Assembly: GCF_051622035.1 (NCBI RefSeq)
Contig: NC_135367.1
Coordinates: 28,226,001-28,290,000 of the forward strand
Direction of reading: 5' to 3'
DNA: 64,000 nucleotides
Source of the DNA: Arctopsyche grandis
Lineage: Eukaryota > Arthropoda > Insecta > Trichoptera > Hydropsychidae
Shown in pieces: positions 1-64,000 of the stretch (positions within the stretch are counted from its first letter, which is position 1; each line of letters starts with the position of its first letter). The notes under the pieces are model-generated. The model was not told the origin of the DNA. It did no database searches and saw only the letters and a list, made by a program, of their open reading frames with translations. Made by a program: the position numbers and the translations under genes.

Positions 1-17
1 CAGCGTGAACTCAAAAC

Positions 18-510
18 CAGCAGCGTGGTCTAGTGGTGAGTGTTGTATTCTTTCGTGCAAGGTGTCACGGGTTCGATTCACAGTAGAGTCTCGTTGTTGG
101 CCAGACCTTGGTTTGTCGAGATCGATCGGTTCTTATCAGAATTTGCCAATTTTTCTGATTTTCATTAAAACGGTTCTTGTAAAGTTGGCTTTTCCTATCC
201 AATCTTTTATTGCAAACCTTGAGTTATTGTTATATCTCAGATTTCTCTCCATATATGTATGTCTCTGTGGATGATTATTGAATGTAAAAGTTCGTATTGT
301 TACATGAAAAATGTTATTGTTCGTCTTGTTTACGATGTTTGTATTGTTTGACAATAGATGTCAGGTGTAATATTATGTGTATTTAATAAATGTAATTTAT
401 GATTTCTCGAGTCTTAATCTGTTTAGCACACTCGCCACTTTGGAGCAATCTGTTAGGCGAGTGTACATGATTAATTGAAATAAAATAAATAAAAATAAAA
501 AACTAACAAA
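18..510 (+). mobile_element. tRNA-derived SINE, full-length copy
   Basis: A tRNA-like head carries an A-box-like GTGGTCTAGTGG (25-36) and a B box GGGTTCGATTC (69-79). A core follows (about 118-200) that recurs in every other SINE copy of this window. Near the 3' end, ACACTCGCC (428-436) and GGCGAGTGT (456-464) form a perfect 9-bp stem around a 19-nt loop containing ACTTTGGAGCAATCTGTTA. An A-rich tail of ATAAATAAA type closes the element. The 3' end resembles the tail of the LINE fragment at 2.6-3.3 kb, which suggests mobilisation by that LINE type. Confidence 0.8.
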
Positions 511-1732
511 AAATAAAAGTCAAATTCTACCGACCGCTATACGCACAAACAATGTTGTGTTTTATGACCAAAATGCAAAGCGAAACTGAAATTAAATATA
601 ATCGACCATCGTGAGTTGAGTGGGGGGGGGGGGGGTGAATGCGATAGCATTTAAATTTTACGTAATAATTTATTTGTTGACGATGAAATAATTTATTCTG
701 ACTGTAAAAAGACATTAATTTTACAGGCATTTTTGCGGTGTATTGTCTAGGCTAATTTATTAGGGGTTAAAATGTATTTCTCAACCTCCCAGATAAGTTT
801 TTTGAAGTCACTTTTTTGGATCCGAAATTGTAGTTTGATCTGATCAAATTAAATCACGATAGATTGAGTCACGAGTATTGGATTTTATATTTATTTTATT
901 TGAATAAAGATAATATTATACATAGAGTTGGTTCGCTATCAGTTGGACCGTTGCGGTTTTTATTCCGGCCACGTTTCAAGACAATCAGAACGAGTTAATT
1001 ACAACAGCAAAAATCTAATAGAGGTTCTATGACGTCACAGCGTCGAGGGAAATATATAATTTTCGGGTCAAATTTCCATTTTTCCTCTGTGTGAAAGAAA
1101 TCATCTTGATCACGTTTTGCATAGTATACGATAGACATACTAAATACGTTTATATGTATATACATAGGATGAGACGGCGATGAAAGTATTCCGAATTTTG
1201 CTAACGACCCATCAAATATTTGTTTTCGCCGTTACCGACTTCAAATTGAATATTCGATACGCGCTTTTCCGAGCGGGCAGAGGAGGCTGGAGGGCGAAAG
1301 GGCGTCGTGTAAGTCGAGCTTAAGGAAAATCGATGCGTTTGATTTAATATTCCGTACGGCTCGCGTTAGTGCTCATAATTTTGGCAACAAAGGGTGCAAG
1401 AGCACACTTTTGCTTCTGATTATTCACAAATCTAGGTCAAATACGAAAAATAATATTGTAACTGTGGGTATTTTCCGTTCGCTGGGAAATAATAGTCGCG
1501 TTGTAAACGATACACGGACGAATGATTTCGAAACCCTGTTGGGAAATCGTTTTTTCATTTTTTATTTAATGAAATATCGTCGAATTTTCATGCATGTACT
1601 GTGGTAAAGTATTTTTTTTAGGGAAAGAAATAAAGTAGTTTCAACATTATCAACGAAACAAAATCAAATTAGGTCAATAAATAAATCAAATATCGGCATG
1701 ATTATTTGAATGCAAAACTTAGGCAATGATTG
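511..1732. other. no gene seen; poly-G tract
   Basis: I see no coding potential or repeat family here. A run of 14 G lies at 622-635. The part around 1,020-1,410 is richer in GC than its surroundings and looks single-copy within this window. Confidence 0.4.
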
Positions 1733-1925
1733 ACATAATATTGAATAAAATCCAGTGCACTCAAGTGTATGTACAACGTTTTATGCTCGGCTGTTAACTT
1801 GAAAACAAAACACGAGAGATATTTGAATGGCAATGGAGTTATAAGACCAGTGAAAAGTTGACAGGAGAAGTGCTCAAATGGTATGCAAGAGAGTGGAAAA
1901 GTCCACAAGTGAAATGCGTGGAAAA
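1733..1925 (+). mobile_element. RTE-type LINE relic, 3' coding region
   Basis: This stretch matches, with many changes, the 3' coding part of the RTE insertion at 10.6-11.9 kb read in sense. Both share the motif AAATCCA-TGCACTCAA and, further on, a block around GAAGTGCT-AATGGTA followed by GAGAG-TG-AAAAG. The frame is broken, so this is an old short fragment. The identification rests on by-eye comparison inside the window. Confidence 0.5.
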
Positions 1926-2605
1926 TATGTGGGGTTATATGAACAAATGCTGCTCAGAACACTAAGAATTGTAACATTTTGAAGGGGATTTCATAAGATG
2001 AGCAACTTTCGCAAATGATAATGATCGTTGAATACATTTTTAAACCTGAATCTGATATTCCAACAGCTTAGAGTTAAATGTATTATGTATAATGCAATGT
2101 ATAAACAACTTGCTTGGTTTCAATTTTGAAAATTAATTCATTTAATACTTAAATTATGTTCCCTTTATTTATTCGTATATGTTGAATATAATACAAGGTG
2201 GAAAATATATAAAAACTGGATCATTACAATATCACGTCACCTGTGGAGATTTTTAACATGCAAATTAGCATTTTCGAGGCAAGAAGGGAAGAGAAGGTAT
2301 TTTAAGGTTTCTTAAATTATAAAAAAACCAATATAAAGTGTTATTTTTACAAGGTTTTTCTTAGTTTCAATTCAACAATCGGTCTGATGAAATTCTTTCA
2401 ACTCTTCCGATTGCCTTGAAACTTTGCCATTTTGTAAAGTTTAGCCGCCGATAGAGATTTCAATTGCTAGTAGCCTTGTTTGTTTGACTTTTCGCCCCCC
2501 ACTCGTTCTATCAGATTTTAATTTATTTTTTTTTAATTTGCATTACAAGCTCTCATTATATCTCATATATATTTTTACTTCACTAAGTGAATATATTATA
2601 CATAT
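1926..2605. other. no gene seen
   Basis: AT-rich sequence with no recognisable gene or repeat apart from simple A/T runs. Confidence 0.35.
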
Positions 2606-3296
2606 ATGCTTGGATTTGTTTTGTGCAATGCTCACTACTTCCAAGATCCAAGTATAATGGTGTTGTTTTATTGTTCGCTTGTCCGAAGCATATTAGAGTT
2701 TGGGTCTGTAATTTGGAGTCCCACTGAAATTAAATTCTCTCTCTTGATAGAAAGAATTCAAAAAAAGTTCCATAAATGCTTTTATATGAGGAAATATAAA
2801 TATTACCCCTATTTATTTCCCACCGCCTTTTTCCAAGGTATGCTAGGCTTTGACTCACTATCTTCGAGAATAATTATTGCCATTTCCAAATATTTCTTTG
2901 GAATATTAAAGGAAAGAATTGACAACCCTTCGCTTTTATTTGAATTAAAATTTTCGGCGCCTGAATGTGGTAGAGCTTTGCGTCATCATTTACTTTTCCA
3001 AACTATTCCTGCGAAAACGACTGCTTTCAATAACTCGTCTCTTGTAAAGGCTTTCCGGTTCCTTAATTTGATAAATAAACATTTGGACCTGTTCAATTGT
3101 CATGTTGATGAGATGGTCAGTGTCATGAGATTCAACACAAGTCTATTTGAATGAGATGAATGATTGTTTATTTTTTTTTTTTCTTTTTTTGTAAGATTGG
3201 TTTGACACTTTGGGACAACCTGTCAGGTCAGATTGTTGATATTATTATTATTATTATTATATTTAATAATATTTAAATAAATAAAAAATGAATGTT
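2606..3296 (+). mobile_element. 5'-truncated jockey/CR1-like LINE, C-terminal RT region and 3' tail
   Basis: An open frame at 2606-3154 (about 180 codons) encodes the region after the reverse transcriptase fingers and palm. It includes the pattern YCSLVRSILEFGSVIWSP, typical of insect non-LTR elements and close to VRSHLEFASIIWSP in the 37.6-kb LINE. No catalytic YADD box is present, so the copy is dead. The 3' UTR has a T-rich run and a possible stem-loop around ACTTTGGGACAACCTGTCAG near 3,208-3,235. It then has an ATT microsatellite and an AATAAATAAA tail. The tail block resembles that of the SINE at the start of the window. Confidence 0.75.
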
Positions 3297-4869
3297 AAAA
3301 TGTTTATATCATAATGTTGATAATTCGATATGCGTGCTATGGCCAAAATGCTAATTTTTTGACGTTTCTCCGAATGAACCAGTCGATTTTTGTTTTCTAC
3401 TGTCTGATTTTGGCTTTTCAGCTTGATTATGGACTGAGAGCGTCTATTCGAAACTGCCATATTTTACAAGAAAGTTTGGCTTAAAGGACTGTCAGTTTAC
3501 AAACATTTTTGTAGGCTTAGTCTTTTATATATGTATATAATATATAGATTTAAATAAAACAGACCCAATTGATATGCGTTCGTTTTTTCTTTTTATATTC
3601 AATTGAATATTTCGGCGCTTTCACTGGGGGGTGTACCGGGTCCTTTACTCGGCAATATTATTCTTAATTTCATAAAGAATCACCGGCAGCGACACAATGC
3701 ACACCTCATCCATCTTGGCCGACATCTGCCTGGCGTTTTTCCATTGAGCCCGCTGTGAAGCCTCACACCACGGATCGGCCCGAATTCAATGGAAATTCGA
3801 CCGAAACTTCGGCGACGAAGAAAAGTGGAAAAGTTTCGCGCGGGGGACCTCCGCAGAGAGAGGAAAAAAAGTGCGGAAAATCGTCGCGCGCACCGAAAGT
3901 GAAATTCACCAAAAGGCACAAAGGCATAATTGAAACACCCCTGAACATCCCCTTTTCATCCACACACCCCACCCCCCCCTTCTTTTTCGACTCGACACAC
4001 ATATACGTTGTAAATCAAGCGTCGATAATGCTAAGCCCATAGCTCGTTACGAGATTGGCGTATGGGTGGAAAAGTGTGGGGGGGGGGTGTGAGAAAAATC
4101 ATCCCCGGCGGGGTTTTTCCGATCGCGGTCGACCCGGGTAATGCAACCTTTCATGTTTATCAATCTCCGCTTTATGAAAACAGCTTCCCATTAGGAGCTA
4201 TCTGCGTTCATTACGCTCGCTCTCGCGAACATAATCGCTTTTTAAAACACGCGTAAACTTGACGTCGATAATTCCGAAATTATATTGTGTATATTCAGCG
4301 GGCGAAAAAAAAACGACTGGGTCGATTATTTTCCGTTAAACGATACGATACGCCTGAAAAAAATCGCTTTGGACTTTAATCTACGTGTTTTTATGTCAAG
4401 TTAAATGGCTGTTTGTTTGATATACCCAAGTAAAAGAGAGTCTTGGGTATATCAAATGAAAGAAGATTGAACTGTATATTATAAGTTTATAGTATACATA
4501 AGATTACAATTTAAAACTTTATCTTTAATTAATGTATACCTTAGACCGTATATTGCCTTTAGCTCCAACAATATACTAAGCTCGAGCAACGCCGGTTAGC
4601 CAAATTAGTGTGTATATTCATATGAAGTAAACACTAAAATTATTACATAATATACATTTTACAGTAGAATTGTGATTCATACTTTTTTTTTGAAAAAGCT
4701 ACCTAATGTTTCAATTTGAACAAATCTGTAATACGTTGAATAGATTTATGGTATTTCAGATTCAGAACTTTTACAATATTGTGGCTTAATTATTGTATAA
4801 AAGCTTTCGATAATTAGGTGTGTTATAAAACAAAAAGAAATAATCACATTTTACAAGTAAATGTGATCG
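3297..4869. other. no gene seen; GC-richer island
   Basis: About 3,600-4,260 is clearly richer in GC and CpG than its surroundings. It has short overlapping ORFs on both strands that resemble no protein I know. It may be regulatory or conserved non-coding DNA. The remainder is AT-rich and holds the hairpin listed separately. Confidence 0.35.
4416..4456. repeat. perfect 15-bp inverted repeat, 11-nt loop
   Basis: TTTGATATACCCAAG (4416-4430) is followed after 11 nt by its exact reverse complement CTTGGGTATATCAAA (4442-4456). The stem is perfect. No repeat family boundary was recognised here. The stem is too short for a typical pre-miRNA. Confidence 0.85.
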
Positions 4870-5215
4870 TCTTTTATTAACATATACTTATTTTATTTTA
4901 AACTTATAACAGAAAACCCCAATGCTACTTTCTGGCCAGAAGCATTGTACTTTCGGTACATATTATACGAAGTAAATACATATCAATTAACACCCACACA
5001 GACATCTATTTGAGCTTTGTGAGAAAATGGGTAAGGTTGCCAATTTATTGGAACCGTTTCAATGAAAATCAGATAAATTGGCAAACTCTGATAGGAAACG
5101 ATCGACATAGAGTCACAAATGCAAGGTCTTGACAGCAGAAAACAGTGGGATTTGAATCCGTGACCACTTTGTTCAAAGCATGATATACTAATAACTATTA
5201 TAGAATATTATATTT
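4870..5215 (-). mobile_element. tRNA-derived SINE, minus strand
   Basis: Read on the minus strand, a tRNA-like head ends in a B-box-like element with GTGGTCACGGATTC (near 5,150-5,165). The shared core with GATCGTTTCCTATCAGAG and CCAATTTATCTGATTTTC follows (about 5,050-5,110). Downstream is a short inverted repeat, AATGCT...AGCATT, near 4,920-4,950, then an A-rich tail. The part between core and tail is shorter than in the full-length copies, so an internal deletion is likely. Confidence 0.7.
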
Positions 5216-8200
5216 TGTACGTACACACACGTATATTTTGTGAATAATTCAATTGGAATATAAAATACTTCAATCAAACTTTTTTTACAAAATTGATTGA
5301 ATATTTTGTTACGAAATACGAAATTATTTGAGATAATAGTTTATTTTTGTTATAAATTTCCAAGAATACAAGGCTGTATTTTTGTATGAAACTTGATGTT
5401 TTTACACATATTATGTATGCTTGTATGTACATATGTATTCATTTGATTTTCTAAATGATTTATAAAACGTTTAATTTTGTACATTTCGATTTATGTTGCA
5501 ATTTTCTAATTGTGTTATTTATTGCTCAATATATTTTCAGTGTCGTAAAATTCAGTGTAAAGTTTAAAATGGCTTCGTTTTATTTAGGTTAAAGATTTAC
5601 AACGCTTTGACAACGTCGACGTGTCGTAAAGTAGCCAGGGAAGAGTGAGCTTTTCGTCATTACGTCACAACGTCATTTTCTTTCACTTTTGGGGGACGGA
5701 AAAGCGCGTGGCAGGAGAGGGAGCTTTTCGCGCTTTCCCTCATTCACTTACCGACGTTTTATCTTAGACCATTAGCGTTTTTGGCCGTTTTTCCATCCCT
5801 CCCTTGACGTCTAGGTGAGATACGTCCACGTCGCATATCTTCAACGTTGACACTTCAACTTCACTTATTTTCCAACGGCGTCCAAGAAAAGAAAAGAACT
5901 TCGACGAAAGAACGAACGAACGGACGGACGGGAGTTTTTTCTTATTCGTTTTCCATTCTAGTCCTCGACTTCTTCATACGGCTGTAAACTGAGCGAGCAT
6001 TCTATTGTCATTAGCATGAGAATAAGACTGGTGACAAATGTACGAATGAGATTCTCTTGCCGCGAAAATGGAAGTGAAGAGCGAAACTCTAGCCTACCAT
6101 TACGTTGATTTAACTGCCAAGTGTAATTTTAGCATTTTGAATATTCACTAGTATTATTCATCGTTTAAAATTTCCGTATTCAATGCATAGTAATTACTTA
6201 TACGGGAGATTGAATTGTGATAAACAACAACGAAAATATATGCAATCGGATAAAACAATTGGAAATACGGTCAATTGAACTGATAGTAAAATAACGTATC
6301 GCATGCGTTCCGAATAGTCATTAGTCTAATTGGTTTCGGTGACTGTGGAAAATCGGGAAAAAAAACTACCATTTTGCGGCAGATGAAAGATCAATCAACG
6401 TAAAAGCATTGGCCCAATCATATTAGTTAAAAAAATATTTAATATGGTATATAGTAATAAAAAAGTATGATATTATTAGGCTTAATGTTTTGAGGTATAT
6501 TTTTCTAAAATTCGAAAGTACTTATATACATATATTTACAAATGCATCTATTTATGAATATATACATATCTTTATATATATATATACTTTATAGTGAAGT
6601 TTTTTTTTACATTACCTTAAAAAACTTTACTTTTTCAAGTGTTATGTTTTTGAAATATATTCATTTCAGTAAGAATTATTTCATAATTTTCCTATGAAGT
6701 AAGCTTTTCAAAACTTTCTTTACATGCATAGGCTTCAAATGGTATTTTATTATAATATACATATGTACAGATATGCACATATTCAAAATTGGATCTAAAA
6801 ATGAAAACTGATATCTTGTAATCGATAAATAATTTTATTCGATATTGTATTTCTTCAAAATCAGAAGTTTTCCCCTCACATTATTTAATATCCGTTTTGG
6901 TGATGAAATTGCTTGCTTTGGCTTTCAAACCACAAATTCGGTTAACATTACCTTATAAAAGCTCCATAATTGAGATTGTCTTTTGAAATTATAAATTAAA
7001 AAATATTCCTCACCATCTCTGGCTTCTTTTTGAAGAAAACCTTTTGACCTAAGCCCTACAAAGGCTTGTACCAAAAGCTAAACATTTTTTTCAAATTGTG
7101 TTTTATGCTAATTTTAACGTAGAAAATTAAGACGAGCACATTGAGGCTGAAAAATTAATGATATTTTTTTAATCTCAGTTAACGTAGGTATTCACCCGGT
7201 TTAAACTTTTTCAACCCTTAAACCGCATCTCGAGAAAAATTCTTATTAGGTTAGTAGGGCGCAGCAGGTTTTGTGTGTGATATAAGGGGGCTGGAGGGAT
7301 TATTGATCATTTTATGCAGGGAAATTTATGGCCGAGTAATGAATAGGGGGTGAATAGCTTCCGTGAAAGGAAAATCGCGGGACAAAAGTTTTCACGCCGT
7401 TCCCGGTTTTTCCCGTGGAAAACGTACCACAAGTAGCGCTGGGGATACTCCACGGTTGATTTATGCGCTCTCTCGCGAATGTACACGTTGATTGTGTGAA
7501 AATACAAAACAAAGCACATCTCAAAGGAATTTTCCATTAAGTGAAAAACCTATTTTCTTTTGAGGCGAAATTTTATTCCGCGTTTACGCTGATACCGGAA
7601 ATTGTTTGCAAAATATAGGCAAATATTTATATTTTGCTCGCACACCCCCCTCCTCTAACCCAGATAGAATAGGGATCGTTCCAAAAAAGACAAATCTCCT
7701 TCACCTTCCGCACTGGTGTCGTTATTTATCGCCGTACTAATTAGCCGGGCTCGAGATTTATCCACGACTTTAATAAATGGTCAGACTGTTTGCCAACGCG
7801 ATATTTCTCCAAATAAAACGCTCATTCCGAGGGATAAAAGCTTTAAGGTTATATTTAATTACATAGGAAATGTGTTTCGGACGTATAAAGGTTATTTAAC
7901 CGAAGCATGCGATTTCAAATTTAAACCTTTCCAATTGAAAAAAAAGTCCATTGCCAGTATTTTCAGGTCTAAACTTGTGCTGCTAGATTTTTCAGTTAAA
8001 CCAGCTGCACACTAGTGCCAAACTCCATAGAGAAAGTTCTCCGTTCATAAGCTACCTAGTTACAGGACTTTGATAAAGTGATTTTTGCGGCGTCGAAAGA
8101 GGAAGTGAAATACAAAAAAAAAATGTAACGGCTTTAAAGTAGATGAAAAGTCAAACCACGTCTGATGAATTCTCTGGAACTGCATCATGCCGATTTTCCA

Positions 8201-8984
8201 TCTAAAAGTTTCCCTCGTTTCATATTATATTTAATAATATTAACTATATGAGTCGAGGCATGGTTTGGGGTAATCTGGAGAAGTGAAGCAAATTAGGTAC
8301 GTCTCTATCATTTTTATCTTGACGTGAAAACCCGAGAGAATGTCGGAAAATCGGGGTCTTTGATAAGTTCGTGTGACAGCAGGATTATCCGATTCAGACT
8401 ACGAAAGGTTTATCATTAACGGTAAACCGTGTGCAAAGTTTTCCTTATACAAAGCCTCGGGCGGTGAAAGTTTTCACTTGGATACTATGAAAATACATGT
8501 CTATGAAAACATATCATACACATACGAAAAGCAGCATGAGTTATTTTTAAAATAATCTGATCGATACTGAAAGTTCCAGGCTAATTTTCATGGTTTTATA
8601 GTTGCGGTTGGTTATATTTGTGAATTCAATTAAACAGAAGCGACTTTCTCGGCTTTCTATTAGAAGTTTTAGAATGTTTGCATCCGCCTTTTGTTAAACT
8701 GAAAGAACTTTTCTTCTCAATATGCCGCAAAGGTACAAGTTTTAAAACTGTTTTTAAAAGTTACATTCGCTCTGAATAGTTTTAATCAAAGCGCTTATTC
8801 CTCCCTGTTTATTAGCTTTGCGCTTTTATTTTTTTGTAAATCAATTATTTGCTGCTATTAAACATGATATTCACAATTTTTATTATAGTAAAAATATATG
8901 TTTATAATATTATAAAGTTATTGCAAATAATTTAAATAAAAAGAATTATTGACATAATATGAATTGTTCGGTATGTATAATTGT
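5216..8984. other. no gene seen; two GC-richer stretches
   Basis: No coding region or repeat family was recognised. About 5,620-6,000 and 7,200-8,500 are GC-richer. At 5,790-5,820 a pyrimidine-rich tract ending in AG runs straight into GTGAGA; this is a weaker version of the splice-site arrangement found at 9,011. Short ORFs here look like chance. Confidence 0.35.
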
Positions 8985-9070
8985 TAATAAATTTTTATTT
9001 TCTCTTTGCAGGTAAGTCAACTTACAATATTCTTCCTATCGGCTGCATAATTTTTTATTTTAAAGTAAGT
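8985..9070 (+). other. candidate recursive splice site (ratchet point) with downstream 5' splice site
   Basis: A pyrimidine tract ending TTTTCTCTTTGCAG (AG at 9010-9011) is joined directly to GTAAGT (9012-9017). This is the form of insect recursive splice sites, where a 3' splice site regenerates a 5' splice site with no exon between. A second strong donor, AAA|GTAAGTG at 9065-9070, would define a 53-nt recursive exon, as expected for exon definition at such sites. Neighbouring sequence has no coding match. A similar site occurs at 30,374 on the same strand. Confidence 0.6.
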
Positions 9071-9212
9071 GTTTCACTTTTAAAGCTTAAATCATCAAAA
9101 ATAAATAAATTTTTAAATAAAATGAAGATATTTTGTTAGCGATAATTTCTATTTTGTTAACCACACAAGTTTTGTTTTGGGAGTATTTTGATGATTTATC
9201 TCGAAAAATATC

Positions 9213-9970
9213 ATTTTTACATACCTCCTTTACGTTTCACATGGCTTTCGTGTCAGTGGTTATTTTTATCTCTTATCCGATCGTTTTCATACTTTGCCAT
9301 ATTGCTCATTTTGGTCATCAATATGCGTTAATGTATCGTCTGTCAATTCGTTGGAGATAAAATTTCGTATACAACGCGTTTTAAACACGTGTAAAGTAAA
9401 TCTCCCTGACGTTTAATAAGCGTTCGTCCCGTATCTTCCAAGCTGTTCGTCTTGATACGGCGATATAAAATTTTTATTGTTTAAACGCCTATAATTCACT
9501 CTATATTTTATGAAATTTGCTCTATTGGTTCTCGTTATCTCTAATATATAAATATTTATAGTTTTAACTCTCATATGTATATATAAATTTCAAATTTTGA
9601 GTGTAGCTTCTTGTAGGGTAATACACGATATATATATATTGATTTATGGCCAAAGATGTCAAATCTGACATTTCACGGCTAAAAGTATATCTCTTCACGG
9701 AGTTTTATCTGCGAGATAAGTATTCAATAAGAAGTTATGTTGTATCTAATTGTTAATATGATTTACAATAAGCTTACATACATTTAGTTTTTTACAATAA
9801 GCTTACATACATACAATTAGTTCAATAGCTACCCATAACCTCAAATTGCATTGTTTATTTCTCCAAAACAAACTTTCTAATCAATATAAGCTACACATGT
9901 ACACAGATCAAACAGTGATAGTTTTATTTTTAGTTATCAGCTGATTTATTGAATGCTTCAATTAAACTGA
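9213..9970 (+). repeat. dispersed repeat Y, long form
   Basis: It begins near ACATACCTCCTTTACGTTTC and carries a core with CCGATCGTTTTCATACTTTG and CATTTTGGTCATCAATAT. These motifs recur at about 41.3 kb (reverse), 43.2 kb (reverse) and 63.2 kb (forward). The 3' half (about 9,640-9,965) matches the reverse copy at 40.97-41.2 kb, including ACATAACTTCTTATTGAATA. No terminal inverted repeats or ORF were seen. A small internal duplication of TTACAATAAGCTTACATACA lies near 9,765-9,810. Class unknown. Confidence 0.65.
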
Positions 9971-10574
9971 ATAATTTTAGGATAAATTAATCTAAATTTT
10001 TCGAATATACAGGTGTATGTTTATACCTTAGTAAATTTATTGGATTTCAAAGAACTAATAGGTTCTTATGATAAAATAATATACTTTTGATCATAAATTT
10101 TAATATTTATAGGTCATGTGATATTTATTTAATGTTAATTTTAAGTGTTTTTAAGAGGGCTGGACACCAACGCCTTGTCCATACAAACATATTACACTTC
10201 TCCCTTCCTCAATTATGGGATTAGAGAAATTATTTTTTAGTAGGCTATGGATATCTACTATAGGCATGTTTTTTTTTTTTTTTTTTTTTTTTTGATTAAT
10301 TATTTTTTAAAGGAGCTAGGAGCCACCAAACATCTATAAAATCACCTCGTTTTTACACCCACGAAAAGAGTCCAGCGTGCTAATTTAACGGTTGATTTTT
10401 AAAAAAATACGAAGACACAAACATAGAAAATATCTTTCTCTTACCGATGATGAATTTATTTTGTAATTTTTCAAGTTTCGGGGGAGAAAACTAGAGAATA
10501 CGAAACTTCAATATTTTCGATTTAAAATATGTATTATCTGGTTGAGTCGCAACTGTCGCATTCACTTGATATAT

Positions 10575-11941
10575 CATCATCATCATCATCATCATTTACA
10601 GCCACTCACCATCCACTGCTGGATGAAGGCCTCTCCAACACGTTTCCACCCGTCTCTGTTTTGCTCAACACTCATCCATCTCACCCCGCACATTTTCCTA
10701 ATTTCGTTCACCCATCTTCCTTGCGGTCTTCCTTTTACCCTTTTGCATTCTCTCGGGTACCATTCAAGCACTTCTTTTGTCCACCTTTCGTCCATCCTCC
10801 TAGCTACGTGACCCGCCCATTGCCATTTCAATCTCTTCACTCTATCCACTATGTCCACTACTCTTGTCATACTTCTCACCCACGTGTTCCGCTTTCTGTC
10901 TTTCCTCGTTATGCCAAGCATACAGAGCTCTATACTTCTTTGAGTGCATTGGATTTTATGTAGCATCTCGGTGTTCAGTGTCCAAGTTTCACATCCATAC
11001 GTCATCACTGGCAAAACGCATTGATCAAAGATCTTTTTCTTCAGGCAGAGTGGCATTTTTGATTTAAAAACAGCATTCATCCGTCCAAATGCACTCCATC
11101 CTAATTTCATACATCTTTTTATCTCTTCATCTTGACTACCAGACATGTCAATTATTTGACCTAAATATTAATAATTATTTACTACTTCTACTGGTTTATC
11201 ATCTAATGGGATGCTATCAGGCATGCAATAACTATTGAACATTAGTTTGGTCTTATCTACGTTAATTTTTAATCCTACTTTTCTACTTTCCCTGTCCAGC
11301 TGTGTTAGTCTGTTAAGTAGGTCAGCTGAATCACGAGCTATTAAAACTATATCATCTGCAAACCGAAGGTGACTCAAGAAGCGACCGTTGATGCTTACTC
11401 CGGCTTTGTCCCATTCCAAGTTCCTTAAAACTCCCTCAAGCACCGCATTGAATAACTTGGGCGAGATTGTATCTCCTTGTCTTACTCCTTTTCCTATGCT
11501 AAATCTATCTGTACCTGAAAAAATTTTAACCGAAGCTGTGGCATTCTTATATATTGCAGCTAACAGCCCCACATAGGGTTCCGGTATTCCCTGTGTTTGT
11601 AGAGCGTTAAGTACTGCATTGTGGCTCACTGTATCGAAGGCTTTCTCATAATCGACGAACCCTAGGCACAATGGCCGTTGATATTCGTTGGCGCGTTCGA
11701 TTAGTTCGCCAACTACTTGGAGGTGATCCATTGTGCTGAAATTTGCCCTAAATCCTGCCTGTTCTATAGGTTGGTTCTCGTCGAGGATATTCTTCAGCCT
11801 TTCTGTAATAACCTTCGTGAAGAGCTTGTAGACCGCTGAAAGTAAACTAATGGGTCGGTAGTTCTTGATATCGCTTTTATCATCTTTTTTGTGTATTAAG
11901 ATGATAGTTGCGTTATTCCATCCTTCTGGTATAGCTTGGTT
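10575..11941 (-). mobile_element. 5'-truncated RTE-clade LINE insertion
   Basis: The insertion is bounded by an 11-bp target-site duplication ACTTGATATAT (10564-10574 and 11942-11952), inside the TTAA MITE. On the minus strand it ends in a (TGA/ATG)n-type trinucleotide tail (10575-10598 on plus), as RTE elements often do. Its 5' end is truncated within the RT domain, near the motif IPEGWNNATIILIHKK. The endonuclease and the RT start are missing. Confidence 0.9.
10592..11941 (-). pseudogene. RTE reverse transcriptase fragment with one nonsense codon
   Basis: The frame reads through RT motifs in order: KNYRPISLLS, the first catalytic block VDYEKAFDTVSH, RQGDTISPKLF, and the second catalytic block LRFADDIVLI. 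The RTE C-terminal region follows, with MTYGCETWTL and WAGHVARR, ending WMVSGCK. One in-frame TAA at 11168-11170 (in the pattern NNY-stop-YLGQ) interrupts it; the same frame resumes immediately on the other side. The N-terminal residues of the longest ORF (before about 11,941) are host MITE sequence, not RT. The copy is truncated and not functional, but recent enough to keep its frame. Confidence 0.88.
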
Positions 11942-12082
11942 ACTTGATATATATGCACATATATATTGATATTGATATATATTGTCACATTCACTCAATA
12001 TATACATTCACCCAATATACATATATATATCGAAGAAAGGAACGGCAACAAAATGAAGGTTTCGTGTATCCAGCTCTCTTAA

Positions 12083-13303
12083 GGAAAAATTATAAAAAGA
12101 AAAACTTATCTACAAAGTCATAATTTAATACATAATTTTCTTATTTTCATAGTCTTTATAGTTTGCAAATTAAATCTTGTTTGTTACTTTGTTTCATATC
12201 TGAAAAGTATAAATAGAGTTTTTATTGTAATTACCGATACTTTTCGCTAATTAATTAGTGTGAATATTGATAGTTCTGCTGTGAAAAACTGTATATAACC
12301 AAAAACCTTACATATATGGGAAAATTATACGAGCTGTGCACAAAGTGATATTCCTATTTCAGAGGCAGCACTGAAAAATCTGCCTTTCATAAACGCCCCT
12401 TGATAGACATCAAATTGTCCTTTAGCCAACCGTAAGCCACTCTTCAGACACCGGATTATTCAGCCACTTTTCCTCCGAAACTCTCAGCCCCACCCAAAGG
12501 TTCGGATCTTTACCCTAACCCTAGAATCTCTGTACCTTCGTGGAAAATCTGCCACCCCCGTTCCCTTTTTTTTCAGCGTCGGATCTTACGCGGCCACTTT
12601 CCATTACCAATTTGAACAATGTGCCCATTCATAAAATTTTCAAGTCCGAAAAATCCATTTTCACGTCCCCGGGATTTTCGGGCTTGTCGAGAGCGAGAAC
12701 ACAATGGATGAAAAGCGGCTGATATTTCAGCGATATTTGCCCGCGTGTATGTTTCGTTCCTGGTTTTCCTCTCTTTGTCGTAATGTATTGCGTGCGCGTG
12801 TGTTTTCCCCAAAATATTCTGCCATCCCCTATGTTTTTCGCGTGAGATGTTTGCAAGTTTTAAACTGAGCCTTCTCTCGCTCTGCCGTCTTTAAGCTTAT
12901 TAGTAACCGTACTAGACTAAGCCTTTCGAGAGCTTTCTCATAACAAGTAATTCCGACTGCCGTAAGAATGGCAATTTACGTGCCGAAAATGTCGATGTCA
13001 TGTTGTTTTCAAATGAAAATTTCACACAGTTTGTTGTTGATACGCTCTTAGTTACTTCGATGCTGTGTATACGGATATTTAAGCACAATGAATGATTAAG
13101 ACATATTATATTTTTATATCGTCTCATTAAGCTCGATATTTCTGTTTTCTGTGTATTATATTTTGTGACGAATTTTAAGCCGTTGTTCTATGAAAAATCT
13201 TTTAATAAAACGATCATCTGAAAGATAATTTTCTCACATTCTTAAAATATAAATTCAACTTGATAATTATATACTCATCATTTTAAAATAGCGTGGCCAA
13301 AGG
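12083..13303. other. no gene seen
   Basis: Spacer between the two MITE copies. About 12,400-12,900 is GC-richer, with short overlapping ORFs in several frames and no recognisable protein. Confidence 0.35.
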
Positions 13304-13801
13304 TTAAGAGGGCTGGACACCAGGACCTTCTCCATACAACCGTATTACATTTCTCCCTTCCTCAATTATGACACTAGAGAAATTATTTTTAATATGCTAT
13401 GGATATCCATCATAGGCATGTTTCTATCTTTTTCTTTTTTTGATTAGTTATTTTTTATAGTAACTAGGAGCCACCAAATCTAAAAAATCGCCTCGTTTTT
13501 ACACCCACAAAAAGAGTCCAGAGTGCTAATTTAACGGTTGATTTAAAAAAAATACAATATGATTCTAATACCGATGATGAATTTTTTTTTAAAATTGGTC
13601 CAGTTTCAGAGGAGAAAACTGGAGAATACGAAACCTCGATTTTGTCGATTTAAAATAGGTATTATCTGGTCTGGGCGCAACTGTCGCATTCACTCAATAT
13701 ATGTATATATTGATATCTATATATTGTCGCATTCACTCAATATATATATCGAAGAAAGGAACGGCAATAAAATTAAGGTTTCGGGTATCCAGCCCTCTTA
13801 A
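13304..13801 (+). mobile_element. TTAA-flanked MITE, copy 2, intact
   Basis: A 498-bp element starting TTAAGAGGGCTGGACACC and ending GGGTATCCAGCCCTCTTAA, with terminal inverted repeats of about 18 bp inside a TTAA target duplication. It aligns with copy 1 across the whole length, including the region where copy 1 carries the RTE insertion, so it serves as the empty-site reference. It lies about 95 bp beyond the stop codon of kelch gene K1. Non-autonomous, with no ORF. Confidence 0.9.
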
Positions 13802-13873
13802 TACCGAGTGATACAAACACAACTTTCCAAGTATTTTTTAAATAAAAACAATATGTAATTTCCAATTTAATAA

Positions 13874-13879
13874 TTTATT
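13874..13879 (-). terminator. polyadenylation signal of kelch gene K1
   Basis: AATAAA on the minus strand, 17 nt after the K1 stop codon (13897-13899). Its position and strand fit 3' end formation. The call rests on motif and location only. Confidence 0.5.
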
Positions 13880-13896
13880 TATGAGATTTGACTATG

Positions 13897-16241
13897 CTAT
13901 TTTGTAACAATATTTGACTGAAACAAGTTAGTAATTTTAACGTATAATGTATCCATTATACATATATCATAATCCCACGGTAGCTCTATAACAGTAACAT
14001 TTTGTCGTCCTACACCAAGTGACGCCAAATTATTCCAAACTTTTTTCACAGGATCAAATTCTGCTACTGATGTATTGTCTGATACTCCACCTGATATAAA
14101 CATATAAATTATTAAAATCTTATTAATTCTAAATAATTATTAATAAATATAACATATTTACAGCCATACGAACCAACATAAAACGGTCTGTTTCTCAAAG
14201 TTCCAACTCCAACCCAACCACCGAATGGGATCTTGCTGATTAACATCCAAGTATCAATTCTGGGATCATATCGCTCCATCTCCAATTGGGGATCTTTCCC
14301 GTAATCTTCTTTATAGCCTCCGATTGCATAAATATACTCTCCAGCGGCTGCTAGCTGTATATTCATAATTTCCAATAAAAATTTGAAATATATGCAACTA
14401 TTTGATTTAAACAAATAAAAATACATACATTAAAATAGGTACGAGTACGATTCATCGATGATTTAATCTGCCAACGATCAGCTTTTACGTTATAAACAAC
14501 AACACTGTTGAAAAATTGATTTTTATCTCTACCTCCAGCCACATAAACTTCATCTCCAACTGTCGCAACTCCAAATGCTTCTCTATTTATAATCATAGGC
14601 ATCACATATGACCAGGTTCTATTTACTAAATCCCATCTATGGACAATGAACATGAACATCAGATTTATCATTATATCTTGATCTCAAAGTCGACTGATTC
14701 AATCCTATTGGAAGGTTTTTGTTTCTAAAATTCATCCCTTTACTTATTTGTGACCAATTCTTAGGGATACTTAAGAAGTAGTCAAAAATAATAAAGGAAC
14801 TTAAGGTGATTTATTTTAAACAAGTCACAACATTCCCACTCAATATTTATCTTAAGGATCAGCTGAAGGTTTTCCATCATTGGGGAGAATGTTCAGTTGA
14901 TCCTAGATTGGAACTTCACCCAGTCATGAAGATGGTTTTGCAATAAGATGTAGAAGTTTTACATGTTTACATAACCTTGATTGATGATCTTATAATTTAA
15001 AATATAGTTTCTAACTATTTAATACCGACCTTTCGACAGTTTTAAGAGCTCCATTTTCTCCCATACCACCAATCGCATAAACTACTGCTGATCGACCTTT
15101 TCCAATAACAGCAATACCAAAATTATATCGTGATTCCTGTAAAGGTGCAATCGTTGTAACTCTGCCGTTTGTCAAATTATAAGATGTCACCTATGTAGGA
15201 ATTTGAGCAAATATGAATAGTTTAATTTTTTTTGTAGATGATAATTTTAGTGAAATATAATTTGTACCGTATTTGAAGTTGCTTTATCAATTCCACCGAT
15301 TATCATGAGCGAATCATCCACAAAAGCCGCCCCAAATCGAATTTTACTATTACTTATTTTTTTTAGTCGGTTCCAAGAGTATGAAGAAGCGTCGTAGATT
15401 TCTACGACGTCTGCTGTCTACATAAAAAAATATATATTTGTAGAAACAATTATTCTTATATTTAAAGTAAGAAAATATTAAACATATGGTAAAGGTTACG
15501 GAAACATGGAAGCTTCCCACAGCCAGGAATTTTTGAAAGGATTTTCGTGGCTTCGTTCGAGGAGATGTTAGAGCTGATCTTTGATCTGGGAAGAGATGAT
15601 ATCGCAGTGCTTCCAAAAAATAAGGACGACTCTCAGTCGATGGAAAAGTACTGGGTTCTACGACTGACAACAAATACTGAAAGTATTCAAAAATGGTTAA
15701 ATTAAATAGTTATTTAAATTTTGAATTTTTGAATGATTTAATGATTTTACCTCAGCGGATAAAAGTGGCAACCGTACGAATTCTATAAGAAAATGCAACT
15801 CTGTCGTAGGATTCAAATGGTTGTAAGCCAGCCATCTTGTCACACTTTCAAAAACGACACTTTCCGAATACACGTTTAGATCATCGGACTCGATCAACCT
15901 CACGAAAAATTCCCGTTTCAACTGAAGGAAGTCATCTTTAAGTTGAATCTATAATCAAAGAACAGTTTTACCCTCTAATAATTTAACAATTAACAATTTT
16001 AATTTTATACTCACTTCCATAAAATGGCATCTAGCGAATTCGAAGGCCTTTACAATTTGATTCTCGTCGTATTGGTTCGAATACAGCAAAACTGTTAGCC
16101 AAACTGGATTATTTTCGCACATTTTACCATATACATAAGTAGTATCAACGCGTAGTACTCGCATAAAATACAATTCACAATGATCAACGTCAAAAATATA
16201 AACAACCGTAAAATGCAGATTAAAGTCATTATCTTATGCAT
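13897..16241 (-). CDS. K1: BACK-kelch protein without BTB; signal peptide out of frame
   Basis: Eight exons joined by GT-AG introns: A 16015-16241, B 15751-15948, C 15500-15676, D 15268-15417, E 15030-15190, F 14429-14636, G 14174-14354, H 13897-14090. Exons A-C give a BACK domain (LIESDDLNVYSE, FVRLPLLSAE). Exons D-H give six kelch blades with GG pairs (IIGG, YAIGG, VAGG, YAIGG). No BTB domain precedes BACK. An ATG at 16239-16241 opens a good signal-peptide frame (MHKIMTLICILRLFIFLTLI), but that frame differs from the BACK frame. Compared with K2 there is about 35 nt of extra sequence between them. The in-frame ATG at 16162-16164 would give about 472 residues without a signal peptide. The C-terminus is about 20 residues longer than in K2/K3. 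It could be a functional cytosolic variant or an early pseudogene. Confidence 0.75.
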
Positions 16242-17096
16242 GTTATTCACTGAATTATTTATCTACCAATAAGAATATTCTATGAAACAAACAACTAACA
16301 TTGATTAAATATTCCATACACAGAGTTTTTCTTATCTTTCATGTGGTTAGCTATATCTTCAATTCCTTTTATCTTTATTTGTTACATTTAAAAATTCAAT
16401 AGATTGAGTTGAATCTTCCAAATATAATGCTGGTTTGATATTTTTGGGGCTGGATGAATTGTAGGATTATCAATATTCATTTAGAAGATTTTATATTTAA
16501 AGGTGTATTTTTATTTATAGAAAATATACGAGGTTAAGTTTTCGTCAAAATTTTTTTTAAGTTCATAACTGTTAGATAAAACATTTTTTTTTTGTTTGAG
16601 ATATAAGAAAATTGGAAAATATCACTGATTAGATTCATGTTTACGTATATTGTAAAATATAATTCCATAAAAACTCTACGTTGGTGTAAAATATTAATCT
16701 ATGGTGTATTGTTGATTTTCATATCCAAAGCTCAATGTATGTATATATTTATAATAAAAATCTCATATAATCATATCAGCAACACATTTAATAGTTTGAG
16801 CTTTATTTATTGTACTAATTTTCACATTAAAAGCAATACATGTCGCATAAAAAAATCTTCGTAATAATTCATTATCAATGATCAAAATACTCCTTGAAAA
16901 ATATCTTCATCATCTTTTATGAAACTTCACTCTCATTATTCCTACTGATATATCTTCTTATTGGAAATTATTACAGTTTTATCTTCCAAAAACAATGACG
17001 CACTGATATATGTTAAGACATATAATACATATGTTTATTTCTTATCACATAGATACATAGTAAAATATATTTTCAAAAAAGTTTTAAAAAAAATGA
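16242..17096. other. spacer between K1 and K2
   Basis: No exon found. The segment at about 16,960-17,095 resembles the 3' flank of K3 (about 19,665-19,800): both contain TTATCTTCCAAAAACAATGA and ATACATAGTAAAATATA. The cluster's duplication unit therefore includes 3' flanking DNA. Confidence 0.5.
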
Positions 17097-17102
17097 TTTA
17101 TT
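17097..17102 (-). terminator. polyadenylation signal of kelch gene K2
   Basis: AATAAA on the minus strand about 36 nt past the K2 stop codon. Motif and position only. Confidence 0.45.
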
Positions 17103-17138
17103 GTACAGAAACACGATCTAAAAGTATTTAACAAATCA

Positions 17139-19076
17139 TTATATTTCATAATTCCATGGCAGTTCCACCATTATAACACCATTACGTCCAATTGTTAGCG
17201 GTGCTAAATCATTCCATACTCCTTTCTCAGGATCATATTCTTGCACTCTTGTGATATCTTTTTCTCCACCTAATATGCACATTATTATGTTTATGTAATA
17301 AATATTAAACCTTTTTTGCAATATATAAGTTAATGTTTGATGTTAAACTAACCAACATAAAACGGTCTTCCCATCAATGTTCCACTTCCTAACCAACCAC
17401 CGAACGGGATCGATTCGATTAACTTCCAAGTATCTCTTCTGGGATCATAACGCTCGACTTCAAGTTGAGGATCTTGCCCAAAAAGTTCACTATATCCTCC
17501 AATTGCATAAATATGTTCACCAGCCACTGTTAACTACATATAAGCAATACACACTTATTTATTTATACATGCATGTGCTATATTAAACGTGATTCAAATA
17601 AGAATAATTAAGGACATACGCTACAATGACTCCTAACATGATACATCGACGCTTTTATCACCCAACGATCACTTTTTATATTGTAAACTTCCATGCTGTT
17701 GTAGTATTTGTTTTCCGACAACGAGTAACCTCCAGCTACATAAATATTATCACCAATTGTTGCCACTCCAACTTTTTCTCTTTTCATTAACATTGGCGAT
17801 ACATAAAACCATTTTCGGTTTTCTGCATCCCATCTATGAGTCGATTAAACGATTTTATAAAAACTTTGCTATTATCATGTTTTTAAATGTTTACAAAGCT
17901 GATACTCACTTTTCAACAGTTCTCAAGGCTGAAGTTTCTCCCCGGCCACCGATAGCATATATAATTGTTAATTGACCCTCTCCAACAACAGCAACACCCA
18001 TATTACATCGTGCTTCTTGTAAAGATGCCATCGTTGAAACTGTACCGGATTTTAAATTATATGACACCACCTAAGAATTTGTTAGATTAGATGTGAGTTG
18101 CTTCATTCAAATTATGTCATGTCATGCAAGTTAAATATGTACCGTGTCCGTAAGTACTTCCCAAAGCCCGCCGATGCACATAAGTGAATCCTCCACAAAA
18201 GCGGCTCCATAAGAATATCTTTTGGAACCTAATGCTTTTAATAGTTTCCAAGAGTCAAGAGTTGCGTCATAGATTTCCATAACATCTGATTTCTGTATGA
18301 AAGTAGGTATATGCATATTGGTTACGTGCTTTTTTAATTTAAAAACGCATTAATCGTCTGATATAAAATTACGTCTAAATCCCAGTGTCCTACGGATAGA
18401 TATTTTTGGTAGGATTTTCGTTGTTTTGTCCGAGGAGATATCATAGTTGGTCTTTGATCTGGGAAGAGATGGTATCGCAGAGCTTCCAAAAAATACGGTC
18501 GGCTCTCAGATGATGCGAATATGTAGGGCTCTACGTCTGACATTAAATACTGAAAGCATAAAAAATAGTTACATAAAACAATAAATATTCTGGAAAACTA
18601 TTGTGATATTACATACCTCTGCAGATAATAGCGGCAATCGCACACATTCTATAAGAAGATGCAAATTGGCTTCTGGTTTCATGTGATTAAATTCCAGCCA
18701 TCGCTTTACACTTTCAAATACGATATTTTCCGAATATGCATTTAATTCATCAGGCTTAATAAGTCTTGTGAAAAATTCCAATTTTAGTTCGAGAAAGTCA
18801 TCTTTTAAGTGAATCTACAATTATGCAAAAATATATATATTTATTAGTAATTAGTATTACATTTTCAATAAATGCACTTTATTTTGTACTCACTTCCATA
18901 AAATTGTGTCGAGCGTATTCAAATGCCTTTTCAATTTCACTTTCATCGTATTGATCGGGATTCAACAAAACTGTCAACCAATCTGAATCGTCAATCTTAC
19001 TCTCACATATTGTGATACTTAAAAACAATATCAAAATTGAAATGTTTAAAATCATTTTATTCGATTGGTGGCCCAT
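17139..19076 (-). CDS. K2: predicted secreted BACK-kelch protein lacking BTB
   Basis: Eight exons, all with GT-AG junctions and consistent phases: A 18894-19076, B 18617-18814, C 18373-18549, D 18143-18292, E 17910-18070, F 17620-17833, G 17353-17533, H 17139-17269. The predicted protein is about 464 residues. Residues 8-26 are a hydrophobic signal peptide (MILNISILILFLSITI, ending CES). BACK follows at about residues 30-150 (FEYARHNFMEV, then RLIKPDELNAYSE and CVRLPLLSAE). A linker and six kelch blades run from about residue 187 to the end (MCIGG, YAIGG, VAGG, YAIGG, then EKGVWNDL). Canonical KLHL proteins use an N-terminal BTB to bind CUL3; here there is no room for one between signal peptide and BACK. 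The start ATG gives the signal peptide directly. A secreted, CUL3-independent role is inference; the molecular target is unknown. Confidence 0.85.
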
Positions 19077-19363
19077 GATGAAGTGATGCTATCTACTATT
19101 TGTGTCTTATTTTAAATGAAACGCGTTGTCATCAATCTTATCTTTATTCAATGGTGTTTTAAACCTAAGATATGATTATATGTTGTTTTTAATACAATAT
19201 TTAGTAAGTCGGTAATATACTTTATGTATTGTATCTTTTAATCTCTCATCTGATTCTCGTGTTTTTAGATTTTAATCATAATCTTACGCATTCATGGCAT
19301 CCATAAATAACACAAAATAAAATCCTGTAATATTATATTTTAACAGTTTGTAAATAAACTTAC

Positions 19364-19512
19364 TTCCATAAAATGGTGAAGAGCGAATTGAATCATTGGT
19401 ACTCTGATTCTCATTGTACAGATTGGGATCCAACAAAACTTTTAGCGAATCTTCTAAATCTAATCTAATCTAATCTAATCTAAATCTTCAGTTTTACTCT
19501 CACATTTCCTAT
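19364..19512 (-). pseudogene. solitary relic of kelch exon A
   Basis: On the minus strand this resembles exon A of K2/K3. It keeps the donor region (TTTTATGGAA|GTAAGT), the stretch encoding the BACK start and part of the signal peptide region. The frame is broken, and a TCTAA pentanucleotide expansion (about 19,460-19,490) interrupts it. No other exon of this copy lies nearby. It is the remains of a further gene copy or of a partial duplication. Confidence 0.6.
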
Positions 19513-19911
19513 CGAGTTGTTGTTATTCTTTCAAATATGTATGTATGTACGTATGTATAATGCAATGCTGAAAACGCCACTCAAATAATGTAATTAAAAA
19601 TATGATAAAATATTGCAAATACATTTTTTCTATCGATATATCATTTAATTTGAAATTATCTTTGCACAAATTTATCTTCCAAAAACAATGATATAAGTAA
19701 AGACATATAATGTCAATTGACATATAATGTCAATTGACATATATGTCAATTTCTTACCACATAACATACATAGTAAAATATACTTCGATAGTGCAGTTGT
19801 TTGATATATAATATGTATTTTGATTGAACAATAAATATTTACAAAAATAAAAAGTTTTAGAGAAAATAAGCTATTTTATAGAAATATGATCTAAAAGTAT
19901 TTAACAAATCA

Positions 19912-21798
19912 TTATATTTCATAATTCCATGGCAGTTCTACCATTATAACACCATTACGTCCAATTGTTAGCGGTGCTAAATCATTCCATACTCCTTTCT
20001 CAGGATCATATTCTTGCATCATTGTATTGTCTTTTTCTCCACCTAATATGTACATTATTATGTTTATTTAATAAATATTAAATCTTTTTTGCAATATATA
20101 AGATTATGTTTGATGTTAAACTAACCAACATAAAATGGTCTTCCCATCATAGTCCCACTTCCTAACCAACCACCGAATTCGATCGATTCGATTAACTTCC
20201 AAGTATCTCTTCTGGGATCATAGCGTTCAACTTCAAGTTGGGCATCTGAATATCCAAACCTTTTTGCATACCCTCCAATTGCATAAATATACTCTCCAGC
20301 AACTGTTAACTACATGTTATCAATAATTAATAAATTATTAAAATATATCGCACATTATAAATAAAAAAAAACATACACTACAATGATTCCTAACACGATT
20401 CATTGGCGATTTTGGCACCCAACGATCAATTTTTGTATTGTAAACTTCCATACTGTTGTAGTAAAAGCCTTCATCAAAGGAGTGACCTCCGGCTACATAA
20501 ATATCATTACCGATTGTCGCCACTCCAACTGCTTCTCTTTTCATTAACATCGGCATTACATAAACCCATTTTAGATTTTTAGTATCCCATCTGAGAACAA
20601 TTAATATATCGATTATATAGGTAATTTGACGATCATCATGTTTTTTAATGTTTACAGAGCTGATACTGACTTTTCAACAGTTCTTAAGGCTGTATCTTCT
20701 CCCCAACCACCGATCGCATAAATAGCTGTTGATTGCTCCTCCTCAACAACGGCAATACCCATATTATATCGTGCATCTTGTAAAGGTGCCATCGTGGTCG
20801 ATTTTCCCGATTTTAAATCATACGATAACACCTAAGAACTCGTACAAGTGGATATCAGACGATTTATGTACTATCGAGTCTTTAATACAAAATAAAATGT
20901 ACCTCATTTTTAGTCTCATTAAAATATCCGCCAATGACCATTAGTGAATCCTTCACAAAAGCAGCTCCATAATAATATATTTCTTTAGATTCGAAATTTA
21001 TTAATTCAGACCAACAATCGAGAGCTGCGTTATAGATTTCTACTACAGGTGATTTCTGTGTTAAATGTTAAAGTTTGATAATTGGTATTTTAATTTCGAA
21101 ACATCTTAGGGCTGAAGTAACATTACCGTTGGTTTCGAACTTATAGCCAGGAACTTTTGGAACGATTTTCTAGGTTTAGTCTGAGGGGATGTCATAGTTG
21201 GTCTTTGATCTGGGAACAGATGATATCGCAGAGCTTCCACAAAATACGGATGGCTCTTAGATGATGCAAAAATGTAGGGATCTACATCTGACATTAAATA
21301 CTGAAAGCATAAAAAATAGTTACGTAAAACATTAAATATTTTGGAAAACTATTGTGAAATTAGATACCTCTGCAGATAAAAGCGGCAATCGCACGAATTC
21401 AAGGAGTAAATGCAAAAAATATTGTGGTTTTAAATGTTTAAATGCCAGCCATCTTTTTACACTTTCAAATACGATTTCCTCCGAATGTGCATTTAAATCA
21501 TCAGGTTCAATGAGTCTTGTAAAAAATTCCAAATTCAACTGAAGAAATTCATCTTCTAATTGAATCTTGAATTATAAAATAAATTTATATTTTTCAGTCA
21601 AGATGATATTTTAAATAATTTTAATTTGATACTCACTTCCATAAAATTGTGTCGAGCGAATTGAAAGGCTGTTTCGATTTGTTTTTCATCGTAGTCTTTG
21701 GGATGCAACAAAACATACAACCAGTCTGGATCGTCAAATTTACTTTCGCATATTTTGATACTTATAAATAGTATCAAAATTGAAATTTTTAAATTCAT
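19912..21798 (-). CDS. K3: predicted secreted BACK-kelch protein lacking BTB
   Basis: Eight exons with GT-AG introns: A 21637-21798, B 21368-21565, C 21127-21300, D 20903-21055, E 20671-20831, F 20377-20590, G 20126-20309, H 19912-20042. The predicted protein is about 458 residues. The signal peptide starts at the first ATG (MNLKISILILFISIKI, ending CES). BACK has RLIEPDDLNAHSE and FVRLPLLSAE. Six kelch blades follow (MVIGG, YAIGG, VAGG, YAIGG). Exons G and H are almost identical to K2, while exon D is strongly diverged, with roughly half its residues changed. Exons B and C are intermediate. A TATA-like box lies about 65-75 bp upstream of the ATG. All exons are open, so the gene is probably functional. 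Extracellular function is inferred. Confidence 0.85.
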
Positions 21799-21863
21799 AA
21801 CGAGTGGAAGATTTTCTCGTAGAATCCGATCAAAATGAGGTGTTGCAACTCACTCGAAATCTT

Positions 21864-21875
21864 ATTTTATATAAA
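21864..21875 (-). promoter_or_regulatory. TATA-like box of K3
   Basis: Minus-strand TTTATATAAAAT about 66-77 nt before the K3 start codon, which leaves space for a short leader. The GTGAGTTGC just downstream is a possible start region. A motif related to ACTCACTCGAAAT also occurs upstream of psi-K4 (near 24,942-24,955), so promoter sequence was duplicated with the genes. Confidence 0.5.
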
Positions 21876-22079
21876 AATCAAGACGTATTTTACTCCATTT
21901 ATCTAATCTCCGTTCAATTGTATCATTATTATTTTCGTAGAATATTTGATATTATTATTTTTTTTCAATACTATCAGATTCAGATAAACTGTATGTATTG
22001 TGCCACTTTTGTTTATTTGTGACACAATATCGTTCAAATGACGAGCACGACTTGAATCTGATGATGGAGATTATTATTA

Positions 22080-22848
22080 ACTAGTGAATAGCCCGATGAA
22101 ACATCATCGCATGGGTATAAAATTATTATATACTCGTATAAACCTAAAAAACCGTTATTTTCGTAGACTCTCATAGATAGTTTTCAATTCTTTATTTGTA
22201 ATAATTTTCAATTCTTAAAGTTAAAGTGAACAAAATGTTAATTTAAGTTAACAAAATGTAATATTTTCCGATTATACACAAACGGTCATTGACCTCGTAA
22301 CGTTGAATATTATTATTACACATAACAAATTACGTGCATATACATATGATGTGTATTTACAAACACGTATTCTGGGCAAGGATATGGCGTCCGGCGCGGA
22401 CTCGTGAGAACATCGCGTTTGGATCGGAGGGTCCGAGCTTCGATTCCCGGCACCCGCGGTGAATGAAATCAATTTTTTTCTCGAATATCGTCAAAATATA
22501 AATAATTTAAATTTAAATTTAAATTTAATTAAAAATAAATATATAAAAAAATGGTTCAAAACCTCGTTAAATGAAATTATTAAAATTAAGTATTTTTATA
22601 TGGCGAGAAGGAATATTTCAATTAATGTTTAAAAAAAAAGTCGAAATGAAGAATTGGATTTGGCGTGATGTTCGCGACCATTAGCTCAATTTAGACCTAT
22701 ATTCAGGCTATTTGGGGTTCGAGTCGCGACAAAGTCTTCTCGTCGAAAAATGAATTTATCGATTTTTATCGATTCATTCATTATGTTTGGCGAGAGTTAG
22801 GACACACACACACACACAGATTACCGTCTTTATATATATGATATGATA
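22080..22848 (+). mobile_element. composite SINE-like insertion with two tRNA-like boxes
   Basis: It begins near CTAGTGAATAGCCCGATGAA and ends in an (AC)n run followed by GATTACCGTCTTTATATATA, a terminus of the type seen in RTE-driven insect elements. Two internal parts look tRNA-derived. One spans 22,378-22,455, with TATGGCGTCCGGC and a B-box-like CTTCGATTCCCGG. The other spans 22,655-22,735, with TTTGGCGTGATG and GGGTTCGAGTCG. It sits where the 3' end of pseudogene psi-K4 should be and probably helped destroy it. Boundaries are approximate. Confidence 0.45.
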
Positions 22849-22857
22849 TCAATTAAT

Positions 22858-24896
22858 TTTCCAATACCAGCCCAGTCACAAAACGGTATCGAATTGACTA
22901 ACGTTAACTCGACCAGTATTGTAATCCTTTCAATTCTTAGATTATTAAATTATTTTACAAAATTGTTAAACTAAAAATAGTATTAAAATTCATTGATTTA
23001 GATAAATTAGCTTAATAGAAGAAATAAGCTACTGGTCTGATAGATATTTATCAGGGATGTATTTAAGGATAGTTTCAAGTGAATTTTTGGATAAATAAGA
23101 GGCTAAATTTGAATAATTAAATATCGTCATATATGTATATATGTAATATAGATAATCCACGCCGTACTACATAAAATAGTCGTTTCGATTCGACATAAAT
23201 ACATACATATGTATGTATGTACGTCACAATTTCAATTCTGGGATCATACCGTTCCACTTCAAGCTCCGTAGTTTGTCTATTTAAACCTCCTATTGCGTAA
23301 ATATATTCTCTAGAAACCGCTAACTACATAACACAGATATATGCGTGTACTATTTACAGTAATTTATTATTTGCATACACACATAAAAATATAATAAAAC
23401 TTGATAATACTAAGAAATGAAACCTACACTACAGTACATCCTTATATGTTTCATGGGTGGTTTCAGCACCCAACGGTCGGATTTTACATTGTAAACTTCC
23501 ATAGTGTTGTACCTTATTTCTGTAAGGTGAACATAGCCTCCGGCTACATAAATATTGTCACCAATTGTTGCAACTCCAAACCCTTCTCTTTTCTCAATCA
23601 TCGGCATAACATATAACCACCTTCGATTTTTTACATCCCATCTATGAACAATGAATGTAACATTATTACTTTTTATCATTAAGTTCTCTGAGAATGGAAG
23701 CCTTTTGTTTCCGCCAAACAAAATGAAGTTCATTGTTCTAACTATGTATGTAATAAACGATGCCTGTTTGCTAGTAACCCTGACTTTTCAACAGTTGCTT
23801 CGACTCCGTTTCGTCCCCAACCTCCGATCGCATAAACGATGGTTGATTGACCCTCTCCAATAACAGCAACACCCAATGTATCTCGTGCTTGTTGTAATGA
23901 TGCCATGTTTGTCATTGTGTCCGATTTTAAATCATAAGACACCACCTAAAATTTGTACGAGTAGATTTTGAGTCAAATCATTCAAAATATAGTCAGTGTT
24001 GCAAATAAATTTTGTACCGTGTTCAAAACTTCATTCGTATTTCCACTGATGATCAGTGAATCTTCAAAAAAAGCAGCTCCAAATCAAATTTTCTTTATGT
24101 TCAATTTTCTCAATTCAGTCCAGCAGTTAAGAGATGCATCGTAGATTTCCACAACGTCAGATTTCTGTAAATACTCGAATATTGTAACATTACCTATGAT
24201 TAAGTTTTAAACGTTTTGTGTTCTTACTTCCATATTGAAGCTTCCGACAGCCAGATATTTTTGGAAGGATTTTCTAGGTTTAGTTCGAGGGGATATCATA
24301 GTTGGCCTTTCATGTGGGAATAGATGATTTCGCAGAGCTTCCAAAAAATACGAACGGCTCGCAGTTGATGGGAAAGTGTGGGGCTCTACGTCCGACATTA
24401 AATACTGAAAGTGTAATTCATAATTTGGATGAAATAATAAATGTTGTCAAACAATTTTGTAATTTTACCTCGGCAGATAGAAGTGGCAATCGCACAAATT
24501 TTAATAGTAAATGCAAAACATATTCAGGTTTCAACTGTTTAAATGCCAGCCATCTTTTCACACATTCAAATACGATTTTCTCCGAATATGCATTTAGATC
24601 ATCAGGTTCAATGAGTCTTGTAAAAAAATCCAAATCCAACTGAAGAAAGTCATCTTCTAATTGAATCTTCAATAATAAAATTAATTTATATTTTTCAACA
24701 ATCAATACGATATTTTAAAATATCTTTGATTTTATATTAACTTTCATAAAATTGTGTCGAACGTATCGAAAGGCTGATTCAATTTCATCCTCATTGTATC
24801 GATCAGAATTCAATAACACTGTTAACCAATCTGAATCATACTTTGGCATAATTTGACACTCAAAAAGGGTATCAAAACTGTAATTTTTAAATTCAT
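22858..24896 (-). pseudogene. psi-K4: disrupted BACK-kelch gene
   Basis: Recognisable exons: A 24742-24896, B 24469-24666, C 24228-24404, D 24018-24164, E 23785-23945, F 23428-23641, and exon G in two pieces (about 23,240-23,332 and 22,858-22,927). There are four independent lesions. The signal-peptide frame (MNLKITVLIPFL, start 24896) is about 7 nt out of frame with BACK. The exon A donor is weak (GTTAAT). Exon D has a nonsense TGA at 24084-24086 where K1 has CGA, and its GG pair is lost. Exon G is split by a 292-bp insertion. Exon H is absent. Exons B, C, E and F remain open and well conserved, so inactivation looks recent. Confidence 0.85.
22938..23229. mobile_element. unclassified 292-bp insertion in psi-K4 exon G, 10-bp target duplication
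   Basis: TTTCAATTCT occurs at 22928-22937 and again at 23230-23239, bracketing sequence foreign to exon G. The exon text resumes on the far side, encoding a match to IPFGGW written as IPFCDW. The insert is AT-rich and ends in a TATG/TACA microsatellite (about 23,200-23,222). I see no tRNA box and no terminal inverted repeat. Confidence 0.65.
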
Positions 24897-26412
24897 TTCG
24901 AGCAGAGAGTTGTTTTTTATTCGATGCCAATAAATTGATAGTTCACTCGAAATGAAACACGAAGTCTTTGAAATAGTAAAAAAAATTAAATGCATCACAA
25001 AATATATGATTTTTACATACCTCTTATTACTGTTTTATTTTATTATATATTTAATGTCTGATGGATACAATTCTTTTATGCATTTGAATTGTATATTTTG
25101 CTTACTGTTTGTTTATTATTTTACCTAAATTTAAATGTTATCTGATTTACAAGTAGATACATACATATGTAGATCAATATTTGAACTACGAGAAAACCAG
25201 ATAGATCACTTTTATTATCCACACTAAATGTCACTTTTTAGTAAATTTCATCAAAAAAATGCGACTCTGATTCCGATTTTATAAATTTTAATCGTGATTT
25301 CATGAATTAAATTATCTTAAACCATCTAAAATTTTAAATTAAAAACTTTAGCTAACGAATAGAAAATCATGAAATGAATAAATGCGAAAACGGAGTTAGA
25401 ACTGTTTTATAACAGAATCAATCCAAGAGATATTTTCAGATGTTTATATTTGATTACAACTTTCACTTTTTCATATCTGTATACCACTATTAATAAAGAG
25501 AATGGACGTAGAGTTTATGAACAGAGTCGAGTTGTAGCTTTTGTAGCTATTAAGTAAGGCAGTAAAACTTATAGCTATTAAATAAGGCAATAAAACGAGT
25601 AGAGGCACAGCGTCACGAGTGGTGTCGATAATTAATCTGAATATGACTGAATTTTACAGTTTTTAATATATGTATGTATGTACATATGTAGTCTAAAAAT
25701 TACGTGTTTTGTCGATAAAAATTATTTAATGTCAAAGAGCTGATTATGATTATTGCTCAAGCGCCGGATATTGCCATATATGGTATTGTCCGAATATCAT
25801 TTCCTCTCGATATCGGTCATAACAACATATATTTTACCTGTTACATATATCAACATATTACATAAAGGTCAGAATATAATTTCATTGTCCAATTGTGTTT
25901 TTTATTCTGTTATATTATTAGTCATCGTTTGTAATCGTTCACCAACTAATACTGGATGATGGTCTCTTACTATGTATCTCACTTGTGGCATTCTTTGCCA
26001 AATTCAAGCGTTTTTGTTCACTTTTTGTCTATTTTTTTGCCCGTTTTTTAGCCACTCGACTCCAAATTACCATTCCTAAGAGTACATGTATTATATCAAA
26101 GTGCTATACATGTTATACAAAGTTTAGATTCAAGCATGTTAGTAAGAAGTATGTAGGCTCGAGTACAATGCATTTATTTAAAATTCACATAATTAACAAA
26201 ATATTTAAGAAAATATGGTATTTGACATTATCCAAATCCATCACAGGTGAACTTATTCACTATTCACTATTTACATTGCATGATTCTATATAAGGTTGAT
26301 ATTGATATAATAATAAAAAAGAAATATTGATATCGATATAATAATATGTTGTATGTGCATATTAATTACACATATATTATAATAAAAGTTTACATAATCT
26401 GAACACTGGTTT
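24897..26412. other. no gene seen
   Basis: AT-rich spacer upstream of the kelch cluster. Several short ORFs around 25,750-26,290 have no recognisable domain and no supporting splice signals. Confidence 0.35.
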
Positions 26413-26507
26413 TTAATAAAGTGTATAATCCCATGGTAGATTCACTATTTTAACATTGTTACGTGCAACACCAAGTGGGGCCAACAATTGCCCACAAAGT
26501 ATTTAAA
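26413..26507 (-). pseudogene. solitary relic of kelch exon H
   Basis: The minus strand encodes a recognisable last kelch blade, APLGVARNNVKIVNLPWDY, then TLY and a stop. This aligns with APLTIGRNGVIMVELPWNY of K2/K3 and with the K1 end. A one-base insertion breaks the frame just upstream of the conserved part. No other exon is found up to 27 kb. It shows that the cluster was once larger. Confidence 0.7.
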
Positions 26508-27094
26508 CAAAATATTAAAATTGTATTTCACAATATTTATCTAATCAATATTTTATTGTACCTATTATAATATTATTATTATATGTTTCAATACAATATG
26601 CAATATATGTATGTTGACATACTCTATATATGGAATTCAATCAAATTCAATTGAAAGATATATTTTGCCTCTATATCTGTTTATAACATCCATACTTTTG
26701 TTCCTGTTTATTTATATTATCGCGTGGGATGATTTAGTACGAAGATACATACAAAATACAATAGAATACCATTGTTTAATTGTATATATGATGTTGCAAT
26801 ATTAACAATAAATATATCAAACTCCAAATTATTATATTATATATATTCAAAGGAAATCTACAATTTTATTTATGTTTTAGATTTACTAATATAATCTATT
26901 TGATTTAAGATTCGTCGACTAAAAGTAAGATTAATCTGGTCTACGTTTTCTATTGCTATTTTTTTCAGCTTCTTAAATTTTTACGCTTTTCGCGGTATTG
27001 GTAAAATTAAATTAAATTAAATTAAATTAAATTTTTAAATTATTTAAAATACGGTTAAATTTGTGTAGGTATGTAAATATTAAGTATTAATTTA
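26508..27094. other. no gene seen
   Basis: AT-rich. A short TTAAA pentanucleotide repeat lies at about 27,003-27,032. Confidence 0.35.
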
Positions 27095-27595
27095 GTTTTA
27101 TTTTTACATATATACCAGATCATCCTAACAGGTAAACATCAATGCTTCCTGGCCAATTACAAACATCAATTTTTTTAGACAAACATTTTTTTTTAATATA
27201 AAAAACATTTTTTTTATATAATAATTTTAACAAAGCATCATGGAGACATCTAAAGATAATTTTTTGATAAAATTACATTTTCGGAGATTTCTTTATATTA
27301 TATATAAATCGTCAAGCTTCGAGATGAAAAACTCGAAATTTGCAAGACATTTATGGACAAATTTGCAGCATTTTTATACGAATAAGCAAAGTTCGAGATG
27401 CAACAAAATAAATGGGTAAATTTTGCCAATTGTTGGAAACGTTTCAATGAAAATCAGATAAATCGGCAAACTCTGATAGGAAACGATCGACCTGGAGCCA
27501 AAAATCATAGTCTGGCCAGCAGCAACCAGTATGTCTCGAACCCGTAACAGCTATGTTCGAAAGCATATATGCTAATCACTTATCTACACTGCTGG
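27095..27595 (-). mobile_element. tRNA-derived SINE, full-length, minus strand
   Basis: On the minus strand the head contains TTAGCATATATGCTTTCG and a B box TACGGGTTCGAGAC (near 27,540). The shared core (about 27,420-27,500) has GATCGTTTCCTATCAGAG. About 290 nt later the tail contains ACCTGTTAGG inside a possible weak CCAG...CTGG stem (near 27,115-27,155), then an A-rich end. The layout matches the copy at 18-510, with a different tRNA head. Confidence 0.75.
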
Positions 27596-28329
27596 TTAAA
27601 TTGTGAGACTAAAATAATAAATATATATATCGAAATCAGTCAATCAGAGGCAAAATTATCAGCATGCTCATAGATGTTTGGCATCAAAGAATCTAGCTAT
27701 CTTCATTTACCTTTAAACCCGATTGAATAATCCGGTCATCTCAAGATTGTTATTGAATTTAATTGCAATCCCTTTTAAATATAATCAAATATAATGTAGT
27801 GGAGACGCAATACTCAAGCTTGAAATACCGTCCATTTCACTTAAAGGCTGATAAGTATAATTACAAATACCAAATTTCTGATTACAAGTTGAATACAATT
27901 CTGATCAATTGAAACAAGCCATGCAATATATATGTAGGTGTCTAGTAATTTTGAAAGTGTGCCAAAGAGGAGGCTGGGAGAGACACGCTTGGTGGGGCGT
28001 TAGGGGTGGGTGGGTGGTTGAATCTCTCGAGTAACTTGTCATCACGTCACGTAATTATGTGAATTTACCGGTGGCCCCCCCATCGTTTGACGAGGGTGCG
28101 GCAATTAGCTGTAGACGGTATTTTTGGTGATATTATAGCAATTTGCTTGTCTATGCCACGATTGGATTAACACTCCAACCCGTACGACCAGCCATTGTCT
28201 TTGATACGCTCTCCACTGCCAGATCGAATCTATTCATCTATACAACTGTATAATGTAATAACTTCAGTCTAAGATTCATATTCTTAAATTCAAATTTAAA
28301 GCACTTTTAGGATTTCTTCTTAAAAAAGT
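27596..28329. other. no gene seen
   Basis: Unique-looking sequence. About 27,960-28,230 is GC-richer. No gene or repeat was recognised. Confidence 0.35.
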
Positions 28330-28880
28330 TTCTGTTTTGATTATCCACTTCACATTCAAATACCGATATGCTTCACCTGTATGGAATAACGCCTTAAATA
28401 CTAACCTTTCCAAGCTCCAAATAATACAAAATAAATCCCTAAAAATAATTTATAACACACCCATATATACTAACTTGAAAAAACTGCATGCCATAAATAA
28501 TATTCCGTTAGTTACAGAGATTACTAGCAAACTAACCGATATATACTATGACAGAATCACTAATAACCATACTAACAACAAATTGTCTATACCCTTCAGG
28601 TATAAACACAGATTACCTAAACACAATCTGCTTTAGATCATCGATTTTTGAGAGTCTTTAATTTATATTATATATTAGATGTATTATGAGCATTTATAAT
28701 AATTGTAAATAGGTTTTTTAGCTCTTTTTCATATTATGCTGTATATATTAACATTATAATAATATAATACTAGGATTACTAACAAAATTAAATTAAAATT
28801 TAAAATGATCAGTAGATCAGTAGCTATTAAAATTGATATACAATGTATTATAAACATAATTTAGTAATAATAAAGAAAAT
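28330..28880 (+). mobile_element. LINE-B fragment: C-terminal RT region and 3' UTR
   Basis: A frame at about 28,350-28,636 encodes YRYASPVWNNALNTNLSKLQ and continues to KHRLPKHNLL before the stop. This is the end of a jockey-like RT ORF. The 3' UTR (to about 28,880) contains CATATTATGCTGTATATATT and ATCAGTAGATCAGTAGCTAT. It matches the reverse copy at 34.7-35.3 kb and the short insertion at 51.2 kb. It is truncated at the 5' end and inactive. Confidence 0.75.
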
Positions 28881-30344
28881 CAAAATCGAAATACCAATAG
28901 ATATGTATATGAGATATATCAAGCATTTTTTTGAATATAAATTTTATAATTATCTCTCACTGTTCCTTATAATTCTCTCATAAGTACATAGGCGAAAAAA
29001 AATGCGACTAAGCTACAATTTTCGCGAATTTTCTCAAATGTCGCTGTTTCCGCGAGAGAGCGGCCCAATCGTGCGTCGTTTTGCATTAAAGTTTCACGCG
29101 GAAAAATCTCCGCTTTCCCGGGCGAATTTTCCACAACCCTCTTCCGTCCCTTCGTTTTTCCTACCCTTCGCCCTCTACTCTAATGTCGGGAATGACAACT
29201 GTCTGCGATATTAGAGGCGCGCGAGCACAAAGCGAAATACTCACACGGTATACGTATACATACATATGTAGGTATGTGCATATACATATATACGTATGTG
29301 TATAGAAATTTTATACTTATGTACATATATACAGTCACAGGCGAACTCTGTGACTGAATCATATTCCCGATAATGTACTGAATAATTCATATCTCGATTT
29401 TACATATCTCTCACTTGAAGATGTCTCCGGGAATCGCACGCCTCTGCCGAAAAAGCGAATGCGATGAAACAAAGACACACCGTAAGGCAACTTATGTGTG
29501 TATATACATATATGTATGTGAGATGAAAATTTATAAAGGTGTACCTGTATGTGTGTGGATTTATATCATATAGTGTATGTGAAATTCTCTGAGAATTTAT
29601 TTGTATATATTTAATTATGAATTGGCACAAAGGCGTATTGTAATTGAGTTGTGCAATTTTATCGATTGATCATAACATGTGAAACAATGACTTTTCGTAA
29701 TTGTGATTGTAATTTATATGATAGGGAGTCTATATACATACAAACATATAGTGCAGATGAATAATTATTGTAAATTTCGTTGTATCATACATTCGAATTA
29801 ATATTGAAAATGTAAAATATACGTGATGCAAACATATAATAAGGAAACATGATGTAGTTTTGTTTTTTTTTCCTATTCAAATTTTGCTAATTTATAATTA
29901 AATTTAAATTATAACGACAGTTTATATATGTAATTTGTTTTGATTGTGTATATTTGTATATTTGATGTATTTATATTAATTGACAAAAAGATATATTGAA
30001 ATGTACATATATAAAATTTTATGCCTAACGATGTTAAATTTTCTATGTGAATAAATTTATATAAAATATTTATAGGATCGTAAAGTGATTCCAATTTAAA
30101 TTTACTCTCAAATGAATGCATAAAAAATCATAAAATATGAAGCTGAATTGCCTTACATTGCTAGAGTGTGAATCTCGGAAAAAAGCTTTTCTGAAAATTT
30201 TATATTGACAGTCTAAATAAGTCTATTTAATGTTTATATAGGTACTGTAGATTTTCATAGAAATCAAATAAAAAAATAAAAATAATCATAAAGTTGATCA
30301 GAATCATGTATTTTTTCATTAATTATTGTAAAATATTATGTGTT
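28881..30344. other. no gene seen
   Basis: About 29,000-29,230 is GC-richer; the rest is AT-rich with TACA/TATG microsatellites. Short ORFs lack any known domain. Confidence 0.35.
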
Positions 30345-30421
30345 ACTAACATTTTTGTCTCTTTGTTTTATTAGGTAAGTCTGCAAGTCTTCTTAACATT
30401 CTGCATAATCTGAATAAAAGT
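30345..30421 (+). other. candidate recursive splice site (ratchet point), second copy
   Basis: TACTAAC (a perfect branch-point consensus) is followed by a pyrimidine tract, CTCTTTGTTTTATTAG (AG at 30373-30374), joined directly to GTAAGT (30375-30380). A weaker donor, AAAA|GTATTC at 30420, would define a 45-nt recursive exon. The sequence just after both ratchet sites shares TCTTC and CTGCATAAT. Its strand and form match the site at 9,011, 21 kb upstream. Confidence 0.65.
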
Positions 30422-33400
30422 ATTCAAACTTTGAAATTAAACAAATCAAGTAGGTACGTATTTATTTTAATTGTTGATAGTGTGCATTTATACAAATAAA
30501 CGTACAAATGTTTTGGTTTATTTTACTTTTAGTTTTATGTATATTTAGATATGTACATATATATGTGTTTGATATTGAGTTATGATGTATCGATGTGTTT
30601 TGTGTAGCCGAATAAAATATTATATAACAATAAAAAAATCTATATTCAGATATATTTCTCGCAACTTTCCCCTTCGTCGAATATAAAAACGTAATTTGAA
30701 TATATATTTGATTCTTTTGCACTCGAGAGTGAAAATCTGTCGAGTGATCTCGCTGTGTTTTCCGTTCGTTTTCTCCTATCGCTGGTGTGTCGCCCAGAAG
30801 TTTTTTCATTACAAAAAAAGCTCCAGAACATTTGTTCAACTTAAAATCAACATCGGAGCTCACTTAAAGTAATTGGGTTCTCTCCTTTGACGACGAAAAA
30901 AATAGGCTTCGGCGGCTGGAACTGTGACAGTATTTATTCTGGCGTTGAAACTATTTCGTATTTCGAAGAAAAACAATTTGTGCGGACGTGGAACGTTATT
31001 GGTTATTCCTGTGTCGTCCCAGACCGTTCCCAGCCTTTTAATTCGGCATTTTTGTTCTATTAAATTATAATCTAATCGAAACTTCAGACCCGAAACCGAC
31101 GATGAATATCCCAGTCAGTACAACTTGCCGAAGACAAACGCTTGATGAAAATTTGAATTTTTAATGAAAGAAAAATAAGGCAATGGGTGGTATTTTTCAC
31201 CGCTTTCGACGGAAATACATTGGGGTGGGTCCGATGGAGAAGGTTTTTTTTCATCCCCTCGTTTCTTCGTCCAAATTGTGCCCATTCAGTGATGCTGGTG
31301 ACAAGCGCATCATTAGAAGGCTTTCTGGGAGCCAGGTCCCGAGGCGCACTACCTTATTATCGAAGCTCAAGGACAGGTGGAAATCTCGACTGATTTGATA
31401 TTTATATTTACTGCAGGGGAAGGTCCCAAATGTAATTTGAATATTTTAATATAAATCGCCGCGCCCCGAAGCTCGATACTTCACCTCGAGAGAGTAGCTT
31501 TAATGAGGATGATAATGACGATACGGATGTGAGGTGGGATCATTCAAAGAGTACTCAGCGACGACGATAAGGGAAGAGGATGATTTGATAAATATGTATC
31601 AAGAATTCTCTTTTCATTTCAATTTATAATGTGAGCTTTTATGAAAAGATTTTGAATCACTTTGAGAGCGCCTACAGTCGAATCCTCGTACTTTTTTTAA
31701 GTGTAATTGTATATATTATCTACATTTTACATTTAAATTATAAAAGAATACATTTAAATGTTGATTTCCAGCGTTATTCGAACATTAAAAGTTGCAAATA
31801 AATATACATACATATATGAAAATGAAACATATTCAGGATATTTTGTAGCCTACTGTTTATATAATGTAAGTTACTATGAATCAGAATGCTAAATTTGTTG
31901 GTTTTAAATTGAACACTGTTGATTTGCATAGCATATAAAATAAATAGTTCATCATCTTAAAAATAAACATACAAATTGTGTAACTGAATTGCTTGGCGTT
32001 GCTCGGCTGTGTGAAAGTGGAAAAATATAATAAAAATGGAACTTTAAAAATTGTAGATTGATTTATTTAAATTGAAAATGATCCATTCATACTTAAATGC
32101 CATTTACATTCAATGTCACTCCAAATATATTGTGTATTAAAAAGTGAAAGCTTAGTCATTCAAGTCTTGTAAATTAATTATTGACTTGAAAACTTTTGGC
32201 TGAAGTTTTGCTAGAAAAATTAGCCCTTGTTTGAAGTGAAATTAAATGCTTAAATTTATTTGTCGAAACTCCTATGTAGATGAGCATGATAATGGCGTTT
32301 AATTTTGACGGACGTTCATATGTAAATATGTATATTTTAAGTACATATAAAATAAATTGTGTCTGTATACATGTAAGTAAGGACACATCGTTTTTCAATT
32401 TCCTCAAACGTTGACGTCAACTGAATTTGACAACACTATTTTTGGAATCCAATCTTTTTTTTCCGTTACATATTATAATGTGATATTTGTATTATTTTTT
32501 ATGTCAAGCAAACTGTGAGAATTTCATCAGAAATAAATGTATATTCATAGAAAACAAACAAACTCGTATACTGTATTTTATATATTTTATCATATACGGT
32601 GAAGGAATTATTATAAAAACCCATTAATTTTAAAAGAAGCAGTATTATAAAATGTTTATAATAAAAGGAAAATCAATTACATTTTAACAATCTCAATTTT
32701 ATTTGGATAAAACATTTTTTCCATAAAAAACATTGAAATTAATATTTTTCGTTTTATACGGTAAATTTAAAGATAAATACATTGTATGGTAGATGTATTA
32801 ATACTCATAAATTTATTAATGCATATTTATTTTTATTCAATGATTATTTTATACACTAAATAAGAGTCGCAAACTGCATAAACGTCGAATTTCGTTCTAA
32901 CATACTATAGATTAAGACGTATGTATGTATGTGATATAGAATGTAGAAAATATTATATAGAGTTACTTTGTGAACATCACTGGAATTAACAATTTAAAAA
33001 AAAATAATGTCGAAAGGAAGTCTTTTTCGTCATAGCGATAAAACACATTTTCGGATATTTGTATCGTAATTTTACAAGATTTGTCTGATCGCCCGCGGGC
33101 CCATAACTCGATCATTATCGGCAGGTTTCACGAACGTTGGCTGAGGGTAGACAAGACTGGGGAAATCTCCCCCATTGGAAAAAGTTTTCCCGGTGAAATC
33201 GTCATCGGCCGATTCGTCTTTTATTATCAGATGGGTAGTACAGACACATTTTCGCCTGAGGAAAAGAGGGCAGACACACGCGCCTGCCCCGGGGCGCGTC
33301 ACGTACCCCCCATTACGTAAGTTGGCCTCATTTGGGAACTTCTTTTTTTAAGATGCCCTCGTCGTTTTGGATTACGAAGACCGCTGACAGCCTCCTCACA

Positions 33401-34099
33401 TCTTTGATAAGCCCTTTTAGAAAAGCAGCTCTTCCTTTCATCTCTGAGCTGTGGTTGGGGTGGTGCCACGCTCGCGACTCAAGTCTACGTACACGATTAG
33501 ATCGTTGTTGGATTTTTATATATATATTATTTTTATATATCAAATATATCATTTCGAAAGAGACTTAAATTCATTTTCGAAAGAGACGAAACCAAAAAAC
33601 CGGCTTTTTGACTATTTTTCAAAAAACCGAAAGCCGGCATTTAGCTCAAATCAACCGGATTTTTAAGGTTTTCTTTAATGAATGTTTTTTTCCTCAAAAC
33701 TAATAATAATGAATTTCAAATTTCAATGGAAGATCAAAAAAAATGTATAAACTCCCATAGTTAATAGACGTAATGTAGGTAATATAATTCTTTGAACAAC
33801 AACAAAAAAGGTATAGCACTAAGCGGTTTATTTGAGATTTAGTAATAAACTAATAAAATTGTAGGTCATTGAAAGTAGTTTCAATGACCTTCACAAGTTC
33901 AGGTATAGAATTATAGAAAACATTATCATCATAAAACCTTGTGCTTGAAAGTAGTCGTAAACTCGAATGCTTTATGGCAAAATGCATGGGAATTTCCGGA
34001 ATATAATTGATTTTTATTCGAAGGAATTGGAAGCTCTTTAAATTTTGAGGCCTCATACCTACTTTTTATTATGGTTTTAAAATGTATGCCGTTTCTAAT
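30422..34099. other. no gene seen
   Basis: GC-richer stretches lie at about 30,700-31,560 and 33,060-33,490. Short ORFs on both strands resemble no known protein. An 8-bp inverted repeat CCGGCTTT/AAAGCCGG lies near 33,600-33,635. Confidence 0.35.
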
Positions 34100-34530
34100 G
34101 AATTCGTTTCCAAAATTTGCAATAATATATGTTCTTGATAGTAGCTTATTTAAATCATTTTTAATATTGCTAGTCAGACTTGAATATTTGTGACTCCAAG
34201 TCAATCGTTTCTTACCAGAATTCGCCAATTTATCTGATTTCATTGTTGACACGGTTCTTCCATCAAATTGGCAAAATCCATCCTCCCCGCTATGTCACAA
34301 ATATCTGAATTTTATTAATGTACAATATGTAAAAAAATATGTATAAGTCTAAATTCATTATTAACTAATTAATTGCTAATTTCGTGTTCTTCTGCCTCTT
34401 CAAATAAAAAGATTTATGTAATAAAAATGCTGCAATGTTTGTAATTAATTGTCTAAGAAGGCGCATTTGGGGTCTACCTGTTAGGCTTTCCTGATATATA
34501 TCAATGTAAAATAAAATAAAAATATACACA
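34100..34530 (+). mobile_element. SINE, plus strand, head not clear
   Basis: It contains TTTGTGACTCCAAGTCAATC and the shared core with GCCAATTTATCTGATTTCAT (about 34,175-34,280). The tail has GAAGGC...GCTTTC (one G-T pair), enclosing a loop with TTTGGGGTCTACCTGTTAG (about 34,458-34,491). It ends in TAAAATAAAATAAAAA. The sequence before the core resembles the SINE subfamily at 62.6 kb. Confidence 0.65.
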
Positions 34531-34744
34531 TATCCATAATATTTATATATTTTTCAAATCAACAAATGTGACAGCAAAATTTAGGATGAAAACTTGTTCA
34601 TATTTGCATGAGAAATCATGATTTTATAGCTAAGAAATTCAGCCACTATGTATGTATGTATGTATGTATGTAGCAAATAAGTCGTTCCAATATTCTAATA
34701 CAAAGTGAAACATGAGATCGATATGACGAATTGTTTTTTTTATT

Positions 34745-35310
34745 ATTTTTAAATACATTTTATTATTACTAAATTATGTTCACAATACATCTTATATCAA
34801 TTTTAATAGCTACTGATCTACTGATCATTTTCTATTTTACAATTTTAATTTAATATTGTTAGTAATCATAGTATTACATTATTCGAATGTTAATGTACAT
34901 CATAATAGGAAAAAGAGCTCAAAAACCTATTTACAATTCTTATAAATGCTCCTAATACATTTAATACATTATATTAACTAAAGACTCTCTAAAGTCGATC
35001 TAAAGCAGATTGTATTTAGGTAATCTGTGTTTATACCTGAGGGGTATAGACATTTTGTTGTAATCACCGATAGTCTTCACAATTGTGTTAGTATGGTTAT
35101 TAGTGATTATGTCATAGTATATATTGGTTAATTTGTTAGTAATGTCTGTAACTGACGGAATATTATTTATGGCATCCAGTTTTTTCAAGTTAGTTTGTAT
35201 ATATGGGTGTGTTATAAATATTTTTTAGGGATTTCATTTGTATTATTTGGAGCTTGGAAAGGTTAGTATTTGAGACGTTATTCCATACAGGATGAATAAA
35301 ATACGTCGAA
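34745..35310 (-). mobile_element. LINE-B fragment, reverse copy
   Basis: It matches the 28.3-28.9 kb fragment in reverse. The frame encodes LDAINNIPSVTDITNKLTN and ends RYKHRLPKYNLL, and the 3' UTR is the same. It contains a 9-residue insertion relative to the other copy (around TIVKTIGDYN). The 5' part is frame-broken near 35,220. Confidence 0.75.
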
Positions 35311-36454
35311 TATATGCAGATATTGTGAAAATAAATAAAATATAACAATAACTATCGGCCGACCCTCATAACCGAATAATGATCTATCCCGATCGTGCAA
35401 ACGTTTCAATTAGGAATTAGCGTCACGCGGCGTCGCACAGCTACGGAATATTTATGCCCGGTCGATCTCTCCGTTGATATTACAAATGGGTGGGGAAGGG
35501 TAGCTCGATGGGGTTGGGGGCACCCAGGTACAGATGGTGCGCTCGTGCAAATCAATGATTATAAATAAAATTGAATCCGGTCCTTCGGCCGGTTCGCATA
35601 TATCATACAGTGCGGACGTGCGGTCGGCACACGTGCCATAGCACCCACCCACCCCCCCCACTCACCCACCCACCGGTAAAATCAACCCCCGGTCCTCCCA
35701 GAATCCCTCCTCAAAGCCGAGACGCAATTTCCGTGTGGGCCAGACCCGGAAAGTCACCATTTCGACTGTAATACGGCGATAACAATCTGATTTTTCCAGC
35801 GAACATTCCAATTTATGTGAACCTTTCATATTCGATATTTTTACTTTGCCCTATTCGGCCGATTATGTAGGCGGTAAAACAGACGCAATCGGCGATCGTC
35901 TCGTGTATAAATTTTTATTGTGCCGGGGTCCGTTTATACGTGTCGTAGAATGTGGCCGGGCTGCAATACTACCAACGACTTTTCCGAGTTCAAATCAAAT
36001 ATCAAATCAAATAAAACCTGACGACTGAGTGTCGAAAAGTCAATCATATAGTTACTGGCTACTAAACGTCAAGATGTTCATAATTTTTTACATTTTTAAA
36101 CGTGTCTATTATGATTATTTTTCACCATCGAACTATAAAAATCGATTGTAATTTCCATCATTGACCAAACCACGCAAACTAACAAAGTTTCAAAATGCTC
36201 GGAAGACTGTAGAAAGGAAAAAAGTGCAACATAGAAATGCCTTGTAATTACCTTTTTACAAGGCTATTCATAGTTTCATTTCGCCTATTGGTCTGAAACT
36301 ATTCCTACATTTTTCTGATCGGTTTGAAACCTTGCAATTTTGCGTGGTTTGGTCATTGATAGAAATTTGAATCGTTTCAGTTCGTTCGATGGTGAAACAT
36401 AATCGTAATAAACACGTCTAAGAATCCAAGAATTTTGGGAACGATGACAACGAT
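35311..36454. other. no gene seen; GC-richer
   Basis: About 35,340-36,030 is GC-rich for this window, with C-rich runs near 35,640-35,700. A GATGACAAC tandem triplication lies at about 36,443-36,470. No coding region was recognised. Confidence 0.35.
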
Positions 36455-36790
36455 GACAACGATGACAAACAGCAGAATAGATTAATGGGAAGCATATAAT
36501 GCTTTGAAAAAAGTGGTCACGGGTTCATATCCCACTGGTTTCTGCTGGATAGACCTTGGATTTGTGACTCCATGTCGAGCGTTTCCTTTCAGAGTTTGCG
36601 AATTTATCTGATTTTCATTGAAATGGTTCCAACAAATTGGCAACCTTACCCATTTTCTCGTAAATCTCGAGCTTTCAGCAATCTCGAATATCGCTGATTT
36701 GTATAAAATGCTGCAAATTTACAGATTTGATCATGGATGTCTCTGTGGATCTTAATTAATATTTATTTACTTTGTATAATAATACTTGTA
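36455..36790 (+). mobile_element. tRNA-derived SINE, plus strand
   Basis: The head ends in a B box GGTCACGGGTTCATATCCC (36,516-36,534). The core with CGAGCGTTTCCTTTCAGAG and TTATCTGATTTTCATTG follows (about 36,570-36,640). The 3' part runs to a T-rich region near 36,780. No stem-loop tail is seen; it is probably truncated beside the inverted-repeat element starting at 36,813. Confidence 0.7.
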
Positions 36791-37149
36791 TCAAATGTAC
36801 AATGTTTCTGGCCTGGACACACCCCCGGTCAAAAACCCCCTGGATATTAACCCCCCGTCCAAATAACCCCCCCCCCCGTCAAGGATAAAAATTAACAGTA
36901 TCTTTAGAAAAAAATCAGTATCAATGCTAATTTATTTCAGCCAGAAAAATACAGATTCAGAAATACAGATATTAATAATACATATATCAAATTCTTTATA
37001 AATAATCAATAACACTGTTCAAAAAATGACGACTTTTTTTTGGTTCAGAGACGAGATATGACTTTTCTTATAAGATCTATGCACAGTGAACACGAATCTG
37101 GTAATAAAAAATGTTGATATGTATTTGTTTTTTAAATCGTGCGATTTTT

Positions 37150-39890
37150 CTATTTATTTTTTTATTTTATTTTATTAATTGAAAAATCAACAGACAGGAT
37201 GTACAGAGATAGGTATAAAAAACACAAAAAGTAAATAAATAATATATGTAACACCCGAGTCCAATAATAGATTTTTACAAAAATGAAAAAGATAAATATA
37301 AGGAAAACAAATTAAAAAGTAAAGAATAAAGGCATGACAAAATATGTAGTACATTGCATAATTAAACTATAGTATTAAAATATTTGGAAAAGGTTATAAG
37401 ATAGAATATAAGAAGAAATTGAAATTTACAAATATAAAAAACAAATGAAAAAGGTAAATACAAAATAAACAAATGAAATGGAAAGGAATGAAAGCTATAA
37501 TATGATTAAATAGCACATTACATAACTAAACTAAAGTATAAAAATAATGGAAATATTGGAAAAATAGAATAGAAGAAAAAATGAATCAATCGGTCAAGAT
37601 TCTCTTGATGTTAGACCTGAATTGATGTAGGGAAATACCAAACAGATCAACCTCATTCAGCTCTCCGTTAAACATACGATAAACGCGCTGCAGATAAAAA
37701 TATTTTTGGGAATTAGTATTGAAAGGATCAAGTGAAAAGAGTGTAACGCGTCTAGGGTATCGAACTGGGATTCTGAAATTAACCTTATTCAGTAAATCAG
37801 AACAATCAAGGAAACCATTTATGAGCTTAAAGAAGAATATAGCATCAGAATGTCGTCGCCTGACAGAAAGATTGTTAAAAGAAAGGATTTTTAAAATGTC
37901 GGAAACAGTAGAATGGGTATAGGTAGGAAAAAGGTAGCGTAAGGATTTAATAAATTTAAGTTGAACTTTCTCAATACAATTAATATGGGATAAATAAAAA
38001 GGTGACCAGATAATTGAGGCAAATTCAAGGTGAGACCTTACAAAGGAAAAATAAAGTAATTTTAGTACATAAGGATCATTAAAGGGTTTTGTTGAGCGGA
38101 GTAGGAATCCAAGAGATTTAAATGCTTTGTTGGTAATAAAAGAAATATGTTCAGAGAAATCTAGTTTATTATTGAGTATTACACCAAGATCCTTAATAGA
38201 AGATGACGTGTTAAGGATTGAATGATTTAATTGATATTGATTAGTAATAATTGACTTATTTCTAGTGAAATTTAAAATAGAGCATTTTTCTAGATTAATA
38301 AAAAGATCATTATTTAAACAATATATAGAGAATCTATCTAGATCTTCTTGTATCTTATGACAATCGTCTATGGTGTATATAGGTTTGTAAATTTTTAAAT
38401 CATCAGCGTAAAGAAGTATAAAGGAATGTTTGAAGATGTATGAGATATCATTAATATAGAGTAAAAAGAATAAGGGACCTAAATGCGACCCTTGTGGGAC
38501 ACCGGAAGGAATATGTCTAAGTGATGATCTAAAACCATTGAGAATTATGATTTGGTGACGATTTAGTATATACGAAGAGATCCAACGAAATAAATTTCCT
38601 CGGATTCCAAGGGACCAAAGTTTATTGAGTAAAAGGTTGTGATTGATTTTATCAAAAGCTTTAGAGAAATCCGTATAAACGACGTCTATTTGGATTCGTT
38701 TGTCCATATAAGATGTGAGAGTACTAGTGAAATTAAGCAGGTTAGTCTCTACCGATCTCCCCTTAAAAAAACCATGTTGTTCAGGTATAATGTAGTTTTT
38801 GAAATTGGAGAAAAGGAAATTATAGATAATTTTTTCAAAGATTTTACTAATGACAGATAGTTTAGATATAGGACGGTAATTCTCAATAAGATTCTTATCA
38901 CCTTTTTTAAAAATAGGGGTGATGTAAGATAATTTCCAATAGTCAGGAAATTTACCGTTCGACATAGAAAGATTGAAAAGGATTGTTATGGGAAGAGATA
39001 ATGGGACAGCACATTTAACAAGGAAAAAAGAAGGCAAACCATCACAACCCGCACCAAGATTAACATTGAGAGAGTTGATGTGACTGAGTACAGTAGATAA
39101 GTCAAAATGAAAAGTAGATAAGTTACAAGAAGAAGTATCTGTATTAGAGATAGAAAGGTTAATGGTAGAATCACTATTGAAAGTGGAGTCAAAATAGTCA
39201 GCAAAAATGGTACAGATTTCAGAACCATGTGAAGCCGACTTATTTCCATAATACATTACGGAAGGATATGAAGAGGAGGTATTTTTTTTTGAATTTATAT
39301 ATGACCAAAATGATTTGGGATTAGTTTTAATATTATTTTGAATAAGAGAAATATAATTTCTAAAGCAGATTAAAGAATATTTTTTAATTCGAGCTCTTAA
39401 TAGTGAAAAACTTTGATAATCTAAGGGATTTGAATAAATTTTAAATTTTTTATGGAATTTGTTTTTTTCTTTTATTATTTTAATAAGAGACGATGTAAAC
39501 CAAGGGGGATATTTGGTACGCTTAGATTTAAGAGTAAAAGGGACGTGGCATTCAATAATATTTTGTAAGGTATCGTAAAATTTTTTACAAGCTAAATCAA
39601 TATTTAAATTGGACAAAAGTGAATTCCAATTGATATCGCTTAAAATTGGAATAATTGTAGCATAGTCAGCTTTTCTAAAGAGGAAAGTTTTATTATAATT
39701 ATAATTCAAGGGTGAAGATTTGTTGTAAATTATTGAGATGCAAAAGGATAAATGATGAGAATCTTCATGGATTCTATATCTTGATGTTGTTCGGTCGATG
39801 TCTCGAAATCTGTTAATTTCCTGTTCAAAATGAATAATGGAATCTATAGTCGAGTATCTTTCATTTGTAGTACTTTTCAGCTTTCAAATA
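37150..39890 (-). mobile_element. LINE-A: jockey/CR1-like non-LTR retrotransposon, 5'-truncated
   Basis: The insertion lies within the inverted-repeat element. Minus-strand order: the end of the endonuclease region, the full RT ORF, and about 430 bp of AT-rich 3' UTR ending in a TTAATAAAATAAAATAAAAA-like tail near 37,150-37,190. Most of the endonuclease is missing. Degraded relatives lie at 40.9, 41.4-42.25 and 57.4-58.1 kb. Confidence 0.85.
37586..39883 (-). CDS. LINE-A reverse transcriptase ORF (5' end truncated)
   Basis: An uninterrupted frame of about 765 codons from just after a TGA at 39884-39886. There is no clear native start because the element is truncated. The first part (DSIIHFEQEINRFRDIDRT) is the C-terminal edge of the endonuclease. 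Numbering from a leucine codon at 39709, RT motifs are ENYRPISKLSVISKIFEKII (about 276-295), the catalytic TDFSKAFDKINHN (about 346-358), SGVPQGSHLGPLFF (about 402-415) and catalytic YADD (434-437). The post-RT region and the C-terminus (RSNIKRILTD) are complete. All catalytic residues are present, so the enzyme domain may be active although the element cannot retrotranspose alone without its endonuclease. Confidence 0.88.
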   Translation of the reverse strand, partial: KLKSTTNERYSTIDSIIHFEQEINRFRDIDRTTSRYRIHEDSHHLSFCISIIYNKSSPLNYNYNKTFLFRKADYATIIPILSDINWNSLLSNLNIDLACKKFYDTLQNIIECHVPFTLKSKRTKYPPWFTSSLIKIIKEKNKFHKKFKIYSNPLDYQSFSLLRARIKKYSLICFRNYISLIQNNIKTNPKSFWSYINSKKNTSSSYPSVMYYGNKSASHGSEICTIFADYFDSTFNSDSTINLSISNTDTSSCNLSTFHFDLSTVLSHINSLNVNLGAGCDGLPSFFLVKCAVPLSLPITILFNLSMSNGKFPDYWKLSYITPIFKKGDKNLIENYRPISKLSVISKIFEKIIYNFLFSNFKNYIIPEQHGFFKGRSVETNLLNFTSTLTSYMDKRIQIDVVYTDFSKAFDKINHNLLLNKLWSLGIRGNLFRWISSYILNRHQIIILNGFRSSLRHIPSGVPQGSHLGPLFFLLYINDISYIFKHSFILLYADDLKIYKPIYTIDDCHKIQEDLDRFSIYCLNNDLFINLEKCSILNFTRNKSIITNQYQLNHSILNTSSSIKDLGVILNNKLDFSEHISFITNKAFKSLGFLLRSTKPFNDPYVLKLLYFSFVRSHLEFASIIWSPFYLSHINCIEKVQLKFIKSLRYLFPTYTHSTVSDILKILSFNNLSVRRRHSDAIFFFKLINGFLDCSDLLNKVNFRIPVRYPRRVTLFSLDPFNTNSQKYFYLQRVYRMFNGELNEVDLFGISLHQFRSNIKRILTD

Positions 39891-40350
39891 TCTCTAAGTA
39901 GTCATCCAGTTCAAATCAAAATTTATAAGTACGTATTTTCACTTGGGATTTTTTCCCACTGTTAATACTATTTTATATTGAGTATTTTCTATTGAAACAT
40001 GTTTATTGGGATAGTGTTCTGGCCACACTATTTTTTGTTTTCGTTTAAAAGGGTTAATTGTAAGTGTGCTGAATTTTCAATCGGTAAAATTGCGAGATAA
40101 AAACTCGTACTATTATTTACTCGTATTTACACGAATCTGAATTGAATTAATTGGGATAATATATTAAATTGTCTTTATATGAGAATTAAATAAAATTCTA
40201 ATAAGAAATATCATATTTCGACTATTCTTGTGGATTAATAACAAAAATTCGTTTATTTTATCGAGGTAAGCCAGTTATCAGTTATGGCGGGAGTTATTTG
40301 CATCGGGGGTTAATGTCCAGGGGGTTTTGTTTCCGGGGGTATGTGTCCAG

Positions 40351-40904
40351 TGGGTACAATTCTGGATACCGTATGGAATACAAACATGTATATATAATAA
40401 TTAAACATGCACTTTACGTAATTTGTCCAGTAGATACAATGACCACGACATGACATCGTGGTCTAGATGTGTTCGATTAGACCTCAACTTTCGTCCTAAA
40501 TAGAGAGAAAAGAAAACAACGATCGTAAAATCGACGGCAGTAAATATTTACTCTCCCTTTCGGTCGCCTTTCCCATCTCCCCGTCCATCCCCTTCAAATG
40601 GCCGAATACGAATTCAATATTCGATCGCCGTTTTCAAATTGAATGTCTCGTTAGGTTTCCTGCACACCCACACGTTTACCTACGAGCGTACACACATACG
40701 CATGAATTTTCCGAACGGGGTTTTTCCTAATTTGGTTCTGCCTCCTTGCCTCGTGGCGAACTCCTCCATATAAATGTCTCAATAAAATTCGGCCAACAAT
40801 CCGCTTACGTTGACACCGAAAGTGCTCTCGCCTACCAATTTTTATACCAGATGGCATAACACTTATCGAATTATGTAAATTTATGTATGATATTATTAAT
40901 TTTT
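40351..40904. other. no gene seen
   Basis: GC-richer from about 40,440 to 40,870. No repeat or gene was recognised. Confidence 0.35.
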
Positions 40905-40970
40905 CATAATATTATATTTATTTATTGAGAAATCAACAGGCGTCAGATGTAGAAATGTCATAAAAATCAT
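40905..40970 (-). mobile_element. LINE-A-type 3' tail fragment
   Basis: It contains TTTATTGAGAAATCAACAGG on the plus strand, matching TTAATTGAAAAATCAACAGA at the end of LINE-A (about 37,177-37,196). Only the tail is present. Confidence 0.45.
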
Positions 40971-41445
40971 CTGATAATTAAAAATAAAACTACCAGTGTT
41001 TGATCTGTGTACATACCTATATTAAGTCTGTATTGTTTAGGGAGTTTGTTTTGGAGGAAGAAACAACTGAAATTTGAGGTTATGGGTTAAACGTCAAATG
41101 CGGCCCAGCTTTGTTTGTTGGTGGAAAACTTATTACAATAAAATTAGATACAACATAACTTCTTATTGAATACTTTTCTCGCAGAAAAAGTTATAGGCGT
41201 TTAAAAAATTGAAATCTGACATGGCGAAAAGTGAGAAGAGTCTAAACAAACGCTGGATAAACGTCAGGCACTTTTTCGTGGGAGAAGTAACGCGATATTT
41301 TTGCACCATCGTAATGGTGAAGGATCCATTTACTTATATTGATGACCAAAATGAGCAATATGGTAAAGTATGAAAACGATCGGATAAGAGGCAAATTTTT
41401 TCGTAAGTGAAGCTAAAAGGAGGTTTGTAAAAATAAAGAATTATA
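40971..41445 (-). repeat. dispersed repeat Y, long form, reverse
   Basis: Reverse complement of the 9.2-9.97 kb repeat. It shares GTTTGATCTGTGTACAT and ACATAACTTCTTATTGAATA, then CATTTACTTATATTGATGAC and CGATCGGATAAGAGGCAAA. Its end with AAGGAGGTTTGTAAAAATAA abuts the LINE-A fragment. It is shorter than the 9.2-kb copy because of internal deletion. Confidence 0.6.
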
Positions 41446-42250
41446 GATTTTTACAAAATACTTAATATATCTAGTACATAAAATATGACTGAATAGAACA
41501 ATGCATAATTAAAGATAAAGTGATATAATATAATTTAATAAACATAAAGTAATATAATATAATTGAATAAAGAATATACATATATAATAATAGAAATATA
41601 AATAGAAATGGATCAATCAATCAAGATTCTCCTGATGGCAGTCCTGAATTGATGTAAGGAAATACCGAATACATCAACCTCATTCAGCTCCTCGTTAAGC
41701 ATACGATAAACACGCTGTAGATAGGAATATTTTACGGAATTGTTTTTGAAAGGATAAAGCGAAAAGAGAGCAACGTGTCTAGAATACCTAACTGGGATCC
41801 TGAGACCAACCTTACTCAATAAATCGGAACAATCAAGGAAACCATTTAAGAGCTTAAAAAAGTATGTGGCATCAGTGAGTCGTCGCCTGACAGAAGGATT
41901 GTTAAAGGATAGAATTTTTAAAATATCGGGAACAGTAGTATGGGCGTAGGTAGGAAAACGGTAGATTTAATAAACTTTAGTTGGAATTATTCAATACAAT
42001 TAATAATTATTGATAAATAAAAAGGTAACCAGTTAATTGAGGCAAATTCAAGGTGAGACCTTACAAGGGAAAAATAAAGTAATTTAAGTACATAAGGATC
42101 ATTAAATAGGTTTTTTTGAGTGGAGTAGGAATCCAAGAGATTTTTATGCTTTATTAGTAATGAAGGAAATATGTTCAAATAAATCGAGTTTATTATTAAG
42201 TATTACACCAAGATCCTTAATAGAAGATGATGTATTTCGAATCGAATATA
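41446..42250 (-). mobile_element. LINE-A, second copy, degraded
   Basis: It matches the last third of LINE-A on the minus strand. The terminal segment 41613-41819 encodes LRIPVRYSRHVALFSLYP and ends RTAIRRILID. Further upstream, LEFASINWLPFYLS is in a different frame. Frameshifts and small deletions make it inactive. Truncated near 42,250. Confidence 0.75.
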
Positions 42251-42969
42251 AGAATCAATAGGATGAAAGATAAGTATTAAAAATGTCGCCACAATAAATA
42301 AATTAATATATTATACATTTCTACGTGTTTTAAAATACGATATTTCATAAAGTGTCTCTCATAAAACTTTCCACTATAATATACAATTTCCAATATATCA
42401 TTGAAGAGCCCGTCTCGCTAGATTTTCAATATTCCGTAGACTTTGTAACGCTACGACCGTCCCACGTGACTCGACAGTCTACGTTCAATTTTAAAGTGCC
42501 GGCACAGTCGAAAGTAATGCAAAGTCCCACGGGATGATTTCGGATTTCATCCAGTCCAGTCCCGACGTCTGTCCGTCTGTCCCATGACCGTCCATTTGGC
42601 CCGAGGTAAACGTTCGTCTTCCGTGCAAACCGCATTTCAATTACCGGACCGGCACCGTGGCCGGAATGGGAGATTTACTCCAACGAATCACCCTACATAC
42701 ATACAAATATACTCAATATGAGTACATGCTGCTGTTGAATTGCCTGAAAATTACAGGAAGACTTCTCTATGTCTGGATGGTTGAAATTTGCAAGGATATT
42801 TGTTTGAAATAGATAAAATCTTTGCCATACTTTTGGTATATGTATATGTATAATATCTTTATATATAATAAAGTTTAATTTAAATATTTCAATAAATATG
42901 TATTTTTTAAATGAAATAAATTCTTTAAATGTAATGGAAAAATATTAAAGGGGCGACACATTTAATATT
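42251..42969. other. no gene seen
   Basis: About 42,400-42,680 is GC-richer. No recognisable gene or repeat. Confidence 0.35.
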
Positions 42970-43365
42970 TGCCAAGGGCGCCAAAAACATCGCTACGACA
43001 CTGGCTATATGACAGGGCTGTAGTCAGAGTTAGAACTATGGAGTCGGAAACCTTAATTATAATTTTAAAAAAATCACAAAATAAAAACAAGTTTTTTAAA
43101 AACATACCTCTTCTATAATTTGTATATAAAATTATTATTTTGAATAAAAACAATAATTTTATTTTACTACCGCCATCTATGTTTAAAACTAATAAACAAA
43201 CGATGGATAAACGTCAACGACTTTATCAATGGCGGAGGATCCATTTAATTATATTGATGACCAAAATGAGCAATATGGCAAAGTATGAAAACGATCGGAT
43301 AAGAGGCAAACTTTTTCCTGAATTGTAATCGTAAGTGAAACGTAAAGGAGGTATGTAAAAATTAA
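42970..43365 (-). repeat. dispersed repeat Y, short form, reverse
   Basis: It contains GATGACCAAAATGAGCAATA, GAAAACGATCGGATAAGAGG and GTAAGTGAAACGTAAAGGAG. The segment ACTACCGCCATCTATG and the GTTTTTTAAAAACATACCTC end (about 43,090) recur, reversed, in the 63.14-63.49 kb copy. It lacks the internal part present in the long form. Confidence 0.6.
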
Positions 43366-44689
43366 TGTCTGTTTGTCTGTCTGTCTCGTATAGACTCCTA
43401 AACTTCTCAATCGATTACGATGAAACAATCAGGATTTATTGTATGCATGTCTGGAAAGCTTACTGTAAAAAAATCGCCCAAAAACGGGAACGGAAACGGG
43501 TAAAACGGGAATGAGTGTCATTGCAACGCAATAATTTCAAATGTTTTGGCGTCGCAACCTGCGTGTTAAAGTAAAATTAACAAACAATAATTGAATACTT
43601 TCAAATGTGTTCGCTTCCAGCATTTTTCCTACAAGTGAGAACGGGAACGAGAACAAGAACGGGAACGGGAACGGGAATTACATGCGTTATTGTGGCATTG
43701 CAACGCATGTTGGGTTCAGCTCGTTTGTATATATGTACATATATATATATAAAAACGGACGGGATGTATGTATGTATGTCTAATATGTTTTTATGTGGAG
43801 TGCGTGGAGAAGAACGGGGTGTAGCGTAGAGGAGACCTTGTGGAGGACACGAGGGGAAGCGGGGTAGCGGGGAAGTGGGGGGGGGGTGTTGAGTGTCTGA
43901 AATGTCCTCCTGATACTAAGCGCCGAGCGAACGTTGCAACGGGTGACGACAGCGTTGGATGCGCGAGAGCGTACACACACACACACATCCACGAAGACAT
44001 ACACGCACATTCATTCATCATTTCGAACGGGGAATTCATACGCGCGCACGCCTATAAATTACCTTACACTAATTGTATTTATATAAAACTAACTTTTTTT
44101 TTATTCATGTATTAATTCCTTTCCGAAACCACCGGTTGAAATCAACAGACACAACACTAGTAACAATATATAATAATTGCAAACTCACTTCTCAATGTCA
44201 GTGAATTTGTAATTCGATTTACAATGTATGAATTCGAATTACAACGTAAATTCGAATTACAACGTACTGCCGACACTAACAACCTAATTTTAATTAAATA
44301 GATAAAACTAACCAAACCATACTTAACTTTAAATAAATAAAACCAAGACAACTTAACTTAACCTAACCTCAAATAAATAAAACCAACCTTAACTTAACCT
44401 AACCTGACCAAACCTAATTATAATGTGCAACCAGTCCTACACATACGGGATCAAAAACAACCAAATCGAAACAGACATTGCACCACGAAGAGAATGCGTA
44501 TAGACAGGAACGGGGTTGTAACATGGGGTGGTTGTAACATGTAACTTGCTATGATTTCAGTGTAACGTCAGTGAAATTAAAATTTCACTGCTGTTATAAT
44601 TTTGTTAATTTTGCTAACTATGTTGTATTATAGTTGCTAGTTTTATTTTAAAATTTTTAATTGTGAAATAATTCATAAGTAATTTATTT
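43366..44689. other. no gene seen; GGGAAC and TTAACC-like simple repeats
   Basis: About 43,620-43,680 is a degenerate GGGAAC hexanucleotide repeat. About 43,800-44,050 is GC-rich. About 44,330-44,420 has scattered AACCTAACCT-like motifs. No gene was recognised. Confidence 0.4.
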
Positions 44690-45345
44690 ATTTACTTATT
44701 TAGATATGTATAATTTTAGCTATTAGCTAATTTACAAAAAAAAAAACACATATCAATAACTTAAATCTAAAATTCTATATTTAACTTATATATACTGTCC
44801 CTCACAGAGGTGTCTCTTCGCTCCTCGCAATAATGCATCCATGATCTTAGAAGACCTGATGCACTCAGGGAGGGCGTTATGCATTAGTACACCCCTGTGA
44901 AAGACACCCCCAGCTGTCTTTCTTTTTCTTACTCTACCTACAGCTAAATTATTCTTATTTCTAGAGTAATGATTACGATTATCTCTATTTCTTATTCTAT
45001 AATCTTTAAAATAATCGGGTAATAACTCATGATCTAACTTATAAACAAACAATAATGTGCTTAACTATTACTAATACTCAACCATCCTAATTCATCTAAC
45101 ATATTTCTAATACTTTTTAATCTACCAACATTCAAAATACCTCTCATAGCTTTATTTTGTAATTTTTGTATTTTCCCTATATCTTGGCCACTAAACAAGT
45201 TAAGCACAGTGGCACAATACACTACGTGTGGAAAAACAAAAAAACAATTATATTATAGACTGAAACTTTACTTTTTCTACTTAAAACATTTCTTAACCTA
45301 CATAAAACACCAACTTTTCTAGCCATTTTTACTTTATCTATGTAC
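44690..45345 (-). mobile_element. LINE-D fragment, C-terminal RT region
   Basis: The minus strand encodes pieces typical of the end of a non-LTR RT ORF: TTYIDKVKMARKVGVLCRL (about 45,345-45,285, frame-broken after), then GKIQKLQNKAMRGIL, then VYKLDHELLPDYFKDY through HNALPECIRSSK to a stop at 44786. The first pieces and the last need a frameshift. A 3' UTR with an A run follows. Inactive fragment. Confidence 0.7.
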
Positions 45346-46800
45346 GTAGTAACAATAGATGAAGTTTTGTGATCATGCGAAAATTCGAACTCGAGATTTT
45401 GACTGATTCGAACTCAGAATCGATCACTGATCACGTTTTCATGATCTAGAAAAAATGTGTGTGTGTGTGTGTGTCTGTGTGTGTCTGTGTGGGTGTGTAT
45501 TTTGGGGATATTTTTAACACCTTTAGTCCTATCGAACTGAAACTTAGTATCGGTTACTGAAATTCTTATCGACACGACGTAAATTTTTTTCAAATTTTTA
45601 AGTTGACCGGAAATGGTACCTCGCCTTATAGGTGTCCTCTTTTTTATGTTTTTGAATTCAATTATCTCCCAAACCACTAACTGAATCGGACTGAATTTTT
45701 TTTAAATATAATACAAATAATAATTTTTATAACCTCATATTTTTTAAATATTTCTATCTGAACCGGAAGTAGTACTTTTACTCTAGAGAATCGAAGTTTT
45801 TTATGTTTTTTTCAGAAACCTTTTGGTTTATTGAACTGAAATTTCATATCTAGAAGTTTAAGTTTAATAATACCAAGTTAATTATAAAATTGAGTTAGCA
45901 TCCGTCAACCGGAAGTAGCAGTTTACTCTTGTTCGATTTTTCTTCCACTATTTTTTTCGACCCCTTAAACAAGTGTGTTCGTCACAAAAAAATTCAAGTA
46001 TAATTCTTGTATCAATTTGATGAAAATAAAAAAAAATTATTATATTTTATAAACCGGAAGTGGGATTTTTTTTTCTTAGAAAGGTCGAAAATGTTGTGCC
46101 CACTACTCTGTCCACACCCCTGAACGTATTAAGCTGAAAATTTATATTTCTATCCTTTATGTACTAACTTAGAGCTGGTAGGGTTTTGGTCAGAATTCGT
46201 AAACCGGAAGTAGTATTTTTTTTTAAAACAATATTTCATTATTTTATTTTGACCTTTTAAATTTTTTTAAGCTTCTTGATATTTATTGTGTATAATAAAA
46301 ATAGTAAGTTTAAGTAAAAATAAAAAAAATCACTTAATTAATTGAACCGGAAGTGGGATTTTTTCCTCGTAGAAAGGTCAAAAATGTTGTGCCCACTACT
46401 CTGTCCACACCCCTGAACGTATTAAGCTGAAAATTTATATTTCTATCTTTTATGTACTAACTTAGATCTGGTAGGGTTTTGGTCAGAATTCGTAAACCGG
46501 AAGTAGTATTTTTTTTTAAAACAATATTTCAATATTTTATTTGACCTTTAAAATTATTTTTATTTTCTTGATATTTAATGAGTATGATACTGATAGTGAT
46601 TTTTAGTAATAAAAAAATTTGAACACAATCAGACAACCGGAAGTAGAACTTTTGTTTTGTGCAAGTTTCCATACATTTGCGCTGAATTTGTATCGCTATC
46701 ATAGTCATCAGTTCAACATCGAATTTTGTTTTGTAACCTTCTTGTATTCTTCAAATACATAGATAAAGTCATGGGTTGGTCACACCCGAATTTTTTTTAT
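45325..46800 (+). repeat. ACCGGAAGT tandem-array element, copy 1
   Basis: A non-coding element of about 1.45 kb. ACCGG-containing motifs start at 45606, 45762, 45910, 46053, 46203, 46346, 46496 and 46636, with spacing 140-156 bp and mean about 147. Monomers share phrases like CGAACTGAAA and T-rich runs after GGAAGTAGTA. A 293-bp two-monomer block (46053-46345) is duplicated nearly exactly in 46346-46638. The end is GGTTGGTCACACCCGAATTT. A TG microsatellite lies at about 45,455-45,495. There is no ORF of note. A second copy is at 55.1-56.3 kb. Confidence 0.8.
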
Positions 46801-51084
<4,284 letters not shown>

Positions 51085-51720
51085 TAAATTTTTTTTATTT
51101 ATTTCAATCTAACATGTAATAACATGCTTTAAATATCTCTCCAAAGCGACGAGTGTAGGTACTAATACACATAAAACACTATAATTCAAGCATTTTATAC
51201 ATTGCGAATCAATTTTAAACAGGTTTTTGAGCTCTTTTTTCCTATTATGCTGTACATTAACATTAGAATAATATAATACTATGATTACTAACAAAATTAA
51301 ATTAAAATTGTAAACTAGAAAATGAACAGTAGATCAGTAGCTATTAAAATAGATATCAAATGTATTGTGAACATACATAATTTCGTAATAATAAAAAGCT
51401 TTTAAAAATCAAAATACATTGCGAATTCATACAAACATCATCCACAGTGACATACATATATGGAGAAATTTGTGCAGAATTTTATTAGATAGAAATTGGA
51501 AAACCTCAAGACGCTGAATAACTTGAGATTTGCAAGAGAGATTGGAAAAGAGATGCCAATTTACAGGCTTCGTTTCAATGAAAATCTGAAAAATTGGAAA
51601 GCTATGATAGGAAACGATAGACCTGGAGTCACAAACCAATATCTGACCAACGGCTCCTAGTGGAAATTGAAGTGTGACCACTCTGCCCGAAAGCATAGTA
51701 TACTAACCTACTTAAATGCA
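51085..51720 (-). mobile_element. tRNA-derived SINE, minus strand, split by a LINE-B insertion
   Basis: The head (about 51,650-51,715 on the minus strand) has TACTATGCTTTCGGGCAGAG. The core is at about 51,560-51,640. The tail near 51,085-51,130 has GCATGTTATTACATGTTAG, then ATTGAAATAAATAAAA, as in the copy at the start of the window. A 204-bp LINE-B piece separates the middle from the tail and is flanked by a 13-bp duplication, so the SINE is the older insertion. Confidence 0.75.
51210..51413 (+). mobile_element. LINE-B, 204-bp 3' UTR insertion with 13-bp target duplication
   Basis: ATACATTGCGAAT at 51197-51209 and 51414-51426 brackets a severely 5'-truncated LINE-B. It has ATTATGCTGTACATTAACAT and ATCAGTAGCTATTAAAATAG as in the 28.7- and 34.8-kb copies. 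This fixes the true 3' end of LINE-B near an AAAAATCAAA tail. Confidence 0.9.
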
Positions 51721-52067
51721 TTAAATGGCTAGTATTCCATCGTTCAGTATACAAGTGGACTGCATATCTGGTACGTGACTATAACAATAGGTAAACAAAC
51801 GTGTCGAGGAAGATGCACTGAGCGACCTGCCCTTTATAAGCAGGTACTTAGGCATTCTGGATGAAGTCTGGCAGTGCGTGGATCCCTTTAATCACCCAAT
51901 AAATGCTGTGAAGCAACTTTGGACTTTTATTTGGATCCTCCACCCACCCCTACGCAACACTATTAATGTATGTACTGTCTAACGTGTTTTTTTTTACAAA
52001 AAAATACTTCTACGCATATTTCAAAATCGAAAGAAGCTGCTTGGAAACTTTTTTGCAAGTGAAACGT
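51721..52067. other. no gene seen
   Basis: No recognisable gene or repeat. Confidence 0.3.
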
Positions 52068-52200
52068 TATTTTTTTTTTTTTTTTATTTTTTTTTTTTTA
52101 CATATATACCAGGAAGGCCTTACAGGTAAATCCCAAGTTATCAAAGTTATCAAATCATTTAACAAGGTATACAAAAACTTGAGGTTGAATTTTCCCATGT
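52068..52200 (-). mobile_element. SINE/LINE 3' tail fragment
   Basis: A long T run on plus (A-rich tail on minus) follows, on the minus strand, a block with GGGATTTACCTGTAAGGCC and CTTCCTGGTATATATG. This matches the ACCTGTTAGG tail of the SINEs at 27.1 and 34.5 kb. No head or core is present. Confidence 0.5.
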
Positions 52201-52949
52201 CGACCTAGAAAGAGTTGGGTTAGTTTTTCCGGGACTTTTCCTCTCTAGCATCCAGCATCCACGCACACACAGGCACATGCGAAACGCGTTGCGGATTATC
52301 AGACATATTCGCAAATATATTATGATTAACGCGCGCGCTCACAACGCGGATAATATTTAATAAATGAATATGTATTACGCGGATATCGCTTACCGTGTGT
52401 AAACACGCAACTCGGCGTTCATTATGCAAACACACAACACGCACACATCACATCTGAGGATATGCGTATATGTGGTTCTCGTTTTGGATAAGTGGGTACA
52501 AAAACACCCCCGAGTACAAATATTTACCAGGAACGAGCTATAGGGTTAGAGCGCTGATTCTTGGTCTATACGAAAATGTATCTATGTATGTGCGTGTATA
52601 ATTATTATATTAAATTTTCCCATGACTGTGTGTGTGTGTATGTGTGTGTGTGTGAATATGATATTTAACGAGATGAAATTCGAGACGGCGAATAGGACGA
52701 CTAATGAGCCAACACTCGAAGTATCTTATTCAATTTTTGGATAGAATAATGTCGGTTTTATGCCACGATTCTAGATTTCACTCGTGGCTTATGTTATTAC
52801 ATACAAATATGTATGTTTTTGGAAAATTTATATGATTCAATTAGGCGTATGTTTTATTTACGTTACATTTTCCACAAGCGCCTTCGGTATTTTAAACCAA
52901 ATATCATTTCACATTAGTCTGGAATCTCGTCGTAGTATTTTGTTATTAT
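52201..52949. other. no gene seen
   Basis: Single-copy-looking. About 52,220-52,520 is GC-richer. A GT microsatellite lies near 52,625-52,655. Confidence 0.35.
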
Positions 52950-53215
52950 GACACATGTTCTTTGTGCTTTGTGGAATTATTTATAATCCACCAATTCTCA
53001 GTGAATTCACTCTAAACATTATTTTAGAGTACTTAAACATGTTCTGTTTTCGCCTATTATTGCGAAAACTACCACTATTTTCAATGCTCCGATATGTACA
53101 GTCATTAGGCTATTTAGCCATATACATAGCTGATCATACGGAAATTGACATATTTAGTTTAACTTTTGGTCAGTTTATTAGATCAATTCAAAACATTGTT
53201 TTTCCTTAATATTAT
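52950..53215 (+). mobile_element. probable LINE ORF C-terminus fragment
   Basis: An open frame ending at 53209 encodes LPLFSMLRYVQSLGYLA and ends EIDIFSLTFGQFIRSIQNIV-FP. The pattern of a hydrophobic residue, an acidic DIF block and a short basic helix before the stop resembles the end of LINE-A (EVDLFGISLHQFRSNIKRIL). There is no RT catalytic motif. The assignment is by resemblance only. Confidence 0.45.
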
Positions 53216-55069
53216 TATATTATGTTTTTCATATGTATGATTAACGGCATATTACTGTTTTCATAACTTTAATCTATTGATATTTTTTTCTTTTATTATT
53301 ATTATTTATATTATATGGTGAACTGAAATGGCTTTTAACCTATTCAAAATAAAATAAAGTATCAAAAATTACTTCAAAATATTTCACAACAAAATTACAG
53401 ATTTGCCCAATGTTTGAACGATCATTTACACTGTTTGATTATCATTTTTCATTACATATGAAATTATATTATATATTTAAATATTTGAAAGTGGCAAAGT
53501 TCCACTTTTTTTCATGACGAGAAAAATATTCAATATTATGTTTTAGGTAACAATTTTTTACTAAAATACGGCTATTCTGATTTTCTGAGATTTTGGACAT
53601 ATCGAATGAAACGAATTAATAGCAATATATAAATTAAATTAAATATAATTCAGCAATTTATGAACTAAGTCAATAGTTTTTTTGAAATTGAATATTGGAT
53701 TTCGGTCACTTTCAAATAAAACGGCTCATATAAATATGTGTAGTTTCCACATCATGGATTCTTTCTTCATAAATTAATGTTGAGATCATTTTTGGCGATT
53801 TATCATTGATATTTTTTCTATGAACTATGTTTAAAAGAATTAATCCATATAGTGAATATCGTTGGCACATAGATTGTCTTAAAAATATATATTTTTTATA
53901 TTTATAATATGAGATATATCCAACCCCAACATAATTAAGAATACAAAATAGGAACAGATTCAATACTAAAATTCAAACTGGCATAACACCATACATAAAT
54001 ATCGTCAGAATATGATTAAATAAGCTTACACAAACCTTATTAATTATAAGTCGTAATTTAAACATTGTTTTTACGAATAATAATCATTTCCCGGGACCTT
54101 CTATATATATATGTAAAATTTATGTGCGTACTTCAATCTTGGTTGTTGATATTAGAATCTTGTTTTCTTGGAATTCAATTGTATATATTTCGACTAACGT
54201 TTTAAATAAATATGAAGTAAGATTTACCATTAAAGTATGAGTGAGTTTTAGATGTAATACATGTAAGTTTATTTTTACAAACCTCCTTTATTTTTTAATA
54301 TTAAAATAGATCAATTTGCTTGACGTTCATCAATACGAGGAATAATTTTTTTATTGATAATTTTGATTTCAATGTGTGTAAATTTGATACTAAAACCAAG
54401 TCTAATTGAGTGCATTTGGCTTATTTAAATGGAAGGAAATTTAATTATATATGTATATATAGTTTAATTATATACATAGATGTCAAAAATATATATAATG
54501 AATAAAATATATACATATGCAAGCCAGGATGATAGTACGACTAATTCATTCGGATGTGCCAAAAGTAACAGGTGTTTCGTTCTGCGAGTGTTTCGACCTT
54601 GATTGAAAATGCAAATTCGAGCCCAAACAAGAATAGCAATTTTCTTATTTTAGAACTTTGGAAAAATTGGGCTTTTCTTTGCCGCGTCACGCGATGAACA
54701 AAAGAAGAAAAAAATTCGAAAAGAAAACAAGTAAACTTGTCCGGTGTTCGTGTCCCAAGATCAATAACCCGAAATGAATGTTTTATTCTGGGTTGCCACT
54801 TTGTCCCCGGGGGTCGGTTCAATCTGTCGTGAAAGCCTTATTTTCAATTCGTATCGCTTCGCGCAATTTTCGTCCATGTCCTTTGAGTCGTCCGGTGGAA
54901 AATGGATTTAAATGAAAATTATTATCAACAAAATTGGATACGATTCAGGTTTGAATTTTCAGATTAAAATGGTTTTCTAATTAAACGATTACAAGATATA
55001 TAAATTTTGTTCAAATATTTCATGTTAATAATCTACTTTGATGCTAATTTATCATTTGTATTTTATTAA
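53216..55069. other. no gene seen
   Basis: AT-rich. About 54,540-54,920 is GC-richer. TTTTTACAAACCTCCTTTAT near 54,275 may be a scrap of repeat Y. Confidence 0.35.
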
Positions 55070-56297
55070 ATCTATATTTTTACTTTATATACGTAGTAAC
55101 AATAGATGAAGTTTTGTGATCATGCGAAAATTTGAACTCGAGATTTTGATTGATTGAAACTCGCTGATCTTGTTTTCATGATGTATATGTAGAACAAAAT
55201 GTGTATGTGTGTTTATCTGCGTGGCAGTGTATTTTTAGGATTTTTCGAACACCGTTCTTCTTATCAAACTGAAACTCTAATCGATTTATCGAATCTTCTC
55301 ATCGAATCGAAAAAATTCTAATCGATACGACGTTATTGTTTTTTAAAATTTTTAACTTGACCGGAAATGGTACCTCCCCTTGAAGGTGTCCTCTTTTTTT
55401 AAGTTTTTGAATCCAATTATATCCCAAACCACTTGCCGAATCAGACAGAATTTTTTTTACATGTAATAGAAATTATAAATTTTATATCCTAATATTTTTA
55501 CTTCAACTGAAAGTAGTCTTTTTACTCTCAAGAATCGAGGTTGTTTTATGTTTTCATTTGAAACCTTTTGGTTTATTGAACTGAAATTTCATATATAGAA
55601 GTTTAAGTTTAATAGAAAATTGTGTATACAATTTGGTAAGCATCCGTCAACCGGAAGTGGCAGTTAACTCTTGTCAGATTTTTCTTCCACTTTTTTTTCG
55701 ACCCCTTAAACATTTGTGCTCTTCACGAAAAAAATCAAGTATAATTATCGTATCAATGTGATGCAAATAAAAACAATCACTAAATTTAATAAACCGGAAG
55801 TGTGGTTTTTTCCTCTTAGAAAGGTCTAAAATGTTGTGCCCACTATTCTGTCCGCAGCCCTAAACGTATCAAGCTGAAAATTTATATTTGTATTCTTTAT
55901 GTACTAAATTTGAGCTGATAAGGTTTGGGTCAGAATTCGTAAACCGGAGTAGTATTTTTTTTTAAACAATATTTCATTATTTTATTTTGACCTTTTAAAT
56001 TATTTTAATCTTTTTGATATTTATTGTGAATAATACTGATAGTGATTTTAAGTTATAAAAAAAAATTTAACATAATCCGACAACCGCAAGTAGAACTTTT
56101 GTCTTGTGCAAGTTTCCATACATTTGCGCTCAATTTGTATCGAAAATGCTGTCTTAGCTGTTAGTATTTCATAATGCTGCCGGGATGTGTGAATGTGTCT
56201 GTACGGTTCAATATAGAATTTTGTTTTCTGACTTTCTTATATTCTTCAAATACATAGATAAAGTCATGGGTTGGTCACACCCGAATTTTTTTATCTG
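55070..56297 (+). repeat. ACCGGAAGT tandem-array element, copy 2
   Basis: It aligns end to end with the 45.3-kb element, from TATACGTAGTAACAATAGAT to GGTTGGTCACACCCGAATTT. ACCGG or its degenerate forms start near 55360, 55506, 55650, 55793, 55943 and 56083 (spacing 140-150). It lacks the 293-bp internal duplication of copy 1. It begins with the same roughly 20-nt stretch that in copy 1 overlaps the LINE-D end. Confidence 0.8.
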
Positions 56298-57354
56298 TAA
56301 TTGTCCAAGTGCAATTAGACATATGTATGTACATATCTGTAGACATGATTTTGTTGTGTACGTTGATTTTTACTCTGCTTTGAATTGTTCGTACGGTAGT
56401 ACTGACTGAAACGGAGCTGTTAAGCCTTTCGAGAATTTATTGCCTCAGTCGTGAGTGACAAAGAAATCTCGGAAAATATTAACTGAGATTCAAATTACTT
56501 TATTTCGCGTTTCCTACCGTTCATGTGCTTTTAAGCGTCTTCTTCCACTGCTTTATTGTGTCGTGCTCATCCTCCCCCAGCCTTACGTCCATCTGGCTTT
56601 ATTACGCCACATTATAAATATGAAGTTCCGCGAAATGGCGATGTCGTTTTGATTCTTTACAGATTTGTCATGTCTGAACGAGGATAAACGCTTTGTTGTT
56701 GGCTGGACCTTTGATCAATTCATAGGCTCCAAAGCTTGACGTAAATGTATTTTTGAATCTATCAAAATGTGATTTTGATCAATTCTTTTTTTTCGTTATG
56801 CTATGTAACTTTCATATCAAGTCAAACAACAATATACGAATGTCAAAAGTAACATTTTTATATATGTGAGTATTTCAGGATCAATTCCAACTAATACGAA
56901 CGTTCAAAACCTTGTTTGCCGATGTGATGTTTTCAATTTGACGAATTTAAAATGAATCTGGAATATTTTCAAATTAATTATGTGAATCGGCATTTGGCAT
57001 TTGAATTTTATTTGTTTAGCATTTAAGTGAAATAACTAAGATGATGTATAAATATATATTTCAATGATATTTATTCTTTTCTGGAAGAGGAAGAGATGAA
57101 ATTGTTAAAAAATAATAAATCATATTTATGATGGCTATTTAAAAGTATCCATTTTGAATAAATACAATCATATATTTGACGATATATAATTTGAAAATTT
57201 CGACAAAAGCCTGACATCTTAATTTTAGTTGACCGAAAATATCTGAGAAGTATTATATTTACACACATATCATTGTAAATTAACTAAAAATTGATGTATA
57301 CATATGTATATGTGAAAAGCATTAAATTTAAACCAAAATATATAAAGAATATTT
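56298..57354. other. no gene seen
   Basis: About 56,400-56,700 is GC-richer. No recognisable gene. Confidence 0.35.
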
Positions 57355-58130
57355 TATTTTATTTATTTTTAAGAAAAACAGAAACAAACAACACTACAAC
57401 GTTTATGTTATTGACACTTAAAAAGTTTCCAAATATTTATTAAAAATAAAAAAAATATTGAATAATGAATGTTGTCAAGAAATCTGGAATTGCAGAAGGA
57501 ATGGATTTTGTTTTATTTGTGGTTCTAAATTATTTACATATACTTGATAGAACAGATTCCAAACAATAACAGTAAACAGCAAATTCCAGATTACTTCTTA
57601 CGAATGATTTGAAAAGCAAGGCAAAATTATTTTGTGATTTAAAACCTCTATATGTGTTGTATATTAGTAAATCAATATGAAAACGGAAATATAATTTACT
57701 ATTCAGTAAAACGCCAAGGTCTCTCACACGATCAACCCTTAGTTATCGTTTAGTATTGATAAGAAAATTAAACAATATAAGGGATTTTAGTCTAAAGAAT
57801 GTAATATGGAAACTCTTGGTTACATTGAAGAACAAGTTGTTAAGACAAGAGTTACTGAAGGAGTCCAAATGTTTTTGTAATCAATGAGAGGTTTTTTTTT
57901 TAAATTATGTCGTCAGTAAATAGCAAAAAGGATAAGTTCAAGAAGCAGGACTAGATATCATTAATGTAAATAATAAATCATTAAATAACTAACTGAGAAC
58001 CTTGGGGTACACCTGAGGGTAAATTTTTATACGCCGATATATGATCTTTATAAGTTACAGCTTAAGAACGATTGGAAATATAGAAACAAATCCAATTAAA
58101 AAGATCAACGTGAATTCCAAGATGTATTTA
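57355..58130 (-). mobile_element. LINE-A-like relic, heavily decayed
   Basis: The minus strand retains scattered RT signs in different frames. There is a block matching GVPQG (near 58,000-58,015, plus strand CTTGGGGTACACCTGAGG). RDLGVLLNSKLYF and FVRSNLEFAVY (57,530-57,727) correspond to KDLGVILNNKLDF and FVRSHLEFASI of LINE-A. Many frameshifts. The T-rich end near 57,355 is the 3' tail. Confidence 0.65.
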
Positions 58131-58550
58131 TTACATAAATATACACACATAAACTATAGACTTTGAGTTCCTGACAATATGTTAAATGCTTAAGATGATG
58201 ATAAATTACTGGTGCAAATTTGTTTGTCAAACATGAATTAACAAAAAAATCATGGATAGAAAAGAATTGTATCTAAATGAAAATAATTAACTTCGTCCTT
58301 AAGATTATAATTTATTGCTAAAATAAAAATACCAATGTTGCTGTTGTATAAATATTCAATTTTTGAACATCGTTTATCATGTTTAACAATAGATTCATTT
58401 AACTTTGACGGAATATTACAAACTAACTTGCCAAAAGGTTATTATTTTTTCAAATCGTCATCTATTACATGTTCTATTTATAAATATAAGATTTTTTTCG
58501 AAAGAGAAAATCTTAGATTTATATCGATTTTAAAGTTGTTACTTTTTCAG
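58131..58550. other. no gene seen
   Basis: AT-rich; no recognisable gene or repeat. Confidence 0.3.
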
Positions 58551-58609
58551 ATCGCAAAAATCATTGTTAAAATGTATATTTCTACGAAAAAAATGTTCGA
58601 CCTTATTAG
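58551..58609 (+). other. candidate 59-nt micro-exon
   Basis: It is preceded by TTGTTACTTTTTCAG (AG at 58549-58550) and followed by AG|GTAAGAG (GT at 58610). One frame is open throughout (IAKIIVKMYISTKKMFDLI, then 2 nt). The splice signals are good, but no protein family is recognised, and such arrangements arise by chance in AT-rich DNA. The interest is that it lies on the same strand as the two recursive splice sites. Confidence 0.2.
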
Positions 58610-58611
58610 GT

Positions 58612-59920
58612 AAGAGATTGAAATCAGTCCAGTTGAAATTGTGGTAGAATATATCATACGAAACGAAAAAAATCAAACAAACTAGCGATCAAAATCAACA
58701 TTTGCATCCAATCGAATCGCAATGCACAACAACGGAAGTGTCGAATAGCGAATCGCGACCGCAGCGTTTCAATTATGCAAAGGCATACACATATGTATGT
58801 ACGTTTCGCATGCATGCTTCGAGGTGCAAAAATGCAATACCACTGCCACTCAGAGCATCGACAACGATATGAAACTATGGTCGAAATTGTTCGACTGTGT
58901 CGAAGGAATTCGCACCCGGAAATAAAAGCTGCAACGAGAGAGCTTTCGATCTGGAGTGCAACCGTTCGGGGTGTAAAACTTCCAGTTGCAGATGCAGTCG
59001 CGGATCGCGAATGCAATTTCGAGATAGATGGTTCTTAAATATGTTATGTGGAAAGATGGGGATCGTTTTACAGCGTTTTGTTTGAGTATAGAACATGCTT
59101 GCGTATCGGATACTCAAAAATGCAATATCGGATACGAATATGCCGGTGCAGTAGAATCGGTGTAAGTGCAGTTAAGATTGGATGAAAAATCTCAATAAAT
59201 TTAATGCATGAGGTATTTTTGAAGGTTTACCTTGATTCTGATTGTAAATAACCAAAGTAACATTTAGTATCGTAAACATTTCATTTAAATTTGGGTTTCT
59301 TCAACAATTTTAACTTTTCACAGGTCGGACAGTTCAGAACAATGTAAAAATTATAAATAGTTGAATGCAAAAGTTGTTTACCAAGAGCCATTCCGAATCA
59401 ATTAGACGTGAATAAGCACTAGGCAAACGTGAAATTCGTTTTTAAACTTTTGCTCAAAATGCCGCTCAGTGTCAATTCCATTGTATTCCAAAATGAAGTT
59501 TTAAACTCTTGGAATTATTTAGCGGCAATTCTAAAACTGTAAAGGGCAAAATGGGGTAAATTTTCTATTTCGACAAAATACTCCTTCGATTGTTTTTAGC
59601 AGTTGAATTATATATGAAACCGTACTCGGGATATTCACTCGAATTGACACGCTTAAAACTTGTAGAATTTTCCTCCAATAAGTAAAAAATAAAGAAAAAA
59701 TTCACATTCAGGTCAAAATATTGACCAAACAAATAGTTGCAGAATATTTTGACTATGACTTTACTATACATAAAGTATTTTTACTTTGTTTTTTTTGTAT
59801 GTATTAGAACTTACATACATACATATATGTATGTGTGTACATATATACTTTTATATACGTATTATACTAAACCCGGGACAAAAATTCCCGGAAACTCATG
59901 GAATTTTGATGGCTCGTGTC
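58612..59920. other. no gene seen; GC-richer stretch
   Basis: About 58,650-59,160 has many CpG and mixed short ORFs on both strands (up to about 120 codons on minus) with no recognisable domain. Confidence 0.35.
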
Positions 59921-59924
59921 TTGG

Positions 59925-59980
59925 ACTTGGACCATGTGGGATTACAGAAATTCCTAATGTACCACAATGGTCGAAAATAA
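59925..59980. repeat. stem-loop tail, SINE/LINE 3'-end type
   Basis: GACCATGTGG and CCACAATGGTC form an imperfect stem around a loop containing GATTACAGAAATTCCTAATG. On the minus strand the loop reads TCTGTAATC, as in the hairpins at 60.36 and 62.3 kb. Confidence 0.55.
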
Positions 59981-60329
59981 AACAGAGAAATTATACATGC
60001 ATATATATTTATATACATATATATATATATATATGTATATATTATTATATAAAAAAAACAATAGCAGCAAGAGTGCAAACAATAATAAAAGTAGTCACAA
60101 AAAATATAATAATGGTAAAATATAATGAGAAAACTTTCGAATGTCTTGCATCAACAGTCAGCACTAATATACATATAATATGTACATATGTATTTATGTA
60201 TGTATGTATGTACATATATACAGGAATCTGTTGCAAATTCAAAACATACCCGTGAGGCCCAAATGGAAGAGAGAAAATCAAAATTCCACTATCACCAACA
60301 ATTATAAATAGGTTACATATAAGTTAAAT

Positions 60330-60400
60330 ATTATTTATTTATAGTTAGTTTTGGACCATTGTGGCATTACAGGAAGAATCGAATGCGCCACAATGGCCTA
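60330..60400 (-). mobile_element. stem-loop tail, SINE/LINE 3'-end type
   Basis: CCATTGTGGC (about 60,355-60,364) and GCCACAATGG (about 60,386-60,395) form a perfect 10-bp stem. On the minus strand the loop contains CCTGTAAT, and AACTATAAATAAATAAT follows as the A-rich end. No SINE core is recognised next to it. Confidence 0.6.
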
Positions 60401-60609
60401 CAATTGATAAAGAAAGCGAGTGTATCCTTTTTATATTGACGATTCCACAATGGAAGAAACTCTTTTAGGTTCTGATGAAGATGCGACAATAATTGTGTGT
60501 GTGATGATGAATGAAGAATTAACTATGGACTTATTAAATTTATTTATTTATTTTAATACACAAGTATACAACAGTGTCTTCACAGGTCAACCCAATATGA
60601 CATATTAAA

Positions 60610-60665
60610 TAATAATTCTGAATTGTAATCGTAAGTGAAACGTATAAGAGGTATGTAAAAATAGC
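60610..60665 (-). repeat. dispersed repeat Y, terminal fragment
   Basis: GAATTGTAATCGTAAGTGAA and the GAGGTATGTAAAAATA end match the terminus of the repeat at 43.3 kb. Confidence 0.6.
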
Positions 60666-62284
60666 GTTGACATTCAAAAAGACATTTTATATTAATAAAA
60701 AAAAAAATTACATCATATGTCCCAGGATACTGGATATCCCGGAAATGATTTCGATATCCTTCCCGTGTCCTGGAAATTGATAAAGTCCAGGAAATCAGAA
60801 ATCCTTATATTTATATTTGTATTATAGAAATGTATGTGTTCCTTTTTATTGCAATGCAATTTTAAGAATTGTATATGAAAATAGCAAATATGGAATCGTT
60901 GAAAAAAAAGGACGAAAAAATAATACAATGCACTCAAATGCTAATTTACGTTAATTAATTACCGTTTTTGTTTGAGTTTTGACATATTTCAATGCGGCCA
61001 CTATTGATTATGTCGTACAAATATTTATACAAAACAGACAGGAAACGTTTTGATTCGAAAAATCAACATTTAATTAAAACGCTTCATAAGCTCAAATTAA
61101 CATTTTGTCATACATTTCATAGTCATTTTTTATTGTTGTCGTTTTACATATATTTTGTATAAAACTACTTTTTCTGTTGGCGTATATTTTGAAAAATTAC
61201 TTAGGATAAAAATCCAAATCTTAAGATTGTTTGTTATTATATTACACAAAATTTTTTCAAGATAAGAAAGTACATACTTTAAATATTTTTAACGGAATGA
61301 GCTTCGCATTCTTTGTTGAATACTAATATGATAAGTACAATATTTAATAAATCCATTTTCATACAAAAAAAAACAACCGTATTGTATTGTATGTCATGAA
61401 CGAATTTATTATAATTTTGCATATGACATTTGATGAAAGAGAGAATATATCACACGCTTTTTCACAGAATCTGTAATAGGAAAAAATCCGTATTCAGAGT
61501 GCGCCTTCCGGTATTTTCTTGTGTCACGTACCCTCCCGGGGGGTGAGTTCGCTTCTGAGATGAAAAAAAATATAAAGAGGCTCTAGCTCATACAACAAAT
61601 ATAATTTTTCGTTCGAGGACCATGTATAACGATACGTAGAAAAGCTTTCTCGGTGTCCTGCCGCCTTCATCCTTCAGCCTTTGTTTATCCAATGGGAGAT
61701 TCCTTTGAGACGAACCACTCTTAGATCAAACGGAATGCGTCCCCACGTTCAAAACAGTACAAAACAGGGAGAATTTGACTTATATGTATATTATAAACAT
61801 ATAAATGTATATGCAGGAATATCATCTTCGTAATAATTAATGCAGCGGATTTTTTAAAACGACATTATTACTTAAAGAGACGTAATTTTCAGGACCGCGT
61901 AATTAAGGTGGTATCTTGGCAGCATCCGCAGTCGTCGTTCTTTGAAACGTTTCGCGAAAATTACCATATCAAAAGGCTTTAAAGAAAAACGTCAACTCTG
62001 CTGCGGTGTCACCCCTCGGAGAGGGTGCGTTTGTTTGTTGTTCAGTGTTTTTCCTTCGCCTTAACTGGGGTTCCCATATCTTGATAATTAGAGAAGAGGA
62101 CAACCAAAATATAATTTATAGTATGATATTTGAGTTTAAACTTACGAAATTTCATTTGGATTCAAATACTGGTTTTATAAGGAAACCTGAAAAACCTGGA
62201 AATACAAGAATAATAGTACCATTTTTTGGTTGAAAAATTAAGATATGAGTCAGTCATTTATACGTATATATACCATAGATTTAT
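60666..62284. other. no gene seen
   Basis: About 61,480-62,060 is GC-richer. An imperfect inverted repeat with GGATATC/GATATCC lies at about 60,731-60,760, flanked by CCAGGA/TCCTGG. No gene was recognised. Confidence 0.35.
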
Positions 62285-62371
62285 TTATTTATTTTTTTAC
62301 ATATTTGCCACAGTGACATTACAGAGTACTCTAACGCGACACTGTGACCAGACATATAAGCATAATACAAA

Positions 62372-62464
<93 letters not shown>

Positions 62465-62810
62465 AATTAGCGAGACATCTATGATATTGTTAATATATAT
62501 GTTTGTGAAATCATAATCATATTCAAATGGTGGTGACAGTGGTTAGGATAGTTTTTGCCGATTTGATGAAGGAACCGCTTCAACAATGAAATCATATAAA
62601 TTGACAACCTATGTGATTGAAAACGATCGACTTGGAGTCACAAATATCCAAGTCCGACCAGCAGCATTAAAGATTATACTCCGAATAAATTCTTTTCAAT
62701 CGCGGTCAGCTCACGGAATTGAACCCGGTGGCCTCTCGGTGCTTAGTATAAACGCAAACACCGAGCCATGCTGCTGGCTAAAGCAAAATGCTAAAGCTGG
62801 CTAGCATTTT
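62285..62810 (-). mobile_element. tRNA-derived SINE, third head type, with internal (AT)n
   Basis: The minus-strand head has AGCAGCATGGCTCGGTG and a B box CCGGGTTCAATTCCGTG (about 62,710-62,728). The shared core (about 62,560-62,640) has TTTGTGACTCCAAGTCGATC. A TA run of about 89 bp (62374-62462) lies between core and tail. The tail has a CACAGTG/CACTGTG stem (62,309-62,347) with CTCTGTAATGT in the loop. An A-rich end with AAATAAATAAATA follows. Confidence 0.8.
62374..62462. repeat. (TA)n microsatellite inside a SINE
   Basis: An uninterrupted TA dinucleotide run of about 89 bp within the 3' half of the SINE at 62.3-62.8 kb. Confidence 0.95.
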
Positions 62811-62819
62811 GTATATATT

Positions 62820-63115
62820 ATGAGACATCTATGAATTGTACATAAATTTTTTTGTAAAATAATCATACTCAAATAGCGGTGAAATAGTAGGTAGGAAGGT
62901 TTTTAACGAATTTAATCGGGAACAGTTTCAACAATGAAATCAGAAAAATTGTCAAACTAAGATGAATATATCCAAGTCTGATCAGCAGCATTAAAGATTA
63001 TACTTAGAATAAATTATTTTCAATCGAGTTCACGGGATCGAACCCGGCATCCTCTCGATGCTTAGTATCAATGAAATCACCAAGGCACGCTGCTGGCTAA
63101 TATATCTACTGGTGA
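62820..63115 (-). mobile_element. tRNA-derived SINE, third head type, 3'-truncated
   Basis: Head AGCAGCGTGCCTTGGTG and B box GCCGGGTTCGATCCCGTG (about 63,025-63,043), then the core with TTTTTCTGATTTCATTG. It ends near GAGACATCTATGA, a point also present inside its neighbour. The two copies are adjacent in the same orientation, by nested insertion or tandem duplication. Confidence 0.75.
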
Positions 63116-63139
63116 GACACAAATTCAAAACAAAAATTT

Positions 63140-63490
63140 TGTACTTGTGCTTTTTATAAACCTCCTTTACGTTTCACTTACGATTATAATTCAGGAAAAA
63201 AATTGCCTCTTATTCGATAGTTTTCATATTTTGCCATTTGCTCATTTTGGTCATCAATATATGTAAATGCATCCTCCGCCATTACGATAGAGATAAAATA
63301 TCGTTTAAGATGCGTTTGAAGTTTATAAATTTTAAATCTGGGTGACATCTATGTAGTTTTTAGTTTTATACATAGATGGCGGTAGGAAAATAAAACTATT
63401 GGTATTTTTATTCAAAATAATAATTTATATATCTTAATATTATATACAAAACTAAAAAAGAGGTTTGTTTTTAAAAAACTTTTTTTATGT
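63140..63490 (+). repeat. dispersed repeat Y, short form, plus strand
   Basis: It starts ACCTCCTTTACGTTTCACTT and carries TTGCTCATTTTGGTCATCAA and TGCATCCTCCGCCATTACG. An exact inverted repeat CATCTATGTA/TACATAGATG follows (about 63,347-63,386), then GGCGGTAGGAAAATAAAA and GAGGTTTGTTTTTAAAAAAC. It is the reverse-complement counterpart of the 43-kb copy. Confidence 0.65.
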
Positions 63491-64000
63491 TTTTTTAACA
63501 AGGTTTATATTACATAGTTTCACTTTTTAACTTAATACTATTCAAGTAATACCACAACCTCTTGATATGTACATATATCAAGATCCATGGTGACCCTACC
63601 TTAAACCACTTGGAAGATTTTCTTCTTCGAATTACACGTGGGTAAATTTCTTCAATTGATAAACAAATTGTCGTGATATTTCGCGGATTCGTTGAATTTA
63701 TTGCGTAATTTCGTTTGAAAATGATTTCGCATGCGCGGGCGATAAGGCGTGTCGTAAATCAATTGGAGCCCCATAGAAACTCGTAACTCGTTTAAGTGTT
63801 CTGCGAGCACTCGCAAACTATTTCAATACGTATAAATTATTCTGGTAATTGTGAGCTTATCATGAAAAAAAAAACGAAAATTTTTCATTAAAGAAAATTA
63901 AAATTTTATGGGAAAACAAGCGAGGCAATTTAAAGTTTCATCCGATTTATTGTTAAAGAATTTGAATAGAATATATGTATGTTGTGGTTTTATCGTGATT
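63491..64000. other. no gene seen
   Basis: About 63,580-63,830 is GC-richer. No recognisable gene or repeat up to the window edge. Confidence 0.3.

What the first reader, a model, noticed from the sequence alone, without database searches (positions are those of the whole stretch)
13897..24896. Tandem family of predicted secreted BACK-kelch proteins without BTB
Seen: K2 and K3 have a start codon, a strong signal peptide and, within a few residues, the beginning of a BACK domain, then six kelch blades over eight conserved exons. Known: BACK-kelch architecture in animals normally follows an N-terminal BTB that recruits CUL3 in the cytosol. Inference: the BTB was replaced by a signal peptide, giving a secreted propeller family. 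Tandem duplication, rapid divergence and pseudogenes suggest an interface with other organisms (plant host, symbiont, pathogen) or reproduction. This is the best candidate for an undescribed system here.
Basis: partly seen in the sequence, partly recalled or inferred. Interest (0 to 1): 0.9.

Follow-up and report, generated by a model that had tools for sequence, protein, structure and literature searches.

The report
Kelch genes that lost BTB
A small cluster of genes, probably from an insect, has lost the part that normally plugs such proteins into the cell's protein-disposal machinery, and two of its members carry a predicted export signal instead, so they may be sent out of the cell.

Summary
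K2 (window 19076-17139, minus) and K3 (21798-19912, minus) are intact eight-exon genes with GT-AG introns. Each encodes a hydrophobic N-terminus, a BACK domain lacking its start, and a six-blade kelch propeller. No BTB was found in the cluster. K2-K3 dN/dS is 0.41, so they are genes, not debris.

"Secreted family" is too broad. K4 is broken. K1 is open in eight exons, but the hydrophobic frame upstream of it is out of frame. An intact relative about 24 kb away (L040) also lacks BTB and has no leader. The shared change is BTB loss; an in-frame leader is shown only for K2 and K3. The family lies within a large BTB-BACK-kelch expansion (at least 151 BACK matches).

Most likely the K genes are former CUL3-adaptor propellers that lost the ligase-docking domain, and K2/K3 are now exported. 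Secretion is predicted, not shown. Faster change at the ligand-face loops is real, but an ordinary BTB-kelch pair shows it too, so it is no special evidence for a role against other organisms. The species was not identified.

The parts
17139..19076 (-). K2: intact 8-exon gene, leader + BACK + kelch, 464 aa. Exons 19076-18894, 18814-18617, 18549-18373, 18292-18143, 18070-17910, 17833-17620, 17533-17353, 17269-17139
   Evidence: open frame, GT-AG; Pfam; KEAP1 208-612; in-frame stop 5 codons upstream
19912..21798 (-). K3: intact 8-exon gene, leader + BACK + kelch, 458 aa. Exons 21798-21637, 21565-21368, 21300-21127, 21055-20903, 20831-20671, 20590-20377, 20309-20126, 20042-19912
   Evidence: in-frame stop 18 codons upstream
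13897..16122 (-). K1: eight open exons, BACK + kelch, read from MCENNPVW, no in-frame leader; tail extended to a stop at 13897. A hydrophobic reading frame lies upstream (about 16241-16095) but is out of frame with BACK.
   Evidence: no in-frame stop within 30 codons upstream, so the start could be further up
23237..24896 (-). K4: broken copy; leader still readable (MNLKITVLIPFLSVKLCQS) but out of frame with BACK, stop in exon D, 3' exons missing
19355..19466 (-). possible relic of exon A between K3 and K2
   Evidence: weak tblastn pieces, E 0.50
26419..26484 (-). possible relic of the last exon of a further copy
   Evidence: 22 aa, 54.5% identity, E 0.005
18999..19055 (-). K2 leader MILNISILILFLSITICES, possible cleavage after CES
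   Evidence: coordinates derived from the exon A model
21742..21798 (-). K3 leader MNLKISILILFISIKICES, possible cleavage after CES

Best explanation
This is a BTB-less branch of the genome's own expanded BTB-BACK-kelch (KLHL-type) family. Shown: no BTB is found in the cluster; the first BACK exon carries the start codon in K2, K3 and L040; K1, K2, K3 and L040 are kept open; the exon boundary inside BACK is the same as in the BTB-bearing relatives tested. Inferred: without BTB the proteins can no longer dimerise and dock to CUL3 as KLHL proteins do, so the propeller works as a plain binding module. Inferred: in K2 and K3 the short hydrophobic leader acts as a cleaved ER signal peptide, so they enter the secretory pathway, while K1 and L040 stay in the cytosol. 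The target bound by the propeller is unknown; the loops after each GG, which form the ligand face in KEAP1 (recalled), change most.
For: Open 8-exon models and splice sites. BACK entered at profile position 18; KEAP1 aligned from residue 208. No BTB on C13 28.10-28.29 Mb among the 143 matches of a capped list, and none by a local BTB profile in window 13-32 kb, L039, L040 or L041, while L001, L002 and L008 in the same run were positive. Exon end in K2 (GTGAGT donor after HNFME) matches 5 of 5 BTB-bearing relatives tested. K1-K3 group with L040/L041 apart from 21 other loci on BACK exon B (support 88); K2-L040 42.5% over 431 aa. dN/dS K2-K3 0.41; all six pairs of K1, K2, K3, L040 lie between 0.30 and 0.41. 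Substitution-only neutral drift left the K2 frame open in 15 of 2000 runs at d = 0.05 and 0 of 2000 at 0.1 and at 0.208. Leader: 4 synonymous changes over 10.7 sites against 4 replacement changes over 46.3 sites for K2-K3; hydrophobic in K2, K3 and K4.
Against: No transcript, no SignalP run, no secretion data. The leader test is a home-made rule: it rejects K2 if translation starts at its second Met, rejects K4's leader, and accepts K1's out-of-frame upstream frame. No conserved cysteine pair in K2/K3 (shared mature Cys only at 360/353), and one N-glycosylation site in K3 and none in mature K2, so the mature proteins do not look adapted to the outside. K2-K4 and K3-K4 leader differences are not concentrated at third codon positions. 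Only two intact copies have the leader.
Confidence: 0.6

Rival explanations
1. Cytosolic BTB-less decoys: K1, K2, K3 and L040 all act inside the cell, binding KLHL substrates (or partners) without delivering them to CUL3. The hydrophobic stretch of K2/K3 is unused, is skipped by a downstream start, or is a membrane anchor.
For: L040 and K1 are open and constrained without any in-frame leader. BACK is constrained (dN/dS 0.18-0.33 among K1, K2, K3). No sign of disulphide pairs.
Against: The leader of K2/K3 holds the first in-frame Met after the upstream stop and stays hydrophobic in K2, K3 and K4; a background ORF passes the rule in 8 of 321 cases.
Confidence: 0.25
2. Missed BTB: an upstream exon encodes BTB and splices to exon A, so these are ordinary KLHL proteins.
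For: In the relatives BTB sits on separate upstream exons. An AG lies just before the K2 start codon, so a splice acceptor there cannot be ruled out from sequence alone. K1 has no in-frame stop within 30 codons upstream.
Against: No BTB in the local scan or in the capped genome list near the cluster. Between K3's stop and K2's start there are only 835 bases. In-frame stops precede the ATG of K2 and K3 and of L040 (read).
Confidence: 0.05
3. Dying tandem array: the copies are truncated pseudogenes whose frames have not yet decayed.
For: K4, L039 and L041 are broken, and possible relic exons lie beside the copies.
Against: K1, K2, K3 and L040 are open in all eight exons, with dN/dS 0.30-0.41 and dS 0.42 or more; neutral survival 0 of 2000 at d = 0.1.
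Confidence: 0.1

Closest known systems
KLHL (BTB-BACK-kelch) CUL3 adaptors, for example KEAP1, KLHL3, KLHL20
   Same: BACK plus six-blade kelch, match to KEAP1 208-612; same exon boundary as five of the genome's own BTB-BACK-kelch genes
   Different: No BTB found, and the start of BACK is divergent. In KLHL3 about 80% of the CUL3 surface is BTB and the first BACK hairpin is the 3-box (passages of PMC3616122).
Galectin-3-binding protein (LGALS3BP, Gal-3BP)
   Same: A secreted protein with a signal peptide and a BACK domain, so BACK outside the cell has a precedent (passages of PMC9266551)
   Different: Gal-3BP has BTB and SRCR among its three named domains and no kelch propeller is named there
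KLHDC kelch-only proteins
   Same: kelch propeller without BTB
   Different: KLHDC usually have neither BTB nor BACK (passages of PMC3658946); the K proteins keep BACK
Vaccinia BTB-kelch proteins (search listing of PMC6484134) and secreted insect ligase-mimic effectors such as Hessian fly SSGP-71 (recalled)
   Same: Ubiquitin-adaptor modules reused at a biological interface
   Different: Those keep a ligase-docking domain (BTB, or F-box as recalled); none was found in the K proteins

Membership tests
KLHL (BTB-BACK-kelch) | BTB/POZ domain | tested here: not met
   (capped list)
KLHL (BTB-BACK-kelch) | BACK domain | tested here: met
   Pfam BACK from profile position 18 of 103
KLHL (BTB-BACK-kelch) | five to six kelch repeats | tested here: met
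   six blades read by eye from the alignment (Pfam itself reports four stretches)
KLHL (BTB-BACK-kelch) | CUL3 binding | not testable with these tools
   Inferred lost because most of the KLHL3 contact surface is BTB
Secreted BACK protein of the Gal-3BP type | signal peptide | tested here: inconclusive
   Heuristic only; K2 and K3 pass
Secreted BACK protein of the Gal-3BP type | SRCR and BTB domains | tested here: not met
   One search lists neither at E up to 0.1
KLHDC | kelch without BTB or BACK | tested here: not met
   BACK present
Host-directed effector family | expression in salivary or other secretory gland and delivery to a host | not testable with these tools
   No expression data; species unknown

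The most novel reading that the evidence does not exclude
An intracellular ubiquitin-ligase adaptor was turned into an exported recognition propeller in two steps that both survive side by side in one chromosome region: BTB loss (L040, K1) and then an in-frame signal peptide (K2, K3). The large BTB-kelch expansion in this genome, with its fast ligand loops, supplied the propellers.
Probability: 0.4. Interest if true: 0.65.

Novelty: new variant of a known kind. Interest (0 to 1): 0.45.

Why it matters
If K2/K3 are exported, they would be a case of a CUL3-adaptor propeller re-used outside the cell, with the intermediate state (BTB lost, no leader) still present nearby. BACK without BTB would also let one ask what BACK does on its own. 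If they stay inside, they are natural BTB-less decoys, which is a smaller but testable point.

Tried and rejected
Missed BTB exon: rejected. One search is weak by itself: it scored 150 of 300 candidates, and the like list for BACK does not show the K cluster's own BACK exons, so absence from such a list means little. Pseudogene array: rejected for K1, K2, K3 and L040.

Fast ligand loops as evidence of a host interface: dropped, because an ordinary BTB-bearing pair (L004/L005) shows the same excess (17 of 55 loop positions differ against 20 of 212 elsewhere) as K2/K3 (32 of 63 against 50 of 228).

Leader lost or gained by one 7-base difference: considered, because K1 and K4 share a 7-base gap at the junction. 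The tree puts K4 with K2/K3 (support 97; K3+K4 54) and leaves K1 against L039 open (49), so recurrent change is possible. A short unseen intron joining K1's upstream frame to BACK was thought of and not tested.

Species: Xestobium rufovillosum (475.50 Mb, 13 pseudomolecules) was rejected because its longest scaffold is 53.6 Mb (passages of PMC12504945), while C1, the longest contig whose length I saw, is 42.7 Mb. Sitobion avenae (475.7 Mb, search listing only) was set aside for its chromosome number, which is recalled. A mitochondrial segment (L054) did not settle the order.

Papers: ten searches. Searches were for the species. Searches were for the protein: 3, 7 and 18 returned nothing; one listed 20 of 33, 55 listed 15 of 17, 56 listed 15 of 56. 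No listed title or shown abstract start described a secreted BACK-kelch protein. The two papers were opened at passages; the russet mite paper has both words only in its reference list. The library lacks most subscription journals.

Full report
Setting. The window is contig C13, 28,226,001-28,290,000, of a 475.7 Mb genome in 189 contigs. The contig is 29.5 Mb long, so the cluster lies about 1.3 Mb from its end. Short introns and a mitochondrial segment readable with the invertebrate code suggest an insect; this was not shown and the species was not identified. Reverse transcriptase frames lie around the cluster.

What is there. Four kelch copies lie on the minus strand. K2 and K3 have eight exons each, with GT and AG at every intron and frames open for 464 and 458 aa. 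Pfam finds kelch and BACK in both; BACK enters its profile at position 18 of 103, so the first part of BACK is divergent or gone. Among solved structures, full-length KEAP1 (6wcq) aligns over K2 49-454 and KEAP1 208-612. Six blades can be read by eye from the alignment, the first with a degenerate GG. K1 is open over eight exons from MCENNPVW to an extended tail ending at 13897; its true start is not fixed, since no in-frame stop lies within 30 codons upstream. K4 is broken. Pieces at 19355-19466 and 26419-26484 may be relics of further copies; both matches are weak.

No BTB. The genome list of BTB matches (143 listed; 150 of 300 candidates scored) has none on C13 between 28.10 and 28.29 Mb. 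Such lists are incomplete: the like list for BACK does not show the K cluster. A profile built from ten BTB segments of this genome found nothing above chance in window 13-32 kb, L039, L040 or L041, and found L001, L002 and L008 in the same run; L035, L042 and L047 were also without. Elsewhere BTB is common: in 12 stretches upstream of BACK exons that I chose from the 151 matches, a BTB-like segment was seen in 10 and not in L042 and L047 (L043, L044 and L052 by eye only, and the weakest of the other seven at E 4e-3). In L003-L006 BTB exons were read by eye. L007 was not examined for BTB. The exon boundary inside BACK (phase 0, GTGAGT donor) is the same in K2 and in the five BTB-bearing relatives tested, which supports descent from such a gene.

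Relatives. The K2 search of the genome (91 of 732 candidates scored) lists matches above 41% identity only on C13: the window copies, L039 at 28.10 Mb (broken), and pieces of L040 and L041 at 28.214-28.222 Mb (37-46%). On four exons L040 and L041 are 56-59% identical in DNA to the K copies and L039, and 94% to each other. K2 and L040 proteins share 42.5% over 431 aa. On BACK exon B, K1-K3 with L040/L041 separate from 21 other loci of this genome with support 88 (26 sequences, about 60 aa), so one BTB loss for all is favoured but not proven. L040 is an intact eight-exon BACK-kelch gene starting MGVSYYLDVLL, with an in-frame TAA six codons upstream and no leader. L041 is broken. The DNA tree groups K2, K3 and K4 (support 97), with K1 and L039 outside them in unresolved order.

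The leader. K2 reads MGHQSNKMILNISILILFLSITICES and K3 reads MNLKISILILFISIKICES before the BACK region. In-frame stops lie 5 and 18 codons upstream of the two start codons. My crude rule accepts K2 and K3, rejects K1, L040, K4 and K2 from its second Met, accepts K1's out-of-frame upstream frame, and accepts 8 of 321 background frames. Between K2 and K3 the leader has 4 synonymous changes over 10.7 sites and 4 replacement changes over 46.3, a small sample. Differences to K4 do not favour third positions, as expected if K4 is decaying or the constraint is loose. K1 and K4 share a 7-base gap at the leader-BACK junction. The leader of K4 is otherwise readable, so loss of frame there probably followed a working leader; for K1 this cannot be told.

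Selection. NG86 dN/dS is 0.41 for K2-K3 and 0.30-0.41 for all six pairs of K1, K2, K3 and L040. With substitutions alone, the K2 frame stayed open in 15 of 2000 neutral runs at d = 0.05, 0 of 2000 at 0.1 and 0 of 2000 at 0.208. The intact copies are therefore kept by selection. Positions after each GG differ in 32 of 63 cases between K2 and K3, against 50 of 228 in the rest of the propeller (p = 1.5e-5); their dN/dS is 0.73 against 0.39, below 1, and dS is higher there too (0.63 against 0.34). The ordinary pair L004/L005 shows the same pattern (17 of 55 against 20 of 212, p = 2.4e-4), so this seems a property of the larger family.

How it most likely works. In KLHL3, BTB makes the dimer and about 80% of the CUL3 surface, and the first BACK hairpin (the 3-box) the rest (passages of PMC3616122). 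Without BTB and with a divergent 3-box, CUL3 recruitment is unlikely; this is inference. What remains is a binding propeller on a BACK stalk. For K2 and K3 the leader would send it into the secretory pathway; for K1 and L040 it would stay in the cytosol. BACK outside the cell has a precedent in Gal-3BP (passages of PMC9266551). Against export: no conserved cysteine pair and hardly any glycosylation sites in K2/K3.

Verdict. Observation confirmed; interpretation partly supported. A new variant of a known kind: BTB-less BACK-kelch genes, two of them with a predicted signal peptide.

Noticed in passing
genome-wide: C6 1.8-4.4 Mb, C8 1.4-3.0 Mb, C9 27-32 Mb of 33.4, C10 1.0-2.4 Mb: At least 151 BACK exon matches (capped list), many in clusters towards contig ends: a large BTB-BACK-kelch expansion, with fast ligand loops in the one pair tested. 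This may be of more interest than the K cluster itself.
   Followed up: partly
C2:26.038-26.232 Mb: Nine BACK exon matches 21-29 kb apart whose scores alternate (66.5, 67.8 bits; the last 65.2), as if a two-gene unit was repeated; no BTB seen in the about 2.5 kb fetched upstream of the first (L042)
   Followed up: partly
C1:36.08 Mb (L054): Mitochondrial segment from ND2 to ATP6 with full-length COX1 lying inside a large contig: a nuclear insert or a misjoin
   Followed up: no
window 37586-39883 (-) and 11168-12007 (-): A 765-aa reverse-transcriptase-like open frame (by eye) and a 279-aa frame with Pfam RVT_1: retrotransposons around the cluster
   Followed up: no
window 16241-15955 (-) and 24896-24830 (-): K1 and K4 share a 7-base gap at the leader-BACK junction although the tree does not group them; short repeats there may make the deletion recur
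   Followed up: partly
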